Shown: piece after piece, positions 1-64,000 of the stretch
Layout of the letters: the number at the start of each line of letters is the position of its first letter
Numbering within the stretch: position 1 is the first letter of the stretch
Origin: Odiellus spinosus
Lineage: Eukaryota; Arthropoda; Arachnida; Opiliones; Phalangiidae
Reading direction: 5' to 3'
Assembly (NCBI GenBank): GCA_963920705.1
Contig: OY987225.1
Location: 4,528,334 to 4,592,333 of the forward strand
DNA: 64,000 nucleotides
The notes under the pieces: generated by a model
Databases searched by the model: none
Told to the model about the DNA's origin: nothing
The model's input: only the letters and a program-made list of their open reading frames with translations
Position numbers and translations under genes: made by a program

Positions 1-3000
1 TTCATAATTTTTATGTTAATAGCTGGGGCAGCCTCACTTGATTCAGGCAGATCTGTACATTTTTACCATTGCCCTTTAAACCCAATTAAAATTAATTTTT
101 TCATAATTTTTGATGTTAATAGCTTGGGCAGCCTCACTTGATTCAGGCAGATCTCTACATTTTTACCATTGCCCCTTAAACCCAATTAAAATTAATTTTT
201 TCATAATTTTTATGTTAAAAGCTGGGGCAGCCTCACTTGATTCAGTCAGATCTCTACATTTTACCATTGCCCTTTAAACCGAATTAAAATAATTTTTTTC
301 ATAATTTTTGATGTTAATAGCTGGGGCAGCCTCACTTGATTCAGGCAGATCTCTACATTTTTACCATTGCCCTTTAAACCCAATTAAAATTATTTTTTTC
401 ATAATTTTTGATGTTAATAGCTGAGGCAGCCTAACTTGATTCAGTCAGATCTCTACATTTTTACCATTGCCCTTTAAACCCAATTAAAATTAATTTTTTC
501 ACAATTTTTGATGTTAATAGCTGGGGCAGCCTCACTTGATTCAGGCAAATCTCTACATTTTTACCATTGCCCTTTAAACCCAATTAAAATTAATTTTTTC
601 ATAATTTTTGATGTTAATATCTGGGGCAGCTTCACTTGATTCAGGCAGATCTGTACATTTTTACCATTGCCCTTTAAACACAATTAAAATATAAGTTTTC
701 AAAATTTTTATGTTAATAGCTTGGGCAGCCTCACTTGATTCAGGCAGATCTCTACATTTTTACAATTGCCCTTTAAACCCAATTAAAATAAATTTTTTCA
801 CAATTTTTGATGTTAATAACTGAGGCAGCCTCACTTGATTCAGGCAGATCTGTATATTTTTACCATTGCCCTGTAAACCCAATTAAAAAATTTTTTTTTC
901 ATAATTTTTGATGTTAATAGCTGGGGCAGCCTCACTTGATTCAGTCAGATCTCTACATTATTACCATTGCCCTTTCAACCCAATTTATATTAATTTTTTC
1001 ATAATTTTTGATGTTAATAGCTGCGGCAGCGCACTTGATTCAGTCAAATCTCTACATTTTTACCAGTGCCCTTTAATCAAAATTAAACTTAATTTTTTCA
1101 TAATTTTTGATTTTAATAGCTGCGGCAGCCGCATTTGATTCAGTCAGATCTCTACATTTTTACCATTGCCCTTTAAACCCAATTAAAATTAATTTTTCCA
1201 TAATTTTTGATGTTAATAGCTGGGGCAGCCTCACTTGATTCAGTCAGATCTCTACATTTTTACCATTGCCGTTTCAACCCAATTTATATTAATTTTTTCA
1301 TAATTTTTGATGTTAATAGCTGCGGCAGCCGCACTTGATTCAGTCAAATCTCGACATTTTTACCAGTGCCCTTTAATCCCAATTAAACTTAATTTTTTCA
1401 TAATTTTTGATTTTAATAGCTGCGGCAGCCGCACTTGATTCAGTCAAATCTCTACATTTTTACCAGTGCCCTTTAATCCCAATTAAAATTAATGTTTTCA
1501 TAATTTTTGATGTTAATAGCTGCGGCAGCCGAACTTGATTTAGGCAGTTCTCTACATTTTTACCATTGTCCTTTAAACCAAATTAAAATTAATTTTTTCA
1601 CAATTTTCGATGTTAATAGCTGGGGCAGCCTCACTTGATTCAGTCAGATCTCTACATTTTACCATTGCCCTTTAAGCCCAATTAAAATAATTTTTTTCAT
1701 AATTTTTGATGTTAATAGCTGGGGCAGCCTCACTTGATTCAGGCAGATCTCTACATTTTTACCATTGCCCTTTAAACCCAATTAAAATTATTTTTTTCAT
1801 AATTTTTGATGTTAATAGCTGGGGCAGCCTCACTTGATTCAGTCAGATCTCTACATTTTTACCATTGCCCTTTAAACCCAATTAAAATTAATTTTTTCAC
1901 AATTTTTGATGTCAATAGCTGAGGCAGCCTAACTTGATTCAGTCAGATCTCTACATTTTTACCATTGCCCTTTAAACCCAATTAAAATTAATTTTTTCAC
2001 AATTTTTGATGTTAATAGCTGGGGCAGCCTCACTTGATTCAGGCAAATCTCTACATTTTTACCATTGCCCATTAAACCCAATTAAAATTAATTTTTTCAT
2101 AATTTTTGATGTTAATATCTGGGGCAGCTTCACTTGATTCAGGCAGATCTGTACATTTTTACCATTGCCCTTTAAACACAATTAAAATATAAATTTTCAA
2201 AATTTTTATGTTAATAGCTTGGGCAGCCTCACTTGATTCAGGCAGATCTCTACATTTTTACCATTGCCCTTTAAACCCAATTAAAATGAATTCTTTCATA
2301 ATTTTTATGTTAAAAGCTGGGGCAGCCTCACTTGATTCAGTCAGATCTCTACATTTTTACATTGCCCTTTAAACCCAATTAAAATAATTTTTTTCATAAT
2401 TTTTGATGTTAATAGCTGGGGCAGCCTCACTTGATTCAGGCAGATCTCTACATTTTTACAATTGCCCTTTAAAACCAATTAAAATAAATTTTTTGATAAT
2501 TTTTATGTTAATAGCTGGGGCAGCCTCACTTGATTCAGGCAGATCTGTACATTTTTACCATTGCCCTTTAAACCCAATTAAAATTAATTTTTCCATAATT
2601 TTTGATGTTAATAGCTAAGGCAGCCTCACTTGATTCAGTCAGATCTGTACATTTTTACCATTGCCCTGTAAACCCAATTAAAAATTATTTTTTTTCATAA
2701 TTTTTGATGTTAATAGCTGGGGCAGCCTCACTTGATTCAGTCAGATCTCTACATTATTACCATTGCCCTTTCAACCCAATTTATATTAATTTTTTCATAA
2801 TTTTTGATTTTAATAGCTGCGGCAGCCGCACTTGATTCAGTCAGATCTCTACATTTTTACCATTGCCCTTTAAACCCAATTAAAATTAATTTTTTCATAA
2901 TTTTTGATGTTAATATCTGGGGCAGCTTCACTTGATTCAGGCAGATCTGTACATTTTTACCATTGCCCTTTAAACACAATTAAAATATAAATTTTCAAAA

Positions 3001-6000
3001 TTTTTATGTTAATAGCTTGGGCAGCCTCACTTGATTCAGGCAGATCTTTACATTTTTACCATTGCCCTTTAAACCCAATTAAAATTAATTTTTTCATAAT
3101 TTTTATGTTAAAAGCTGGGGCAGCCTCACTTGATCTCTACATTTTTACAATTGCCCATTAAAACCAATTAAAATAAATTTTTTCATAATTTTATGTTAAT
3201 AGCTGGGGCAGCCTCACTTGATTCAGGCAGATCTGTACATTTTTACCATTGCCCTTTAAACCCAATTAAAATTAATTTTTCCATAATTTTTGATGTTAAT
3301 AGCTGGGGCAGCCTCACTTGATTCAGTCAGATCTCTACATTTTTACCATTGCCCTTTCAACCCAATTTATATTAATTTTTTCATAATTTTTGATGTTAAT
3401 AGCTGCGGCAGCCGCACTTGATTCAGTCAAATCTCGACATTTTTACCAGTGCCCTTTAATCCCAATTAAACTTAATTTTTTCATAATTTTTGATTTTAAT
3501 AGCTGCGGCAGCCGCACTTGATTCAGTCAAATCTCTACATTTTTACCAGTGCCCTTTAATCCCAATTAAAATTAATGTTTTCATAATTTTTGATGTTAAT
3601 AGCTGCGGCAGCCGAACTTGATTTAGGCAGTTCTCTACATTTTTACCATTGTCCTTTAAACCAAATTAAAATTAATTTTTTCACAATTTTCGATGTTAAT
3701 AGCTGGGGCAGCCTCACTTGATTCAGTCAGATCTCTACATTTTACCATTGCCCTTTAAGCCCAATTAAAATAATTTTTTTCATAATTTTTGATGTTAATA
3801 GCTGGGGCAGCCTCACTTGATTCAGGCAGATCTCTACATTTTTACCATTGCCCTTTAAACCCAATTAAAATTATTTTTTTCATAATTTTTGATGTTAATA
3901 GCTGGGGCAGCCTCACTTGATTCAGTCAGATCTCTACATTTTTACCATTGCCCTTTAAACCCAATTAAAATTAATTTTTTCACAATTTTTGATGTCAATA
4001 GCTGAGGCAGCCTAACTTGATTCAGTCAGATCTCTACATTTTTACCATTGCCCTTTAAACCCAATTAAAATAAATTTTTTCACAATTTTTGATGTTAATA
4101 GCTGGGGCAGCCTCACTTGATTCAGGCAAATCTCTACATTTTTACCATTGCCCTTTAAACCCAATTAAAATTAATTTTTTCATAATTTTTGATGTTAATA
4201 TCTGGGGCAGCTTCACTTGATTCAGGCAGATCTGTACATTTTTACCATTGCCCTTTAAACACAATTAAAATATAAATTTTCAAAATTTTTATGTTAATAG
4301 CTTGGGCAGCCTCACTTGATTCAGGCAGATTTCTACATTTTTACCATTGCCCTTTAAACCCAATTAAAATTAATTTTTTCATAATTTTTATGTTAAAAGC
4401 TGGGGCAGCCTCACTTGATTCAGTCAGATCTCTACATTTTTACATTGCCCTTTAAACCCAATTAAAATAATTTTTTTCATAATTTTTGATGTTAATAGCT
4501 GGGGCAGCCTCACTTGATTCAGGCAGATCTCTACATTTTTACCATTGCCCTTTAAACCCAATTAAAATTATTTTTTTCATAATTTTTGATGTTAATAGCT
4601 GGGGCAGCCTCACTTGATTCAGTCAGATCTCTACATTTTTACCATTGCCCTTTAAACCCAATTAAAATTAATTTTTTCACAATTTTTGATGTTAATAGCT
4701 GGGGCAGCCTCACTTGATTCAGGCAAATCTCTACATTTTTACCATTGCCCTTTAAACCCAATTAAAATTAATTTTTTCATAATTTTTGATGTTAATATCT
4801 GGGGCAGCTTCACTTGATTCAGGCAGATCTGTACATTTTTACCATTGCCTTTAAACACAATTAAAATAAAAATTTTCATAATTTTTGATGTTAATAGCTG
4901 GGGCAGCCTCACTTGATTCAGGCAGATCTCTACATTTTTACGATTGCCCTTTAAAACCAATTAAAATAAATTTTTTCATAATTTTTATGTTAATAGCTGG
5001 GGCAGCCTCACTTGATTCAGGCAGATCTGTACATTTTTACCATTGCCCTGTAAACCCAATTAAAATTAATTTTTCATAATTTTTGATGTTAATAGCTAAA
5101 GCAGCCTCACTTGATTCAGTCAGATCTCTACATTTTTACCATTGCCATTTCAACCCAATTTATATTAATTTTTTCATAATTTTTGATGTTAATAGCTGCG
5201 GCAGCCGCACTTGATTCAGTCAAATCTCTACATTTTTACCAGTGCCCTTTAATCCCAATTAAAATTTATGTTTTCATAATTTTTGATGTTAATAGCTGCG
5301 GCAGCCGAACTTGATTTAGGCAGTTCTCTACATTTTTACCATTGCCCTTTAAACCAAATTAAAATTAATTTTTTCACAATTTTTGATGTAAATAGCTGGG
5401 GCAGCCTCACTTGATTCAGTCAGATCTCTACATTTTTACCATTGCCCTTTAAACTCAATTAAAATTAATTTTTGATGTTAATATCTGGGGCAGCCTCACT
5501 TGATTCAGGCAGATCTGTACATTTTTACCATTGCCCTTTAAACCCAATTAAAATAATTTTTTTCATAATTTTTGATGTTAATAGCTGGGGCAGCCTCACT
5601 TGATTCAGGCAGATCTCTACATTTTTACCATTGCCCTTTAAACCCAATTAAAATTAATTTTTTCATAATTTTTGATGTTAATAGCTGGGGCAGCCTCACT
5701 TGATTCAGGCAAATCTCTACATTTTTACCATTGCCCTTTAAACCCAATTAAAATTAATTTTTTCATAATTTATGATGTTAATATCTGGGGCAGCTTCACT
5801 TGATTCAGGCAGATCTGTACATTTTTACCATTGCCCTTTAAACACAATTAAAATATAAATTTTCAAAATTTTTATGTTAATAGCTTGGGCAGCCTCACTT
5901 GATTCAGGCAGATCTCTACATTTTTACCATTGCCCTTTAAACCCAATTAAAATTAATTTTTTCACAATTTTTGATGTAAATAGCTGGGGCAGCCTCACTT

Positions 6001-9000
6001 GATTCAAGCAGATCTCTACATTTTTACCATTGCCCTTTAAACCCAATTAAAATTATTTTTTTTATAATTTTTGATGTTAATATCTGGGGCAGCCTCACTT
6101 AATTCAGGCAGATCTCTACATTTTTACCATTGCCCTTTAAACACAATTAAAATAAAAAATTTCTTAATTTTTATGTTAAGAGCTGGGGCAGCCTCACTTG
6201 ATTCAGGCAGATCTCTACATTTTTACCATTGCCCTTTAAACCCAATTAAAATTAATTTTTTCATAATTTTTATGTTAAAAGCTGGGGCAGCCTCACTTAA
6301 TGATTCAGTCAGATCTCTACATTTTACCATTGCCCTTTAAACCCAATTAAAATAAATTTTTTCATAATTTTTGATGTTAATAGCTGGGGCAGCCTCACTT
6401 GATTCAGGCAGATATCTACATTTTTACCATTGCCCTTCAAACTCAATTAAAATTAGTTTTTTCATAATTTTTGATGTTAATAGCTGGGGCAGCCTCACTT
6501 GATTCAGCCAGATCTCTAAATTTTTATCATTGCCCTTTAAACCCAATTAAAATTATTTTTTTTATAATTTTTGATGTTAATATCTGGGGCAGCCTCACTT
6601 AATTCAGGCAGATCTCTACATTTTTACCATTGCCCTTTAAACCCAATTAAAATTAATTTTTTCACAATATTTGATGTTAATAGCTGGGGCAGCCTCACTT
6701 GATTCAGTCAGATCTCTACATTTTTACCATTGCCCTTTAAACTCAATTAAAATTAATTTTTGATGTTAATATCTGGGGCAGCCTCACTTGATTCAGGCAG
6801 ATCTGTACATTTTTACCATTGCCCTTTAAACCCAATTAAAATAATTTTTTTCATAATTTTTGATGTTAATATCTGGGGCAGCTTCACTGGATTCAGGCAG
6901 ATCTGTACATTTTTACCATTGCCCTTTAAACACAATTAAAATTATTTTTTTCATAATTTTTGATGTTAATAGCTGGGGCAGCCTCACTTGATTCAGGCAA
7001 ATCTCTACATTTTTACCATTGCCCTTTAAACCCAATTAAAATTAATTTTTTCATAATTTTTGATGTTAATATCTGGGGCAGCTTCACTTGATTCAGGCAG
7101 ATCTGTACATTTTTACCATTGCCCTTTAAACACAATTAAAATATAAATTTTCAAAATTTTTATGCTAATAGCTTGGGCAGCCTCACTTGATTCAGGCAGA
7201 TCTCTACATTTTTACCATTGCCCTTTAAACCCAATTAAAATTAATTTTTTTCACAATGTTAAAAGCTGGGGCAGCCTCACTTGATTCAGTCAGATCTCTA
7301 CATTTTACCATTGCCCTTTAAACCCAATTAAAATAATTTATTTCATAATTTTTGATGTTAATAGCTGGGGCAGCCTCACTTGATTCAGGCAGATCTCTAC
7401 ATTTTTACCATTGCCCTTTAAACCCAATTAAAATTAATTTTTTTCACAATTTTTGATGTTAATAGCTGGGGCAGCCTCACTTGATTCAGGCAAATCTCTA
7501 CATTTTTACCATTGCCCTTTAAACCCAATTAAAATTAATTTTTTCATAACTTTTGATGTTAATATCTGGGGCAGCTTCACTTGATTCAGGCAGATCTGTA
7601 CATTTTTACCATTGCCCTTTAAACACAATTAAAATATAAATTTTCAAAATTTTTATGTTAATAGCTTGGGCAGCCTCACTTGATTCAGGCAGATCTCTAC
7701 ATTTTTACCATTGCCCTTTAAACCCAATTAAAATTAATTTTTTCATAATTTTTATGTTAAAAGCTGGGGCAGCCTCACTTGATTCAGTCAGATCTCTACA
7801 TTTTACCATTGCCCTTTAAACCCAATTAAAATAATTTATTTCATAATTTTTGATGTTAATAGCTGGGGCAGCCTCACTTGATTCAGGCAGATCTCTACAT
7901 TTTTACCATTGCCCTTTAAACCCAATTAAAATTAATTTTTTCATAATTTTAGATGTTTATATCTGGGGCAGCTTCACTTGATTCAGGCAGATCTGTACAT
8001 TTTTACCATTGCCCTTTAAACACAATTAAAATATAAATTTTCAAAATTTTTATGTTAATAGCTTGGGCAGCCTCACTTGATTCAGGCAGATCTCTACATT
8101 TTTACCATTGCCCTTTAAACCCAATTAAAATTAATTTTTTCATAATTTTTATGTTAAAAGCTGGGGCAGCCTCACTTGATCTCTACATTTTTACAATTGC
8201 CCTTTAAAACCAATTAAAATAAATTTTTTCATAATTTTTATGTTAATAGCTGGGGCAGCCTCACTTGATTCAGGCAGATCTGTACATTTTTACCATTGCC
8301 CTTTAAACCCAATTAAAATTAATTTTTCCATAATTTTTGATGTTAATAGCTGGGGCAGCCTCACTTGATTCAGTCAGATCTCTACATTTTTACCATTGCC
8401 CTTTCAACCCAAATTATATTAATTTTTTCATAATTTTTGATGTTAATAGCTGCGGCAGCTGCACTTGATTCAGTCAAATCTCTACATTTTTACCAGTGCC
8501 CTTTAATCCCAATTAAACTTAATTTTTTCATAATTTTTGATTTTAATAGCTGCGGCAGCCGCACTTGATTCAGTTAAATCTCTACATTTTTACCAGTGCC
8601 CTTTAATCCCAATTAAAATTAATGTTTTCATAATTTTTGATGTTAATAGCTGCGGCAGCCGAACTTGATTTAGGCAGTTCTCTACATTTTTACCAATGTC
8701 CTTTAAACCAAATTAAAATTAATTTTTTCACAATTTTTATGTTAATAGCTGGGGCAGCCTCACTTGATTCAGTCAGATCTCTACATTTTTACCATTGCCC
8801 TTTAAACCCAATTAAAATTATTTTTTTCATAATTTTTGATGTTAATAGCTGGGGCAGCCTCACTTGATTCAGTCAGATCTCTACATTTTTACCATTGCCC
8901 TTTCAACCCAATTTATATTAATTTTTTCATAATTTTTGATGTTAATAGCTGCGGCAGCCGCACTTGATTCAGTCAAATCTCTACATTTTTACCAGTGCCC

Positions 9001-9329
9001 TTTAATCCCAATTAAACTTAATTTTTTCATAATTTTTGATTTTAATAGCTGCGGCAGCCGCACTTGATTCAGTCAAATCTCTACATTTTTACCAGTGCCC
9101 TTTAATCCCAATTAAAATTATTTTTTTCATAATTTTTGATGTTAATAGCTTGGGCAGCCTCACTTGATTCAGGCAGATCTCTACATTTTTACCATTGCCC
9201 TTTAAACCCAATTAAAATTAATTTTTTCATAATTTTTATGTTAAAAGCTGGGGCAGCCTCACTTGATTCAGTCAGATCTCTACATTTTACCATTGCCCTT
9301 TAAACCCAATTAAAATATTTTTTTTCATA

Positions 9330-11385
9330 ATTTTTGATGTTAATAGCTGGGGCAGCCTCACTTGATTCAGGCAGATCTCTACATTTTTACAATTGCCCTT
9401 TAAACCCAATTAAAATAAATTTTTTCATAATTTTTATGTTAATAGCTGGAGCAGCCTCACTTGATTCAGGCAAATATCTACATTTTTACCAGTGCCCTTT
9501 AATCCCAATTAAAATTAATGTTTTCATAATTTTTGATGTTAATAGCTGCGGCAGCCGAACTTGATTTAGGCAGTTCTCTACATTTTTACCATTGTCCTTT
9601 AAACCAAATTAAAATTAATTTTTTCACAATTTTTATGTTAATAGCTGGGGCAGCCTCACTTGATTCAGTCAGATCTCTACATTTTTACCATTGCCCTTTA
9701 AACCCAATTAAAATTAATTTTTTCATAATTTTTATGTTAAAAGCTGGGGCAGCCTCACTTGATCTCTACATTTTTACAATTGCCCTTTAAAACCAATTAA
9801 AATAAATTTTTTCATAATTTTTATGTTAATAGCTGGGGCAGCCTCACTTGATTCAGGCAGATCTGTACATTTTTACCATTGCCCTTTAAACCCAATTAAA
9901 ATTAATTTTTCCATAATTTTTGATGTTAATAGCTGGGGCAGCCTCACTTGATTCAGTCAGATCTCTACATTTTTACCATTGCCCTTTCAACCCAAATTAT
10001 ATTAATTTTTTCATAATTTTTGATGTTAATAGCTGCGGCAGCTGCACTTGATTCAGTCAAATCTCTACATTTTTACCAGTGCCCTTTAATCCCAATTAAA
10101 ATTAATTTTTTCACAATTTTTGATGTTAATAGCTGGGGCAGCCTCACTTGATTCAGTCAGATCTCTACATTTTTACCATTGCCCTTTAAACCCAATTAAA
10201 ATTAATTTTTTCACAATTTTTCATTTTAATAGCTGCGGCAGCCGCACTTGATTCAGTCAAATCTCTACATTTTTACCAGTGCCCTTTAATCCCAATTAAA
10301 ATTTATGTTTTCATAATTTTTGATTTTAATAGCTGCGGCAGCCGCACTTGATTCAGTCAAATCTCTACATTTTTACCAGTGCCCTTTAATCCCAATTAAA
10401 ATTAATGTTTTCATAATTTTTGATGTTAATAGCTGCGGCAGCCGAACTTGATTTAGGCAGTTCTCTACATTTTTACCATTGTCCTTTAAACCAAATTAAA
10501 ATTAATTTTTTCACAATTTTTATGTTAATAGCTGGGGCAGCCTCACTTGATTCAGTCAGATCTCTACATTTTTACCATTGCCCTTTAAACCCAATTAAAA
10601 TTAATTTTTCCATAATTTTTGATGTTAATAGCTGGGGCAGCCTCACTTGATTCAGGCAGATCTCTACATTTTTACAATTGCCCTTTAAACCCAATTAAAA
10701 TAAATTTTTTCATAATTTTTATGTTAATAGCTGGAGCAGCCTCACTTGATTCAGGCAAATATCTACATTTTTACCAGTGCCCTTTAATCCCAATTAAAAT
10801 TAATGTTTTCATAATTTTTGATGTTAATAGCTGCGGCAGCCGAACTTGATTTAGGCAGTTCTCTACATTTTTACCATTGTCCTTTAAACCAAATTAAAAT
10901 TAATTTTTTCACAATTTTTATGTTAATAGCTGGGGCAGCCTCACTTGATTCAGTCAGATCTCTACATTTTTACCATTGCCCTTTAAACCCAATTAAAATT
11001 AATTTTTTCATAATTTTTATGTTAAAAGTTGGGGCAGCCTCACTTGATCTCTACATTTTTACAATTGCCCTTTAAAACCAATTAAAATAAATTTTTTCAT
11101 AATTTTTATGTTAATAGCTGGGGCAGCCTCACTTGATTCAGGCAGATCTGTACATTTTTACCATTGCCCTTTAAACCCAATTAAAATTAATTTTTCCATA
11201 ATTTTTGATGTTAATAGCTGGGGCAGCCTCACTTGATTCAGTCAGATCTCTACATTTTTACCATTGCCCTTTCAACCCAAATTATATTAATTTTTTCATA
11301 ATTTTTGATGTTAATAGCTGCGGCAGCTGCACTTGATTCAGTCAAATCTCTACATTTTTACCAGTGCCCTTTAATCCCAATTAAA
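9330..11385 (+). repeat. Local duplication in block A, offset 1,285 bp (about 13 monomers)
   Basis: The run starting near 9,334 recurs at 10,619 and the run at 9,533 recurs at 10,818 with the same variants (ggagcagcctcac, gcaaatatctac, tttaggcagttc). The match extends to roughly 10,100 and 11,385. Block B lacks this duplication. Confidence 0.8.
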
Positions 11386-14079
11386 CTTAATTTTTTCATA
11401 ATTTTTGATTTTAATAGCTGCGGCAGCCGCACTTGATTCAGTCAAATCTCTACATTTTTACCAGTGCCCTTTAATCCCAATTAAAATTAATGTTTTCATA
11501 ATTTTTGATGTTAATAGCTGCGGCAGCCGAACTTGATTTAGGCAGTTCTCTACATTTTTACCATTGTCCTTTAAACCAAATTAAAATTAATTTTTTCACA
11601 ATTTTTATGTTAATAGCTGGGGCAGCCTCACTTGATTCAGTCAGATCTCTACATTTTTACCATTGCCCTTTAAACCCAATTAAAATTAATTTTTTCATAA
11701 TTTTTATGTTAATAGCTGGGGCAGCCTCACTTGATTCAGGCAGATCTGTACATTTTTACCATTGCCCTTTAAACCCAATTAAAATTAATTTTTCCATAAT
11801 TTTTGATGTTAATAGCTGGGGCAGCCTCACTTGATTCAGTCAGATCTCTACATTTTTACCATTGCCCTTTCAACCCAAATTATATTAATTTTTTCATAAT
11901 TTTTGATGTTAATAGCTGCGGCAGCTGCACTTGATTCAGTCAAATCTCTACATTTTTACCAGTGCCCTTTAATCCCAATTAAACTTAATTTTTTCATAAT
12001 TTTTGATTTTAATAGCTGCGGCAGCCGCACTTGATTCAGTCAAATCTCTACATTTTTACCAGTGCCCTTTAATCCCAATTAAAATTAATGTTTTCATAAT
12101 TTTTGATGTTAATAGCTGCGGCAGCCGAACTTGATTTAGGCAGTTCTCTACATTTTTACCATTGTCCTTTAAACCAAATTAAAATTAATTTTTTCACAAT
12201 TTTTATGTTAATAGCTGGGGCAGCCTCACTTGATTCAGTCAGATCTCTACATTTTTACCATTGCCCTTTAAACCCAATTAAAATTATTTTTTTCATAATT
12301 TTTGATGTTAATAGCTGCGGCAGCCGCACTTGATTCAGTCAAATCTCTACATTTTTACCAGTGCCCTTTAATCCCAATTAAACTTAATTTTTTCATAATT
12401 TTTGATTTTAATAGCTGCGGCAGCCGCACTTGATTCAGTCAAATCTCTACATTTTTACCAGTGCCCTTTAATCCCAATTAAAATTAATTTTTTCATAATT
12501 TTTATGTTAAAAGCTGGGGCAGCCTCACTTGATTCAGTCAGATCTCTACATTTTACCATTGCCCTTTAAACCCAATTAAAATAATTTTTTTCATAATTTT
12601 TGATGTTAATAGCTGGGGCAGCCTCACTTGATTCAGGCAAATCTCTACATTTTTACAGTTGTCCTTTAAACCCAATTAAAATAAATTTTTTCATAATTTT
12701 TATGTTAATAGCTGGAGCAGCCTCACTTGATTCAGGCAAATCTCTACATTTTTACCAGTGCCCTTTAATCCCAATTAAAATTAATGTTTTCATAATTTTT
12801 GATGTTAATAGCTGCGGCAGCCGAACTTGATTTAGGCAGTTCTCTACATTTTTACCATTGTCCTTTAAACCAAATTAAAATTAATTTTTTCACAATTTTT
12901 ATGTTAATAGCTGGGGCAGCCTCACTTGATTCAGTCAGATCTCTACATTTTACCATTGCCCTTTAAACCCAATTAAAATTATTTTTTTCATAATTTTTGA
13001 TGTTAATATCTGGGGCAGCCTCACTTAATTCAGGCAGATCTCTACATTTTTACCATTGCCCTTTAAACACAATTAAAATAAAAAATTTCATAATTTTTAT
13101 GTTAATAGCTGGGGCAGCCTCACTTGATTCAGGCAGATCTCTACATTTTTACCATTGCCCTTTAAACCCAATTAAAATAATTTTTTTCATAATTTTTATG
13201 TTAATAGCTGGGGCAGCCTCACTTGATTCAGGCAGATCTGTACATTTTTACCATTGCCCTTTAAACCCAATTAAAATTAATTTTTTCATAATTTTTGATG
13301 TTAATAGCTGGGGCAGCCTCACTTGATTCAGTCAGATCTCTACATTTTTACCATTGCCCTTTCAACCCAATTTATATTAATTTTTTCATAATTTTTGATG
13401 TTAACAGCTGCGGCAGCCACACTTGATTCAGTCAAATCTCTACATTTTAACCAGTGCCCTTTAATCCCAATTAAACTTAATTTTTTCATAATTTTTGATT
13501 TTAATAGCTGCGGCAGCCGCACTTGATTCAGTCAAATCTCTTCATTTTTACCAGTGCCCTTTAATCCCAATTAAAATTAATTTTTTCATAATTTTTTATG
13601 TTAATAGCTGGGGCAGCCTCACTTGATTCAGGCAGATCTCTACATTTTTACAATTGCCCTTTAAACCCAATTAAAATAAATTTTTTCATAATTTTTATGT
13701 TAATAGCTGGGGCAGCCTACTTGATTCAGGCAGATCTGTACATTTTTACCATTGCCCTTTAAACCCAATTAAAATTATTTTTTTCATAATTTTTGATGTT
13801 AATATCTGGGGCAGCCTCACTTAATTCAGGCAGATCTCTACATTTTTACCATTGCCCTTTAAACACAATTAAAATAAAAAATTCATAATTTTTATGTTAA
13901 TAGCTGGGGCAGCCTCACTTGATTCAGGCAGATCTCTACATTTTTACCATTGTCCTTTAAACCCAATTAAAATAAATTTTTTCATAATTTTTATGTTAAT
14001 AGCTGGGGCAGCCTCACTTGATTCAGGCAGATCTGTACATTTTTACCATTGCCCTTTAAACCCAATTAAAATTAATTTT

Positions 14080-15886
14080 TTCATAATTTTTGATGTAAAT
14101 AGCTGGGGCAGCCTCACTTGATTCAGTCAGATCTCTACATTTTTACCATTGCCCTTTCAACCCAATTTATATTAATTTTTTCATAATTTTTGATGTTAAT
14201 AGCTGCGGCAGCCGCACTTGATTCAGTCAAATCTCTACATTTTTACCAGTGCCCTTTAATCCCAATTAAAATTAATGTTTTCATAATTTTTGATGTTAAT
14301 AGCTGCGGCAGCCGAACTTGATTTAGGCAGTTCTCTACATTTTTACCATTGTCCTTTAAACCAAATTAAAATAAATTTTTTCACAATTTTTGATGTTAAT
14401 AGCTGGGGCAGCCTCACTTGATTCAGTCAGATCTCTACATCTTTACCATTGCCCTTTAAACCCAATTAAAATTATTTTTTTCATAATTTTTGATGTTAAT
14501 ATCTGGGGCAGCCTCACTTAATTCAAGCAGATCTCTACATTTTTACCATTGCCCTTTAAACACAATTAAAATGAAAAATTTCATAATTTTTATGTTAATA
14601 GCTGGGGCAGCCTCACTTGATTCAGGCAGATCTCTACATTTTTACCATTGCCCTTTAAACCCAATTAAAATTAATTTTTTCATAATTTTTATGTTAATAG
14701 CTGGGGCAGCCTCACTTGATTCTGTCAGATCTCTACATTTTTACCATTGCACTTTAAACTCAATTAAAATTAATTTTTTCATAATTTTTGATGTTAATAT
14801 CTGGGGCAGCCTCACTTGATTCAGTCAGATCTCTACATTTTTACCATTGCCCTTTCAACCCAATTTATATTAATTTTTTCATAATTTTTGATGTTAGCAG
14901 CTGCGGCAGCCGCACTTGATTCAGTCAAATCCCTACATTTTTACCAGTGCCCTTTAATCCCAATTAAACTTAATTTTTTCATAATTTTTGATTTTAATAG
15001 CTGCGGCAGCCGCACTTGATTCAGTCAAATCTCTACATTTTTACCAGTGCCCTTTAATTCCAATTATAATTAATTTTTTCATAATTTTTGATGTTAATAG
15101 CTGGGGCAGCCTCACTTGATTCAGGCAGATCTCTACATTTTTACAATTGCCCTTTAAACCCAATTAAAATAAATTTTTTCATAATTTTTATGTTAATAGC
15201 TGGGGCAGCCTACTTGATTCAGGCAGATCTGTACATTTTTACCATTGCCCTTTAAACCCAATTAAAATTATTTTTTTCATAATTTTTGATGTAAATAGCT
15301 GGGGCAGCCTCACTTGATTCAGTCAGATCTCTACATTTTTACCATTGCCCTTTCAACCCAATTTATATTAATTTTTTCATAATTTTTGATGTTAATAGCT
15401 GCGGCAGCCGCACTTGATTCAGTCAAATCTCTACATTTTTACCAGTGCCCTTTAATCCCAATTAAAATTAATGTTTTCATAATTTTTGATGTTAATAGCT
15501 GCGGCAGCCGAACTTGATTTAGGCAGTTCTCTACATTTTTACCATTGTCCTTTAAACCAAATTAAAATAAATTTTTTCACAATTTTTGATGTTAATAGCT
15601 GGGGCAGCCTCACTTGATTCAGTCAGATCTCTACATCTTTACCATTGCCCTTTAAACCCAATTAAAATTATTTTTTTCATAATTTTTGATGTTAATATCT
15701 GGGGCAGCCTCACTTAATTCAAGCAGATCTCTACATTTTTACCATTGCCCTTTAAACACAATTAAAATGAAAAATTTCATAATTTTTATGTTAATAGCTG
15801 GGGCAGCCTCACTTGATTCAGGCAGATCTCTACATTTTTACCATTGCCCTTTAAACCCAATTAAAATAATTTTTTCACAATTTTTG
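14080..15886 (+). repeat. Local duplication in block A, offset 1,196 bp (12 monomers)
   Basis: The run at about 14,080-14,690 is repeated at about 15,276-15,886. It includes the gatgtaaatagctgggg variant, the ctacatctttacc variant and the cttaattcaagcag monomer. All occur in the same order in both copies. Confidence 0.78.
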
Positions 15887-18800
15887 ATGTTAATAGCTGG
15901 GGCAGCACCACTTGATTCTGTCAGATCTCTACATTTTTACCATTGCACTTTAAACTCAATTAAAATTAATTTTTTCATAATTTTTGATGTTAATATCTGG
16001 GGCATCCTCACTTGATTCAGGCAGATCTGTACATTTTTACCATTGCCTTTAAACACAATTAAAATAAAAATTTTCAAAATTTTTATGTTAATAGCTGGGG
16101 CAGCCTCACTTGATTCAGGCAGATCTCTATATTTTTACCATTGCCCTTTAAACCCAATTAAAATAATTTTTTTCATAATTTTTGATGTTAATAGCTGGGG
16201 CAGCCTCACTTGATTCAGGCAGATCTCTACATTTTACCATTGCCCTTTAAACCCAATTAAAATTATTTTTTTTTCATAATTTTTGATGTTAATAGCTGGG
16301 GCAGCCTCACTTGATTCAGTCAGATCTCTACATTTTTACCATTGCCCTTTAAACCCAATTAAAATTAATTTTTTCACAATTTTTGATGTTAATAGCTGAG
16401 GCAGCCTCACTTGATTCAGTCAGATCTCTACATTTTTACCATTGCCCTTTAAACCCAATTAAAATTAATTTTTTCACAATTTTTGATGTTAATAGCTGGG
16501 GCAGCCTCACTTGATTCAGGCAAATCTCTACATTTTTACCAGTACCCTTTAATCCCAATTAAACTTAATTTTTTCATAATTTTTGATTTTAATAGCTGCG
16601 GCAGCCGCACTTGATTCAGTCAAATCTCTACATTTTTACCAGTGCCCTTTAATCCCAATTAAAATTTATGTTTTCATAATTTTTGATGGTAATAGCTGCG
16701 GCAGCCGAACTTGATTCAGTCAGATCTCTACATTTTTACCATTGCCCTTTAAACCCAATTAAAATGAAAAATTTCATAATTTTTATGTTAATAGCTGGGG
16801 CAGCCTCACTTAATTCAGGCAGATCTCTACATTTTTACCATTGCCCTTTAAACACAATTAAAATGAAAAATTTCATAATTTTTATGTTAATAGCTGGGGC
16901 AGCCTCACTTGATTCAGGCAGATCTCTATATTTTTACCATTGCCCTTTAAACCGAATTAAAATAATTTTTTTCATAATTTTTGATGTTAATAGCTGGGGC
17001 AGCCTCACTTGATTCAGGCAGATCTCTACATTTTTACCATTGCCCTTTAAACCCAATTAAAATTATTTTTTTCATAATTTTTGATGTTAATAGCTGGGGC
17101 AGCCTCACTTGATTCAGTCAGATCTCTACATTTTTACCATTGCCCTTTAAACCCAATTAAAATTAATTTTTTCACAATTTTTGATGTTAATAGCTGAGGC
17201 AGCCTAACTTGATTCAGTCAGATCTCTACATTTTTACCATTGCCCTTTAAACCCAATTAAAATTAATTTTTTCATAATTTTTGATGTTAATAGCTTGGGC
17301 AGCCTCACTTGATTCAGGCAGATCTCTACATTTTTACCATTGCCCCTTAAACCCAATTAAAATTAATTTTTTCATAATTTTTATGTTAAAAGCTGGGGCA
17401 GCCTCACTTGATTCAGTCAGATCTCTACATTTTACCATTGCCCTTTAAACCGAATTAAAATAATTTTTTTCATAATTTTTGATGTTAATAGCTGGGGCAG
17501 CCTCACTTGATTCAGGCAGATCCCTACATTTTTACCATTGCTCTTTAAACCCAATTAAAATTAATTTTTTCACAATTTTTGATGTTAATAGCTGAGGCAG
17601 CCTAACTTGATTCAGTCAGATCTCTACATTTTTACCATTGCCCTTTAAACCCAATTAAAATTAATTTTTTCACAATTTTTGATGTTAATAGCTGGGGCAG
17701 CCTCACTTGATTCAGGCAAATCTCTACATTTTTACCATTGCCCTTTAAACCCAATTAAAATTAATTTTTTCATAATTTTTGATGTTAATATCTGGGGCAG
17801 CTTCACTTGATTCAGGCAGATCTGTACATTTTTACCATTGCCCTTTAAACACAATTAAAATATAAGTTTTCAAAATTTTTATGTTAATAGCTTGGGCAGC
17901 CTCACTTGATTCAGGCAGATCTCTACATTTTTACAATTGCCCTTTAAACCCAATTAAAATAAATTTTTTCACAATTTTTGATGTTAATAACTGAGGCAGC
18001 CTCACTTGATTCAGGCAGATCTGTATATTTTTACCATTGCCCTGTAAACCCAATTAAAAAATTTTTTTTTTTCATAATTTTTGATGTTAATAGCTGGGGC
18101 AGCCTCACTTGATTCAGTCAGATCTCTACATTATTACCATTGCCCTTTCAACCCAATTTATATTAATTTTTTCATAATTTTTGATGTTAATAGCTGCGGC
18201 AGCGCACTTGATTCAGTCAAATCTCTACATTTTTACCAGTGCCCTTTAATCAAAATTAAACTTAATTTTTTCATAATTTTTGATTTTAATAGCTGCGGCA
18301 GCCGCATTTGATTCAGTCAGATCTCTACATTTTTACCATTGCCCTTTAAACCCAATTAAAATTAATTTTTTCATAATTTTTGATGTTAATATCTGGGGCA
18401 GCTTCACTTGATTCAGGCAGATCTGTACATTTTTACCATTGCCCTTTAAACACAATTAAAATATAAATTTTCAAAATTTTTATGTTAATAGCTTGGGCAG
18501 CCTCACTTGATTCAGGCAGATCTTTACATTTTTACCATTGCCCTTTAAACCCAATTAAAATTAATTTTTTCATAATTTTTATGTTAAAAGCTGGGGCAGC
18601 CTCACTTGATCTCTACATTTTTACAATTGCCCATTAAAACCAATTAAAATAAATTTTTTCATAATTTTTATGTTAATAGCTGGGGCAGCCTCACTTGATT
18701 CAGGCAGATCTGTACATTTTTACCATTGCCCTTTAAACCCAATTAAAATTAATTTTTCCATAATTTTTGATGTTAATAGCTGGGGCAGCCTCACTTGATT

Positions 18801-21800
18801 CAGTCAGATCTCTACATTTTTACCATTGCCGTTTCAACCCAATTTATATTAATTTTTTCATAATTTTTGATGTTAATAGCTGCGGCAGCCGCACTTGATT
18901 CAGTCAAATCTCGACATTTTTACCAGTGCCCTTTAATCCCAATTAAACTTAATTTTTTCATAATTTTTGATTTTAATAGCTGCGGCAGCCGCACTTGATT
19001 CAGTCAAATCTCTACATTTTTACCAGTGCCCTTTAATCCCAATTAAAATTAATGTTTTCATAATTTTTGATGTTAATAGCTGCGGCAGCCGAACTTGATT
19101 TAGGCAGTTCTCTACATTTTTACCATTGTCCTTTAAACCAAATTAAAATTAATTTTTTCACAATTTTCGATGTTAATAGCTGGAGCAGCCTCACTTGATT
19201 CAGTCAGATCTCTACATTTTACCATTGCCCTTTAAGCCCAATTAAAATAATTTTTTTCATAATTTTTGATGTTAATAGCTGGGGCAGCCTCACTTGATTC
19301 AGGCAGATCTCTACATTTTTACCATTGCCCTTTAAACCCAATTAAAATTATTTTTTTCATAATTTTTGATGTTAATAGCTGGGGCAGCCTCACTTGATTC
19401 AGTCAGATCTCTACATTTTTACCATTGCCCTTTAAACCCAATTAAAATTAATTTTTTCCCAATTTTTGATGTCAATAGCTGAGGCAGCCTAACTTGATTC
19501 AGTCAGATCTCTACATTTTTACCATTGCCCTTTAAACCCAATTAAAATTAATTTTTTCACAATTTTTGATGTTAATAGCTGGGGCAGCCTCACTTGATTC
19601 AGGCAAATCTCTACATTTTTACCATTGCCCTTTAAACCCAATTAAAATTAATTTTTTCATAATTTTTGATGTTAATATCTGGGGCAGCTTCACTTGATTC
19701 AGGCAGATCTGTACATTTTTACCATTGCCCTTTAAACACAATTAAAATATAAATTTTCAAAATTTTTATGTTAATAGCTTGGGCAGCCTCACTTGTTTCA
19801 GGCAGATCTCTACATTTTTACCATTGCCCTTTAAACCCAATTAAAATGAATTTTTTCATAATTTTTATGTTAAAAGCTGGGGCAGCCTCACTTGATTCAG
19901 TCAGATCTCTACATTTTTACATTGCCCTTTAAACCCAATTAAAATAATTTTTTTCATAATTTTTGATGTTAATAGCTGGGGCAGCCTCGCTTGATTCAGG
20001 CAGATCTCTACATTTTTACAATTGCCCTTTAAAACCAATTAAAATAAATTTTTTGATAATTTTTATGTTAATAGCTGGGGCAGCCTCACTTGATTCAGGC
20101 AGATCTGTACATTTTTACCATTGCCCTTTAAACCCAATTAAAATTAATTTTTCCATAATTTTTGATGTTAATAGCTAAGGCAGCCTCACTTGATTCAGTC
20201 AGATCTGTACATTTTTACCATTGCCCTGTAAACCCAATTAAAAATTATTTTTTTTCATAATTTTTGATGTTAATAGCTGGGGCAGCCTCACTTGATTCAG
20301 TCAGATCTCTACATTATTACCATTGCCCTTTCAACCCAATTTATATTAATTTTTTCATAATTTTTGATTTTAATAGCTGCGGCAGCCGCACTTGATTCAG
20401 TCAGATCTCTACATTTTTACCATTGCCCTTTAAACCCAATTAAAATTAATTTTTTCATAATTTTTGATGTTAATATCTGGGGCAGCTTCACTTGATTCAG
20501 GCAGATCTGTACATTTTTACCATTGCCCTTTAAACACAATTAAAATATAAATTTTCAAAATTTTTATGTTAATAGCTTGGGCAGCCTCACTTGATTCAGG
20601 CAGATCTTTACATTTTTACCATTGCCCTTTAAACCCAATTAAAATTAATTTTTTCATAATTTTTATGTTAAAAGCTGGGGCAGCCTCACTTGATCTCTAC
20701 ATTTTTACAATTGCCCATTAAAACCAATTAAAATAAATTTTTTCATAATTTTTATGTTAATAGCTGGGGCAGCCTCACTTGATTCAGGCAGATCTGTACA
20801 TTTTTACCATTGCCCTTTAAACCCAATTAAAATTAATTTTTCCATAATTTTTGATGTTAATAGCTGGGGCAGCCTCACTTGATTCAGTCAGATCTCTACA
20901 TTTTTACCATTGCCCTTTCAACCCAATTTATATTAATTTTTTCATAATTTTTTATGTTAATAGCTGCGGCAGCCGCACTTGATTCAGTCAAATCTCGACA
21001 TTTTTACCAGTGCCCTTTAATCCCAATTAAACTTAATTTTTTCATAATTTTTGATTTTAATAGCTGCGGCAGCCGCACTTGATTCAGTCAAATCTCTACA
21101 TTTTTACCAGTGCCCTTTAATCCCAATTAAAATTAATGTTTTCATAATTTTTGATGTTAATAGCTGCGGCAGCCGAACTTGATTTAGGCAGTTCTCTACA
21201 TTTTTACCATTGTCCTTTAAACCAAATTAAAATTAATTTTTTCACAATTTTCGATGTTAATAGCTGGGGCAGCCTCACTTGATTCAGTCAGATCTCTACA
21301 TTTTACCATTGCCCTTTAAGCCCAATTAAAATAATTTTTTTCATAATTTTTGATGTTAATAGCTGGGGCAGCCTCACTTGATTCAGGCAGATCTCTACAT
21401 TTTTACCATTGCCCTTTAAACCCAATTAAAATTATTTTTTTCATAATTTTTGATGTTAATAGCTGGGGCAGCCTCACTTGATTCAGTCAGATCTCTACAT
21501 TTTTACCATTGCCCTTTAAACCCAATTAAAATTAATTTTTTCACAATTTTTGATGTCAATAGCTGAGGCAGCCTAACTTGATTCAGTCAGATCTCTACAT
21601 TTTTACCATTGCCCTTTAAACCCAATTAAAATTAATTTTTTCACAATTTTTGATGTTAATAGCTGGGGCAGCCTCACTTGATTCAGGCAAATCTCTACAT
21701 TTTTACCATTGCCCTTTAAACCCAATTAAAATTAATTTTTTCATAATTTTTGATGTTAATATCTGGGGCAGCTTCACTTGATTCAGGCAGATCTGTACAT

Positions 21801-23310
21801 TTTTACCATTGCCCTTTAAACACAATTAAAATATAAATTTTCAAAATTTTTATGTTAATAGCTTGGGCAGCCTCACTTGATTCAGGCAGATTTCTACATT
21901 TTTACCATTGCCCTTTAAACCCAATTAAAATTAATTTTTTCATAATTTTTATGTTAAAAGCTGGGGCAGCCTCACTTGATTCAGTCAGATCTCTACATTT
22001 TTACATTGCCCTTTAAACCCAATTAAAATAATTTTTTTCATAATTTTTGATGTTAATAGCTGGGGCAGCCTCACTTGATTCAGGCAGATCTCTACATTTT
22101 TACCATTGCCCTTTAAACCCAATTAAAATTATTTTTTTCATAATTTTTGATGTTAATAGCTGGGGCAGCCTCACTTGATTCAGTCAGATCTCTACATTTT
22201 TACCATTGCCCTTTAAACCCAATTAAAATTAATTTTTTCACAATTTTTGATGTTAATAGCTGGGGCAGCCTCACTTGATTCAGGCAAATCTCTACATTTT
22301 TACCATTGCCCTTTAAACCCAATTAAAATTAATTTTTTCATAATTTTTGATGTTAATATCTGGGGCAGCTTCACTTGATTCAGGCAGATCTGTACATTTT
22401 TACCATTGCCTTTAAACACAATTAAAATAAAATTTTTCATAATTTTTGATGTTAATAGCTGGGGCAGCCTCACTTGATTCAGGCAGATCTCTACATTTTT
22501 ACGATTGCCCTTTAAAACCAATTAAAATAAATTTTTTCATAATTTTTATGTTAATAGCTGGGGCAGCCTCACTTGATTCAGGCAGATCTGTACATTTTTA
22601 CCATTGCCCTGTAAACCCAATTAAAATTAATTTTTCATAATTTTTGATGTTAATAGCTAAAGCAGCCTCACTTGATTCAGTCAGATCTCTACATTTTTAC
22701 CATTGCCCTTTCAACCCAATTTATATTAATTTTTTCATAATTTTTGATGTTAATAGCTGCGGCAGCCGCACTTGATTCAGTCAAATCTCTACATTTTTAC
22801 CAGTGCCCTTTAATCCCAATTAAAATTTATGTTTTCATAATTTTTGATGTTAATAGCTGCGGCAGCCGAACTTGATTTAGGCAGTTCTCTACATTTTTAC
22901 CATTGCCCTTTAAACCAAATTAAAATTAATTTTTTCACAATTTTTGATGTAAATAGCTGGGGCAGCCTCACTTGATTCAGTCAGATCTCTACATTTTTAC
23001 CATTGCCCTTTAAACTCAATTAAAATTAATTTTTGATGTTAATATCTGGGGCAGCCTCACTTGATTCAGGCAGATCTGTACATTTTTACCATTGCCCTTT
23101 AAACCCAATTAAAATAATTTTTTTCATAGTTTTTGATGTTAATAGCTGGGGCAGCCTCACTTGATTCAGGCAGATCTCTACATTTTTACCATTGCCCTTT
23201 AAACCCAATTAAAATTAATTTTTTCATAATTTTTGATGTTAATAGCTGGGGCAGCCTCACTTGATTCAGGCAAATCTCTACATTTTTACCATTGCCCTTT
23301 AAACCCAATT

Positions 23311-24908
23311 AAAATTAATTTTTTCATAATTTATGATGTTAATATCTGGGGCAGCTTCACTTGATTCAGGCAGATCTGTACATTTTTACCATTGCCCTTT
23401 AAACACAATTAAAATATAAATTTTCAAAATTTTTATGTTAATAGCTTGGGCAGCCTCACTTGATTCAGGCAGATCTCTACATTTTTACCATTGCCCTTTA
23501 AACCCAATTAAAATTTATTTTTTCACAATTTTTGATGTAAATAGCTGGGGCAGCCTCACTTGATTCAAGCAGATCTCTACATTTTTACCATTGCCCTTTA
23601 AACCCAATTAAAATTATTTTTTTTATAATTTTTGATGTTAATATCTGGGGCAGCCTCACTTAATTCAGGCAGATCTCTACATTTTTACCATTGCCCTTTA
23701 AACACAATTAAAATAAAAAAATTCTTAATTTTTATGTTAAGAGCTGGGGCAGCCTCACTTGATTCAGGCAGATCTCTACATTTTTACCATTGCCCTTTAA
23801 ACCCAATTAAAATTAATTTTTTCATAATTTTTATGTTAAAAGCTGGGGCAGCCTCACTTAATGATTCAGTCAGATCTCTACATTTTACCATTGCCCTTTA
23901 AACCCAATTAAAATAAATTTTTTCATAATTTTTGATGTTAATAGCTGGGGCAGCCTCACTTGATTCAGGCAGATATCTACATTTTTACCATTGCCCTTCA
24001 AACTCAATTAAAATTAGTTTTTTCATAATTTTTGATGTTAATAGCTGGGGCAGCCTCACTTGATTCAGCCAGATCTCTAAATTTTTATCATTGCCCTTTA
24101 AACCCAATTAAAATTAATTTTTTCATAATTTTTGATGTTAATATCTGGGGCAGCTTCACTTGATTCAGGCAGATCTGTACATTTTTACCATTGCCCTTTA
24201 AACACAATTAAAATATAAATTTTCAAAATTTTTATGTTAATAGCTTGGGCAGCCTCACTTGATTCAGGCAGATCTCTACATTTTTACCATTGCCCTTTAA
24301 ACCCAATTAAAATTTATTTTTTCACAATTTTTGATGTAAATAGCTGGGGCAGCCTCACTTGATTCAAGCAGATCTCTACATTTTTACCATTGCCCTTTAA
24401 ACCCAATTAAAATTATTTTTTTTATAATTTTTGATGTTAATATCTGGGGCAGCCTCACTTAATTCAGGCAGATCTCTACATTTTTACCATTGCCCTTTAA
24501 ACACAATTAAAATAAAAAATTTCTTAATTTTTATGTTAAGAGCTGGGGCAGCCTCACTTGATTCAGGCAGATCTCTACATTTTTACCATTGCCCTTTAAA
24601 CCCAATTAAAATTAATTTTTTCATAATTTTTATGTTAAAAGCTGGGGCAGCCTCACTTAATGATTCAGTCAGATCTCTACATTTTACCATTGCCCTTTAA
24701 ACCCAATTAAAATAAATTTTTTCATAATTTTTGATGTTAATAGCTGGGGCAGCCTCACTTGATTCAGGCAGATATCTACATTTTTACCATTGCCCTTCAA
24801 ACTCAATTAAAATTAGTTTTTTCATAATTTTTGATGTTAATAGCTGGGGCAGCCTCACTTGATTCAGCCAGATCTCTAAATTTTTATCATTGCCCTTTAA
24901 ACCCAATT
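23311..24908 (+). repeat. Local duplication in block B, offset 799 bp (8 monomers)
   Basis: The run 23,311-24,109 is repeated at 24,110-24,908. Both copies carry the cttaattcagg monomer, the 'ttcttaattt' variant, the gttaagagctgggg variant and the cttaatgattcag insertion. Block A has one copy of this run. Confidence 0.85.
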
Positions 24909-25680
24909 AAAATTAATTTTTTCATAATTTTTGATGTTAATATCTGGGGCAGCTTCACTTGATTCAGGCAGATCTGTACATTTTTACCATTGCCCTTTAA
25001 ACACAATTAAAATATAAATTTTCAAAATTTTTATGCTAATAGCTTGGGCAGCCTCACTTGATTCAGGCAGATCTCTACATTTTTACCATTGCCCTTTAAA
25101 CCCAATTAAAACTAATTTTTTTCACAATGTTAAAAGCTGGGGCAGCCTCACTTGATTCAGTCAGATCTCTACATTTTACCATTGCCCTTTAAACCCAATT
25201 AAAATAATTTATTTCATAATTTTTGATGTTAATAGCTGGGGCAGCCTCACTTGATTCAGGCAGATCTCTACATTTTTACCATTGCCCTTTAAACCCAATT
25301 AAAATTAATTTTTTTCACAATTTTTGATGTTAATAGCTGGGGCAGCCTCACTTGATTCAGGCAAATCTCTACATTTTTACCATTGCCCTTTAAACCCAAT
25401 TAAAATTAATTTTTTCATAACTTTTGATGTTAATATCTGGGGCAGCTTCACTTGATTCAGGCAGATCTGTACATTTTTACCATTGCCCTTTAAACACAAT
25501 TAAAATATAAATTTTCAAAATTTTTATGTTAATAGCTTGGGCAGCCTCACTTGATTCAGGCAGATCTCTACATTTTTACCATTGCCCTTTAAACCCAATT
25601 AAAATTAATTTTTTCATAATTTTTATGTTAAAAGCTGGGGCAGCCTCACTTGATTCAGTCAGATCTCTACATTTTACCAT

Positions 25681-28600
25681 TGCCCTTTAAACCCAATTAA
25701 AATAATTTATTTCATAATTTTTGATGTTAATAGCTGGGGCAGCCTCACTTGATTCAGGCAGATCTCTACATTTTTACCATTGCCCTTTAAACCCAATTAA
25801 AATAAATTTTTTCACAATTTTTGATGTTAATAGCTGGGGCAGCCTCACTTGATTCAGGCAAATCTCTACATTTTTACCATTGCCCTTTAAACCCAATTAA
25901 AATTAATTTTTTCATAATTTTAGATGTTTATATCTGGGGCAGCTTCACTTGATTCAGGCAGATCTGTACATTTTTACCATTGCCCTTTAAACACAATTAA
26001 AATATAAATTTTCAAAATTTTTATGTTAATAGCTTGGGCAGCCTCACTTGATTCAGGCAGATCTCTACATTTTTACCATTGCCCTTTAAACCCAATTAAA
26101 ATTAATTTTTTCATAATTTTTATGTTAAAAGCTGGGGCAGCCTCACTTGATCTCTACATTTTTACAATTGCCCTTTAAAACCAATTAAAATAAATTTTTT
26201 CATAATTTTTATGTTAATAGCTGGGGCAGCCTCACTTGATTCAGGCAGATCTGTACATTTTTACCATTGCCCTTTAAACCCAATTAAAATTAATTTTTCC
26301 ATAATTTTTGATGTTAATAGCTGGGGCAGCCTCACTTGATTCAGTCAGATCTCTACATTTTTACCATTGCCCTTTCAACCCAAATTATATTAATTTTTTC
26401 ATAATTTTTGATGTTAATAGCTGCGGCAGCTGCACTTGATTCAGTCAAATCTCTACATTTTTACCAGTGCCCTTTAATCCCAATTAAACTTAATTTTTTC
26501 ATAATTTTTGATTTTAATAGCTGCGGCAGCCGCACTTGATTCAGTTAAATCTCTACATTTTTACCAGTGCCCTTTAATCCCAATTAAAATTAATGTTTTC
26601 ATAATTTTTGATGTTAATAGCTGCGGCAGCCGAACTTGATTTAGGCAGTTCTCTACATTTTTACCAATGTCCTTTAAACCAAATTAAAATTAATTTTTTC
26701 ACAATTTTTATGTTAATAGCTGGGGCAGCCTCACTTGATTCAGTCAGATCTCTACATTTTTACCATTGCCCTTTAAACCCAATTAAAATTATTTTTTTCA
26801 TAATTTTTGATGTTAATAGCTGGGGCAGCCTCACTTGATTCAGTCAGATCTCTACATTTTTACCATTGCCCTTTCAACCCAATTTATATTAATTTTTTCA
26901 TAATTTTTGATGTTAATAGCTGCGGCAGCCGCACTTGATTCAGTCAAATCTCTACATTTTTACCAGTGCCCTTTAATCCCAATTAAACTTAATTTTTTCA
27001 TAATTTTTGATTTTAATAGCTGCGGCAGCCGCACTTGATTCAGTCAAATCTCTACATTTTTACCAGTGCCCTTTAATCCCAATTAAAATTATTTTTTTCA
27101 TAATTTTTGATGTTAATAGCTTGGGCAGCCTCACTTGATTCAGGCAGATCTCTACATTTTTACCATTGCCCTTTAAACCCAATTAAAATTAATTTTTTCA
27201 TAATTTTTATGTTAAAAGCTGGGGCAGCCTCACTTGATTCAGTCAGATCTCTACATTTTACCATTGCCCTTTAAACCCAATTAAAATAATTTTTTTCATA
27301 ATTTTTGATGTTAATAGCTGGGGCAGCCTCACTTGATTCAGGCAGATCTCTACATTTTTACAATTGCCCTTTAAACCCAATTAAAATAAATTTTTTCATA
27401 ATTTTTATGTTAATAGCTGGAGCAGCCTCACTTGATTCAGGCAAATATCTACATTTTTACCAGTGCCCTTTAATCCCAATTAAAATTAATGTTTTCATAA
27501 TTTTTGATGTTAATAGCTGCGGCAGCCGAACTTGATTTAGGCAGTTCTCTACATTTTTACCATTGTCCTTTAAACCAAATTAAAATTAATTTTTTCACAA
27601 TTTTTATGTTAATAGCTGGGGCAGCCTCACTTGATTCAGTCAGATCTCTACATTTTTACCATTGCCCTTTAAACCCAATTAAAATTAATTTTTTCATAAT
27701 TTTTATGTTAAAAGCTGGGGCAGCCTCACTTGATCTCTACATTTTTACAATTGCCCTTTAAAACCAATTAAAATAAATTTTTTCATAATTTTTATGTTAA
27801 TAGCTGGGGCAGTCTCACTTGATTCAGGCAGATCTGTTCATTTTTACCATTGCCCTTTAAACCCAATTAAAATAATTTATTTCATAATTTTTGATGTTAA
27901 TAGCTGGGGCAGCCTCACTTGATTCAGGCAGATCTCTACATTTTTACCATTGCCCTTTAAACCCAATTAAAATAAATTTTTTCACAATTTTTGATGTTAA
28001 TAGCTGGGGCAGCCTCACTTGATTCAGGCAAATCTCTACATTTTTACCATTGCCCTTTAAACCCAATTAAAATTAATTTTTTCATAATTTTAGATGTTTA
28101 TATCTGGGGCAGCTTCACTTGATTCAGGCAGATCTGTACATTTTTACCATTGCCCTTTAAACACAATTAAAATATAAATTTTCAAAATTTTTATGTTAAT
28201 AGCTTGGGCAGCCTCACTTGATTCAGGCAGATCTCTACATTTTTACCATTGCCCTTTAAACCCAATTAAAATTAATTTTTTCATAATTTTTATGTTAAAA
28301 GCTGGGGCAGCCTCACTTGATCTCTACATTTTTACAATTGCCCTTTAAAACCAATTAAAATAAATTTTTTCATAATTTTTATGTTAATAGCTGGGGCAGC
28401 CTCACTTGATTCAGGCAGATCTGTACATTTTTACCATTGCCCTTTAAACCCAATTAAAATTAATTTTTCCATAATTTTTGATGTTAATAGCTGGGGCAGC
28501 CTCACTTGATTCAGTCAGATCTCTACATTTTTACCATTGCCCTTTCAACCCAAATTATATTAATTTTTTCATAATTTTTGATGTTAATAGCTGCGGCAGC

Positions 28601-30020
28601 TGCACTTGATTCAGTCAAATCTCTACATTTTTACCAGTGCCCTTTAATCCCAATTAAACTTAATTTTTTCATAATTTTTGATTTTAATAGCTGCGGCAGC
28701 CGCACTTGATTCAGTTAAATCTCTACATTTTTACCAGTGCCCTTTAATCCCAATTAAAATTAATGTTTTCATAATTTTTGATGTTAATAGCTGCGGCAGC
28801 CGAACTTGATTTAGGCAGTTCTCTACATTTTTACCAATGTCCTTTAAACCAAATTAAAATTAATTTTTTCACAATTTTTATGTTAATAGCTGGGGCAGCC
28901 TCACTTGATTCAGTCAGATCTCTACATTTTTACCATTGCCCTTTAAACCCAATTAAAATTATTTTTTTCATAATTTTTGATGTTAATAGCTGGGGCAGCC
29001 TCACTTGATTCAGTCAGATCTCTACATTTTTACCATTGCCCTTTCAACCCAATTTATATTAATTTTTTCATAATTTTTGATGTTAATAGCTGCGGCAGCC
29101 GCACTTGATTCAGTCAAATCTCTACATTTTTACCAGTGCCCTTTAATCCCAATTAAACTTAATTTTTTCATAATTTTTGATTTTAATAGCTGCGGCAGCC
29201 GCACTTGATTCAGTCAAATCTCTACATTTTTACCAGTGCCCTTTAATCCCAATTAAAATTATTTTTTTCATAATTTTTGATGTTAATAGCTTGGGCAGCT
29301 TCACTTGATTCAGGCAGATCTCTACATTTTTACCATTGCCCTTTAAACCCAATTAAAATTAATTTTTTCATAATTTTTATGTTAAAAGCTGGGGCAGCCT
29401 CACTTGATTCAGTCAGATCTCTACATTTTACCATTGCCCTTTAAACCCAATTAAAATAATTTTTTTCATAATTTTTGATGTTAATAGCTGGGGCAGCCTC
29501 ACTTGATTCAGGCAGATCTCTACATTTTTACAATTGCCCTTTAAACCCAATTAAAATAAATTTTTTCATAATTTTTATGTTAATAGCTGGAGCAGCCTCA
29601 CTTGATTCAGGCAAATATCTACATTTTTACCAGTGCCCTTTAATCCCAATTAAAATTAATGTTTTCATAATTTTTGATGTTAATAGCTGCGGCAGCCGAA
29701 CTTGATTTAGGCAGTTCTCTACATTTTTACCATTATTCTTTAAACCAAATTAAAATTAATTTTTTCACAATTTTTATGTTAATAGCTGGGGCAGCCTCAC
29801 TTGATTCAGTCAGATCTCTACATTTTTACCATTGCCCTTTAAACCCAATTAAAATTAATTTTTTCATAATTTTTATGTTAAAAGCTGGGGCAGCCTCACT
29901 TGATCTCTACATTTTTACAATTGCCCTTTAAAACCAATTAAAATAAATTTTTTCATAATTTTTATGTTAATAGCTGGGGCAGCCTCACTTGATTCAGGCA
30001 GATCTGTACATTTTTACCAT
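25681..30020 (+). repeat. Tandem duplication of a 2,170-bp unit (about 22 monomers) in block B
   Basis: The segment 25,681-27,850 is followed directly by a second copy at 27,851-30,020. Matching landmarks at a constant 2,170-bp offset are agatgtttatatc at about 25,921 and 28,091, the subfamily runs at 26,608 and 28,778, and those at 27,305 and 29,475. A third, partial copy begins near 31,390, with agatgtttatatc near 31,456. Confidence 0.88.
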
Positions 30021-33000
30021 TGCCCTTTCAACCCAATTAAAATTAATTTTTCCATAATTTTTGATGTTAATAGCTGGGGCAGCCTCACTTGATTCAGTCA
30101 GATCTCTACATTTTTACCATTGCCCTTTCAACCCAAATTATATTAATTTTTTCATAATTTTTGATGTTAATAGCTGCGGCAGCTGCACTTGATTCAGTCA
30201 AATCTCTACATTTTTACCAGTGCCCTTTAATCCCAATTAAACTTAATTTTTTCATAATTTTTGATTTTAATAGCTGCGGCAGCCGCACTTGATTCAGTCA
30301 AATCTCTACATTTTTACCAGTGCCCTTTAATCCCAATTAAAATTAATGTTTTCATAATTTTTGATGTTAATAGCTGCGGCAGCCGAACTTGATTTAGGCA
30401 GTTCTCTACATTTTTACCATTGTCCTTTAAACCAAATTAAAATTAATTTTTTCACAATTTTTATGTTAATAGCTGGGGCAGCCTCACTTGATTCAGTCAG
30501 ATCTCTACATTTTTACCATTGCCCTTTAAACCCAATTAAAATTAATTTTTTCATAATTTTTATGTTAATAGCTGGGGCAGCCTCACTTGATTCAGGCAGA
30601 TCTGTACATTTTTACCATTGCCCTTTAAACCCAATTAAAATTAATTTTTCCATAATTTTTGATGTTAATAGCTGGGGCAGCCTCACTTGATTCAGTCAGA
30701 TCTCTACATTTTTACCATTGCCCTTTCAACCCAAATTATATTAATTTTTTCATAATTTTTGATGTTAATAGCTGCGGCAGCTGCACTTGATTCAGTCAAA
30801 TCTCTACATTTTTACCAGTGCCCTTTAATCCCAATTAAACTTAATTTTTTCATAATTTTTGATTTTAATAGCTGCGGCAGCCGCACTTGATTCAGTCAAA
30901 TCTCTACATTTTTACCAGTGCCCTTTAATCCCAATTAAAATTAATGTTTTCATAATTTTTGATGTTAATAGCTGCGGCAGCCGAACTTGATTTAGGCAGT
31001 TCTCTACATTTTTACCATTGTCCTTTAAACCAAATTAAAATTAATTTTTTCACAATTTTTATGTTAATAGCTGGGGCAGCCTCACTTGATTCAGTCAGAT
31101 CTCTACATTTTTACCATTGCCCTTTAAACCCAATTAAAATTATTTTTTTCATAATTTTTGATGTTAATAGCTGCGGCAGCCGCACTTGATTCAGTCAAAT
31201 CTCTACATTTTTACCAGTGCCCTTTAATCCCAATTAAACTTAATTTTTTCATAATTTTTGATTTTAATAGCTGCGGCAGCCGCACTTGATTCAGTCAAAT
31301 CTCTACATTTTTACCAGTGCCCTTTAATCCCAATTAAAATTAATTTTTTCATAATTTTTATGTTAAAAGCTGGGGCAGCCTCACTTGATTCAGGCAAATC
31401 TCTACATTTTTACCATTGCCCTTTAAACCCAATTAAAATTAATTTTTTCATAATTTTAGATGTTTATATCTGGGGCAGCTTCACTTGATTCAGGCAGATC
31501 TGTACATTTTTACCATTGCCCTTTAAACACAATTAAAATATAAATTTTCAAAATTTTTATGTTAATAGCTTGGGCAGCCTCACTTGATTCAGGCAGATCT
31601 CTACATTTTTACCATTGCCCTTTAAACCCAATTAAAATTAATTTTTTCATAATTTTTATGTTAAAAGCTGGGGCAGCCTCACTTGATCTCTACATTTTTA
31701 CAATTGCCCTTTAAAACCAATTAAAATAAATTTTTTCATAATTTTTATGTTAATAGCTGGGGCAGCCTCACTTGATTCAGGCAGATCTGTACATTTTTAC
31801 CATTGCCCTTTAAACCCAATTAAAATTAATTTTTCCATAATTTTTGATGTTAATAGCTGGGGCAGCCTCACTTGATTCAGTCAGATCTCTACATTTTTAC
31901 CATTGCCCTTTCAACCCAAATTATATTAATTTTTTCATAATTTTTGATGTTAATAGCTGCGGCAGCTGCACTTGATTCAGTCAAATCTCTACATTTTTAC
32001 CAGTGCCCTTTAATCCCAATTAAACTTAATTTTTTCATAATTTTTGATTTTAATAGCTGCGGCAGCCGCACTTGATTCAGTTAAATCTCTACATTTTTAC
32101 CAGTGCCCTTTAATCCCAATTAAAATTAATGTTTTCATAATTTTTGATGTTAATAGCTGCGGCAGCCGAACTTGATTTAGGCAGTTCTCTACATTTTTAC
32201 CAATGTCCTTTAAACCAAATTAAAATTAATTTTTTCACAATTTTTATGTTAATAGCTGGGGCAGCCTCACTTGATTCAGTCAGATCTCTACATTTTTACC
32301 ATTGCCCTTTAAACCCAATTAAAATTAATTTTTTCATAATTTTTATGTTAAAAGCTGGGGCAGCCTCACTTGATTCAGTCAGATCTCTACATTTTACCAT
32401 TGCCCTTTAAACCCAATTAAAATAATTTTTTTCATAATTTTTGATGTTAATAGCTGGGGCAGCCTCACTTGATTCAGGCAGATCTCTACATTTTTACAAT
32501 TGCCCTTTAAACCCAATTAAAATAAATTTTTTCATAATTTTTATGTTAATAGCTGGAGCAGCCTCACTTGATTCAGGCAAATATCTACATTTATACCAGT
32601 GCCCTTTAATCCCAATTAAAATTAATGTTTTCATAATTTTTGATGTTAATAGCTGCGGCAGCCGAACTTGATTTAGGCAGTTCTCTACATTTTTACCATT
32701 GTCCTTTAAACCAAATTAAAATTAATTTTTTCACAATTTTTATGTTAATAGCTGGGGCAGCCTCACTTGATTCAGTCAGATCTCTACATTTTTACCATTG
32801 CCCTTTAAACCCAATTAAAATTAATTTTTTCATAATTTTTATGTTAAAAGCTGGGGCAGCCTCACTTGATCTCTACATTTTTACAATTGCCCTTTAAAAC
32901 CAATTAAAATAAATTTTTTCGTAATTTTTATGTTAATAGCTGGGGCAGCCTCACTTGATTCAGGCAGATCTGTACATTTTTACCATTGCCCTTTAAACCC

Positions 33001-34346
33001 AATTAAAATTAATTTTTCCATAATTTTTGATGTTAATAGCTGGGGCAGCCTCACTTGATTCAGTCAGATCTCTACATTTTTACCATTGCCCTTTCAACCC
33101 AAATTATATTAATTTTTTCATAATTTTTGATGTTAATAGCTGCGGCAGCTGAACTTGATTCAGTCAAATCTCTACATTTTTACCAGTGCCCTTTAATCCC
33201 AATTAAACTTAATTTTTTCATAATTTTTGATTTTAATAGCTGCGGCAGCCGCACTTGATTCAGTCAAATCTCTACATTTTTACCAGTGCCCTTTAATCCC
33301 AATTAAAATTAATGTTTTCATAATTTTTGATGTTAATAGCTGCGGCAGCCGAACTTGATTTAGGCAGTTCTCTACATTTTTACCATTGTCCTTTAAACCA
33401 AATTAAAATTAATTTTTTCACAATTTTTATGTTAATAGCTGGGGCAGCCTCACTTGATTCAGTCAGATCTCTACATTTTTACCATTGCCCTTTAAACCCA
33501 ATTAAAATTAATTTTTTCATAATTTTTATGTTAATAGCTGGGGCAGCCTCACTTGATTCAGGCAGATCTGTACATTTTTACCATTGCCCTTTAAACCCAA
33601 TTAAAATTAATTTTTCCATAATTTTTGATGTTAATAGCTGGGGCAGCCTCACTTGATTCAGTCAGATCTCTACATTTTTACCATTGCCCTTTCAACCCAA
33701 ATTATATTAATTTTTTCATAATTTTTGATGTTAATAGCTGCGGCAGCTGCACTTGATTCAGTCAAATCTCTACATTTTTACCAGTGCCCTTTAATCCCAA
33801 TTAAACTTAATTTTTTCATAATTTTTGATTTTAATAGCTGCGGCAGCCGCACTTGATTCAGTCAAATCTCTACATTTTTACCAGTGCCCTTTAATCCCAA
33901 TTAAAATTAATGTTTTCATAATTTTTGATGTTAATAGCTGCGGCAGCCGAACTTGATTTAGGCAGTTCTCTACATTTTTACCATTGTCCTTTAAACCAAA
34001 TTAAAATTAATTTTTTCACAATTTTTATGTTAATAGCTGGGGCAGCCTCACTTGATTCAGTCAGATCTCTACATTTTTACCATTGCCCTTTAAACCCAAT
34101 TAAAATTATTTTTTTCATAATTTTTGATGTTAATAGCTGCGGCAGCCGCACCTTGATTCAGTCAAATCTCTACATTTTTACCAGTGCCCTTTAATCCCAA
34201 TTAAACTTAATTTTTTCATAATTTTTGATTTTAATAGCTGCGGCAGCCGCACTTGATTCAGTCAAATCTCTACATTTTTACCAGTGCCCTTTAATCCCAA
34301 TTAAAATTAATTTTTTCATAATTTTTATGTTAAAAGCTGGGGCAGC
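29340..34346 (+). repeat. Dispersed duplication in block B, offset 2,966 bp (about 30 monomers)
   Basis: The run 29,340-31,380 is repeated at about 32,306-34,346. Landmark pairs at the same offset are 29,475/32,441, 29,674/32,640, 30,361/33,327 and 30,959/33,925. Between the two copies lies a partial third copy of the 2,170-bp unit. Confidence 0.85.
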
Positions 34347-35399
34347 CTCACTTGATTCAGTCAGATCTCTACATTTTACCATTGCCCTTTAAACCCAATT
34401 AAAATAATTTTTTTCATAATTTTTGATGTTAATAGCTGGGGCAGCCTCACTTGATTCAGGCAGATCTCTACATTTTTACAATTGTCCTTTAAACCCAATT
34501 AAAATAAATTTTTTCATAATTTTTATGTTAATAGCTGGAGCAGCCTCACTTGATTCAGGCAAATCTCTACATTTTTACCAGTGCCCTTTAATCCCAATTA
34601 AAATTAATGTTTTCATAATTTTTGATGTTAATAGCTGCGGCAGCCGAACATGATTTAGGCAGTTCTCTACATTTTTACCATTGTCCTTTAAACCAAATTA
34701 AAATTAATTTTTTCACAATTTTTATGTTAATAGCTGGGGCAGCCTCACTTGATTCAGTCAGATCTCTACATTTTACCATTGCCCTTTAAACCCAATTAAA
34801 ATTATTTTTTTCATAATTTTTGATGTTAATATCTGGGGCAGCCTCACTTAATTCAGGCAGATCTCTACATTTTTACCATTGCCCTTTAAACACAATTAAA
34901 ATATAAGTTTTCAAAATTTTTATGTTAATAGCTTGGGCAGCCTCAGTTGATTCAGGCAGATCTCTACATTTTTACAATTGCCCTTTAAACCAAATTAAAA
35001 TTAATTTTTTCATAATTTTTATGTTAATAGCTGGGGCAGCCTCACTTGATTCTGTCAGATCTCTACATTTTTACCATTGCACTTTAAACTCAATTAAAAT
35101 TAATTTTTTCATAATTTTTGATGTTAATATCTGGGGCATCCTCACTTGATTCAGGCAGATCTGTACATTTTTACCATTGCCTTTAAACACAATTAAAATA
35201 AAAATTTTCAAAATTTTTATGTTAATAGCTGGGGCAGCCTCACTTGATTCAGGCAGATCTCTATATTTTTACCATTGCCCTTTAAACCCAATTAAAATAA
35301 TTTTTTTCATAATTTTTGATGTTAATAGCTGGGGCAGCCTCACTTGATTCAGGCAGATCTCTACATTTTACCATTGCCCTTTAAACCCAATTAAAATTA

Positions 35400-36570
35400 T
35401 TTTTTTTCATAATTTTTGATGTTAATAGCTGGGGCAGCCTCACTTGATTCAGTCAGATCTCTACATTTTTACCATTGCCCTTTAAACCCAATTAAAATTA
35501 ATTTTTTCACAATTTTTGATGTTAATAGCTGAGGCAGCCTCACTTGATTCAGTCAGATCTCTACATTTTTACCATTGCCCTTTAAACCCAATTAAAATTA
35601 ATTTTTTCACAATTTTTGATGTTAATAGCTGGGGCAGCCTCACTTGATTCAGGCAAATCTCTACATTTTTACCAGTACCCTTTAATCCCAATTAAACTTA
35701 ATTTTTTCATAATTTTTGATTTTAATAGCTGCGGCAGCCGCACTTGATTCAGTCAAATCTCTACATTTTTACCAGTGCCCTTTAATCCCAATTAAAATTT
35801 ATGTTTTCATAATTTTTGATGGTAATAGCTGCGGCAGCCGAACTTGATTCAGTCAGATCTCTACATTTTTACCATTGCCCTTTAAACCCAATTAAAATTA
35901 TTTTTTTCATAATTTTTATGTTAATAGCTGGGGCAGCCTCACTTGATTCAGGCAGATCTCTATATTTTTACCATTGCCCTTTAAACCGAATTAAAATAAT
36001 TTTTTTCATAATTTTTGATGTTAATAGCTGGGGCAGCCTCACTTGATTCAGGCAGATCTCTACATTTTTACCATTGCCCTTTAAACCCAATTAAAATTAT
36101 TTTTTTCATAATTTTTGATGTTAATAGCTGGGGCAGCCTCACTTGATTCAGTCAGATCTCTACATTTTTACCATTGCCCTTTAAACCCAATTAAAATTAA
36201 TTTTTTCACAATTTTTGATGTTAATAGCTGAGGCAGCCTCACTTGATTCAGTCAGATCTCTACATTTTTACCATTGCCCTTTAAACCCAATTAAAATTAA
36301 TTTTTTCACAATTTTTGATGTTAATAGCTGGGGCAGCCTCACTTGATTCAGGCAAATCTCTACATTTTTACCAGTACCCTTTAATCCCAATAAAACTTAA
36401 TTTTTTCATAATTTTTGATTTTAATAGCTGCGGCAGCCGCACTTGATTCAGTCAAATCTCTACATTTTTACCAGTGCCCTTTAATCCCAATTAAAATTTA
36501 TGTTTTCATAATTTTTGATGTTAATAGCTGCGGCAGCCGAACTTGATTCAGTCAGATCTCTACATTTTTA
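35400..36570 (+). repeat. Local duplication at the end of block B, offset about 700 bp (7 monomers)
   Basis: The rare accagtacccttt variant near 35,674 recurs near 36,374. Its neighbours (gctgaggcagcctcac upstream, the gcggcagccgcac monomer and aatttatgttttc downstream) recur in the same order. Confidence 0.7.
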
Positions 36571-38099
36571 CCATTGCCCTTTAAACCCAATTAAAATTAA
36601 TTTTTTCACAATTTTTGATGTTAATAGCTGTGGCAGCCTCACTTGATTCAGTCAAATCTCTACATTTTTACCAGTGCCCTTTAATCCCAATTAAAATTTA
36701 TGTTTTCATAATTTTTGATGTTAATAGCGGCGGCAGCCGAACTTGATTTAGGCAGTTCTCTACATTTTTACCATTGTCCTTTAAACCAAATTAAAATTAA
36801 TTTTTTCACAATTTTTGATGTTAATAGCTGGGGCAGCCTCACTTGATTCAGTCAAATCTCTACATTTTTACCAGTGCCCTTTAATCCCAATTAAAATTTA
36901 TGTTTTCATAATTTTTGATGTTAATAGCGGCGGCAGCCGAACTTGATTTAGGCAGTTCTCTACATTTTTACCATTGCCCTTTAAACCCAATTAAAATTAA
37001 TTTTTTCATAATTTTTGATGTTAATATCTGGGGCAGCCTCACTTGATTCAGGCAGATCTCTACATTTTTACCATTGCCCTTTAAACCCAATTAAAATTAA
37101 TTTTTTCATAATTTTTATGTTAAAAGCTGGGGCAGCCTCACTTGATTCAGTCAGATCTATTCATTTTACCATTGCCCTTTAAACCCAATTAAAATAATTT
37201 TTTCTCAATTTTTGATGTTAATAGCTGGGGCAGCCTCACTTGATTCAGTCAGATCTCTACATTTTTACCATTGCCCTTTAAACTCAATTAAAATTAATTT
37301 TTTCATAATTTTTGATGTTAATATCTGGGGCAGCCTCACTTGATTCAGGCAGATCTGTACATTTTTACCATTGCCCTTTAAACACAATTAAAATTAATTT
37401 TTTCATAATTTTTATGTTAAAAGCTGGGGCAGCCTCACTTGATTCAGTCAGATCTATTCATTTTACCATTGCCCTTTAAACCCAATTAAAATAATTTTTT
37501 CTCAATTTTTTATGTTAATAGCTGGGGCAGCCTCACTTGATTCAGGCAGATCTCTACATTTTTACCATTGCCCTTTAAACCCAATTAAAATAATTTGTTT
37601 CATAATTTTTGATGTTAATAGCTGGGGCAGCCTCACTTGATTCAGGCAGATCTCTACATTTTTACCATTGCACTTTAAACCCAATTAAAATTATTTTTTT
37701 CATAATTTTTATGTTAAAAGCTGGGGCAGCCTCACTTGATTCAGTCAGATCTCTACATTTTACCATTGCCCTTTAAACCCAATTAAAATATTTTTTTTCA
37801 TAATTTTTGATGTTAATAGCTGGGGCAGCCTCACTTGATTCAGGCAGATCTCTACATTTTTACAATTGCCCTTTAAAACCAATTAAAATAAATTTTTTCA
37901 TAATTTTTATGTTAATAGCTGGGGCAGCCTCACTTGATGCAGGCAGATCTGTACATTTTTACCAGTGCCCTTTAATCCCAATTAAAATTTATGTTTTCAT
38001 AATTTTTGATGTTAATAGCTGCGGCAGCCGAACTTGATTTAGGCAGTTCTCTACATTTTTACCATTGTCCTTTAAACCAAATTAAATTAATTTTTTCAC

Positions 38100-41000
38100 A
38101 ATTTTTGATGTTAATAGCTGGGGCAGCCTCACTTGATTCATCAGATCTCTACATTTTTACCATTGCCCTTTAAACCCAATTAAAATTAATTTTTTCACAA
38201 TTTTTGATGTTAATAGCTGAGGCAGCCTAACTTGATTCAGTCAGATCTCTACATTTTTACCATTGCCCTTTAAACCCAATTAAAATTAATTTTTTCACAA
38301 TTTTTGATGTTAATAGCTGGGGCAGCCTCACTTGATTCAGGCAAATCTCTACATTTTTACCATTGCCCTTTAAACCCAATTAAAATTAATATTTTCATAA
38401 TTTTTGATGTTAATATCTGGGGCAGCTTCACTTGATTCAGGCAGATCTGTACATTTTTACCATTGCCCTTTAAACACAATTAAAATATAAGTTTTCAAAA
38501 TTTTTATGTTAATAGCTTGGTCAGCCTCAGTTGATTCAGGCAGATCTCTACATTTTTACAATTGCCCTTTAAACCCAATTAAAATAAATTTTTTCACAAT
38601 TTTTGATGTTAATAACTGAGGCAGCCTCACTTGATTCAGGCAGATCTGTACATTTTTACCATTGCCCTGTAAACCCAATTAAAAAATTTTTTTTTTCATA
38701 ATTTTTGATGTTAATAGCTGGGGCAGCCTCACTTGATTCAGTCAGATCTCTACATTTTTACCATTGCCCTTTCAACCCAATTTATATTATTTTTTTCATA
38801 ATTTTTGATGTTAATAGCTGCGGCAGCGCACTTGATTCAGTCAAATCTCTACATTTTTACCAGTGCCCTTTAATCAAAATTAAACTTAATTTTTTCATAA
38901 TTTTTGATTTTAATAGCAGCGGCAGCCGCACTTGATTCAGTCAGATCTCTACATTTTTACCATTGCCCTTTAAACCCAATTAAAATTAATTTTTTCATAA
39001 TTTTTATGTTAATATCTGGGGCAGCTTCACTTGATTCAGGCAGATCTGTACATTTTTACCATTGCCCTTTAAACACAATTAAAATATAAATTTTCAAAAT
39101 TTTTATGTTAATAGCTTGGGCAGCCTCACTTGATTCAGGCAGATCTTTACATTTTTACCATTGCCCTTTAAACCCAATTAAAATTAATTTTTTCATAATT
39201 TTTATGTTAAAAGCTGGGGCAGCCTCACTTGATCTCTACATTTTTACAATTGCCCTTTAAAACCAATTAAAATAAATTTTTTCATAATTTTTATGTTAAT
39301 AGCTGGGGCAGCCTCACTTGATTCAGGCAGATCTGTACATTTTTACCATTGCCCTTTAAACCCAATTAAAATTAATTTTTCCATAATTTTTGATGTTAAT
39401 AGCTGGGGCAGCCTCACTTGATTCAGTCAGATCTCTACATTGTTACCATTGCCCTTTCAACCCAATTTATATTAATTTTTTCACAATTTTCGATGTTAAT
39501 AGCTGGGGCAGCCTCACTTGATTCAGTCAGATCTCTACATTTTTACCATTGTACTTTAAACCCAATTAAAATTATTTTTTTCATAATTTTTGATGTTAAT
39601 ATCTGGGGCAGCCTCACTTGATTCAGGCAGATCTCTACATTTTTACCATTGCCCTTTAAACCCAATTAAAATTAATTTTTTCACAATTTTTGATGTTAAT
39701 AGCTGGGGCAGCCTCACTTGATTCAGGCAAATCTCTACATTTTTATCATTGCCCTTTAAACCCAATTAAAATTAATTTTTTCATAATTTTTGATGTTAAT
39801 ATCTGGGGCAGCTTCACTTGATTCAGGCAGATCTGTACATTTTTACCATTGCCCTTTAAACACAATTAAAATTAATTTTTTCATAATTTTTATGTGAAAA
39901 GCTGGGGCAGCCTCACTTGATTCAGTCAGATCTCTACATTTTACCATTGCCTTTTAAGCCCAATTAAAATAAATTTTTTCATAATTTTTGATGTTAATAG
40001 CTGGGGCAGCCTCACTTGATTCAGGCAGATCTCTACATTTTTACCATTGCCCTTTAAACCCAATTAAAATTAATTTTTTCATAATTTTTATGTTAAAAGC
40101 TGGGGCAGCCTCACTTGATTCAGTCAGATCTCTACATTTTACCATTGCCCTTTAAGCCCAATTAAAATAAATTTTTTCATAATTTTTGATGTTAATAGCT
40201 GGGGCAGCCTCACTTGATTCAGGCAGATCTCTACATTTTTACCATTGCCCTTTAAACCCAATTAAAATTAATTTTTTCACAATTTTTGATGTCAATACCT
40301 GAGGCAGCCTAACTTGATTCAGTCAGATCTCTACATTTTTACCATTGCCCTTTAAACCCAATTAAAATTAATTTTTTCACAATTTTTGATGTTAATAGCT
40401 GGGGCAGCCTCACTTGATTCAGGCAAATCTCTACATTTTTACCATTGCCCTTTAAACCCAATTAAAATTAATTTTTTCATAATTTTTGATGTTAATATCT
40501 GGGGCAGCTTCACTTGATTCAGGCAGATCTGTACATTTTTACCATTGCCCTTTAAACACAATTAAAATATAAATTTTCAAAATTTTTATGTTAATAGCTT
40601 GGGCAGCCTCACTTGATTCAGGCAGATCTCTACATTTTTACCATTGCCCTTTAAACCCAATTAAAATTAATTTTTTCATAATTTTTATGTTAAAAGCTGG
40701 GGCAGCCTCACTTGATTCAGTCAGATCTCTACATTTTTACATTGCCCTTTAAACCCAATTAAAATAATTTTTTTCATAATTTTTGATGTTAATAGCTGGG
40801 GCAGCCTCACTTGATTCAGGCAGATCTCTACATTTTTACAATTGCCCTTTAAAACCAATTAAAATAAATTTTTTCATAATTTTTATGTTAATAGCTGGGG
40901 CAGCCTCACTTGATTCAGGCAGATCTGTACATTTTTACCATTGCCCTTTAAACCCAATTAAAATTAATTTTTCCATAATTTTTGATGTTAATAGCTAAGG

Positions 41001-43860
41001 CAGCCTCACTTGATTCAGTCAGATCTCTACATTTTTACCATTGCCCTTTCAACCCAATTTATATTAATTTTTTCATAATTTTTGATGTTAATAGCTGCGG
41101 CAGCCGCACTTGATTCAGTCAAATCTCTACATTTTTACCAGTGCCCTTTAATCCCAATTAAACTTAATTTTTTCATAATTTTTGATTTTAATAGCTGCGG
41201 CAGCCGCACTTGATTCAGTCAAATCTCTACATTTTTACCAGTGCCCTTTAATCCCAATTAAAATTAATGTTTTCATAATTTTTGATGTTAATAGCTGCGG
41301 CAGCCGAACTTGATTTAGGCAGTTCTCTACATTTTTACCATTGCCCTTTAAACCAAATTAAAATTAATTTTTTCACAATTTTTGATGTTAATAGCTGGGG
41401 CAGCCTCACTTGATTCAGTCAGATCTCTAAATTTTTATCATTCCCCTTTAAACCCAATTAAAATTATTTTTTTTATAATTTTTGATGTTAATATCTGGGG
41501 CAGCCTCACTTAATTCAGGCAGATCTCTACATTTTTACCATTGCCCTTTAAACACAATTAAAATAAAAAATTTCTTAATTTTTATGTTAAGAGCTGGGGC
41601 AGCCTCACTTGATTCAGGCAGATCTCTACATTTTTACCATTGCCCTTTAAACCCAATTAAAATTAATTTTTTCATAATTTTTATGTTAAAAGCTGAGCCA
41701 GCCTCACTTAATTGTTCAGTCAGATCTCTACATTTTACCATTGCCCTTTAAACCCAATTAAAATAATTTTTTTCATAATTTTTGATGTTAATAGCTGGGG
41801 CAGCCTCACTTGATTCAGGCAGATATCTACATTTTTACCATTGCCCTTCAAACTCAATTAAAATTAGTTTTTTCATAATTTTTGATGTTAATAGCTGGGG
41901 CAACCTCACTTGATTCAGTCAGATCTCTTCATTTTTACCATTGCCCTTTAAACCCAATTAAAATTAATTTTTTCACAATATTTGATGTTAATAGCTGGGG
42001 CAGCCTCACTTGATTCAAGCAGATCTCTACATTTTTACCATTACCCTTTAAACCCAATTAAAATTAATTTTTTCATAATTTTTGATGTTAATAGCTGGGG
42101 CAGCCGCACTTGATTCAGTCAGATCTCTACATTTTTACCATTGCCCTTTAAACTCAATTAAAATTAATTTTTGATGTTAATATCTGGGGCAGCCTCACTT
42201 GATTCAGGCAGATCTCTATATTTTTACCATTGCCCTTTAAACCCAATTAAAATAATTTTTTTCATAATTTTTGATGTTAATAGCTGGGGCAATCTCACTT
42301 GATTCAGGCAGCTCTCTACATTTTTACCATTGCCCTTTAAACCCAATTAAAATTAATTTTTTCACAATTTTTGATGTTAATAGCTGGGGCAGCCTCACTT
42401 GATTCAGGCAAATCTCTACATTTTATCATTTCCCTTTAAACCCAATTAAAATTAATTTTTTCATAATTTTTGATGTTAATATCTGGGGCAGCTTCACTTG
42501 ATTCAGGCAGATCTGTACATTTTTACCATTGCCCTTTAAACACAATTAAAATATAAATTTTCAAAATTTTTATGTTAATAGCTTGGGCAGCCTCACTTGA
42601 TTCAGGCAGATCTTTACATTTTTACCATTGCCCTTTAAACCCAATTAAAATTAATTTTTTCATAATTTTTATGTTAAAAGCTGGGGCAGCCTCACTTGAT
42701 CTCTACATTTTTACAATTGCCCTTTAAAACCAATTAAAATAAATTTTTTCATAATTTTTATGTTAATAGCTGGGGCAGCCTCACTTGATTCAGGCAGATC
42801 TGTACATTTTTACCATTGCCCTTTAAACCCAATTAAAATTAATTTTTCCATAATTTTTGATGTTAATAGCTGGGGCAGCCTCACTTGATTCAGTCAGATC
42901 TCTACATTGTTACCATTGCCCTTTCAACCCAATTTATATTAATTTTTTCACAATTTTCGATGTTAATAGCTGGGGCAGCCTCACTTGATTCAGTCAGATC
43001 TGTACATTTTTACCATTGCCCTTTAAACCCAATTAAAATTAATTTTTTCACAATTTTTGATGTTAATAGCTGAGGCAGCCTAACTTGATTCAGTCAGATC
43101 TCTACATTTTTACCATTGCCCTTTAAACCAAATTAAAATTAATTTTTTCACAATTTTTGATGTTAATAGCTGGGGCAGCCTCACTTGATTCAGTCAGATC
43201 TCTAAATTTTTATCATTGCCCTTTAAACCCAATTAAAATTAATTTTTTTATAATTTTTGATGTTAATATCTGGGGCAGCCTCACTTAATTCAGGCAGATC
43301 TCTACATTTTTACCATTGCCCTTTAAACACAATTAAAATAAAAAATTTCATAATTTTTATGTTAATAGCTGGAGCAGCCTCACTTGATTCAGGCAGATCT
43401 CTACATTTTTACCATTGCCCTTTAAACCCAATTAAAATTAATTTTTTCATAATTTTTATGTTAAAAGCTGGGGCAGCCTCACTTGATTCAGTCAGATCTC
43501 TACATTTTACCATTGCCCTTTAAACCCAATTAAAATAATTTTTTTCATAATTTTTGATGTTAATAGCTGGGGCAGCCTCACTTGATTCAGGCAGATATAT
43601 ACATTTTTACCATTGCCCTTTAAACCCAATTAAAATTAATTTTTTCACAATATTTTATGTTAATAGCTGGGGCAGCCTCACTTGATTCAGGCAGATCTCT
43701 ACATTTTTACCATTGCCCTTTAAACCCAATTAAAATTAATTTTTTCATAATTTTTGATGTTAATAGCTGGGGCAGCCGCACTTGATTCAGTCAGATCTCT
43801 ACATTTTTACCATTGCCCTTTAAACTCAATTTAAATTAATTTCTTCATTTTTGATGTAAA
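38100..43860 (+). repeat. Satellite higher-order block C (third, partial and more diverged copy)
   Basis: Landmarks of blocks A and B recur in the same order. The gcggcagcgcac 1-bp-deletion monomer is near 38,820, the run with aagctaaggcag is near 40,990, and the extra bases between 'cactt' and 'tcagtcag' are near 41,707. Several monomer runs present in A and B are missing, and private substitutions are more frequent. Nothing matching A beyond about 6.9 kb is present. The block ends in increasingly atypical monomers (43,830-43,916) against the transposon. Confidence 0.7.
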
Positions 43861-43916
43861 TAGCTGCGGCATCCGCACTTGTTTCAGTCAAATTTCTACA
43901 TTTTTACCATTGCCCA

Positions 43917-43920
43917 TTTT
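43917..43920. repeat. Left copy of candidate 4-bp target-site duplication (TTTT)
   Basis: TTTT lies directly outside the left inverted-repeat end of the transposon, and the same four bases lie directly outside its right end. Because the host DNA is T-rich, a chance match is possible. Confidence 0.55.
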
Positions 43921-44519
43921 TAGTCCATGAGCCAGGTATAAATTCGAGTACCAACTCGGCGGACCAAAAGGCGATATTATTTTCATATAAAGTAGTGAAT
44001 CAGTAGTCAGAAACCGTTTGCCGGCGCCCTCTAGCGCCCAGCTATAATAAACGGCGGCCATTTAAAGATGGCGTCTGCAACAAAGTTTTAATCAGCTCTA
44101 TCTCAGCCGCTAATTCTCTTATCACAACCCAGCGTATCTTAAAAGAAAGGCCTTGATTAGGGCTACAATTTATATTCTATCATAAATTATCGTTAAAGTC
44201 TTCTTTATCCTCTTAAAAGTAGAAAATCAAATATTTCGCAAAAAAACTTACCACGTTTTCCCTCGCCAATTGTAAATAGCGCCACCTATAATTTTTTTTA
44301 ACTCATAATATCATTCCTTACCTTGTTAGCTTGAATTAAAGCGTTTTTAGTAGATCTTGGTACCCTTAATAGTTTCGCTAGAATTATTAAAGTACAAAAG
44401 GGCGGTTTCCAGAATTTAAATTTTCGGGGTTTTTTTATGAAGAAATTTTGAAATCTGAACTGTTAATTATTTAAAATATACCAAATTTGTTAAACCGGTT
44501 TAGTGTATTGTAAGACTTA
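43921..44519 (+). repeat. Left terminal inverted repeat of the Academ-like element (~599 bp)
   Basis: The repeat runs from TAGTCCATGAGCCAG to gtgtattgtaagactt and pairs with 49,780-50,388 in inverted orientation. Matching inner blocks include ggcgccctctagcgcccagc, atggcgtctgcaa and ccctcgccaattgtaaatag. It is about 10 bp shorter than the right arm because of a difference just inside the tip. Confidence 0.93.
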
Positions 44520-45033
44520 TAAGAACACTGGTGTCGATAGCTTCCTATGCATATTCGTTCTGAACCCAAAAATGACGCAACAGTAAAATTGAAAGCTAGT
44601 TACTCAATAGTTCTTCAGTACGTTTTGCAAGGCTAACTTTCACAAAGAGTAATTTGTAACAGTTCTGTTATAAGGTTTCATTGTCCCTTTAAATTGCGAA
44701 CCCAACCATCTCTTTGTCATATATAAGTGTCATATTTCGTTAGCTGTCCTTTGCCCCTTTGAACTTATTTACGATACTTTAGTTCCTCGGGCCGTAACAA
44801 AGATTTATGACTTTCTTTCAGCCGCATTTTGGGAGTTTTGTTTTGGAGTTTTGACTCTCCTCGAGAGTTCGGTCTTGGATGGCGATTCAAGAGGCAGCTA
44901 ACCCATGTCTGTCTTGTTCGTGAATTTTAAAGTATTATTTCGTTAATCAAAGTGTTTTAAATTTTTAATACCTAATAGCCCCCGCCCAAAGTGTCGCGCT
45001 CATTTAATAACTATAAAAAATTAAGATAAACAA
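44520..45033 (+). other. 5' leader of the transposase gene, no coding content seen
   Basis: This is 514 bp of element DNA between the left inverted repeat and the first ATG. No open frame of note is present. It contains a TATATAAG motif at 44,720-44,727, a hairpin with actctc/gagagt arms near 44,853, and a second T/A-rich 'ctataaaaaa' at 45,011-45,020, immediately before the start codon. An in-frame TAA at 45,022-45,024 closes the transposase frame upstream. Confidence 0.6.
44720..44727 (+). promoter_or_regulatory. Possible TATA box of the transposase gene
   Basis: TATATAAG matches a core TATA consensus 307-314 bp upstream of the ATG at 45,034 and lies outside the inverted repeat. Nothing else supports transcription from here, and such matches are frequent in AT-rich DNA. 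Confidence 0.25.
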
Positions 45034-45501
45034 ATGTCGAAGAGTGGGAGAAAAGGAGGTGGAAAGAGCAGAGAAACATGCGTACTTTGTCACAAAGAAT
45101 CACCTTTACACGAGCTCACCAGCCCTCAAGACGAACGATCTTGGAAATCTCTTTGCGAGGCTGCTAAAATAAGAAACTTTGAATCACTTTTGCGCATAGC
45201 TAATGACAATACAACATTATTCAGCGAGATCTACTATCATCGTAATTGCAGAAATAAGTTTACTTCTAAAAAAACTATATCGAAACTGGATAATCCAAAT
45301 CAAGGGCCATCAGCTCAGGACTTGGAAGTTGAAATCCCGGGTGTTGATGATCCGAGACGTTCTTCGAAGCATTGTCCCACACAGTCTCGAGTTTATGAGA
45401 AACTTTGCGTATTTTGTCAGAAAAAGGCGAAGTATATTAAAGGGTCTAACAGCCGTGAACAATTAACAGTCTGTAGACTTAAGAGCGGATCAAACGCTTA
45501 G
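45034..45501 (+). pseudogene. Transposase fragment 1: N-terminal Cys/His module
   Basis: This 155-residue open segment holds Cys16-x2-Cys19 and His69-x2-Cys72, followed by a low-complexity linker and a second Cys125-x2-Cys128. The N-terminus is basic (Lys/Arg/Gly-rich), as expected for DNA contact or nuclear entry. Its last ~10 codons are read in the wrong frame after the break near 45,475; the true continuation is in frame +2, from about 45,473, and supplies the missing His/Cys pair. Confidence 0.8.
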
Positions 45502-45559
45502 AAAGGTAGCGATAGAGAAATGTGACGATAGGCTAATCGCGGTAACTTCAAGAGACATT

Positions 45560-46330
45560 GTGGCGGCAGAAGCGCACTACCATAAATCGTGTTACAAAGA
45601 TTACACTCGCAAACCAAAAATTCAAGATCAAACGGATTCAGGCGAAACAGATCTTTACAAGCGTGTGGAAAAACTCGCTTTGGCGGAACTATTTCAAGCT
45701 CTACGAATCGAAATATTTGTGAAAAGCCCGATTTGTTCACTGAACGACCTTACTATGAAGATCATATCATCCATGGAAACGAACGGAGTTCCTGCTGATG
45801 AAGTAAGAGACTCAACAAAAAAATATCTTCGCAGAAGTATTGAAGTAGAATTTGGAGATTCATTAAATTTGTTTAGCGTTAATCGAAATATTTACCTAAG
45901 GCAAGACTGTTTATCGCTCGACTCGCTATCAGAGTCATACGTTCGTTTAAAATTAAAATACGAAAAAAAAGTGGAAGGAAGAGATTCGCTATCTTTACCT
46001 CGCCAAACAGCATTGTCGCTTCGAGAAGGCATTAAAAGCACGGTTCAAGAACAAACGTGGCCCCCTCACCCACAAGTGTTGTCGGCAAACCACTTGAAAA
46101 TACCTGAAAACCTTTCTGAATTCCTGAATAGTTTGATTGGTGGTAATAAGCTAGCGTATTCGAACCGTATCTGTCGGCTGTCGTGGTCAATAGCCCAAGA
46201 CATAATTTACGCTGTAAGTTCTGGCCAGGTGAACACACCCAAGCACATTCTACTTCCATGGGTAGTTAAAACGTTGACTGGGAATGTAGGGTTAATAAAA
46301 ACACTCAATCGTCTCGGACATTCGTGCTAG
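45560..46330 (+). pseudogene. Transposase fragment 2: end of Cys/His region and linker to the core
   Basis: This segment starts inside the protein. The frame is already coherent from about 45,473, so the codon at 45,560 is only the first start-like codon. The first residues (AEAHYHKSCY) complete the second zinc-binding-like module. The rest is a helical, charged linker. It ends at TAG 46,328-46,330 within a stretch (LNRLGHSC, then YSRLEEIDTALC) that reads on in the same frame, so one base change explains the stop. Confidence 0.8.
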
Positions 46331-46375
46331 TATTCGAGGCTAGAAGAAATAGACACTGCTTTATGCATCGAAAAA

Positions 46376-47323
46376 TTGGATAGCGTTGAAACTGAATCTT
46401 CTATTCCGATTCCTTATGGAATCTACCCAAATGTTCCAACAGTATTGGCATTTGATAACATTGATAGGCAGGAAGAAGTTTTGAGCGGAGCTGGCACTTC
46501 GCACCGAGTAAATGGAATAATGGTTCAACCACGATCACAAACATGCCACCTTCCATTGCCAGTCACCGGTCTAAGCAAGAAAGACAAGAAACATACCATT
46601 AAATTCTACGATAAACCTCTTGAAGCTTACCTAGTCGTGAAAAGAAAAGGTCCTCCTCGTCTTGTCCCAAATGATCATACTGAGCATACCGTGGCTGCAT
46701 CTGCTCAGGCAAGCTATCGAGATTTAATCTGGGTGATAGCGAGAAATTCAAATACATTGGATCAGAAGCTAAGTTCTTGGACAGGATTTAATATTTTGGT
46801 ACGCAAATCAATGCCAGTTACAGCTGATGCTGTAGGCTACTTGCCAACAATCAATGCCCCAGCAACCGAGATGTCGACTGTCCAAGAAGTCTTGCGGTAT
46901 TGCCTACGTATTAAAGATACGTTGAATCTGAAGGATATAGCCGTGGTCTTTGACCAAGCTCTATATGCCAAAGCGGCTGAAATCGCCTGGGCAAATGAAG
47001 AAAAGTACAAAAACTTGGTAATAATGATGGGAAACTTCCATAAAATATGCAATTTTATGTCGGTAATTGGCAAAATGTTTGGGGAAGCCGGTCTTCGTGA
47101 CCTAGCTGTGGAATCTGGAATTATAGCTGAAGGTTCTATCACTAAAGTACTAGAAGGAAAGCATTACAACAGATCCGTTCGTTTCCACAAACTTACCTAT
47201 GAAGCTTTAATGAGACTAGCGTGGAAAAATTTCATTCCATGGTTTGAAAATGAAGTTCAATCAACTGAAAAAATGCATGAAGCCATAAAAGAATTTCAAG
47301 AACTTCAACTTGATCCATCTTAA
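46376..47323 (+). pseudogene. Transposase fragment 3: candidate DDE catalytic core
   Basis: This segment is in the same frame as the previous one; only the TAG at 46,328 separates them. It is the best-preserved part. Features recognisable from animal proteins of this family are AFDNIDRQEEVLSG (residues 25-38), GTSHRVNGI (40-48), VVFDQALYAKAAEI (190-203), GNFHKICNF (219-227), AGLRDLAVESG (238-248), YNRSVRFHKL (264-273) and YEALMRLAW (275-283). The invariant Asp27, Asp193 and a Glu (246 or 276) are plausible catalytic residues; this assignment is inferred. It ends at TAA 47,321-47,323. Confidence 0.8.
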
Positions 47324-47380
47324 ACTACTTTACAGTCCACAATATCAAAAGAACCTTGCGAATTAATCGTCAACAAATTC

Positions 47381-48364
47381 ATGGAATTTATTAGCATCTT
47401 GCGGAACGAGAGAGGAGCTCTGTCAAAATTCTGGATGACTTACGTGGACATGGTTGGAATTTTGCTTCGACTCCTCCGAGCTGACAGAGAAGGAGATTTT
47501 TATCTACATCTATCCGCGATTCGAGATATCATTCCATGGGTATTTTCCATGGATAAAGTAAACTACTCACGATATCTCCCGGTCTATTACTGCCAGATGA
47601 CTCAGCTCATTAAAACTAGCCCCGAGCTTTTTGAGCATTTCAAAGACGGCGGATTCTCGGTTCAACTCAGGCAAAACAACCCATTTGGCCGAATCGCTAT
47701 TGACCAGACTACCGAAGAAACCGTCAATAAAGATACTCAAACTGCTGGTGGAACTAAAGGTTTCAGTCTCAAACCAGGAACTGATTCGCGTTATTACCTC
47801 ACTGCTGAATACAGAGCAGAGGCACTTAGGCAGTTGCGAGAGCAAATTTCTCAGCAAGGACCAGGACTATCTCATCCAGATTTGGAAAAAAGTCGAATAC
47901 GAAGAGATGAAGCTGATGTGTCCTCGGTGGTCGAGCTACTTGAAAATAATTGGACCAATCATTTTGGGGGAGACCCATCGGACATCATAAGCATTTCTAC
48001 GGGGGCAGAGGCAACGAGTGAGATTTCTAAAGATCTTCTTTCCGCTGGAATAAAAGGAGAAGAAGCGTACCAGAATTTTTTGAAAAGTCGATTGGAAGCT
48101 AGAACCGGATTTCACGACCCTATCAAGAAGCTTAATTTGAAGACCTTTAGCTCATTGAAAAAAACTTTCTTAAAGGGGAAAAACAAAGATGTTTTACTTA
48201 AATCGGACCAGAGACTTTTCGCCAACATGGTTTTAATCGCCGAGAATCGAAAGCTGAATATGCAAGACGTGTTTAGTCATCCTTTGGGTCCCTTGCCTTC
48301 GACCCTCGCCAAAGCTGATGGTACATTAATAAAAACAATAAAGCTGCTCTGGGAAAGTACCTAG
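47381..48364 (+). pseudogene. Transposase fragment 4: region between core and nuclease domain
   Basis: This segment continues the same frame after the TAA at 47,321; the intervening codons (47,324-47,380) are open. It includes a helical part (residues 1-90), NNPFGRIAIDQTTEETVNKD (about 105-124) and a C-terminal stretch ending LPSTLAKADGTLIKT. After that the frame shifts near 48,335 by one base. The neighbouring frame then gives AALGKYLEDKVGPSEVINS and runs into the next fragment. An A-rich run (aataaaaacaata) lies at the break. Confidence 0.8.
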
Positions 48365-48423
48365 AAGACAAAGTAGGCCCAAGTGAAGTAATTAATTCAC
48401 CAAACGCTTCATTAATTGATGCA

Positions 48424-48980
48424 ATGGCCCTTATCCAGAAGCTCCATGGAGAGAATCACACATTCGAAGATCTGTCAGATCACATTTTTAAGCAAATTCT
48501 CCACTCAGCTAAAGATAGCGAAAGAATAGATATAATATTCGACGTTTATAAACAACGCTCTATTAAAACTGCAAAAAGGTTAAATAGGGGTTCTACGGAT
48601 GGCTTGTCCTTCAACCAAATTCGACCTAATCATAAAATAAAGAATTGGAGACGCCTTTCGTCGTGCACTGAAAGCAAGAACAATTTGATAAGATTTTTAA
48701 CAGAAAACTGGAAAAACGAAAAGAGTAGATGTCTGCTTGGAGAAGTAGTTTTGTACGTCACCAACTTGGATAAATGCGTAAAAATAACGAAAGAGGATGC
48801 TCAAGAGGTCGAAGAACTCTGCTCTAATCACGAGGAAGCTGACACTCGTTTGGTTTTACACGCTAAACACGCTGCTGAAAAATATTCAACTTTAGTTTGC
48901 ATTTCCGATGACACTGATGTTCTAGTTTTGTTTCTCGCTTTCTCATCTCAAATAAAATCGAACGTTTTTATTAGGTTAGA
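48424..48980 (+). pseudogene. Transposase fragment 5: N-terminal half of PIN/XPG-like nuclease domain
   Basis: The frame is coherent from about 48,339; the codon at 48,424 is internal. It shows an acidic strand (IDIIFDVYK, residues 35-43), then HEEADTRLVLHAKHAA (136-151) and VCISDDTDVLVLFLAF (158-173). The spacing of acidic residues resembles the XPG-I signature of structure-specific nucleases (EAxxQ/EADTR followed by a DxD strand). The frame is lost near 48,960-48,980, after SNVF, next to a run of five T; the remaining codons to 49,074 are out of frame. Confidence 0.75.
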
Positions 48981-49679
48981 ATGGTTGATATTACAAAGAT
49001 GTCTACCGCTATTGGAAGTGAAACTTGCAAGGCTCTTCTGGGTTTACATTGCTGGACTGGTTGTGATACTGTAAGTTCAATGGCTGGCCAGGGAGAAATG
49101 AAAGCACTTAAAATCATTTCAAAAAACGATAAGCTGAGGTCCGTACTTTCTAGTATTGGAAACGACTGGAACCTTTCAGAAGAGACACTAGCGGGAATTG
49201 AAGAACTAACTTGTCAAATGTATTGTAGTAATACGAAGGTGGAAGATGTTAATACTCTTCGATATAAAATCTTTCAAGCTAAAAAGGGAAACTTGGAATC
49301 GGGACAGCTGCCACCTGGCTCAGATACGTTAGAACAGCACACTCGTCGAGCAAATTACCAAGCGGGTATTTGGAAACGAAGCCTGGAAAATTATCCGGAC
49401 ATTCCTGATCCAACTCATGGCCATGGCTGGAAAACAGACGAAGATGGAAATCTTGAAATTAACTGGATGACTGGTTCACCAGCTCCAGAAACAGTTCTAA
49501 GTCTAATGGCTTGCAAATGCTCTCGAACATGCAAACCTTCGGAGTGCTCTTGCATATTAAACGGTTTAAAATGTACATCTGCCTGTAAGTTAACAAACTG
49601 TTCAAACGTAGTAGACGAAGTTGAAGACGATTTGAGAGGTCACGAAGACAGCGATTCGTGCAATAGTGATTCCGATTAA
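48981..49679 (+). pseudogene. Transposase fragment 6: end of nuclease domain, Cys8 finger, acidic tail
   Basis: This begins with ALLGLHCWTGCDTVSSMAGQ (residues 18-37), which lines up with the helix-turn region following the last acidic residue in FEN1/XPG proteins (L-x-G-x-D...G-x-G). A middle part with conserved Trp and His residues (WNLSEETLAG, LEQHTRRANYQ, GHGW) follows. Then comes an eight-cysteine cluster at residues 178, 180, 184, 189, 191, 198, 202 and 207. The protein ends in an Asp/Glu/Ser tail. A Cys8 finger next to an XPG-type nuclease is the reason for the Academ assignment. Confidence 0.78.
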
Positions 49680-49691
49680 CGTTGTATAAGA

Positions 49692-49697
49692 AATAAA
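49692..49697 (+). promoter_or_regulatory. Probable polyadenylation signal AATAAA
   Basis: AATAAA begins 13 bp after the transposase stop codon and about 80 bp before the right inverted repeat. A T-rich stretch (ttttcttttttt) follows at 49,741-49,752, a suitable downstream element. Confidence 0.5.
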
Positions 49698-49762
49698 TGC
49701 GAGCGAAAATCTTTTATTTTACACAGATGTTCATGTTCAATTTTCTTTTTTTAGCTGTAGAG

Positions 49763-49943
49763 CCACTATTAAGCGTACCAAGTCTTACAATACACTGAAC
49801 CGGTTTTAAGAAATTTGGTATATTTTAAATAATTAACAGTTCAGATTTCAAAATTTCTTCATAAAAAAACCCCGGAAATTTAAATTCTGGAAACCGCCCT
49901 TTTGTACTGTAATAATTCTAGCGACACTATTAAGGGTACCAAG
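49763..49943 (+). repeat. Short direct repeat at the inner edge of the right inverted repeat
   Basis: A ~20-bp sequence (cactattaagcgtaccaag at 49,764-49,782) recurs as cactattaagggtaccaag at 49,925-49,943, inside the right arm. The left arm has only one counterpart, near 44,360, so the outer copy is extra. Confidence 0.55.
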
Positions 49944-50388
49944 ATCTACTATAAACGCTTTACTTAAAGCTAACAAGGTAAGGAATGATATTATGAGTTA
50001 AAAAAAATTATAGGTGGCGCTATTTACAATTGGCGAGGGAAAACGTGGCAAGTTTTTTTGCGAAATATTTGATTTTCTACTTTTAAGAGGATAACGAAGA
50101 CTTAAACGATAATGTATGATAGAATATAAATTGTAGCCCTAATCAAGACCTTTCTTTTAAGATACGCCGGGTTGTGATAAGAGAATTAGCGGCTGAGATA
50201 GAGCTGATTAAATCTTGGTTGCAGACGCCATCTTTAAATGGCCGCCGTTTATTATAGCTGGGCGCTAGAGGGCGCCGGCAAACGGTTTCCGACTACTGAT
50301 TCACTACTTTATATGAAAATAATATCGTCTTTTGGTCCGCCGAGTTGGTACTCGAATGTTTGATTTCAGGCAGCTGGCTCATGGACTA
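49780..50388 (-). repeat. Right terminal inverted repeat of the Academ-like element (~609 bp)
   Basis: This is the reverse complement of 43,921-44,519, starting at aagtcttacaatacactgaa and ending CTGGCTCATGGACTA. Small differences from the left arm are spread along its length, for example a ~10-bp extra stretch (tgatttcagg) just inside the tip. Confidence 0.93.
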
Positions 50389-50392
50389 TTTT
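50389..50392. repeat. Right copy of candidate target-site duplication (TTTT)
   Basis: TTTT directly follows the right end of the transposon and matches 43,917-43,920. It leads straight into a satellite monomer start (gatgttaat). Confidence 0.55.
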
Positions 50393-50960
50393 GATGTTAA
50401 TACCTCCGGCAGCCCCAAAGCGAGACACTGAAATCTTTACATTTTCCCACTGTCCTTTAAACCCAATTAAAATAAATTTTCTCATCATTTTTGATGTTAA
50501 TACCTCCGACAGCCGCAGTGAAATCTTTAGATTTTCCCCCATTGCCCTTTAAACTAATTTAAATGAATTTTTTCATCAATTTTGATGTTAATACCTCCGA
50601 CAGCCGCAGTGATATCTTTATATTTTCCCCATTGCCCTTTAAACCAAATTTAAATTTGTTTTTTCATCAATTTTGATGTTTATACCTCCGACAGCCGCAG
50701 TGAAATCTTTATTTTCCCCATTGCCCTTTAAACCTAATTTAAATTAATTTTTTTTCATCAATTTTGATGTTAATACCTCCTACAGCCGCAGTGAAATCTT
50801 TATATTTTCCCCATTGCCCTTTAAACCAAATTTAAATAAATTTTTTTCATCAATTTTGATGTTAAAACCTCCGACAGCCGCAGTGAAATCTTTATAATAT
50901 TCCATTACCCTTTAAACTAAATTCCAATTAATTTTTTCATTATTTTTGATGTTAATACCT
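50389..50960 (+). repeat. Diverged satellite edge: about six ~90-bp monomers
   Basis: Six units begin with gatgttaatacctcc (one with gatgttaaaacctcc, one with gatgtttatacctcc), continue cgacagccgcagtgaaatct and ttccccattgccctttaaac, and end ttttttcatcaatttt. They clearly derive from the same ancestor as the main satellite. They lack about 10 bp in the cacttgattc region and carry 'acctcc' where the main array has 'agctgg'. The final unit breaks off at gatgttaataccttcc, near 50,960. Higher divergence at an array edge is expected, because homogenisation is weak there. Confidence 0.9.
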
Positions 50961-51031
50961 TCCTTATTGCCGTTCGGAATTTCAATCATTTTTAAAAAGG
51001 AGAGTACTTTTAAGGCGGAGAAATTGAAACT
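50961..51031. other. Low-copy spacer, nothing recognised
   Basis: This is 71 bp between the last satellite-like unit and the foldback element. It contains aaggcggagaaatt, which also occurs in variant form inside the neighbouring element. Confidence 0.5.
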
Positions 51032-51541
51032 TAATGTTATTCTATGGGATTTAGATTTTTTGTAAGAGACTTACCTTTGAGATTTATTTTCTAATGATTC
51101 CAGATATTTTTCGGGCTTTATTTTAAGACAAATTTTATAATTTTACACCGATTAGTTTGGCCACAATCTATCAATAAAAACGGCAAAAATATGAAGGAGG
51201 AGAAATTAAGTCATTAGCGTTCAATACCCATAGCCTCCAAATCAAGCGCGCTCCTCCTGCGCGTGATTTTAAAAAGCCATATAAAACCTAAGGCTAATTT
51301 GTCAAATTAGGCCTAGGTTTTTGGCGAATCTATTTCTCCGCCTTGTTGTTCCCTCCGTTTTCATGAATAGATTGTGGGCCAACTAATCGGTGTATTATTA
51401 TGAAATTATTCTTAAAATAAAGCTAGAATCTTAATTCATACCACACGGAAAATCTAAGTTTTAAAAATATCCGGAAGTATTAGAAAATAAACCTGAAAGG
51501 TAAGCCACTTTCAAAAAACCAAATCCCATAGAATAACATTA
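51032..51541. mobile_element. ~510-bp foldback MITE bounded by TA
   Basis: The outer sequence TAATGTTATTCTATGGGATT at the left end is inverted at the right end. Matching arms run from 51,032 to about 51,183 and from about 51,355 to 51,541, the right arm carrying ~35 bp extra. TA at both outer edges (51,032-51,033 and 51,540-51,541) fits a TA target duplication of the Tc1/mariner type, though the superfamily cannot be proved without the source transposase. The middle has no coding frame and holds a further hairpin (51,284-51,320). Confidence 0.8.
51284..51320. repeat. Internal hairpin in the foldback element
   Basis: Two 17-bp arms, aaacctaaggctaattt and aaattaggcctaggttt, are separated by gtc and pair at 15 of 17 positions. 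A second small inverted pair around the gcgcgctcctcctgcgcg core lies at 51,246-51,263. Confidence 0.75.
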
Positions 51542-52117
51542 CGAATTTGGCCATGCGCGAAACCAGCTAAGTACCAAAAAAGGGTCAACTTCAGAATTAA
51601 TTTTAAAATACTAAGACTTAATATTTTTAAATGAAACTTGGAAAAGGCACACATTCGAAACTTGCTCTCCCACTTAAAATTGATTTTAACCGTAACAAAT
51701 AATTCCTCTTTTAGTTCTGCGATGCAAGGGACATGTCCTCGAAAGAGTCGATTTTAATGTTATTTCAATGGGGAAATGGAGCGTTCTGATTGGCTAAAGG
51801 CTGAATTTGTGAAATAACATTACATATGATGATGGGTTCATAGAATATACGGTTTTGCTGCCTGCTTTTTAATTCGCGGATCGATTACGGCGAAAACTTT
51901 CTTGGTACTTTGCCATTCTGCTTCACCGTGCTAAAGAACCCTTGCCTTGGATTTTATACGCGGTTTTATGATATCGTCGAGTACCGTTACATGCCTCGCC
52001 TAGGCCTTTTTTGTCGCTAAGCCTTTGACAAGGGCGGTTTCCAAAACGTCTCCTCGTGCCACGGAACTGGCGTATGTATCCAGATGCCAAAACTCTTAGC
52101 TTCCTACCGCTTGGGTG
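51542..52117. other. Low-copy spacer, no gene recognised
   Basis: This is 576 bp of ordinary base composition, with no long open frame on either strand and no RNA gene recognised. It contains the 68-bp inverted-repeat element at 51,755-51,822. Confidence 0.5.
51755..51822. mobile_element. 68-bp inverted-repeat element sharing ends with the foldback MITE
   Basis: TAATGTTATTTCA at 51,755 is perfectly inverted as TGAAATAACATTA at 51,810-51,822. The first ten bases equal the tips of the 510-bp element and the next few (aatggg) are similar. It is probably an internally deleted relative or a related MITE family. Confidence 0.5.
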
Positions 52118-52303
52118 TTAAGCTGGTTTTTCAAGTAGCGGGCAAAAATCAAGCGGGTACGAGAAAATGAAAGCGAAACGATTTACACGCTCCCGCGCTC
52201 AAAATCGCTTTTATGAAAACGGTCTTTTGCTTAGATATTTTCGTTTTTTCTAGCACCCGCTCGATTTTTGCCCGCTACCCGCTCCTTTGAAAACCCAGCT
52301 TAA
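52118..52303. mobile_element. 186-bp MITE bounded by TTAA
   Basis: The left end TTAAGCTGGTTTTTCAAG and the right end CTTTGAAAACCCAGCTTAA are inverted copies. An inner inverted pair, tagcgggcaaaaatc / gatttttgcccgcta, follows. TTAA at both edges fits a TTAA-specific element (piggyBac- or Kolobok-type). There is no coding capacity. Confidence 0.75.
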
Positions 52304-52398
52304 CGGCGAAATAATACTTTCAAGACGAACAATTTTAAGTATGTGAATCGAACATTTTCTTCATCTCTGGAAATGAGCTCGAAACTTAACCGGAATTC
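52304..52398. other. Low-copy spacer before the minisatellite
   Basis: This is 95 bp between the TTAA element and the first agaaagccagg unit. Nothing was recognised in it. Confidence 0.45.
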
Positions 52399-53586
52399 AG
52401 AAAGCCAGGCTCCCTTTGAATGGCTTTTAGAAAGTGAGGCTCTCTTTGAGGGGCTTTTAGAAAGCGAGGCTCCCTTTGAGAGGGTTTAAGAAAGCCAGGG
52501 CCCTTTCAGGGGCTTTTAAAAAGCATCGCTCCCTTTCATGGGGGCTTTTAGAAAGCCAGGCTCTCTTTCATGGGGCTTTTAGAAAGCCATGCTCCCTTTA
52601 GGAAGCAAGGCTCCCTTTAAAGGAGCTTTTAGAAAGCCAGGCTCCCTTTAAAGGAGCTTTTAGAAAGCCAGGTTCCCTTTTGAGGGGATTTAGAAAGCCA
52701 GTTTCCCTTGTAAGGGGGCCTTTAGAAAGCAGGCTAATTTTGAGGGCCTTCTAGAAAGCCAGGTTACCTATCAGGGGCTTTTAGAAAGCCAGGCTCCCTT
52801 TGATGGAGCTTCTAGAAAGCCAGGCTCCCTTTGATGGAGCTTCTAGAAAGCCAGGCTCCCTTTGAGTGGCTTTTAGAAAGCCAGGCTCCCTTTCAGGGGG
52901 CTTTTAGAAAGCCAGGCTCCCTTTGAGGGCTTCTAGAAATCCAGGCTCCTTTTGAGGGGCTTTTAGATAGCCAGGCTCCCTTTTTGGGGGCTTTTAGAAA
53001 GCCAGGCTCCCTTTTTGGGTGGCTTTTAGAAAGCCAGGCTCCCTTTTTGGGTGGCTTTTAGAAAGCCAGGCTCCCTTTCAGTGGGGCTTTTTGAAAGCTA
53101 GGCTCTATTTGGGGGGCTTTTAGAAAGCGAGCCTGCCTTCCAGGGGGCTTTTAGAAAACCAGGCTCCCTTTCAGTGGGGCTTTTAGAAAGCCAGTTTCCC
53201 TTTGAGGGGACTTTTAGAAAGCGAGGCTCCCTTTGAGGGGCTTTTAGAAAACCAGGCTCCCTTTGAATGGCTTTTAGAAAGCCAGGCTCCCTTTCAGTGT
53301 GGCTTTTAGAAAGCGAGGCTCTCTTTGAGGGGCTTTTAGAAAGTCAGGTTACCTTTCAGGGGCTTTTAGAAAGCCTGGCTCCCTTTGATGGAGCTTCTAG
53401 AAAGCCAGACTCCCTTTGATGGAGCTTCTAGAAAGCCAGGCTCCCTTTGATGGAGCTTCTAGAAAGCGAGGCTCCCTTTGATGGAGCTTCTAGAAAGCGA
53501 GGCTCCCTTTGAGGGGCTTTTAGAAAGCGAGGCTCCCTTTGAAGGGGATTTTAGAAAACCAGGCTCCCTTTGGAGCGGCTTTTAGA

Positions 53587-56500
53587 AAGTAAGGCTCCCC
53601 TTGAAGGGGCTTCTAGAAAGCGAGGCTCCCTTTCAGGGGGCTTTTACAGAGCCAGGCTCCGTTTCAGGGAGGCTTTTAGAAAGCCTGGCACCCTTTCAGG
53701 GTGATTTTAGAAATCCAGGCTCCTTTTTTAGGGGATTTTAGAATGCCAGGCTCCCGTCGAGGGTTTTTTAGAAAGCCAGGCCCCCTTTCAAGGGCTTTTA
53801 GAAAGCCAGGCTCCTTTTGAGGGGCTTCTAGAAAGCCAGGTTCAATTTCAGGGGCTTTTAGAATGCCAGGCTCCCTATGAGGGATATTCTAGAAAGACAG
53901 GCTCTCTTTAAGGGGCTTCTAGAAAGCAGGGCTCCCTTTCAGGGGGCTTTTAGAAAGACAGGCTCCCTTTTTGGGGGCTTTTAGAAAGCCAGGCTCCTTT
54001 TTTGGGGGCTTTAGAAAGCCAGGCTCCCTTTTTGGGTGGCTTTTAGAAAGCCAGGCTCTCTTTCAGTGGGGCTTTTTGAAAGCGAGGCTCTCTTTGGGGG
54101 CTTTTAGAAAGCGAGGCTCATTTCCAGGGGGCTTTTAGAAAGCGACGCTGCCTTCCAGGCGGCTTTTAGAAAACCAGGCTCCCTTTCAGTGGGGCTTTTA
54201 GAAAGCCAGTTTCCCTTTGATGGGACTTTTAGAAAGCGAGGCTCCCTTTGAGGGGCTTTTAGAAAGCCAGGCTCCCTTTGAATGGCTTTTAGAAAACCAG
54301 GCTCCCTTTGAATGGCTTTTAGAAAGCCAGGCTCGCTTTCAGTGTGGCTTTTAGAAAGCGAGGCTCTCTTTGAGGGGCTTTTAGAAAGCCAGGTTATCTT
54401 TCAGGGGCTTTTAGAAAGCCAGGCTCCCTTTGATGGAGCTTCTATAAAGCCAGGCTCCCTTTGATGGAGCTTCTAGAAAGCCAGGCTCCCTTTGATGGAG
54501 CTTCTAGGAAGCGAGGCTCCCTTTGATGGAGCTTCTAGAAAGCCAGGCTCCCTTTGAGGGGCTTTTAGAAAGCCAGGCTCCCTTTCAGGGGGCTTTTAGA
54601 AAGAGAAGCTCCCTTTTTGGGGGCTTTTAGAAAGCCAGTCTTCCTTTTTGGATGGCTTTTAGAAAGCGAGGCTCCCTTTGAAGGGGCTTTTAGAAAACCA
54701 GGCTCCCTTTGGAGCAGCTTTTAGAAAGTAAGACTCCCCTTGAAGGGGCATCTAGAAAGCGAGGCTCCCTTTCAGGGGGCTTTTACAGAGCTAGGCTCCG
54801 TTTCAGAGAGGCTTTTAGAAAGCCTGGCTCCCTTTCAGGGTGACTTTTAGAAATCCAGGCTCTGTTTTTAGGGGATTTTAGAATGCCAGGCTCCCGTCGA
54901 GGGTTTTTTAGAAAGCCAGGCCCCCTTTCAAGGGCTTTTAGAAAGCCAGTTTCCATTTGAGGGACCTTTAGAAAGCTCGGCTCCCTTTATAGGGCTTTTA
55001 GAAAGCGAGGCTCCCATTGAGGTTTTTTTAGAAAATCATGCTCCTTTTGAGGGGCCTCTAGAAAGCCAGGCTCCTTTTGAGGGGCCTCTAGAAAGCCAGG
55101 CTCCTTTTGAGGGGCCTCTAGAAAGACAGGCTCCTTTTGAGGGGCCTCTAGAAAGACAGGCTCCCTTTCAGGGGCTATTATAAAGCGAGGCTCCCTTTGA
55201 GTGGCTTTTAGAAAGCCAGGCTCACTTTAAAGGGGCTTCTAGAAAGACAGGTTCCCTTTTGAGGGGGTTGAGAATGCCAGGTTCCCTTTTGAGGGGATTG
55301 AGAATGCCAGTTTCCCTTGTGAGGGGGCCTTTAGAAAGAAAGGCTCCCTTTCAGGGGATTTTAAAAAGCAGGGCTCCCTTTGAGGGAGCTTCTAGAAAGC
55401 TAGGCTCCCTTTGAGGGGGCTTCTAGAAAGCCAGGCTCCCTTTGAGGGGGCTTCTAGAAAGCCAGGCTCCTTTTCAGTGCGGCTTTTAGAAAGCCAGGCT
55501 CCTTTTCAGGGGGGCTTTTAGAAAGCCAGGCTCCCTTTCAAGGGCTTTTAGAAAGAAAGGCTCCTTTTTAGGGGCTTCTAGAAAGCCAGGATCCCTTTCA
55601 GGGGCTTTTAGAATGCGAGGCTCCTTTGAAGGGGCTTCTAGAAAGCCAGGTTCCCTTTTGAGGGGGGCTTCTAGAAAGCCAGGTTCCCTTTTGAGGGGGG
55701 CTTCTAGAAAGCCAGGTTCCCTTTCAGGGGCTTCTAGAAAGCCAGGTTCCCTTTCAGGGGTCTTTTAGGAAGCGAGGTTCCCTTTGAGGGTCTTTTAGAA
55801 AGCCAGGCTCCCTTTCAGGGGGATTTTAGAAAGCCATGCTCCTTTTTTAGGAGATTTTAGAAAGCCAGGTTCCCGTTGAGGGTTTTTTAAAAAGCCAGGC
55901 TCCCTTTGAAGGGGCTTCTAGAAAGCGAGGCTCCCTTTCAGGGGGCTTTTAGATATCCAGGCTATTTCAGGAGCGGCTTTTAGAAAGTATGGCTCCCCTT
56001 GAAGGGGCTTCTAAAAAGAGAGGCTCCCTTTCAGGGGGGCTTTTACAGAGCCAGACTCCGTTTCAGGGAGGCTTTTAGAAAGCCAGGCTCCATTTCAGGG
56101 TGCTTTTAGAAAGCCAGGCTCCTTTTTTAGGGGATTTTTGAAAGCCAGGCTCCTTTTGAGGGGCTTGGAGAAAGCCAGGTTTCCTTTCATGGGCTTCTAA
56201 AAAGCCAGCCTCCTTTGAAGGGGCTTCTAAAAAGCCAGTTTCCCTTTGAGGTGACTTTTGCAAAGCGAGGCTCCCTTTGAATGGCTTTTAGAAAGCCAGG
56301 CTCCCTTTCAGGGGAGCTTTTAGAAAGCCAGGCTCCCTTTCAGGGGGCTTTTAGAAAGACAGTCTCCCTTTCAGTGGGGCTTTTAGAAAGGGAGGCTCCC
56401 TTTGAGGGGGCTTTTAGAAAACCAGGCTCCCTTTGGAGCGGCTTTTTGAAAGCCAGGCTCCCTTTGAAGGGGCTTCTTACAGAGGGCTTTTTCAGAGTCA

Positions 56501-57250
56501 GGCTCCCTTTCAGGTGGCTTTTAGAAATCCAGGCTCCTTTCAGGGGGCTTTTAGAAAGCCAGGTTCCTCTTTTAGGGGATTTTAGAAAGCCAGGCTCTTT
56601 TGAGGGGCTTCTAGAAAGCCAGGCTCTTTTGAGGGGCTTCTAGAAAGCCAGGTTCCCTTTCAGGCCCTTTTTGGAATGCCAGGCTGCTTTGAAGGGGCTT
56701 CTATAAAGCCCGGTTCCCTTTTGAGTGGGGCTTTTAAGAAAGCCAGTTTCTCTTTGAGGGACTTTTCAGTGGGGCTTTTAGAAAGGGAGTCTCCGTTTGA
56801 GGGGGCTTTTAGAAATCCAGGCTCCTTTCAGGGGGCTTTTAGAAAGCCAGGTTCCTCTTTTAGGGGCTTTTAGAAAGCCAAGTTCCCTTTCAGGGGTCTT
56901 TTAGGAAGCGAGGCTCCCTTTGAGGGGCTTTTAAAAGCCAGGGTCTCTTTCAGGGGGATTTTAGAAGGCCATGCTCCTTTTTTAGGTGATTTTAGAAAGA
57001 CAGGCTCCCGTTGAGGGTTTTTTCAAAAGCCAGGCTCCCTTTGAAGGGGCTTCTAGAAAGCGAGGCTCCCTTTCAGGGGGATTTTAGATATCCAGGCTCC
57101 TTTCAGGAGCGGCTTTTAGAAAGTAAGGCTCCCCTTGAAGGGGCTTCTAGAAAGCGAGGCTCCCTTTCAGGGGGGCTTTTACAGAGCCTGGCTCCATTTC
57201 AGGGAGGCTTTTAGAAAGCCAGGCTCCATTTCAGGGTGCTTTTAGAAAGC
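53587..57250 (+). repeat. ~1.13-kb super-repeats within the minisatellite
   Basis: The marker run agaaagtaaggctccccttg, then a 'cttttacagagcc' unit, a 'gtttcagggaggc' unit and the 'cccg..gagggttttttagaaa' unit, appears at about 53,587, 54,725, 55,987 and 57,120. Three spacings are near 1,138, 1,262 and 1,134 bp. The run at 53,023-53,540 is likewise repeated at about 54,028-54,545. Confidence 0.75.
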
Positions 57251-58509
57251 CAGGCTCCTTTTTTAGGGGATTTTAGAAAGCCAGGCTCCTTTTGAGGGGC
57301 TTGGAGAAAGCCAGGTTTCCTTTCAGGGGCTTTTAGAATGCCAGGCTCCTTAGAAGGGGTTCTTCTAAAAAGCCAGCCTCCTTAGAAGGGGCTTCTAAAA
57401 AGCCAGACTCCTTAGAAGGGGTTCTTCTAAAAAGCCAGACTCCTTTGAAGGGGCTTCTAAAAAGCCAGTTTCCCTTTGAGGTGACTTTTAGAAAGCGAGG
57501 CTCCCTTTGAATGGCTTTTAGAAGCCAGGCTCCCTCTCAGGGGAGCTTTTAGAAAGCCAGGCTCCCTTTCAGGGAAGCTTTTAGAAAGCCAGGCTCCCTT
57601 TCAGGGGGCTTTTAGAAAGCCAGTCTCCATTTCAGTGGCGCTTTTAGAAAGGGAGGCTCCCTTTGAGGGGGCTTTTAGAAAACCAGGCTCCATTTGGAGC
57701 GGCTTTTAGAAATCCAGGCTCCTTTCAGGGGGCTTTTAGAAAGCCAGGTTCCTCTTTTAGGGGATTTTAGAAAGCCAGGCTCCTTTTGAGTGGCTTCTAG
57801 AAAGCCAGGTTGCCTTTTGAGTGGGGCTTTAAGAAAGCCAGTTTCCCTTTGAGGGACCTTTAGAAAGCCAGGCTCCCTTTAGAGGGCGTTTAGAAAGCCA
57901 GGCTCAAATTGAGGCTTTTTTTAGAAAGCCATGCTCCTTTTGAGGGGCCTCTAGAAGCCATGCTCCTTTTGAGGGGCTTCTAGAAAGCCAGGTTCCCTTT
58001 CAGGGGCTTTTAGAAAGCCAGGCTCCCTTTGAGGGGGCTTTAAGAAAGCGAGGCTCCCTTTGATTGGCTTTTAGAAATCCAGGTTCCCTTTCAGTATAGC
58101 TTTTAGAAAGCCCGGCTCCCTTTCTGTGTGGCTTTTAGAAAGTGAGCCTCTCTTTGAGGGGCTTTTAGAAAGCGAGACTCTCTTTGAGGGGCTTTTAGAA
58201 AGCGAGACTCTCTTTGAGGGGCTTTTAGAAAGCCAGGCTCCCTTTGAGGGGCTTTTAGAAAGCGAGGCTCCCTTTGATTGGCTTTTAGAAAGCCAGGTTC
58301 CCATTCAGGGGAGCTTTTAGAAAACCAGGCTCCCTTTGGAGCGGCTTTTAGAAAGCCAGGCTCCTTTTGAAGGGGGCTTTTACAGAGCCAGGCTCCTTTT
58401 CAGGGAGGCTTTTAGAAAGCCAGGCTCCCTTTTAGGGAGGCTTTTAGAAACCCAGGCTCCCGTTCAGGGGCTTTTAGAAAAGCGAGGCTCCCATTGAGAG
58501 GCTTTGAGA

Positions 58510-59170
58510 AAGCCAGGGCCCTTTCAGGGGCTTTTAAAAAGCATCGCTCCCTTTCATAGGGGCTTTTAGAAAGCCAGGCTCCCTTTCATGGGGGCTTTTA
58601 GAAAGCCATGTTTCCTTTCAGGGAGTTTTTAGAAAGCCAGGATCCTTTTAAATGGGCTTCTAGAAAGTCAGGCTCCCTTTAAAGGGGGCTTTTAGAAAGC
58701 GGTAATCCTTTTCAGGGGGGCTTTTAGAAAGCCAGGCTCCCTTTCAAGGGCTTGTAGAAAGCCAGGCTATCTTTGAGGGGGCTTTTAGAAAGCCAGGCTC
58801 CCTTTCAAGCGCTTTAAGAAAGCCATGCACCTTTCAGGGGGGCTTTTAGAAAGCTATGCTCCCTTTCAGGGGGGCTTTTAGAAAGCTATGCTCCCTTTCA
58901 GGGGTACTTTTAGAACGCCAGGTTCCCTTTCAATGTGGCTTTTAGAAAGCGAGGCTCTCTTTGAGGGGCCTTTAGAAAGCGAGGCTCCCTTTGAGAGGAT
59001 TTAAGAAAGCCAGCGCCCTTTCAGGGGCTTTTAGAAAGCCATGTTTCCTTTCAGGGAGTTTTTAGAAAGCCAGGATCCTTTTAAATGGGCTTCTAGAAAG
59101 TCAGGCTCCCTTTAAAGGGGGCTTTTAGAAAGCGGTAATCCTTTTCAGGGGGGCTTTTAGAAAGCCAGGC
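58510..59170 (+). repeat. Local duplication in the minisatellite, offset about 437 bp
   Basis: The rare variants gccatgtttcctttcaggga, ccaggatccttttaaatggg and aaagcggtaatccttttcag occur in this order at about 58,605-58,720 and again at about 59,040-59,160. The nearby aaagcatcgctccctttcat variant also occurs near the start of the array (52,530). Confidence 0.7.
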
Positions 59171-60483
59171 TCCCTTTCAAGGGCTTGTAGAAAGCCAGGC
59201 TCCCTTTAAAGGGGCTTCTAGAAAGCCAGGCTCCTTTTAAAGGGGCTTTTAGAAAGCCAGGTTCACTTTTGAGGGGGTGGAGAATGCCAGTTTCCCTTGT
59301 GAGGGGGCCTTTAGAAAGCCAGGCTCCCTTTCAGGGGGCCTTTAGAAAGCCAGGCTCCCTTTCAGGGGGCCTTTAGAAAGCCAGGCTCCCTTTCAGGGGA
59401 TTTTAGGAAGCCAGGCTCCCTTTGAGGGAGCTTCTAGAAAGCCAGGCTCCCTTTGAGGGGGCTTCTAGAAAGCCAGGCTCCCTTAGAGGGGGCTTCTAGA
59501 AAGCCAGGCTCCCTTTCAGGGGCTTTTAGAAAGCCAGGTTCCCTTTTTGGGTGGCTTTTTGAAAGCCAGGCTCCCTTTTTGGGTGGCTTTTAGAAAGCCA
59601 GGCTCCCTTTCAGGGGGGCTTTTAGAAAGCCAGGCTCCCTTTCAAGGGCTTTTAGAAAGCCAGGCTCCTTTTGAGGGGCTTCTAGAAAGCCAGGATTCCT
59701 TTCAGGGGCCTTTAGAATACCAGGCTATTTTGAAGGGGCTTTTAGAAAGCCAGGTCCCCTTTTGAGGGGGGCTTCTAGAAAGCCAGGCTCCTTTTCTGTG
59801 GCTTTTAGAAAGTGAGCCTCTCTTTGAGGGGCTTTTAGAAAGCGAGGCTCTCTTTGAGGGGCTTTTAGAAAGCCAGGCTTCTTTTGAGGGGATTCTAGTA
59901 AGCCAGGCTCCCTTTCAGGGGCTTTAAGAATGCCAGGCTCCCTTTGAGTGAGCTTCTAGAAAGCCAGCATCCCTTTGAGGGAGCTTCTAGGAAGCCAGGC
60001 TCCCTTTGAGGGCTTTTAGAAAGCCAGGCTCCCTTTGAGTTGGCTTTTAGAAAACCAGGCTCTATTTGGAGCCGCTTTTAGAAAGCCAGGCTCCTTTTGT
60101 GGGGCTTCTAGAAAGCCAGGTTCCCTTTCAGGGGCTTTCAGAATGCCAGGCTCCCTTTGAGGGAGCTTCTAGAAAGACAGGCTCTCTATAAGGGGCTTCT
60201 AGAAAGCTGGGCTCCCTTTCAGGGGGCTTCTAGAAAGCCAGTCTCCCTTTCAGTGGGGCTTTTAGAAAGCGAGGGTTTTTTTGGGTGGCTTTTAGAAAGC
60301 GAGGATCCCTTCCAGGGGGCTTTTAGAAAGCCAGTTTCCCTTTGAGGGGCTTTTAGAAAGCCAGGCTCCTTTTGAATGACTTTTAGAAAACCAGGCTCCC
60401 TTTGAATGGCTTTTAGAAAGCCAAGCTCCCTTTTTGGGGGCTTTTAGAAAGCCAGGCTCCCTTTTTGGGTGGCTTTTAGAAAG

Positions 60484-60488
60484 CCAGG
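60484..60488. repeat. Left target-site duplication CCAGG
   Basis: CCAGG is part of the minisatellite unit (agaaagccaggctccc). It is present both before and after the inserted element, whereas an uninterrupted unit has it once. Confidence 0.8.
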
Positions 60489-60786
60489 GAGTCTATTCTC
60501 TAACTTCATTCGGATCGAAAGCTGCTCGAATCATTCGGAATTCGGGTTGTCTGGGCCAAAAATACAAATAAGCGTATTCTGTAGGGCTCGAATGCGAATC
60601 ATTCGGTTCGGGTTGATTCGAACCATTCGGCGGCCGATAGAGCCGTCCGAATCAAGTTTCCTCTCCTTTTGAGTGTTTTCCCCCTTTCGTTCAGCCCCGT
60701 TGCTCCTCGTCTCATGGTGTTTGTACGTAAAATTTAACCGCCATGTTTCATCAACTACAAATCAAAATAATCAAATTTGCGGCAAT

Positions 60787-60995
60787 AAATGATTGTATTT
60801 ATTTTAAATTAAATCTAATCATTTTAAGTTTAACGGTAAATGATTGCATTTATTTTAAATTAAATAACATAAAAGTTTAACGCTAGATGATTGAATTTAT
60901 TTAATATTGATATTAAATCTAATAATTAAAAGTCTAGTACGCTAGATGATCGTATTTAAATAAAATTAATATTAAATCTTGTGATTTGGAGCATT
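60787..60995 (+). repeat. Four imperfect ~50-bp tandem copies inside the inserted element
   Basis: The copies start near 60,787, 60,838, 60,885 and 60,944. Each has the pattern a(a/g)atgat(t/c)g.attta followed by ttaaattaaat-like and agtttaacg(g/c)t-like parts. Lengths are about 47 to 59 bp. Confidence 0.65.
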
Positions 60996-61520
60996 ACTCT
61001 GAATTATTGTTTTATTACGTATCAAATTTATTTCACGAAAGGATTCTTCTAGATAAATACCAACGATTGGTATTTTTATTGCCATCTAAATTTAAATTAA
61101 AATGGTTATTTAAACCAATGGTATTATGAAAACCATATAAACTACATAAGTCTGAAATTACCATTTTATTTAATCGTTTATTGAATGAAGAATCATTATT
61201 CCTATACTAACCCTTAATTTCAAATAAGTTTACACTCTCAGTTTCATTAAATTTTAAAAAATAAAAATAACTAAGAGGCATATTCATAATTTGATCAATA
61301 TAATAATGCTAAATTTCCCAAGAAATCAAACATATTTGATCGAGTTGAATAATGTCCCAAAACTATTATTTTAAAAATCTAAATATTTTTAAATATTCCC
61401 GCCCGAATTCTGACCAATAAGAGAGAAATAATACCTCGCGATCTCCTACTTTCTCCACATGACGTACACTATGATTCGGATTCGGGCTCGAAGGGATCCG
61501 AATCACCATTCGAATAAGGG

Positions 61521-61533
61521 TTAGAGAATAGGC
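61521..61533 (-). repeat. Internal copy of the element's terminal motif
   Basis: TTAGAGAATAGGC repeats the right tip (61,609-61,621) about 88 bp further in. With its flank (cgaataaggg) it resembles the left tip and its flank (ctaacttcattcgg) better than the outer right tip does, suggesting that the original right end was here. Confidence 0.6.
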
Positions 61534-61621
61534 TTTTTTGTACCAAACCCGAATGAAGGCGATGCGAATGATTCGAACTCTCCGAATTCGAATGCTTTGG
61601 ATTTTTTTAGAGAATAGCCTC

Positions 61622-61626
61622 CCAGG
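61622..61626. repeat. Right target-site duplication CCAGG
   Basis: CCAGG follows the right tip and leads into ctccctttcagtggg, resuming the minisatellite unit at the point where it was broken at 60,488. Confidence 0.8.
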
Positions 61627-64000
61627 CTCCCTTTCAGTGGGTCTTTTTGAAAGCGAGGCTCTCTTTGGGGGGTGTTTAGAAAGCGGGACTCACTTCCAGG
61701 GGGCTTTTTGACAGCGAGGCTCTCTTTGGGGGGCGTTTAGAAAGCCAGGCTCCCTTTCAGTGGGGCTTTTAGAAAGCCAGGCTTCCTTTCAGTGGGGCTT
61801 TTAGAAAGCCAGTTTCCCTTTGAGGGAACTTTTAGAAATCGAGCCTCCCTTTGAGGGGCTTCTAGAAAGCCAGTTTCCCTTTGAGGGGACTTTTAGAAAG
61901 TCAGGCTCCCTTTCAGGGGGCTTTTAGTAAGCCAGTCTCCTTTCAGTGGGGCTTTTAAGAGACCAGGCTCCCTTTGGAGCGGCTTTTAGAAAGCGAGGCT
62001 CCCTTCCAGGGGGCTTTTAGAAAGCGAGACTCCCTTCCAGGGGGCTTTTAGAAAGCCAGGCTCCCTTTTAGTGGGGCTTTTAGAAAGCCTGTTTCCCTTT
62101 GAGGGGACTTTTAGAAAGCGAGGCTCCCTTTGAGGGGACTTTTAGAAAGCGAGGCTCCCTTTGAGGGGCTTTTAGAAAGCCAGGCTCCCTTTGAATGGCT
62201 TTTAGAAAACCAGGCTCCCTTGAATGGCTTTTAAAAAGCCAGGCTCCCTTTCAGTGTGGCTTTAAGAAAGCGAGGCTCTCTTTGAGAGGACTTTTAGAAA
62301 GCGAGGCTCCCTTTGAGGGGACTTTTAGAAAGCGAGGCTCCCTTTCAATGGCTTTTAGAAAACCAGGCTCCCTTGAATGACTTTTAAAAAGCCAGGCTCC
62401 CTTGAATGGCTTTTAAAAAGCCAGGCTCCCTTTCAGTGTGGCTTTAAGAAAGCGAGGCTCTCTTTGAGAGGACTTTTAGAAAGCGAGGCTCCCTTTGAGG
62501 GGACTTTTAGAAAGCGAGGCTCCCTTTGAGGGGCTTTTAGAAAGCCAGGCTCCCTTTGAATGGCTTTTAGAAAGCCAGGCTCCCTTTCAGTGTGGCTTTT
62601 AGAAAGCGAGGCTCTCTTTGAGGGGCTTTTAGAAAGCCAGGTTACCTTTCAGGGCTTTTAAAAAGCCACTGTCCCTTTGATGTAGCTTCTAGAAAGCCAG
62701 CCTCCCTTTGATGGAACTTCTGGAAAGCCAGGCTCCCTTTGATGGAGCTTCTAGAAAGCCAGGCTCCCTTTGAGGGGCGTTTAGAAAACAAGGCTCCCTT
62801 TGGAGCGGCTTTTAGAAAGTAAGGCTCCCCTTGAAGGGGCTTCTAGAAAGCGTGGCTCCCTTTCAGGGGGGCTTTTACAGAGCCAGGCTCCGTTTCAGGG
62901 TGCTTTTAGAAAGCCAGGCTCCTTTTTTAGGGAATTTTAGAAAGCCAGGCTCCTTTTGAGGGGCTTGGAGGAAGCCAGGTTTCTATTCAGGGGGCTTTTA
63001 GAATACCAGGTTCCTTTGAAGGGGCTTCTAAAAAGCCAGGCTCCTTTGAAGGGGCTTCTAAAAAGCTAGGCTCCTTTGAAGGGGCTTCTAAAAAGCTAGG
63101 CTCCTTTGAAGGGGCTTCTAAAAAGCCAGGCTCCTTTGAAGGGGCTTCTAAAAAGGCAGGCTCCTTTGAAGGGGGTTCTAAAAATCCAGTTTCCCTTTGA
63201 GGTGACTTTAAGAAAGCGAGGCTCCCTTTGAGGGGACTTTTAGAAAGCGAGGCTCCCTTTGAGGGGACTTTTAGAAAGCGAGGCTCCCTTTGAATGGCTT
63301 TTAGAAAACCAGGCTCCCTTGAATGGCTTTTAAAAAGCCAGGCTCCCTTTCAGTGTGGCTTTAAGAAAGCGAGGCTCTCTTTGAGAGGACTTTTAGAAAG
63401 CGAGGCTCCCTTTGAGGGGACTTTTAGAAAGCGAGGCTCCCTTTGAATGGCTTTTAGAAAACCAGGCTCCCTTGAATGGCTTTTAAAAAGCCAGGCTCCC
63501 TTGAATGGCTTTTAAAAAGCCAGGCTCCCTTTCAGTGTGGCTTTAAGAAAGCGAGGCTCTCTTTGAGAGGACTTTTAGAAAGCGAGGCTCCCTTTGAGGG
63601 GACTTTTAGAAAGCGAGGCTCCCTTTGAGGGGCTTTTAGAAAGCCAGGCTCCCTTTGAATGGCTTTTAGAAAACCAGGCTCCGTTTGAATGGCTTTTAGA
63701 AAGCCAGGCTCCCTTTCAGTGTGGCTTTTAGAAAGCGAGGCTCTCTTTGAGGGGCTTTTAGAAAGCCAGGTTACCTTTCAGGGCTTTTAAAAAGCCAGGG
63801 TCCCTTTGATGTAGCTTCTAGAAAGCCAGCCTCCCTTTGATGGAACTTCTGGAAAGCCAGGCTCCCTTTGATGGAGCTTCTAGAAAGCCAGGCTCCCTTT
63901 GAGGGGCTTTTAGAAAACAAGGCTCCCTTTGGAGCGGCTTTTAGAAAGTAAGACTCCCCTTGAAGGGGCTTCTAGAAAGCGTGGCTCCCTTTCAAGGGGG
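61622..64000 (+). repeat. ~30-bp minisatellite array, right part (about 77 units, runs off the window)
   Basis: The unit is the same as at 52,399-60,488, and the array continues past the right edge. A block with the variants ccctttgatgtagcttc, gatggaacttctgg and gtaaggctccccttg is at about 62,651-62,900 and again at 63,779-64,000, spaced about 1,129 bp apart. The gaatggcttttaaaaagcc / gtgtggctttaagaaagcg run occurs near 62,220, 62,400, 63,320 and 63,480. A run of five nearly identical units (ggcttctaaaaagc.aggctcctttgaagg) lies at 63,015-63,170. Confidence 0.97.

Follow-up and report, generated by a model that had tools for sequence, protein, structure and literature searches.

A mirror pair of Academ-like transposons at satellite array edges in Odiellus spinosus

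The window analyzed here is a 64,000-nucleotide stretch of Odiellus spinosus DNA. It contains a 6,468-bp Academ-like transposon at positions 43921-50388 on the forward strand (G000 C1:4572254-4578721), which we call copy A. The element sits at the boundary of a satellite array, and a second copy, copy B, faces it in mirror orientation on the same contig. We consider it probable that an AcademX-like element inserted into a T-run of the satellite, that its gene then broke, and that an inverted duplication subsequently took in both the element and the array edge. As a transposon the element is ordinary and of a known kind; what makes it instructive is its setting.

Results

The element is bounded by long terminal inverted repeats (TIRs). 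The left TIR (43921-44518, forward strand, 598 bp) begins with TAGTCCATGAGCC, and the right TIR (49780-50388, reverse strand) is 609 bp long. Aligned end to end, the two have 577 identities, 21 mismatches and 11 gap letters. Their local alignment score is 518, compared with a maximum of 13 over 50 shuffles of the left TIR. Directly outside the left and right ends lies the target-site duplication of copy A, TTTT (43917-43920 and 50389-50392). Because the target is a T-run, a duplication of either 3 or 4 bp fits. A third copy, copy C (C275:826120-832593; 6,474 bp), lies between GAATA and ATAGAC; its ends are again TAGTCCATGAGCC, and ATA is duplicated on either side of them. Copy C is an independent insertion with the same two ends as copy A and with its own duplication, so the element ends are real. 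The original prediction of a 6.47-kb element with both ends preserved, inverted repeats of about 600 bp and TTTT flanks is thereby borne out. A check for copies whose ends lie elsewhere was also run, and B and C both end at these two termini. The two flanks of copy B hold no matching duplication pair.

Between the TIRs lies a single broken transposase gene on the forward strand, from an ATG at 45034 to a stop at 49679 (4,646 bp, about 1,549 codons). This agrees with the predicted single-gene layout and frame of about 1,550 codons. In copy A, on our reading, two in-frame stops and three frame changes split the gene into six open pieces. It is broken in all three near-full copies. The broken gene of copy C still has a single open frame 1,100 codons long, a length that 200 first-order Markov shuffles did not approach (at most 162), and the coding reading is therefore not due to chance.

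The motifs of the gene follow a definite order: N-terminal Cys/His pairs, three acidic motifs, an XPG/FEN1-like group and eight cysteines. The N-terminal pairs, CVLCHKE, YYHRNC, CVFCQKK and HYHKSC (45079-45592, forward strand), may be zinc-finger-like. The acidic motifs FDNID (46451-46465), VVFDQ (46943-46957) and TEETVNKD (47711-47734), at computed coordinates, span 46451-47734 on the forward strand; we take them to be a DDE core with a putative catalytic role. The motifs LGPLP, IIFDVY, HEEADTR, CISDDTDV and CWTGCDT (48284-49070, forward strand) are spread over three frames and presumably mark an XPG/FEN1-like nuclease. The eight-cysteine cluster lies near the C terminus, at 49512-49601 on the forward strand.

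The DDE-like, XPG-like and eight-cysteine regions that had been predicted are thus present as motifs in order, but Pfam, a PDB sequence search and folding gave them no support. Six pieces from the window and four pieces from copies A, B and C returned nothing above the Pfam cut-off. An XPG family was absent from the four pieces at E-values up to 10 with filters on, and no helicase family appeared in the six window pieces or in the four from A, B and C. The lowest sub-cut-off E-values were 0.0022 for CCDC93_CC and 0.013 for Kazal_1, both of which we take as chance, and 0.039 for TCR over the cysteine cluster of copy A; TCR gave 1.1 over the cluster of copy C. The PDB search with two long protein pieces found no match. 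Four viral scans and one phage search also returned nothing, and these are weak tests, animal transposons being hardly expected there. AlphaFold without an alignment produced two low-confidence models with mean pLDDT of 38.0 and 38.7. In the 38.7 model, FDNID and VVFDQ lie on or beside strands, a long helical stretch follows, and TEETVNKD is then placed on a helix; the number of strands in this model exceeds that of a plain RNase H core. Both low-confidence predicted folds neither support nor exclude the DDE and XPG reading.

An XPG-like nuclease and an eight-cysteine cluster are traits of Academ and AcademX, and the cluster of eight is present in the element. Among the papers listed in our literature search, none named "Academ" together with "XPG". 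The Academ superfamily and its AcademX lineage are reportedly the subject of work by Kapitonov and Jurka in 2010 and by Kojima in 2020. Neither trait is confirmed by a Pfam or PDB match to its domain, which leaves room for another or undescribed DDE superfamily in which the XPG-like and eight-cysteine likenesses are misread. We regard this as improbable, as the motif order and the 3-4 bp duplication fit AcademX.

AcademX has a target-site duplication of 3 or 4 bp and encodes a nuclease rather than a helicase, while AcademH has a duplication of 9 or 10 bp and encodes a helicase (PMC10045372). The element matches AcademX in duplication length (TTTT for copy A and ATA for copy C) and, on our motif reading, would also encode a putative nuclease rather than a helicase. 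AcademH belongs to the same superfamily and differs in both traits, neither of which is seen in the element: the pieces scanned hold no helicase, and the duplication is 3-4 bp. Judged from motif order and duplication length, the element would belong to Academ, most likely to the subgroup AcademX. The predicted Academ-like identity thus gains from the motif layout and the duplication length and gained nothing from the Pfam, PDB and viral scans. The size of the element is near the mean of 5,565 bp given for bivalve Academ elements in PMC10294476. The same study describes 100 curated full-length Academ consensuses in one bivalve library, so full-length members are not scarce, and the prediction that few full-length copies are described finds no support.

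We searched the genome (443,074,358 bases in 286 contigs) with the first 600 bases of the element and obtained at least 14 matches. Two fall in copy A, four in copy B, three in copy C, one in a fragment on C142 that corresponds to window positions 48976-49850, and four in relics. Copy B (C1:4492089-4499990, reverse strand) measures 7,902 bp and carries two inserts, one of about 1.0 kb and the other of about 0.46 kb. Copies A and B mismatch at 61 of 6418 sites, A and C at 86 of 6423, and B and C at 81 of 6376. These three near-full copies differ by only 0.95-1.34%, so the element is not very old; "decayed", as it was called, suits the broken gene but not an element of great age. In the three-copy comparison the odd letter is in A at 31 sites, in B at 27 and in C at 52, and two sites have three letters. 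The right TIR (about 610 bp) carries 9 of the 31 odd sites of copy A. Conversion from the left TIR was rejected as the cause of this excess, since the left TIR has the other copies' letter at all nine sites. The left TIR of copy B contains an inserted, near-perfect palindrome of 462 bp (96%; L016:7693-8154) with TTAGG-like runs.

The relic TIRs (C202, C178, C1:1560857 and C1:479405) match the element at 85-90% over 149-191 bp. Two of them, C202 and C178, represent a single locus (99.9% identity over 9,877 bp), and the three distinct relic loci share a flank beside serpin-like gene copies (serpin named by eye). The relics are therefore one old insertion copied with a host gene, and we rejected them as extra independent copies, the four matches reducing to one old event. 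Non-autonomous elements with an internal satellite, a candidate reading of the tandem arrays in L019 and L020, were rejected on the same evidence of shared flank and locus. Each of the three older relics has one end: L017 starts with the same TAGTCCATGAGCC, L019 is without the first two bases of the terminus, and L020 is altered there.

A satellite of about 100 bp fills the left flank up to the element (1-43920, forward strand; array detection gave 1-43915 with 442.8 copies). To the right, satellite extends over 50389-50960 on the forward strand. Here a 91-bp unit makes up 5.9 copies at 50429-50960, and 50389-50428 is satellite-like by eye. The 91-bp unit is identical to the 100-bp unit at 77 of 91 aligned positions, plus 9 gap letters. 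The predicted satellite array boundary is therefore found, with a relative of the left-hand satellite on the right. In the mapped region, C1:4470301-4602333, copy B (reverse) comes first and copy A (forward) last. Next to copy B lie 6.4 kb of satellite in reverse orientation (C1:4499991 to about 4506380), then a 6.7-kb stretch of other DNA in which hAT-like coding was recognized by eye, then 59 kb of satellite in forward orientation adjoining copy A (C1 about 4513100-4572253). The two copies are thus mirror-oriented, with their inner ends 72 kb apart.

The satellite adjoining A and that adjoining B show 2 differences in 225 bp. Among five satellite motifs tested, three are unique within each array and lie at matching distances of 9, 54 and 81 bp from A and from B; the other two have further occurrences in the longer array. 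Distinctive satellite is confined to the last 120 bp or so: 60-bp windows there reach at most 55 matches elsewhere, and the six outermost 60-bp windows (starting at or before base 75) each recur 60/60 in the longer array. Within the element, 19 bp present in C are missing from A and B. The frame of copy C runs through these 19 bp, so the loss in A and B is derived. A and B also have derived letters in common at 231, 581 and 6184, with the opposite TIR as outgroup. The common private satellite junction and the shared derived changes therefore point to a single duplication that included both the element and the array edge.

Farther out the likeness fades. Satellite arms of 6.39 kb in collinear placement are 90.7% identical, compared with 88.1-91.0% (mean 89.7%) in 12 displaced placements, and a list of the 25 best arm alignments does not include the collinear one. 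Going outward per 100 columns, identity is 99, 100, 89, 88 and 100%, then 77-96%. Beyond the last few hundred base pairs, the satellite arms are no more alike than displaced stretches, while the divergence between the transposon arms A and B is 0.95%. Either reshuffling of the satellite has far outpaced the decay of the transposon, or no more than a few hundred bases at the edge were copied and joined to an array of other origin.

Discussion

We propose that a DDE cut-and-paste Academ element, most likely AcademX, inserted in a T-run of the satellite with a 3-4 bp duplication, as the flanks of A and C show. Its protein may have bound the long TIRs via the N-terminal zinc-finger-like pairs, with the putative DDE core cutting and joining the DNA. 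The XPG-like part could have been an accessory flap nuclease that helped to process the ends or to repair gaps. The transposase gene would have broken after insertion. Element and array edge were then duplicated in inverted orientation, as their shared private changes show; the mechanism, and the direction that makes B the new copy, are presumed. The remaining satellite arms would have lost their common order by unequal exchange, or would never have been copied.

On the outer side of copy B, other DNA sets in precisely at the right terminus. It differs from the flank of A, so plain duplication of the locus is insufficient. It is nearly an even prospect that B had inserted on its own at a TTA/TAA site and that a break within it was later repaired with A as the template, the copying having run past the left end and on into the satellite edge. 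The junction would then come from recombination between the copies, the outer end would be the old end of B, and perhaps only the edge was copied. Common repair pathways would suffice for this, the arm likeness is confined to the vicinity of the element, and the right flank of B, TAACTG, is unlike TTTTGATG of A. However, the shared derived changes reach to 5054 (the 19-bp loss) and, at the one site 6184, still farther along the 6468 positions, which leaves little separate right part.

It is unlikely, in our estimate, that the transposase itself made the mirror copy by alternative-ends transposition, a route known from maize Ac/Ds, carrying the element and flanking satellite to a new site. Such an event would put the outer breakpoint of B exactly at the right terminus. 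Rearrangements via alternative transposition are described for maize Ac in two reports (PMC3744419, PMC8225341). Movement of A, satellite and B as one composite unit is not favored, as the outer flanks (outward TAACTG and TTTTGATG) have no matching duplication. An assembly artifact is improbable: satellite arrays assemble poorly and this assembly does hold redundant pieces, such as C202 and C178, but A and B differ by several indels in addition to their 61 mismatches, B has its two inserts, and the outer flanks are unlike.

The locus may be a useful marker, since arms about 99% identical flank satellite without common order beyond the edge. If a long stretch of array was copied, satellite turnover can be gauged here against the divergence of the transposon; if only the edge was copied, the locus illustrates how satellite can be taken to a new place by a transposon. 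Should the mirror copy be the product of alternative-ends transposition, Academ elements could seed inverted satellite arrays. The Foldback transposon Tetris of Drosophila virilis, as reported in PMC4079207, likewise links a transposon to satellite and inverted repeats. Unlike in Tetris, the satellite here is outside the transposon's own ends, and the mirror pair arose later.

Other repeats in the window

Right of the element, within 50400-64000, there are no stop-to-stop frames of at least 150 aa. Nested inverted repeats at 51074-51500, whose arms measure 97 and 38 bp and whose center measures 125 bp, look like another small foldback or MITE. A minisatellite with a unit of 30-31 bp occupies 52399-60488 and 61622-63992, about 10 kb in all, and by eye its unit could form a small hairpin (CTCCCTTTGAGGGG). 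The 30-bp minisatellite is interrupted by a MITE-like element of about 1.13 kb (about 60486-61622), which has short inverted ends beginning GGAGTCTATTCTCTAA and, by eye, CAG on both sides. A second copy of this MITE-like element lies at C1:4489421-4490929.
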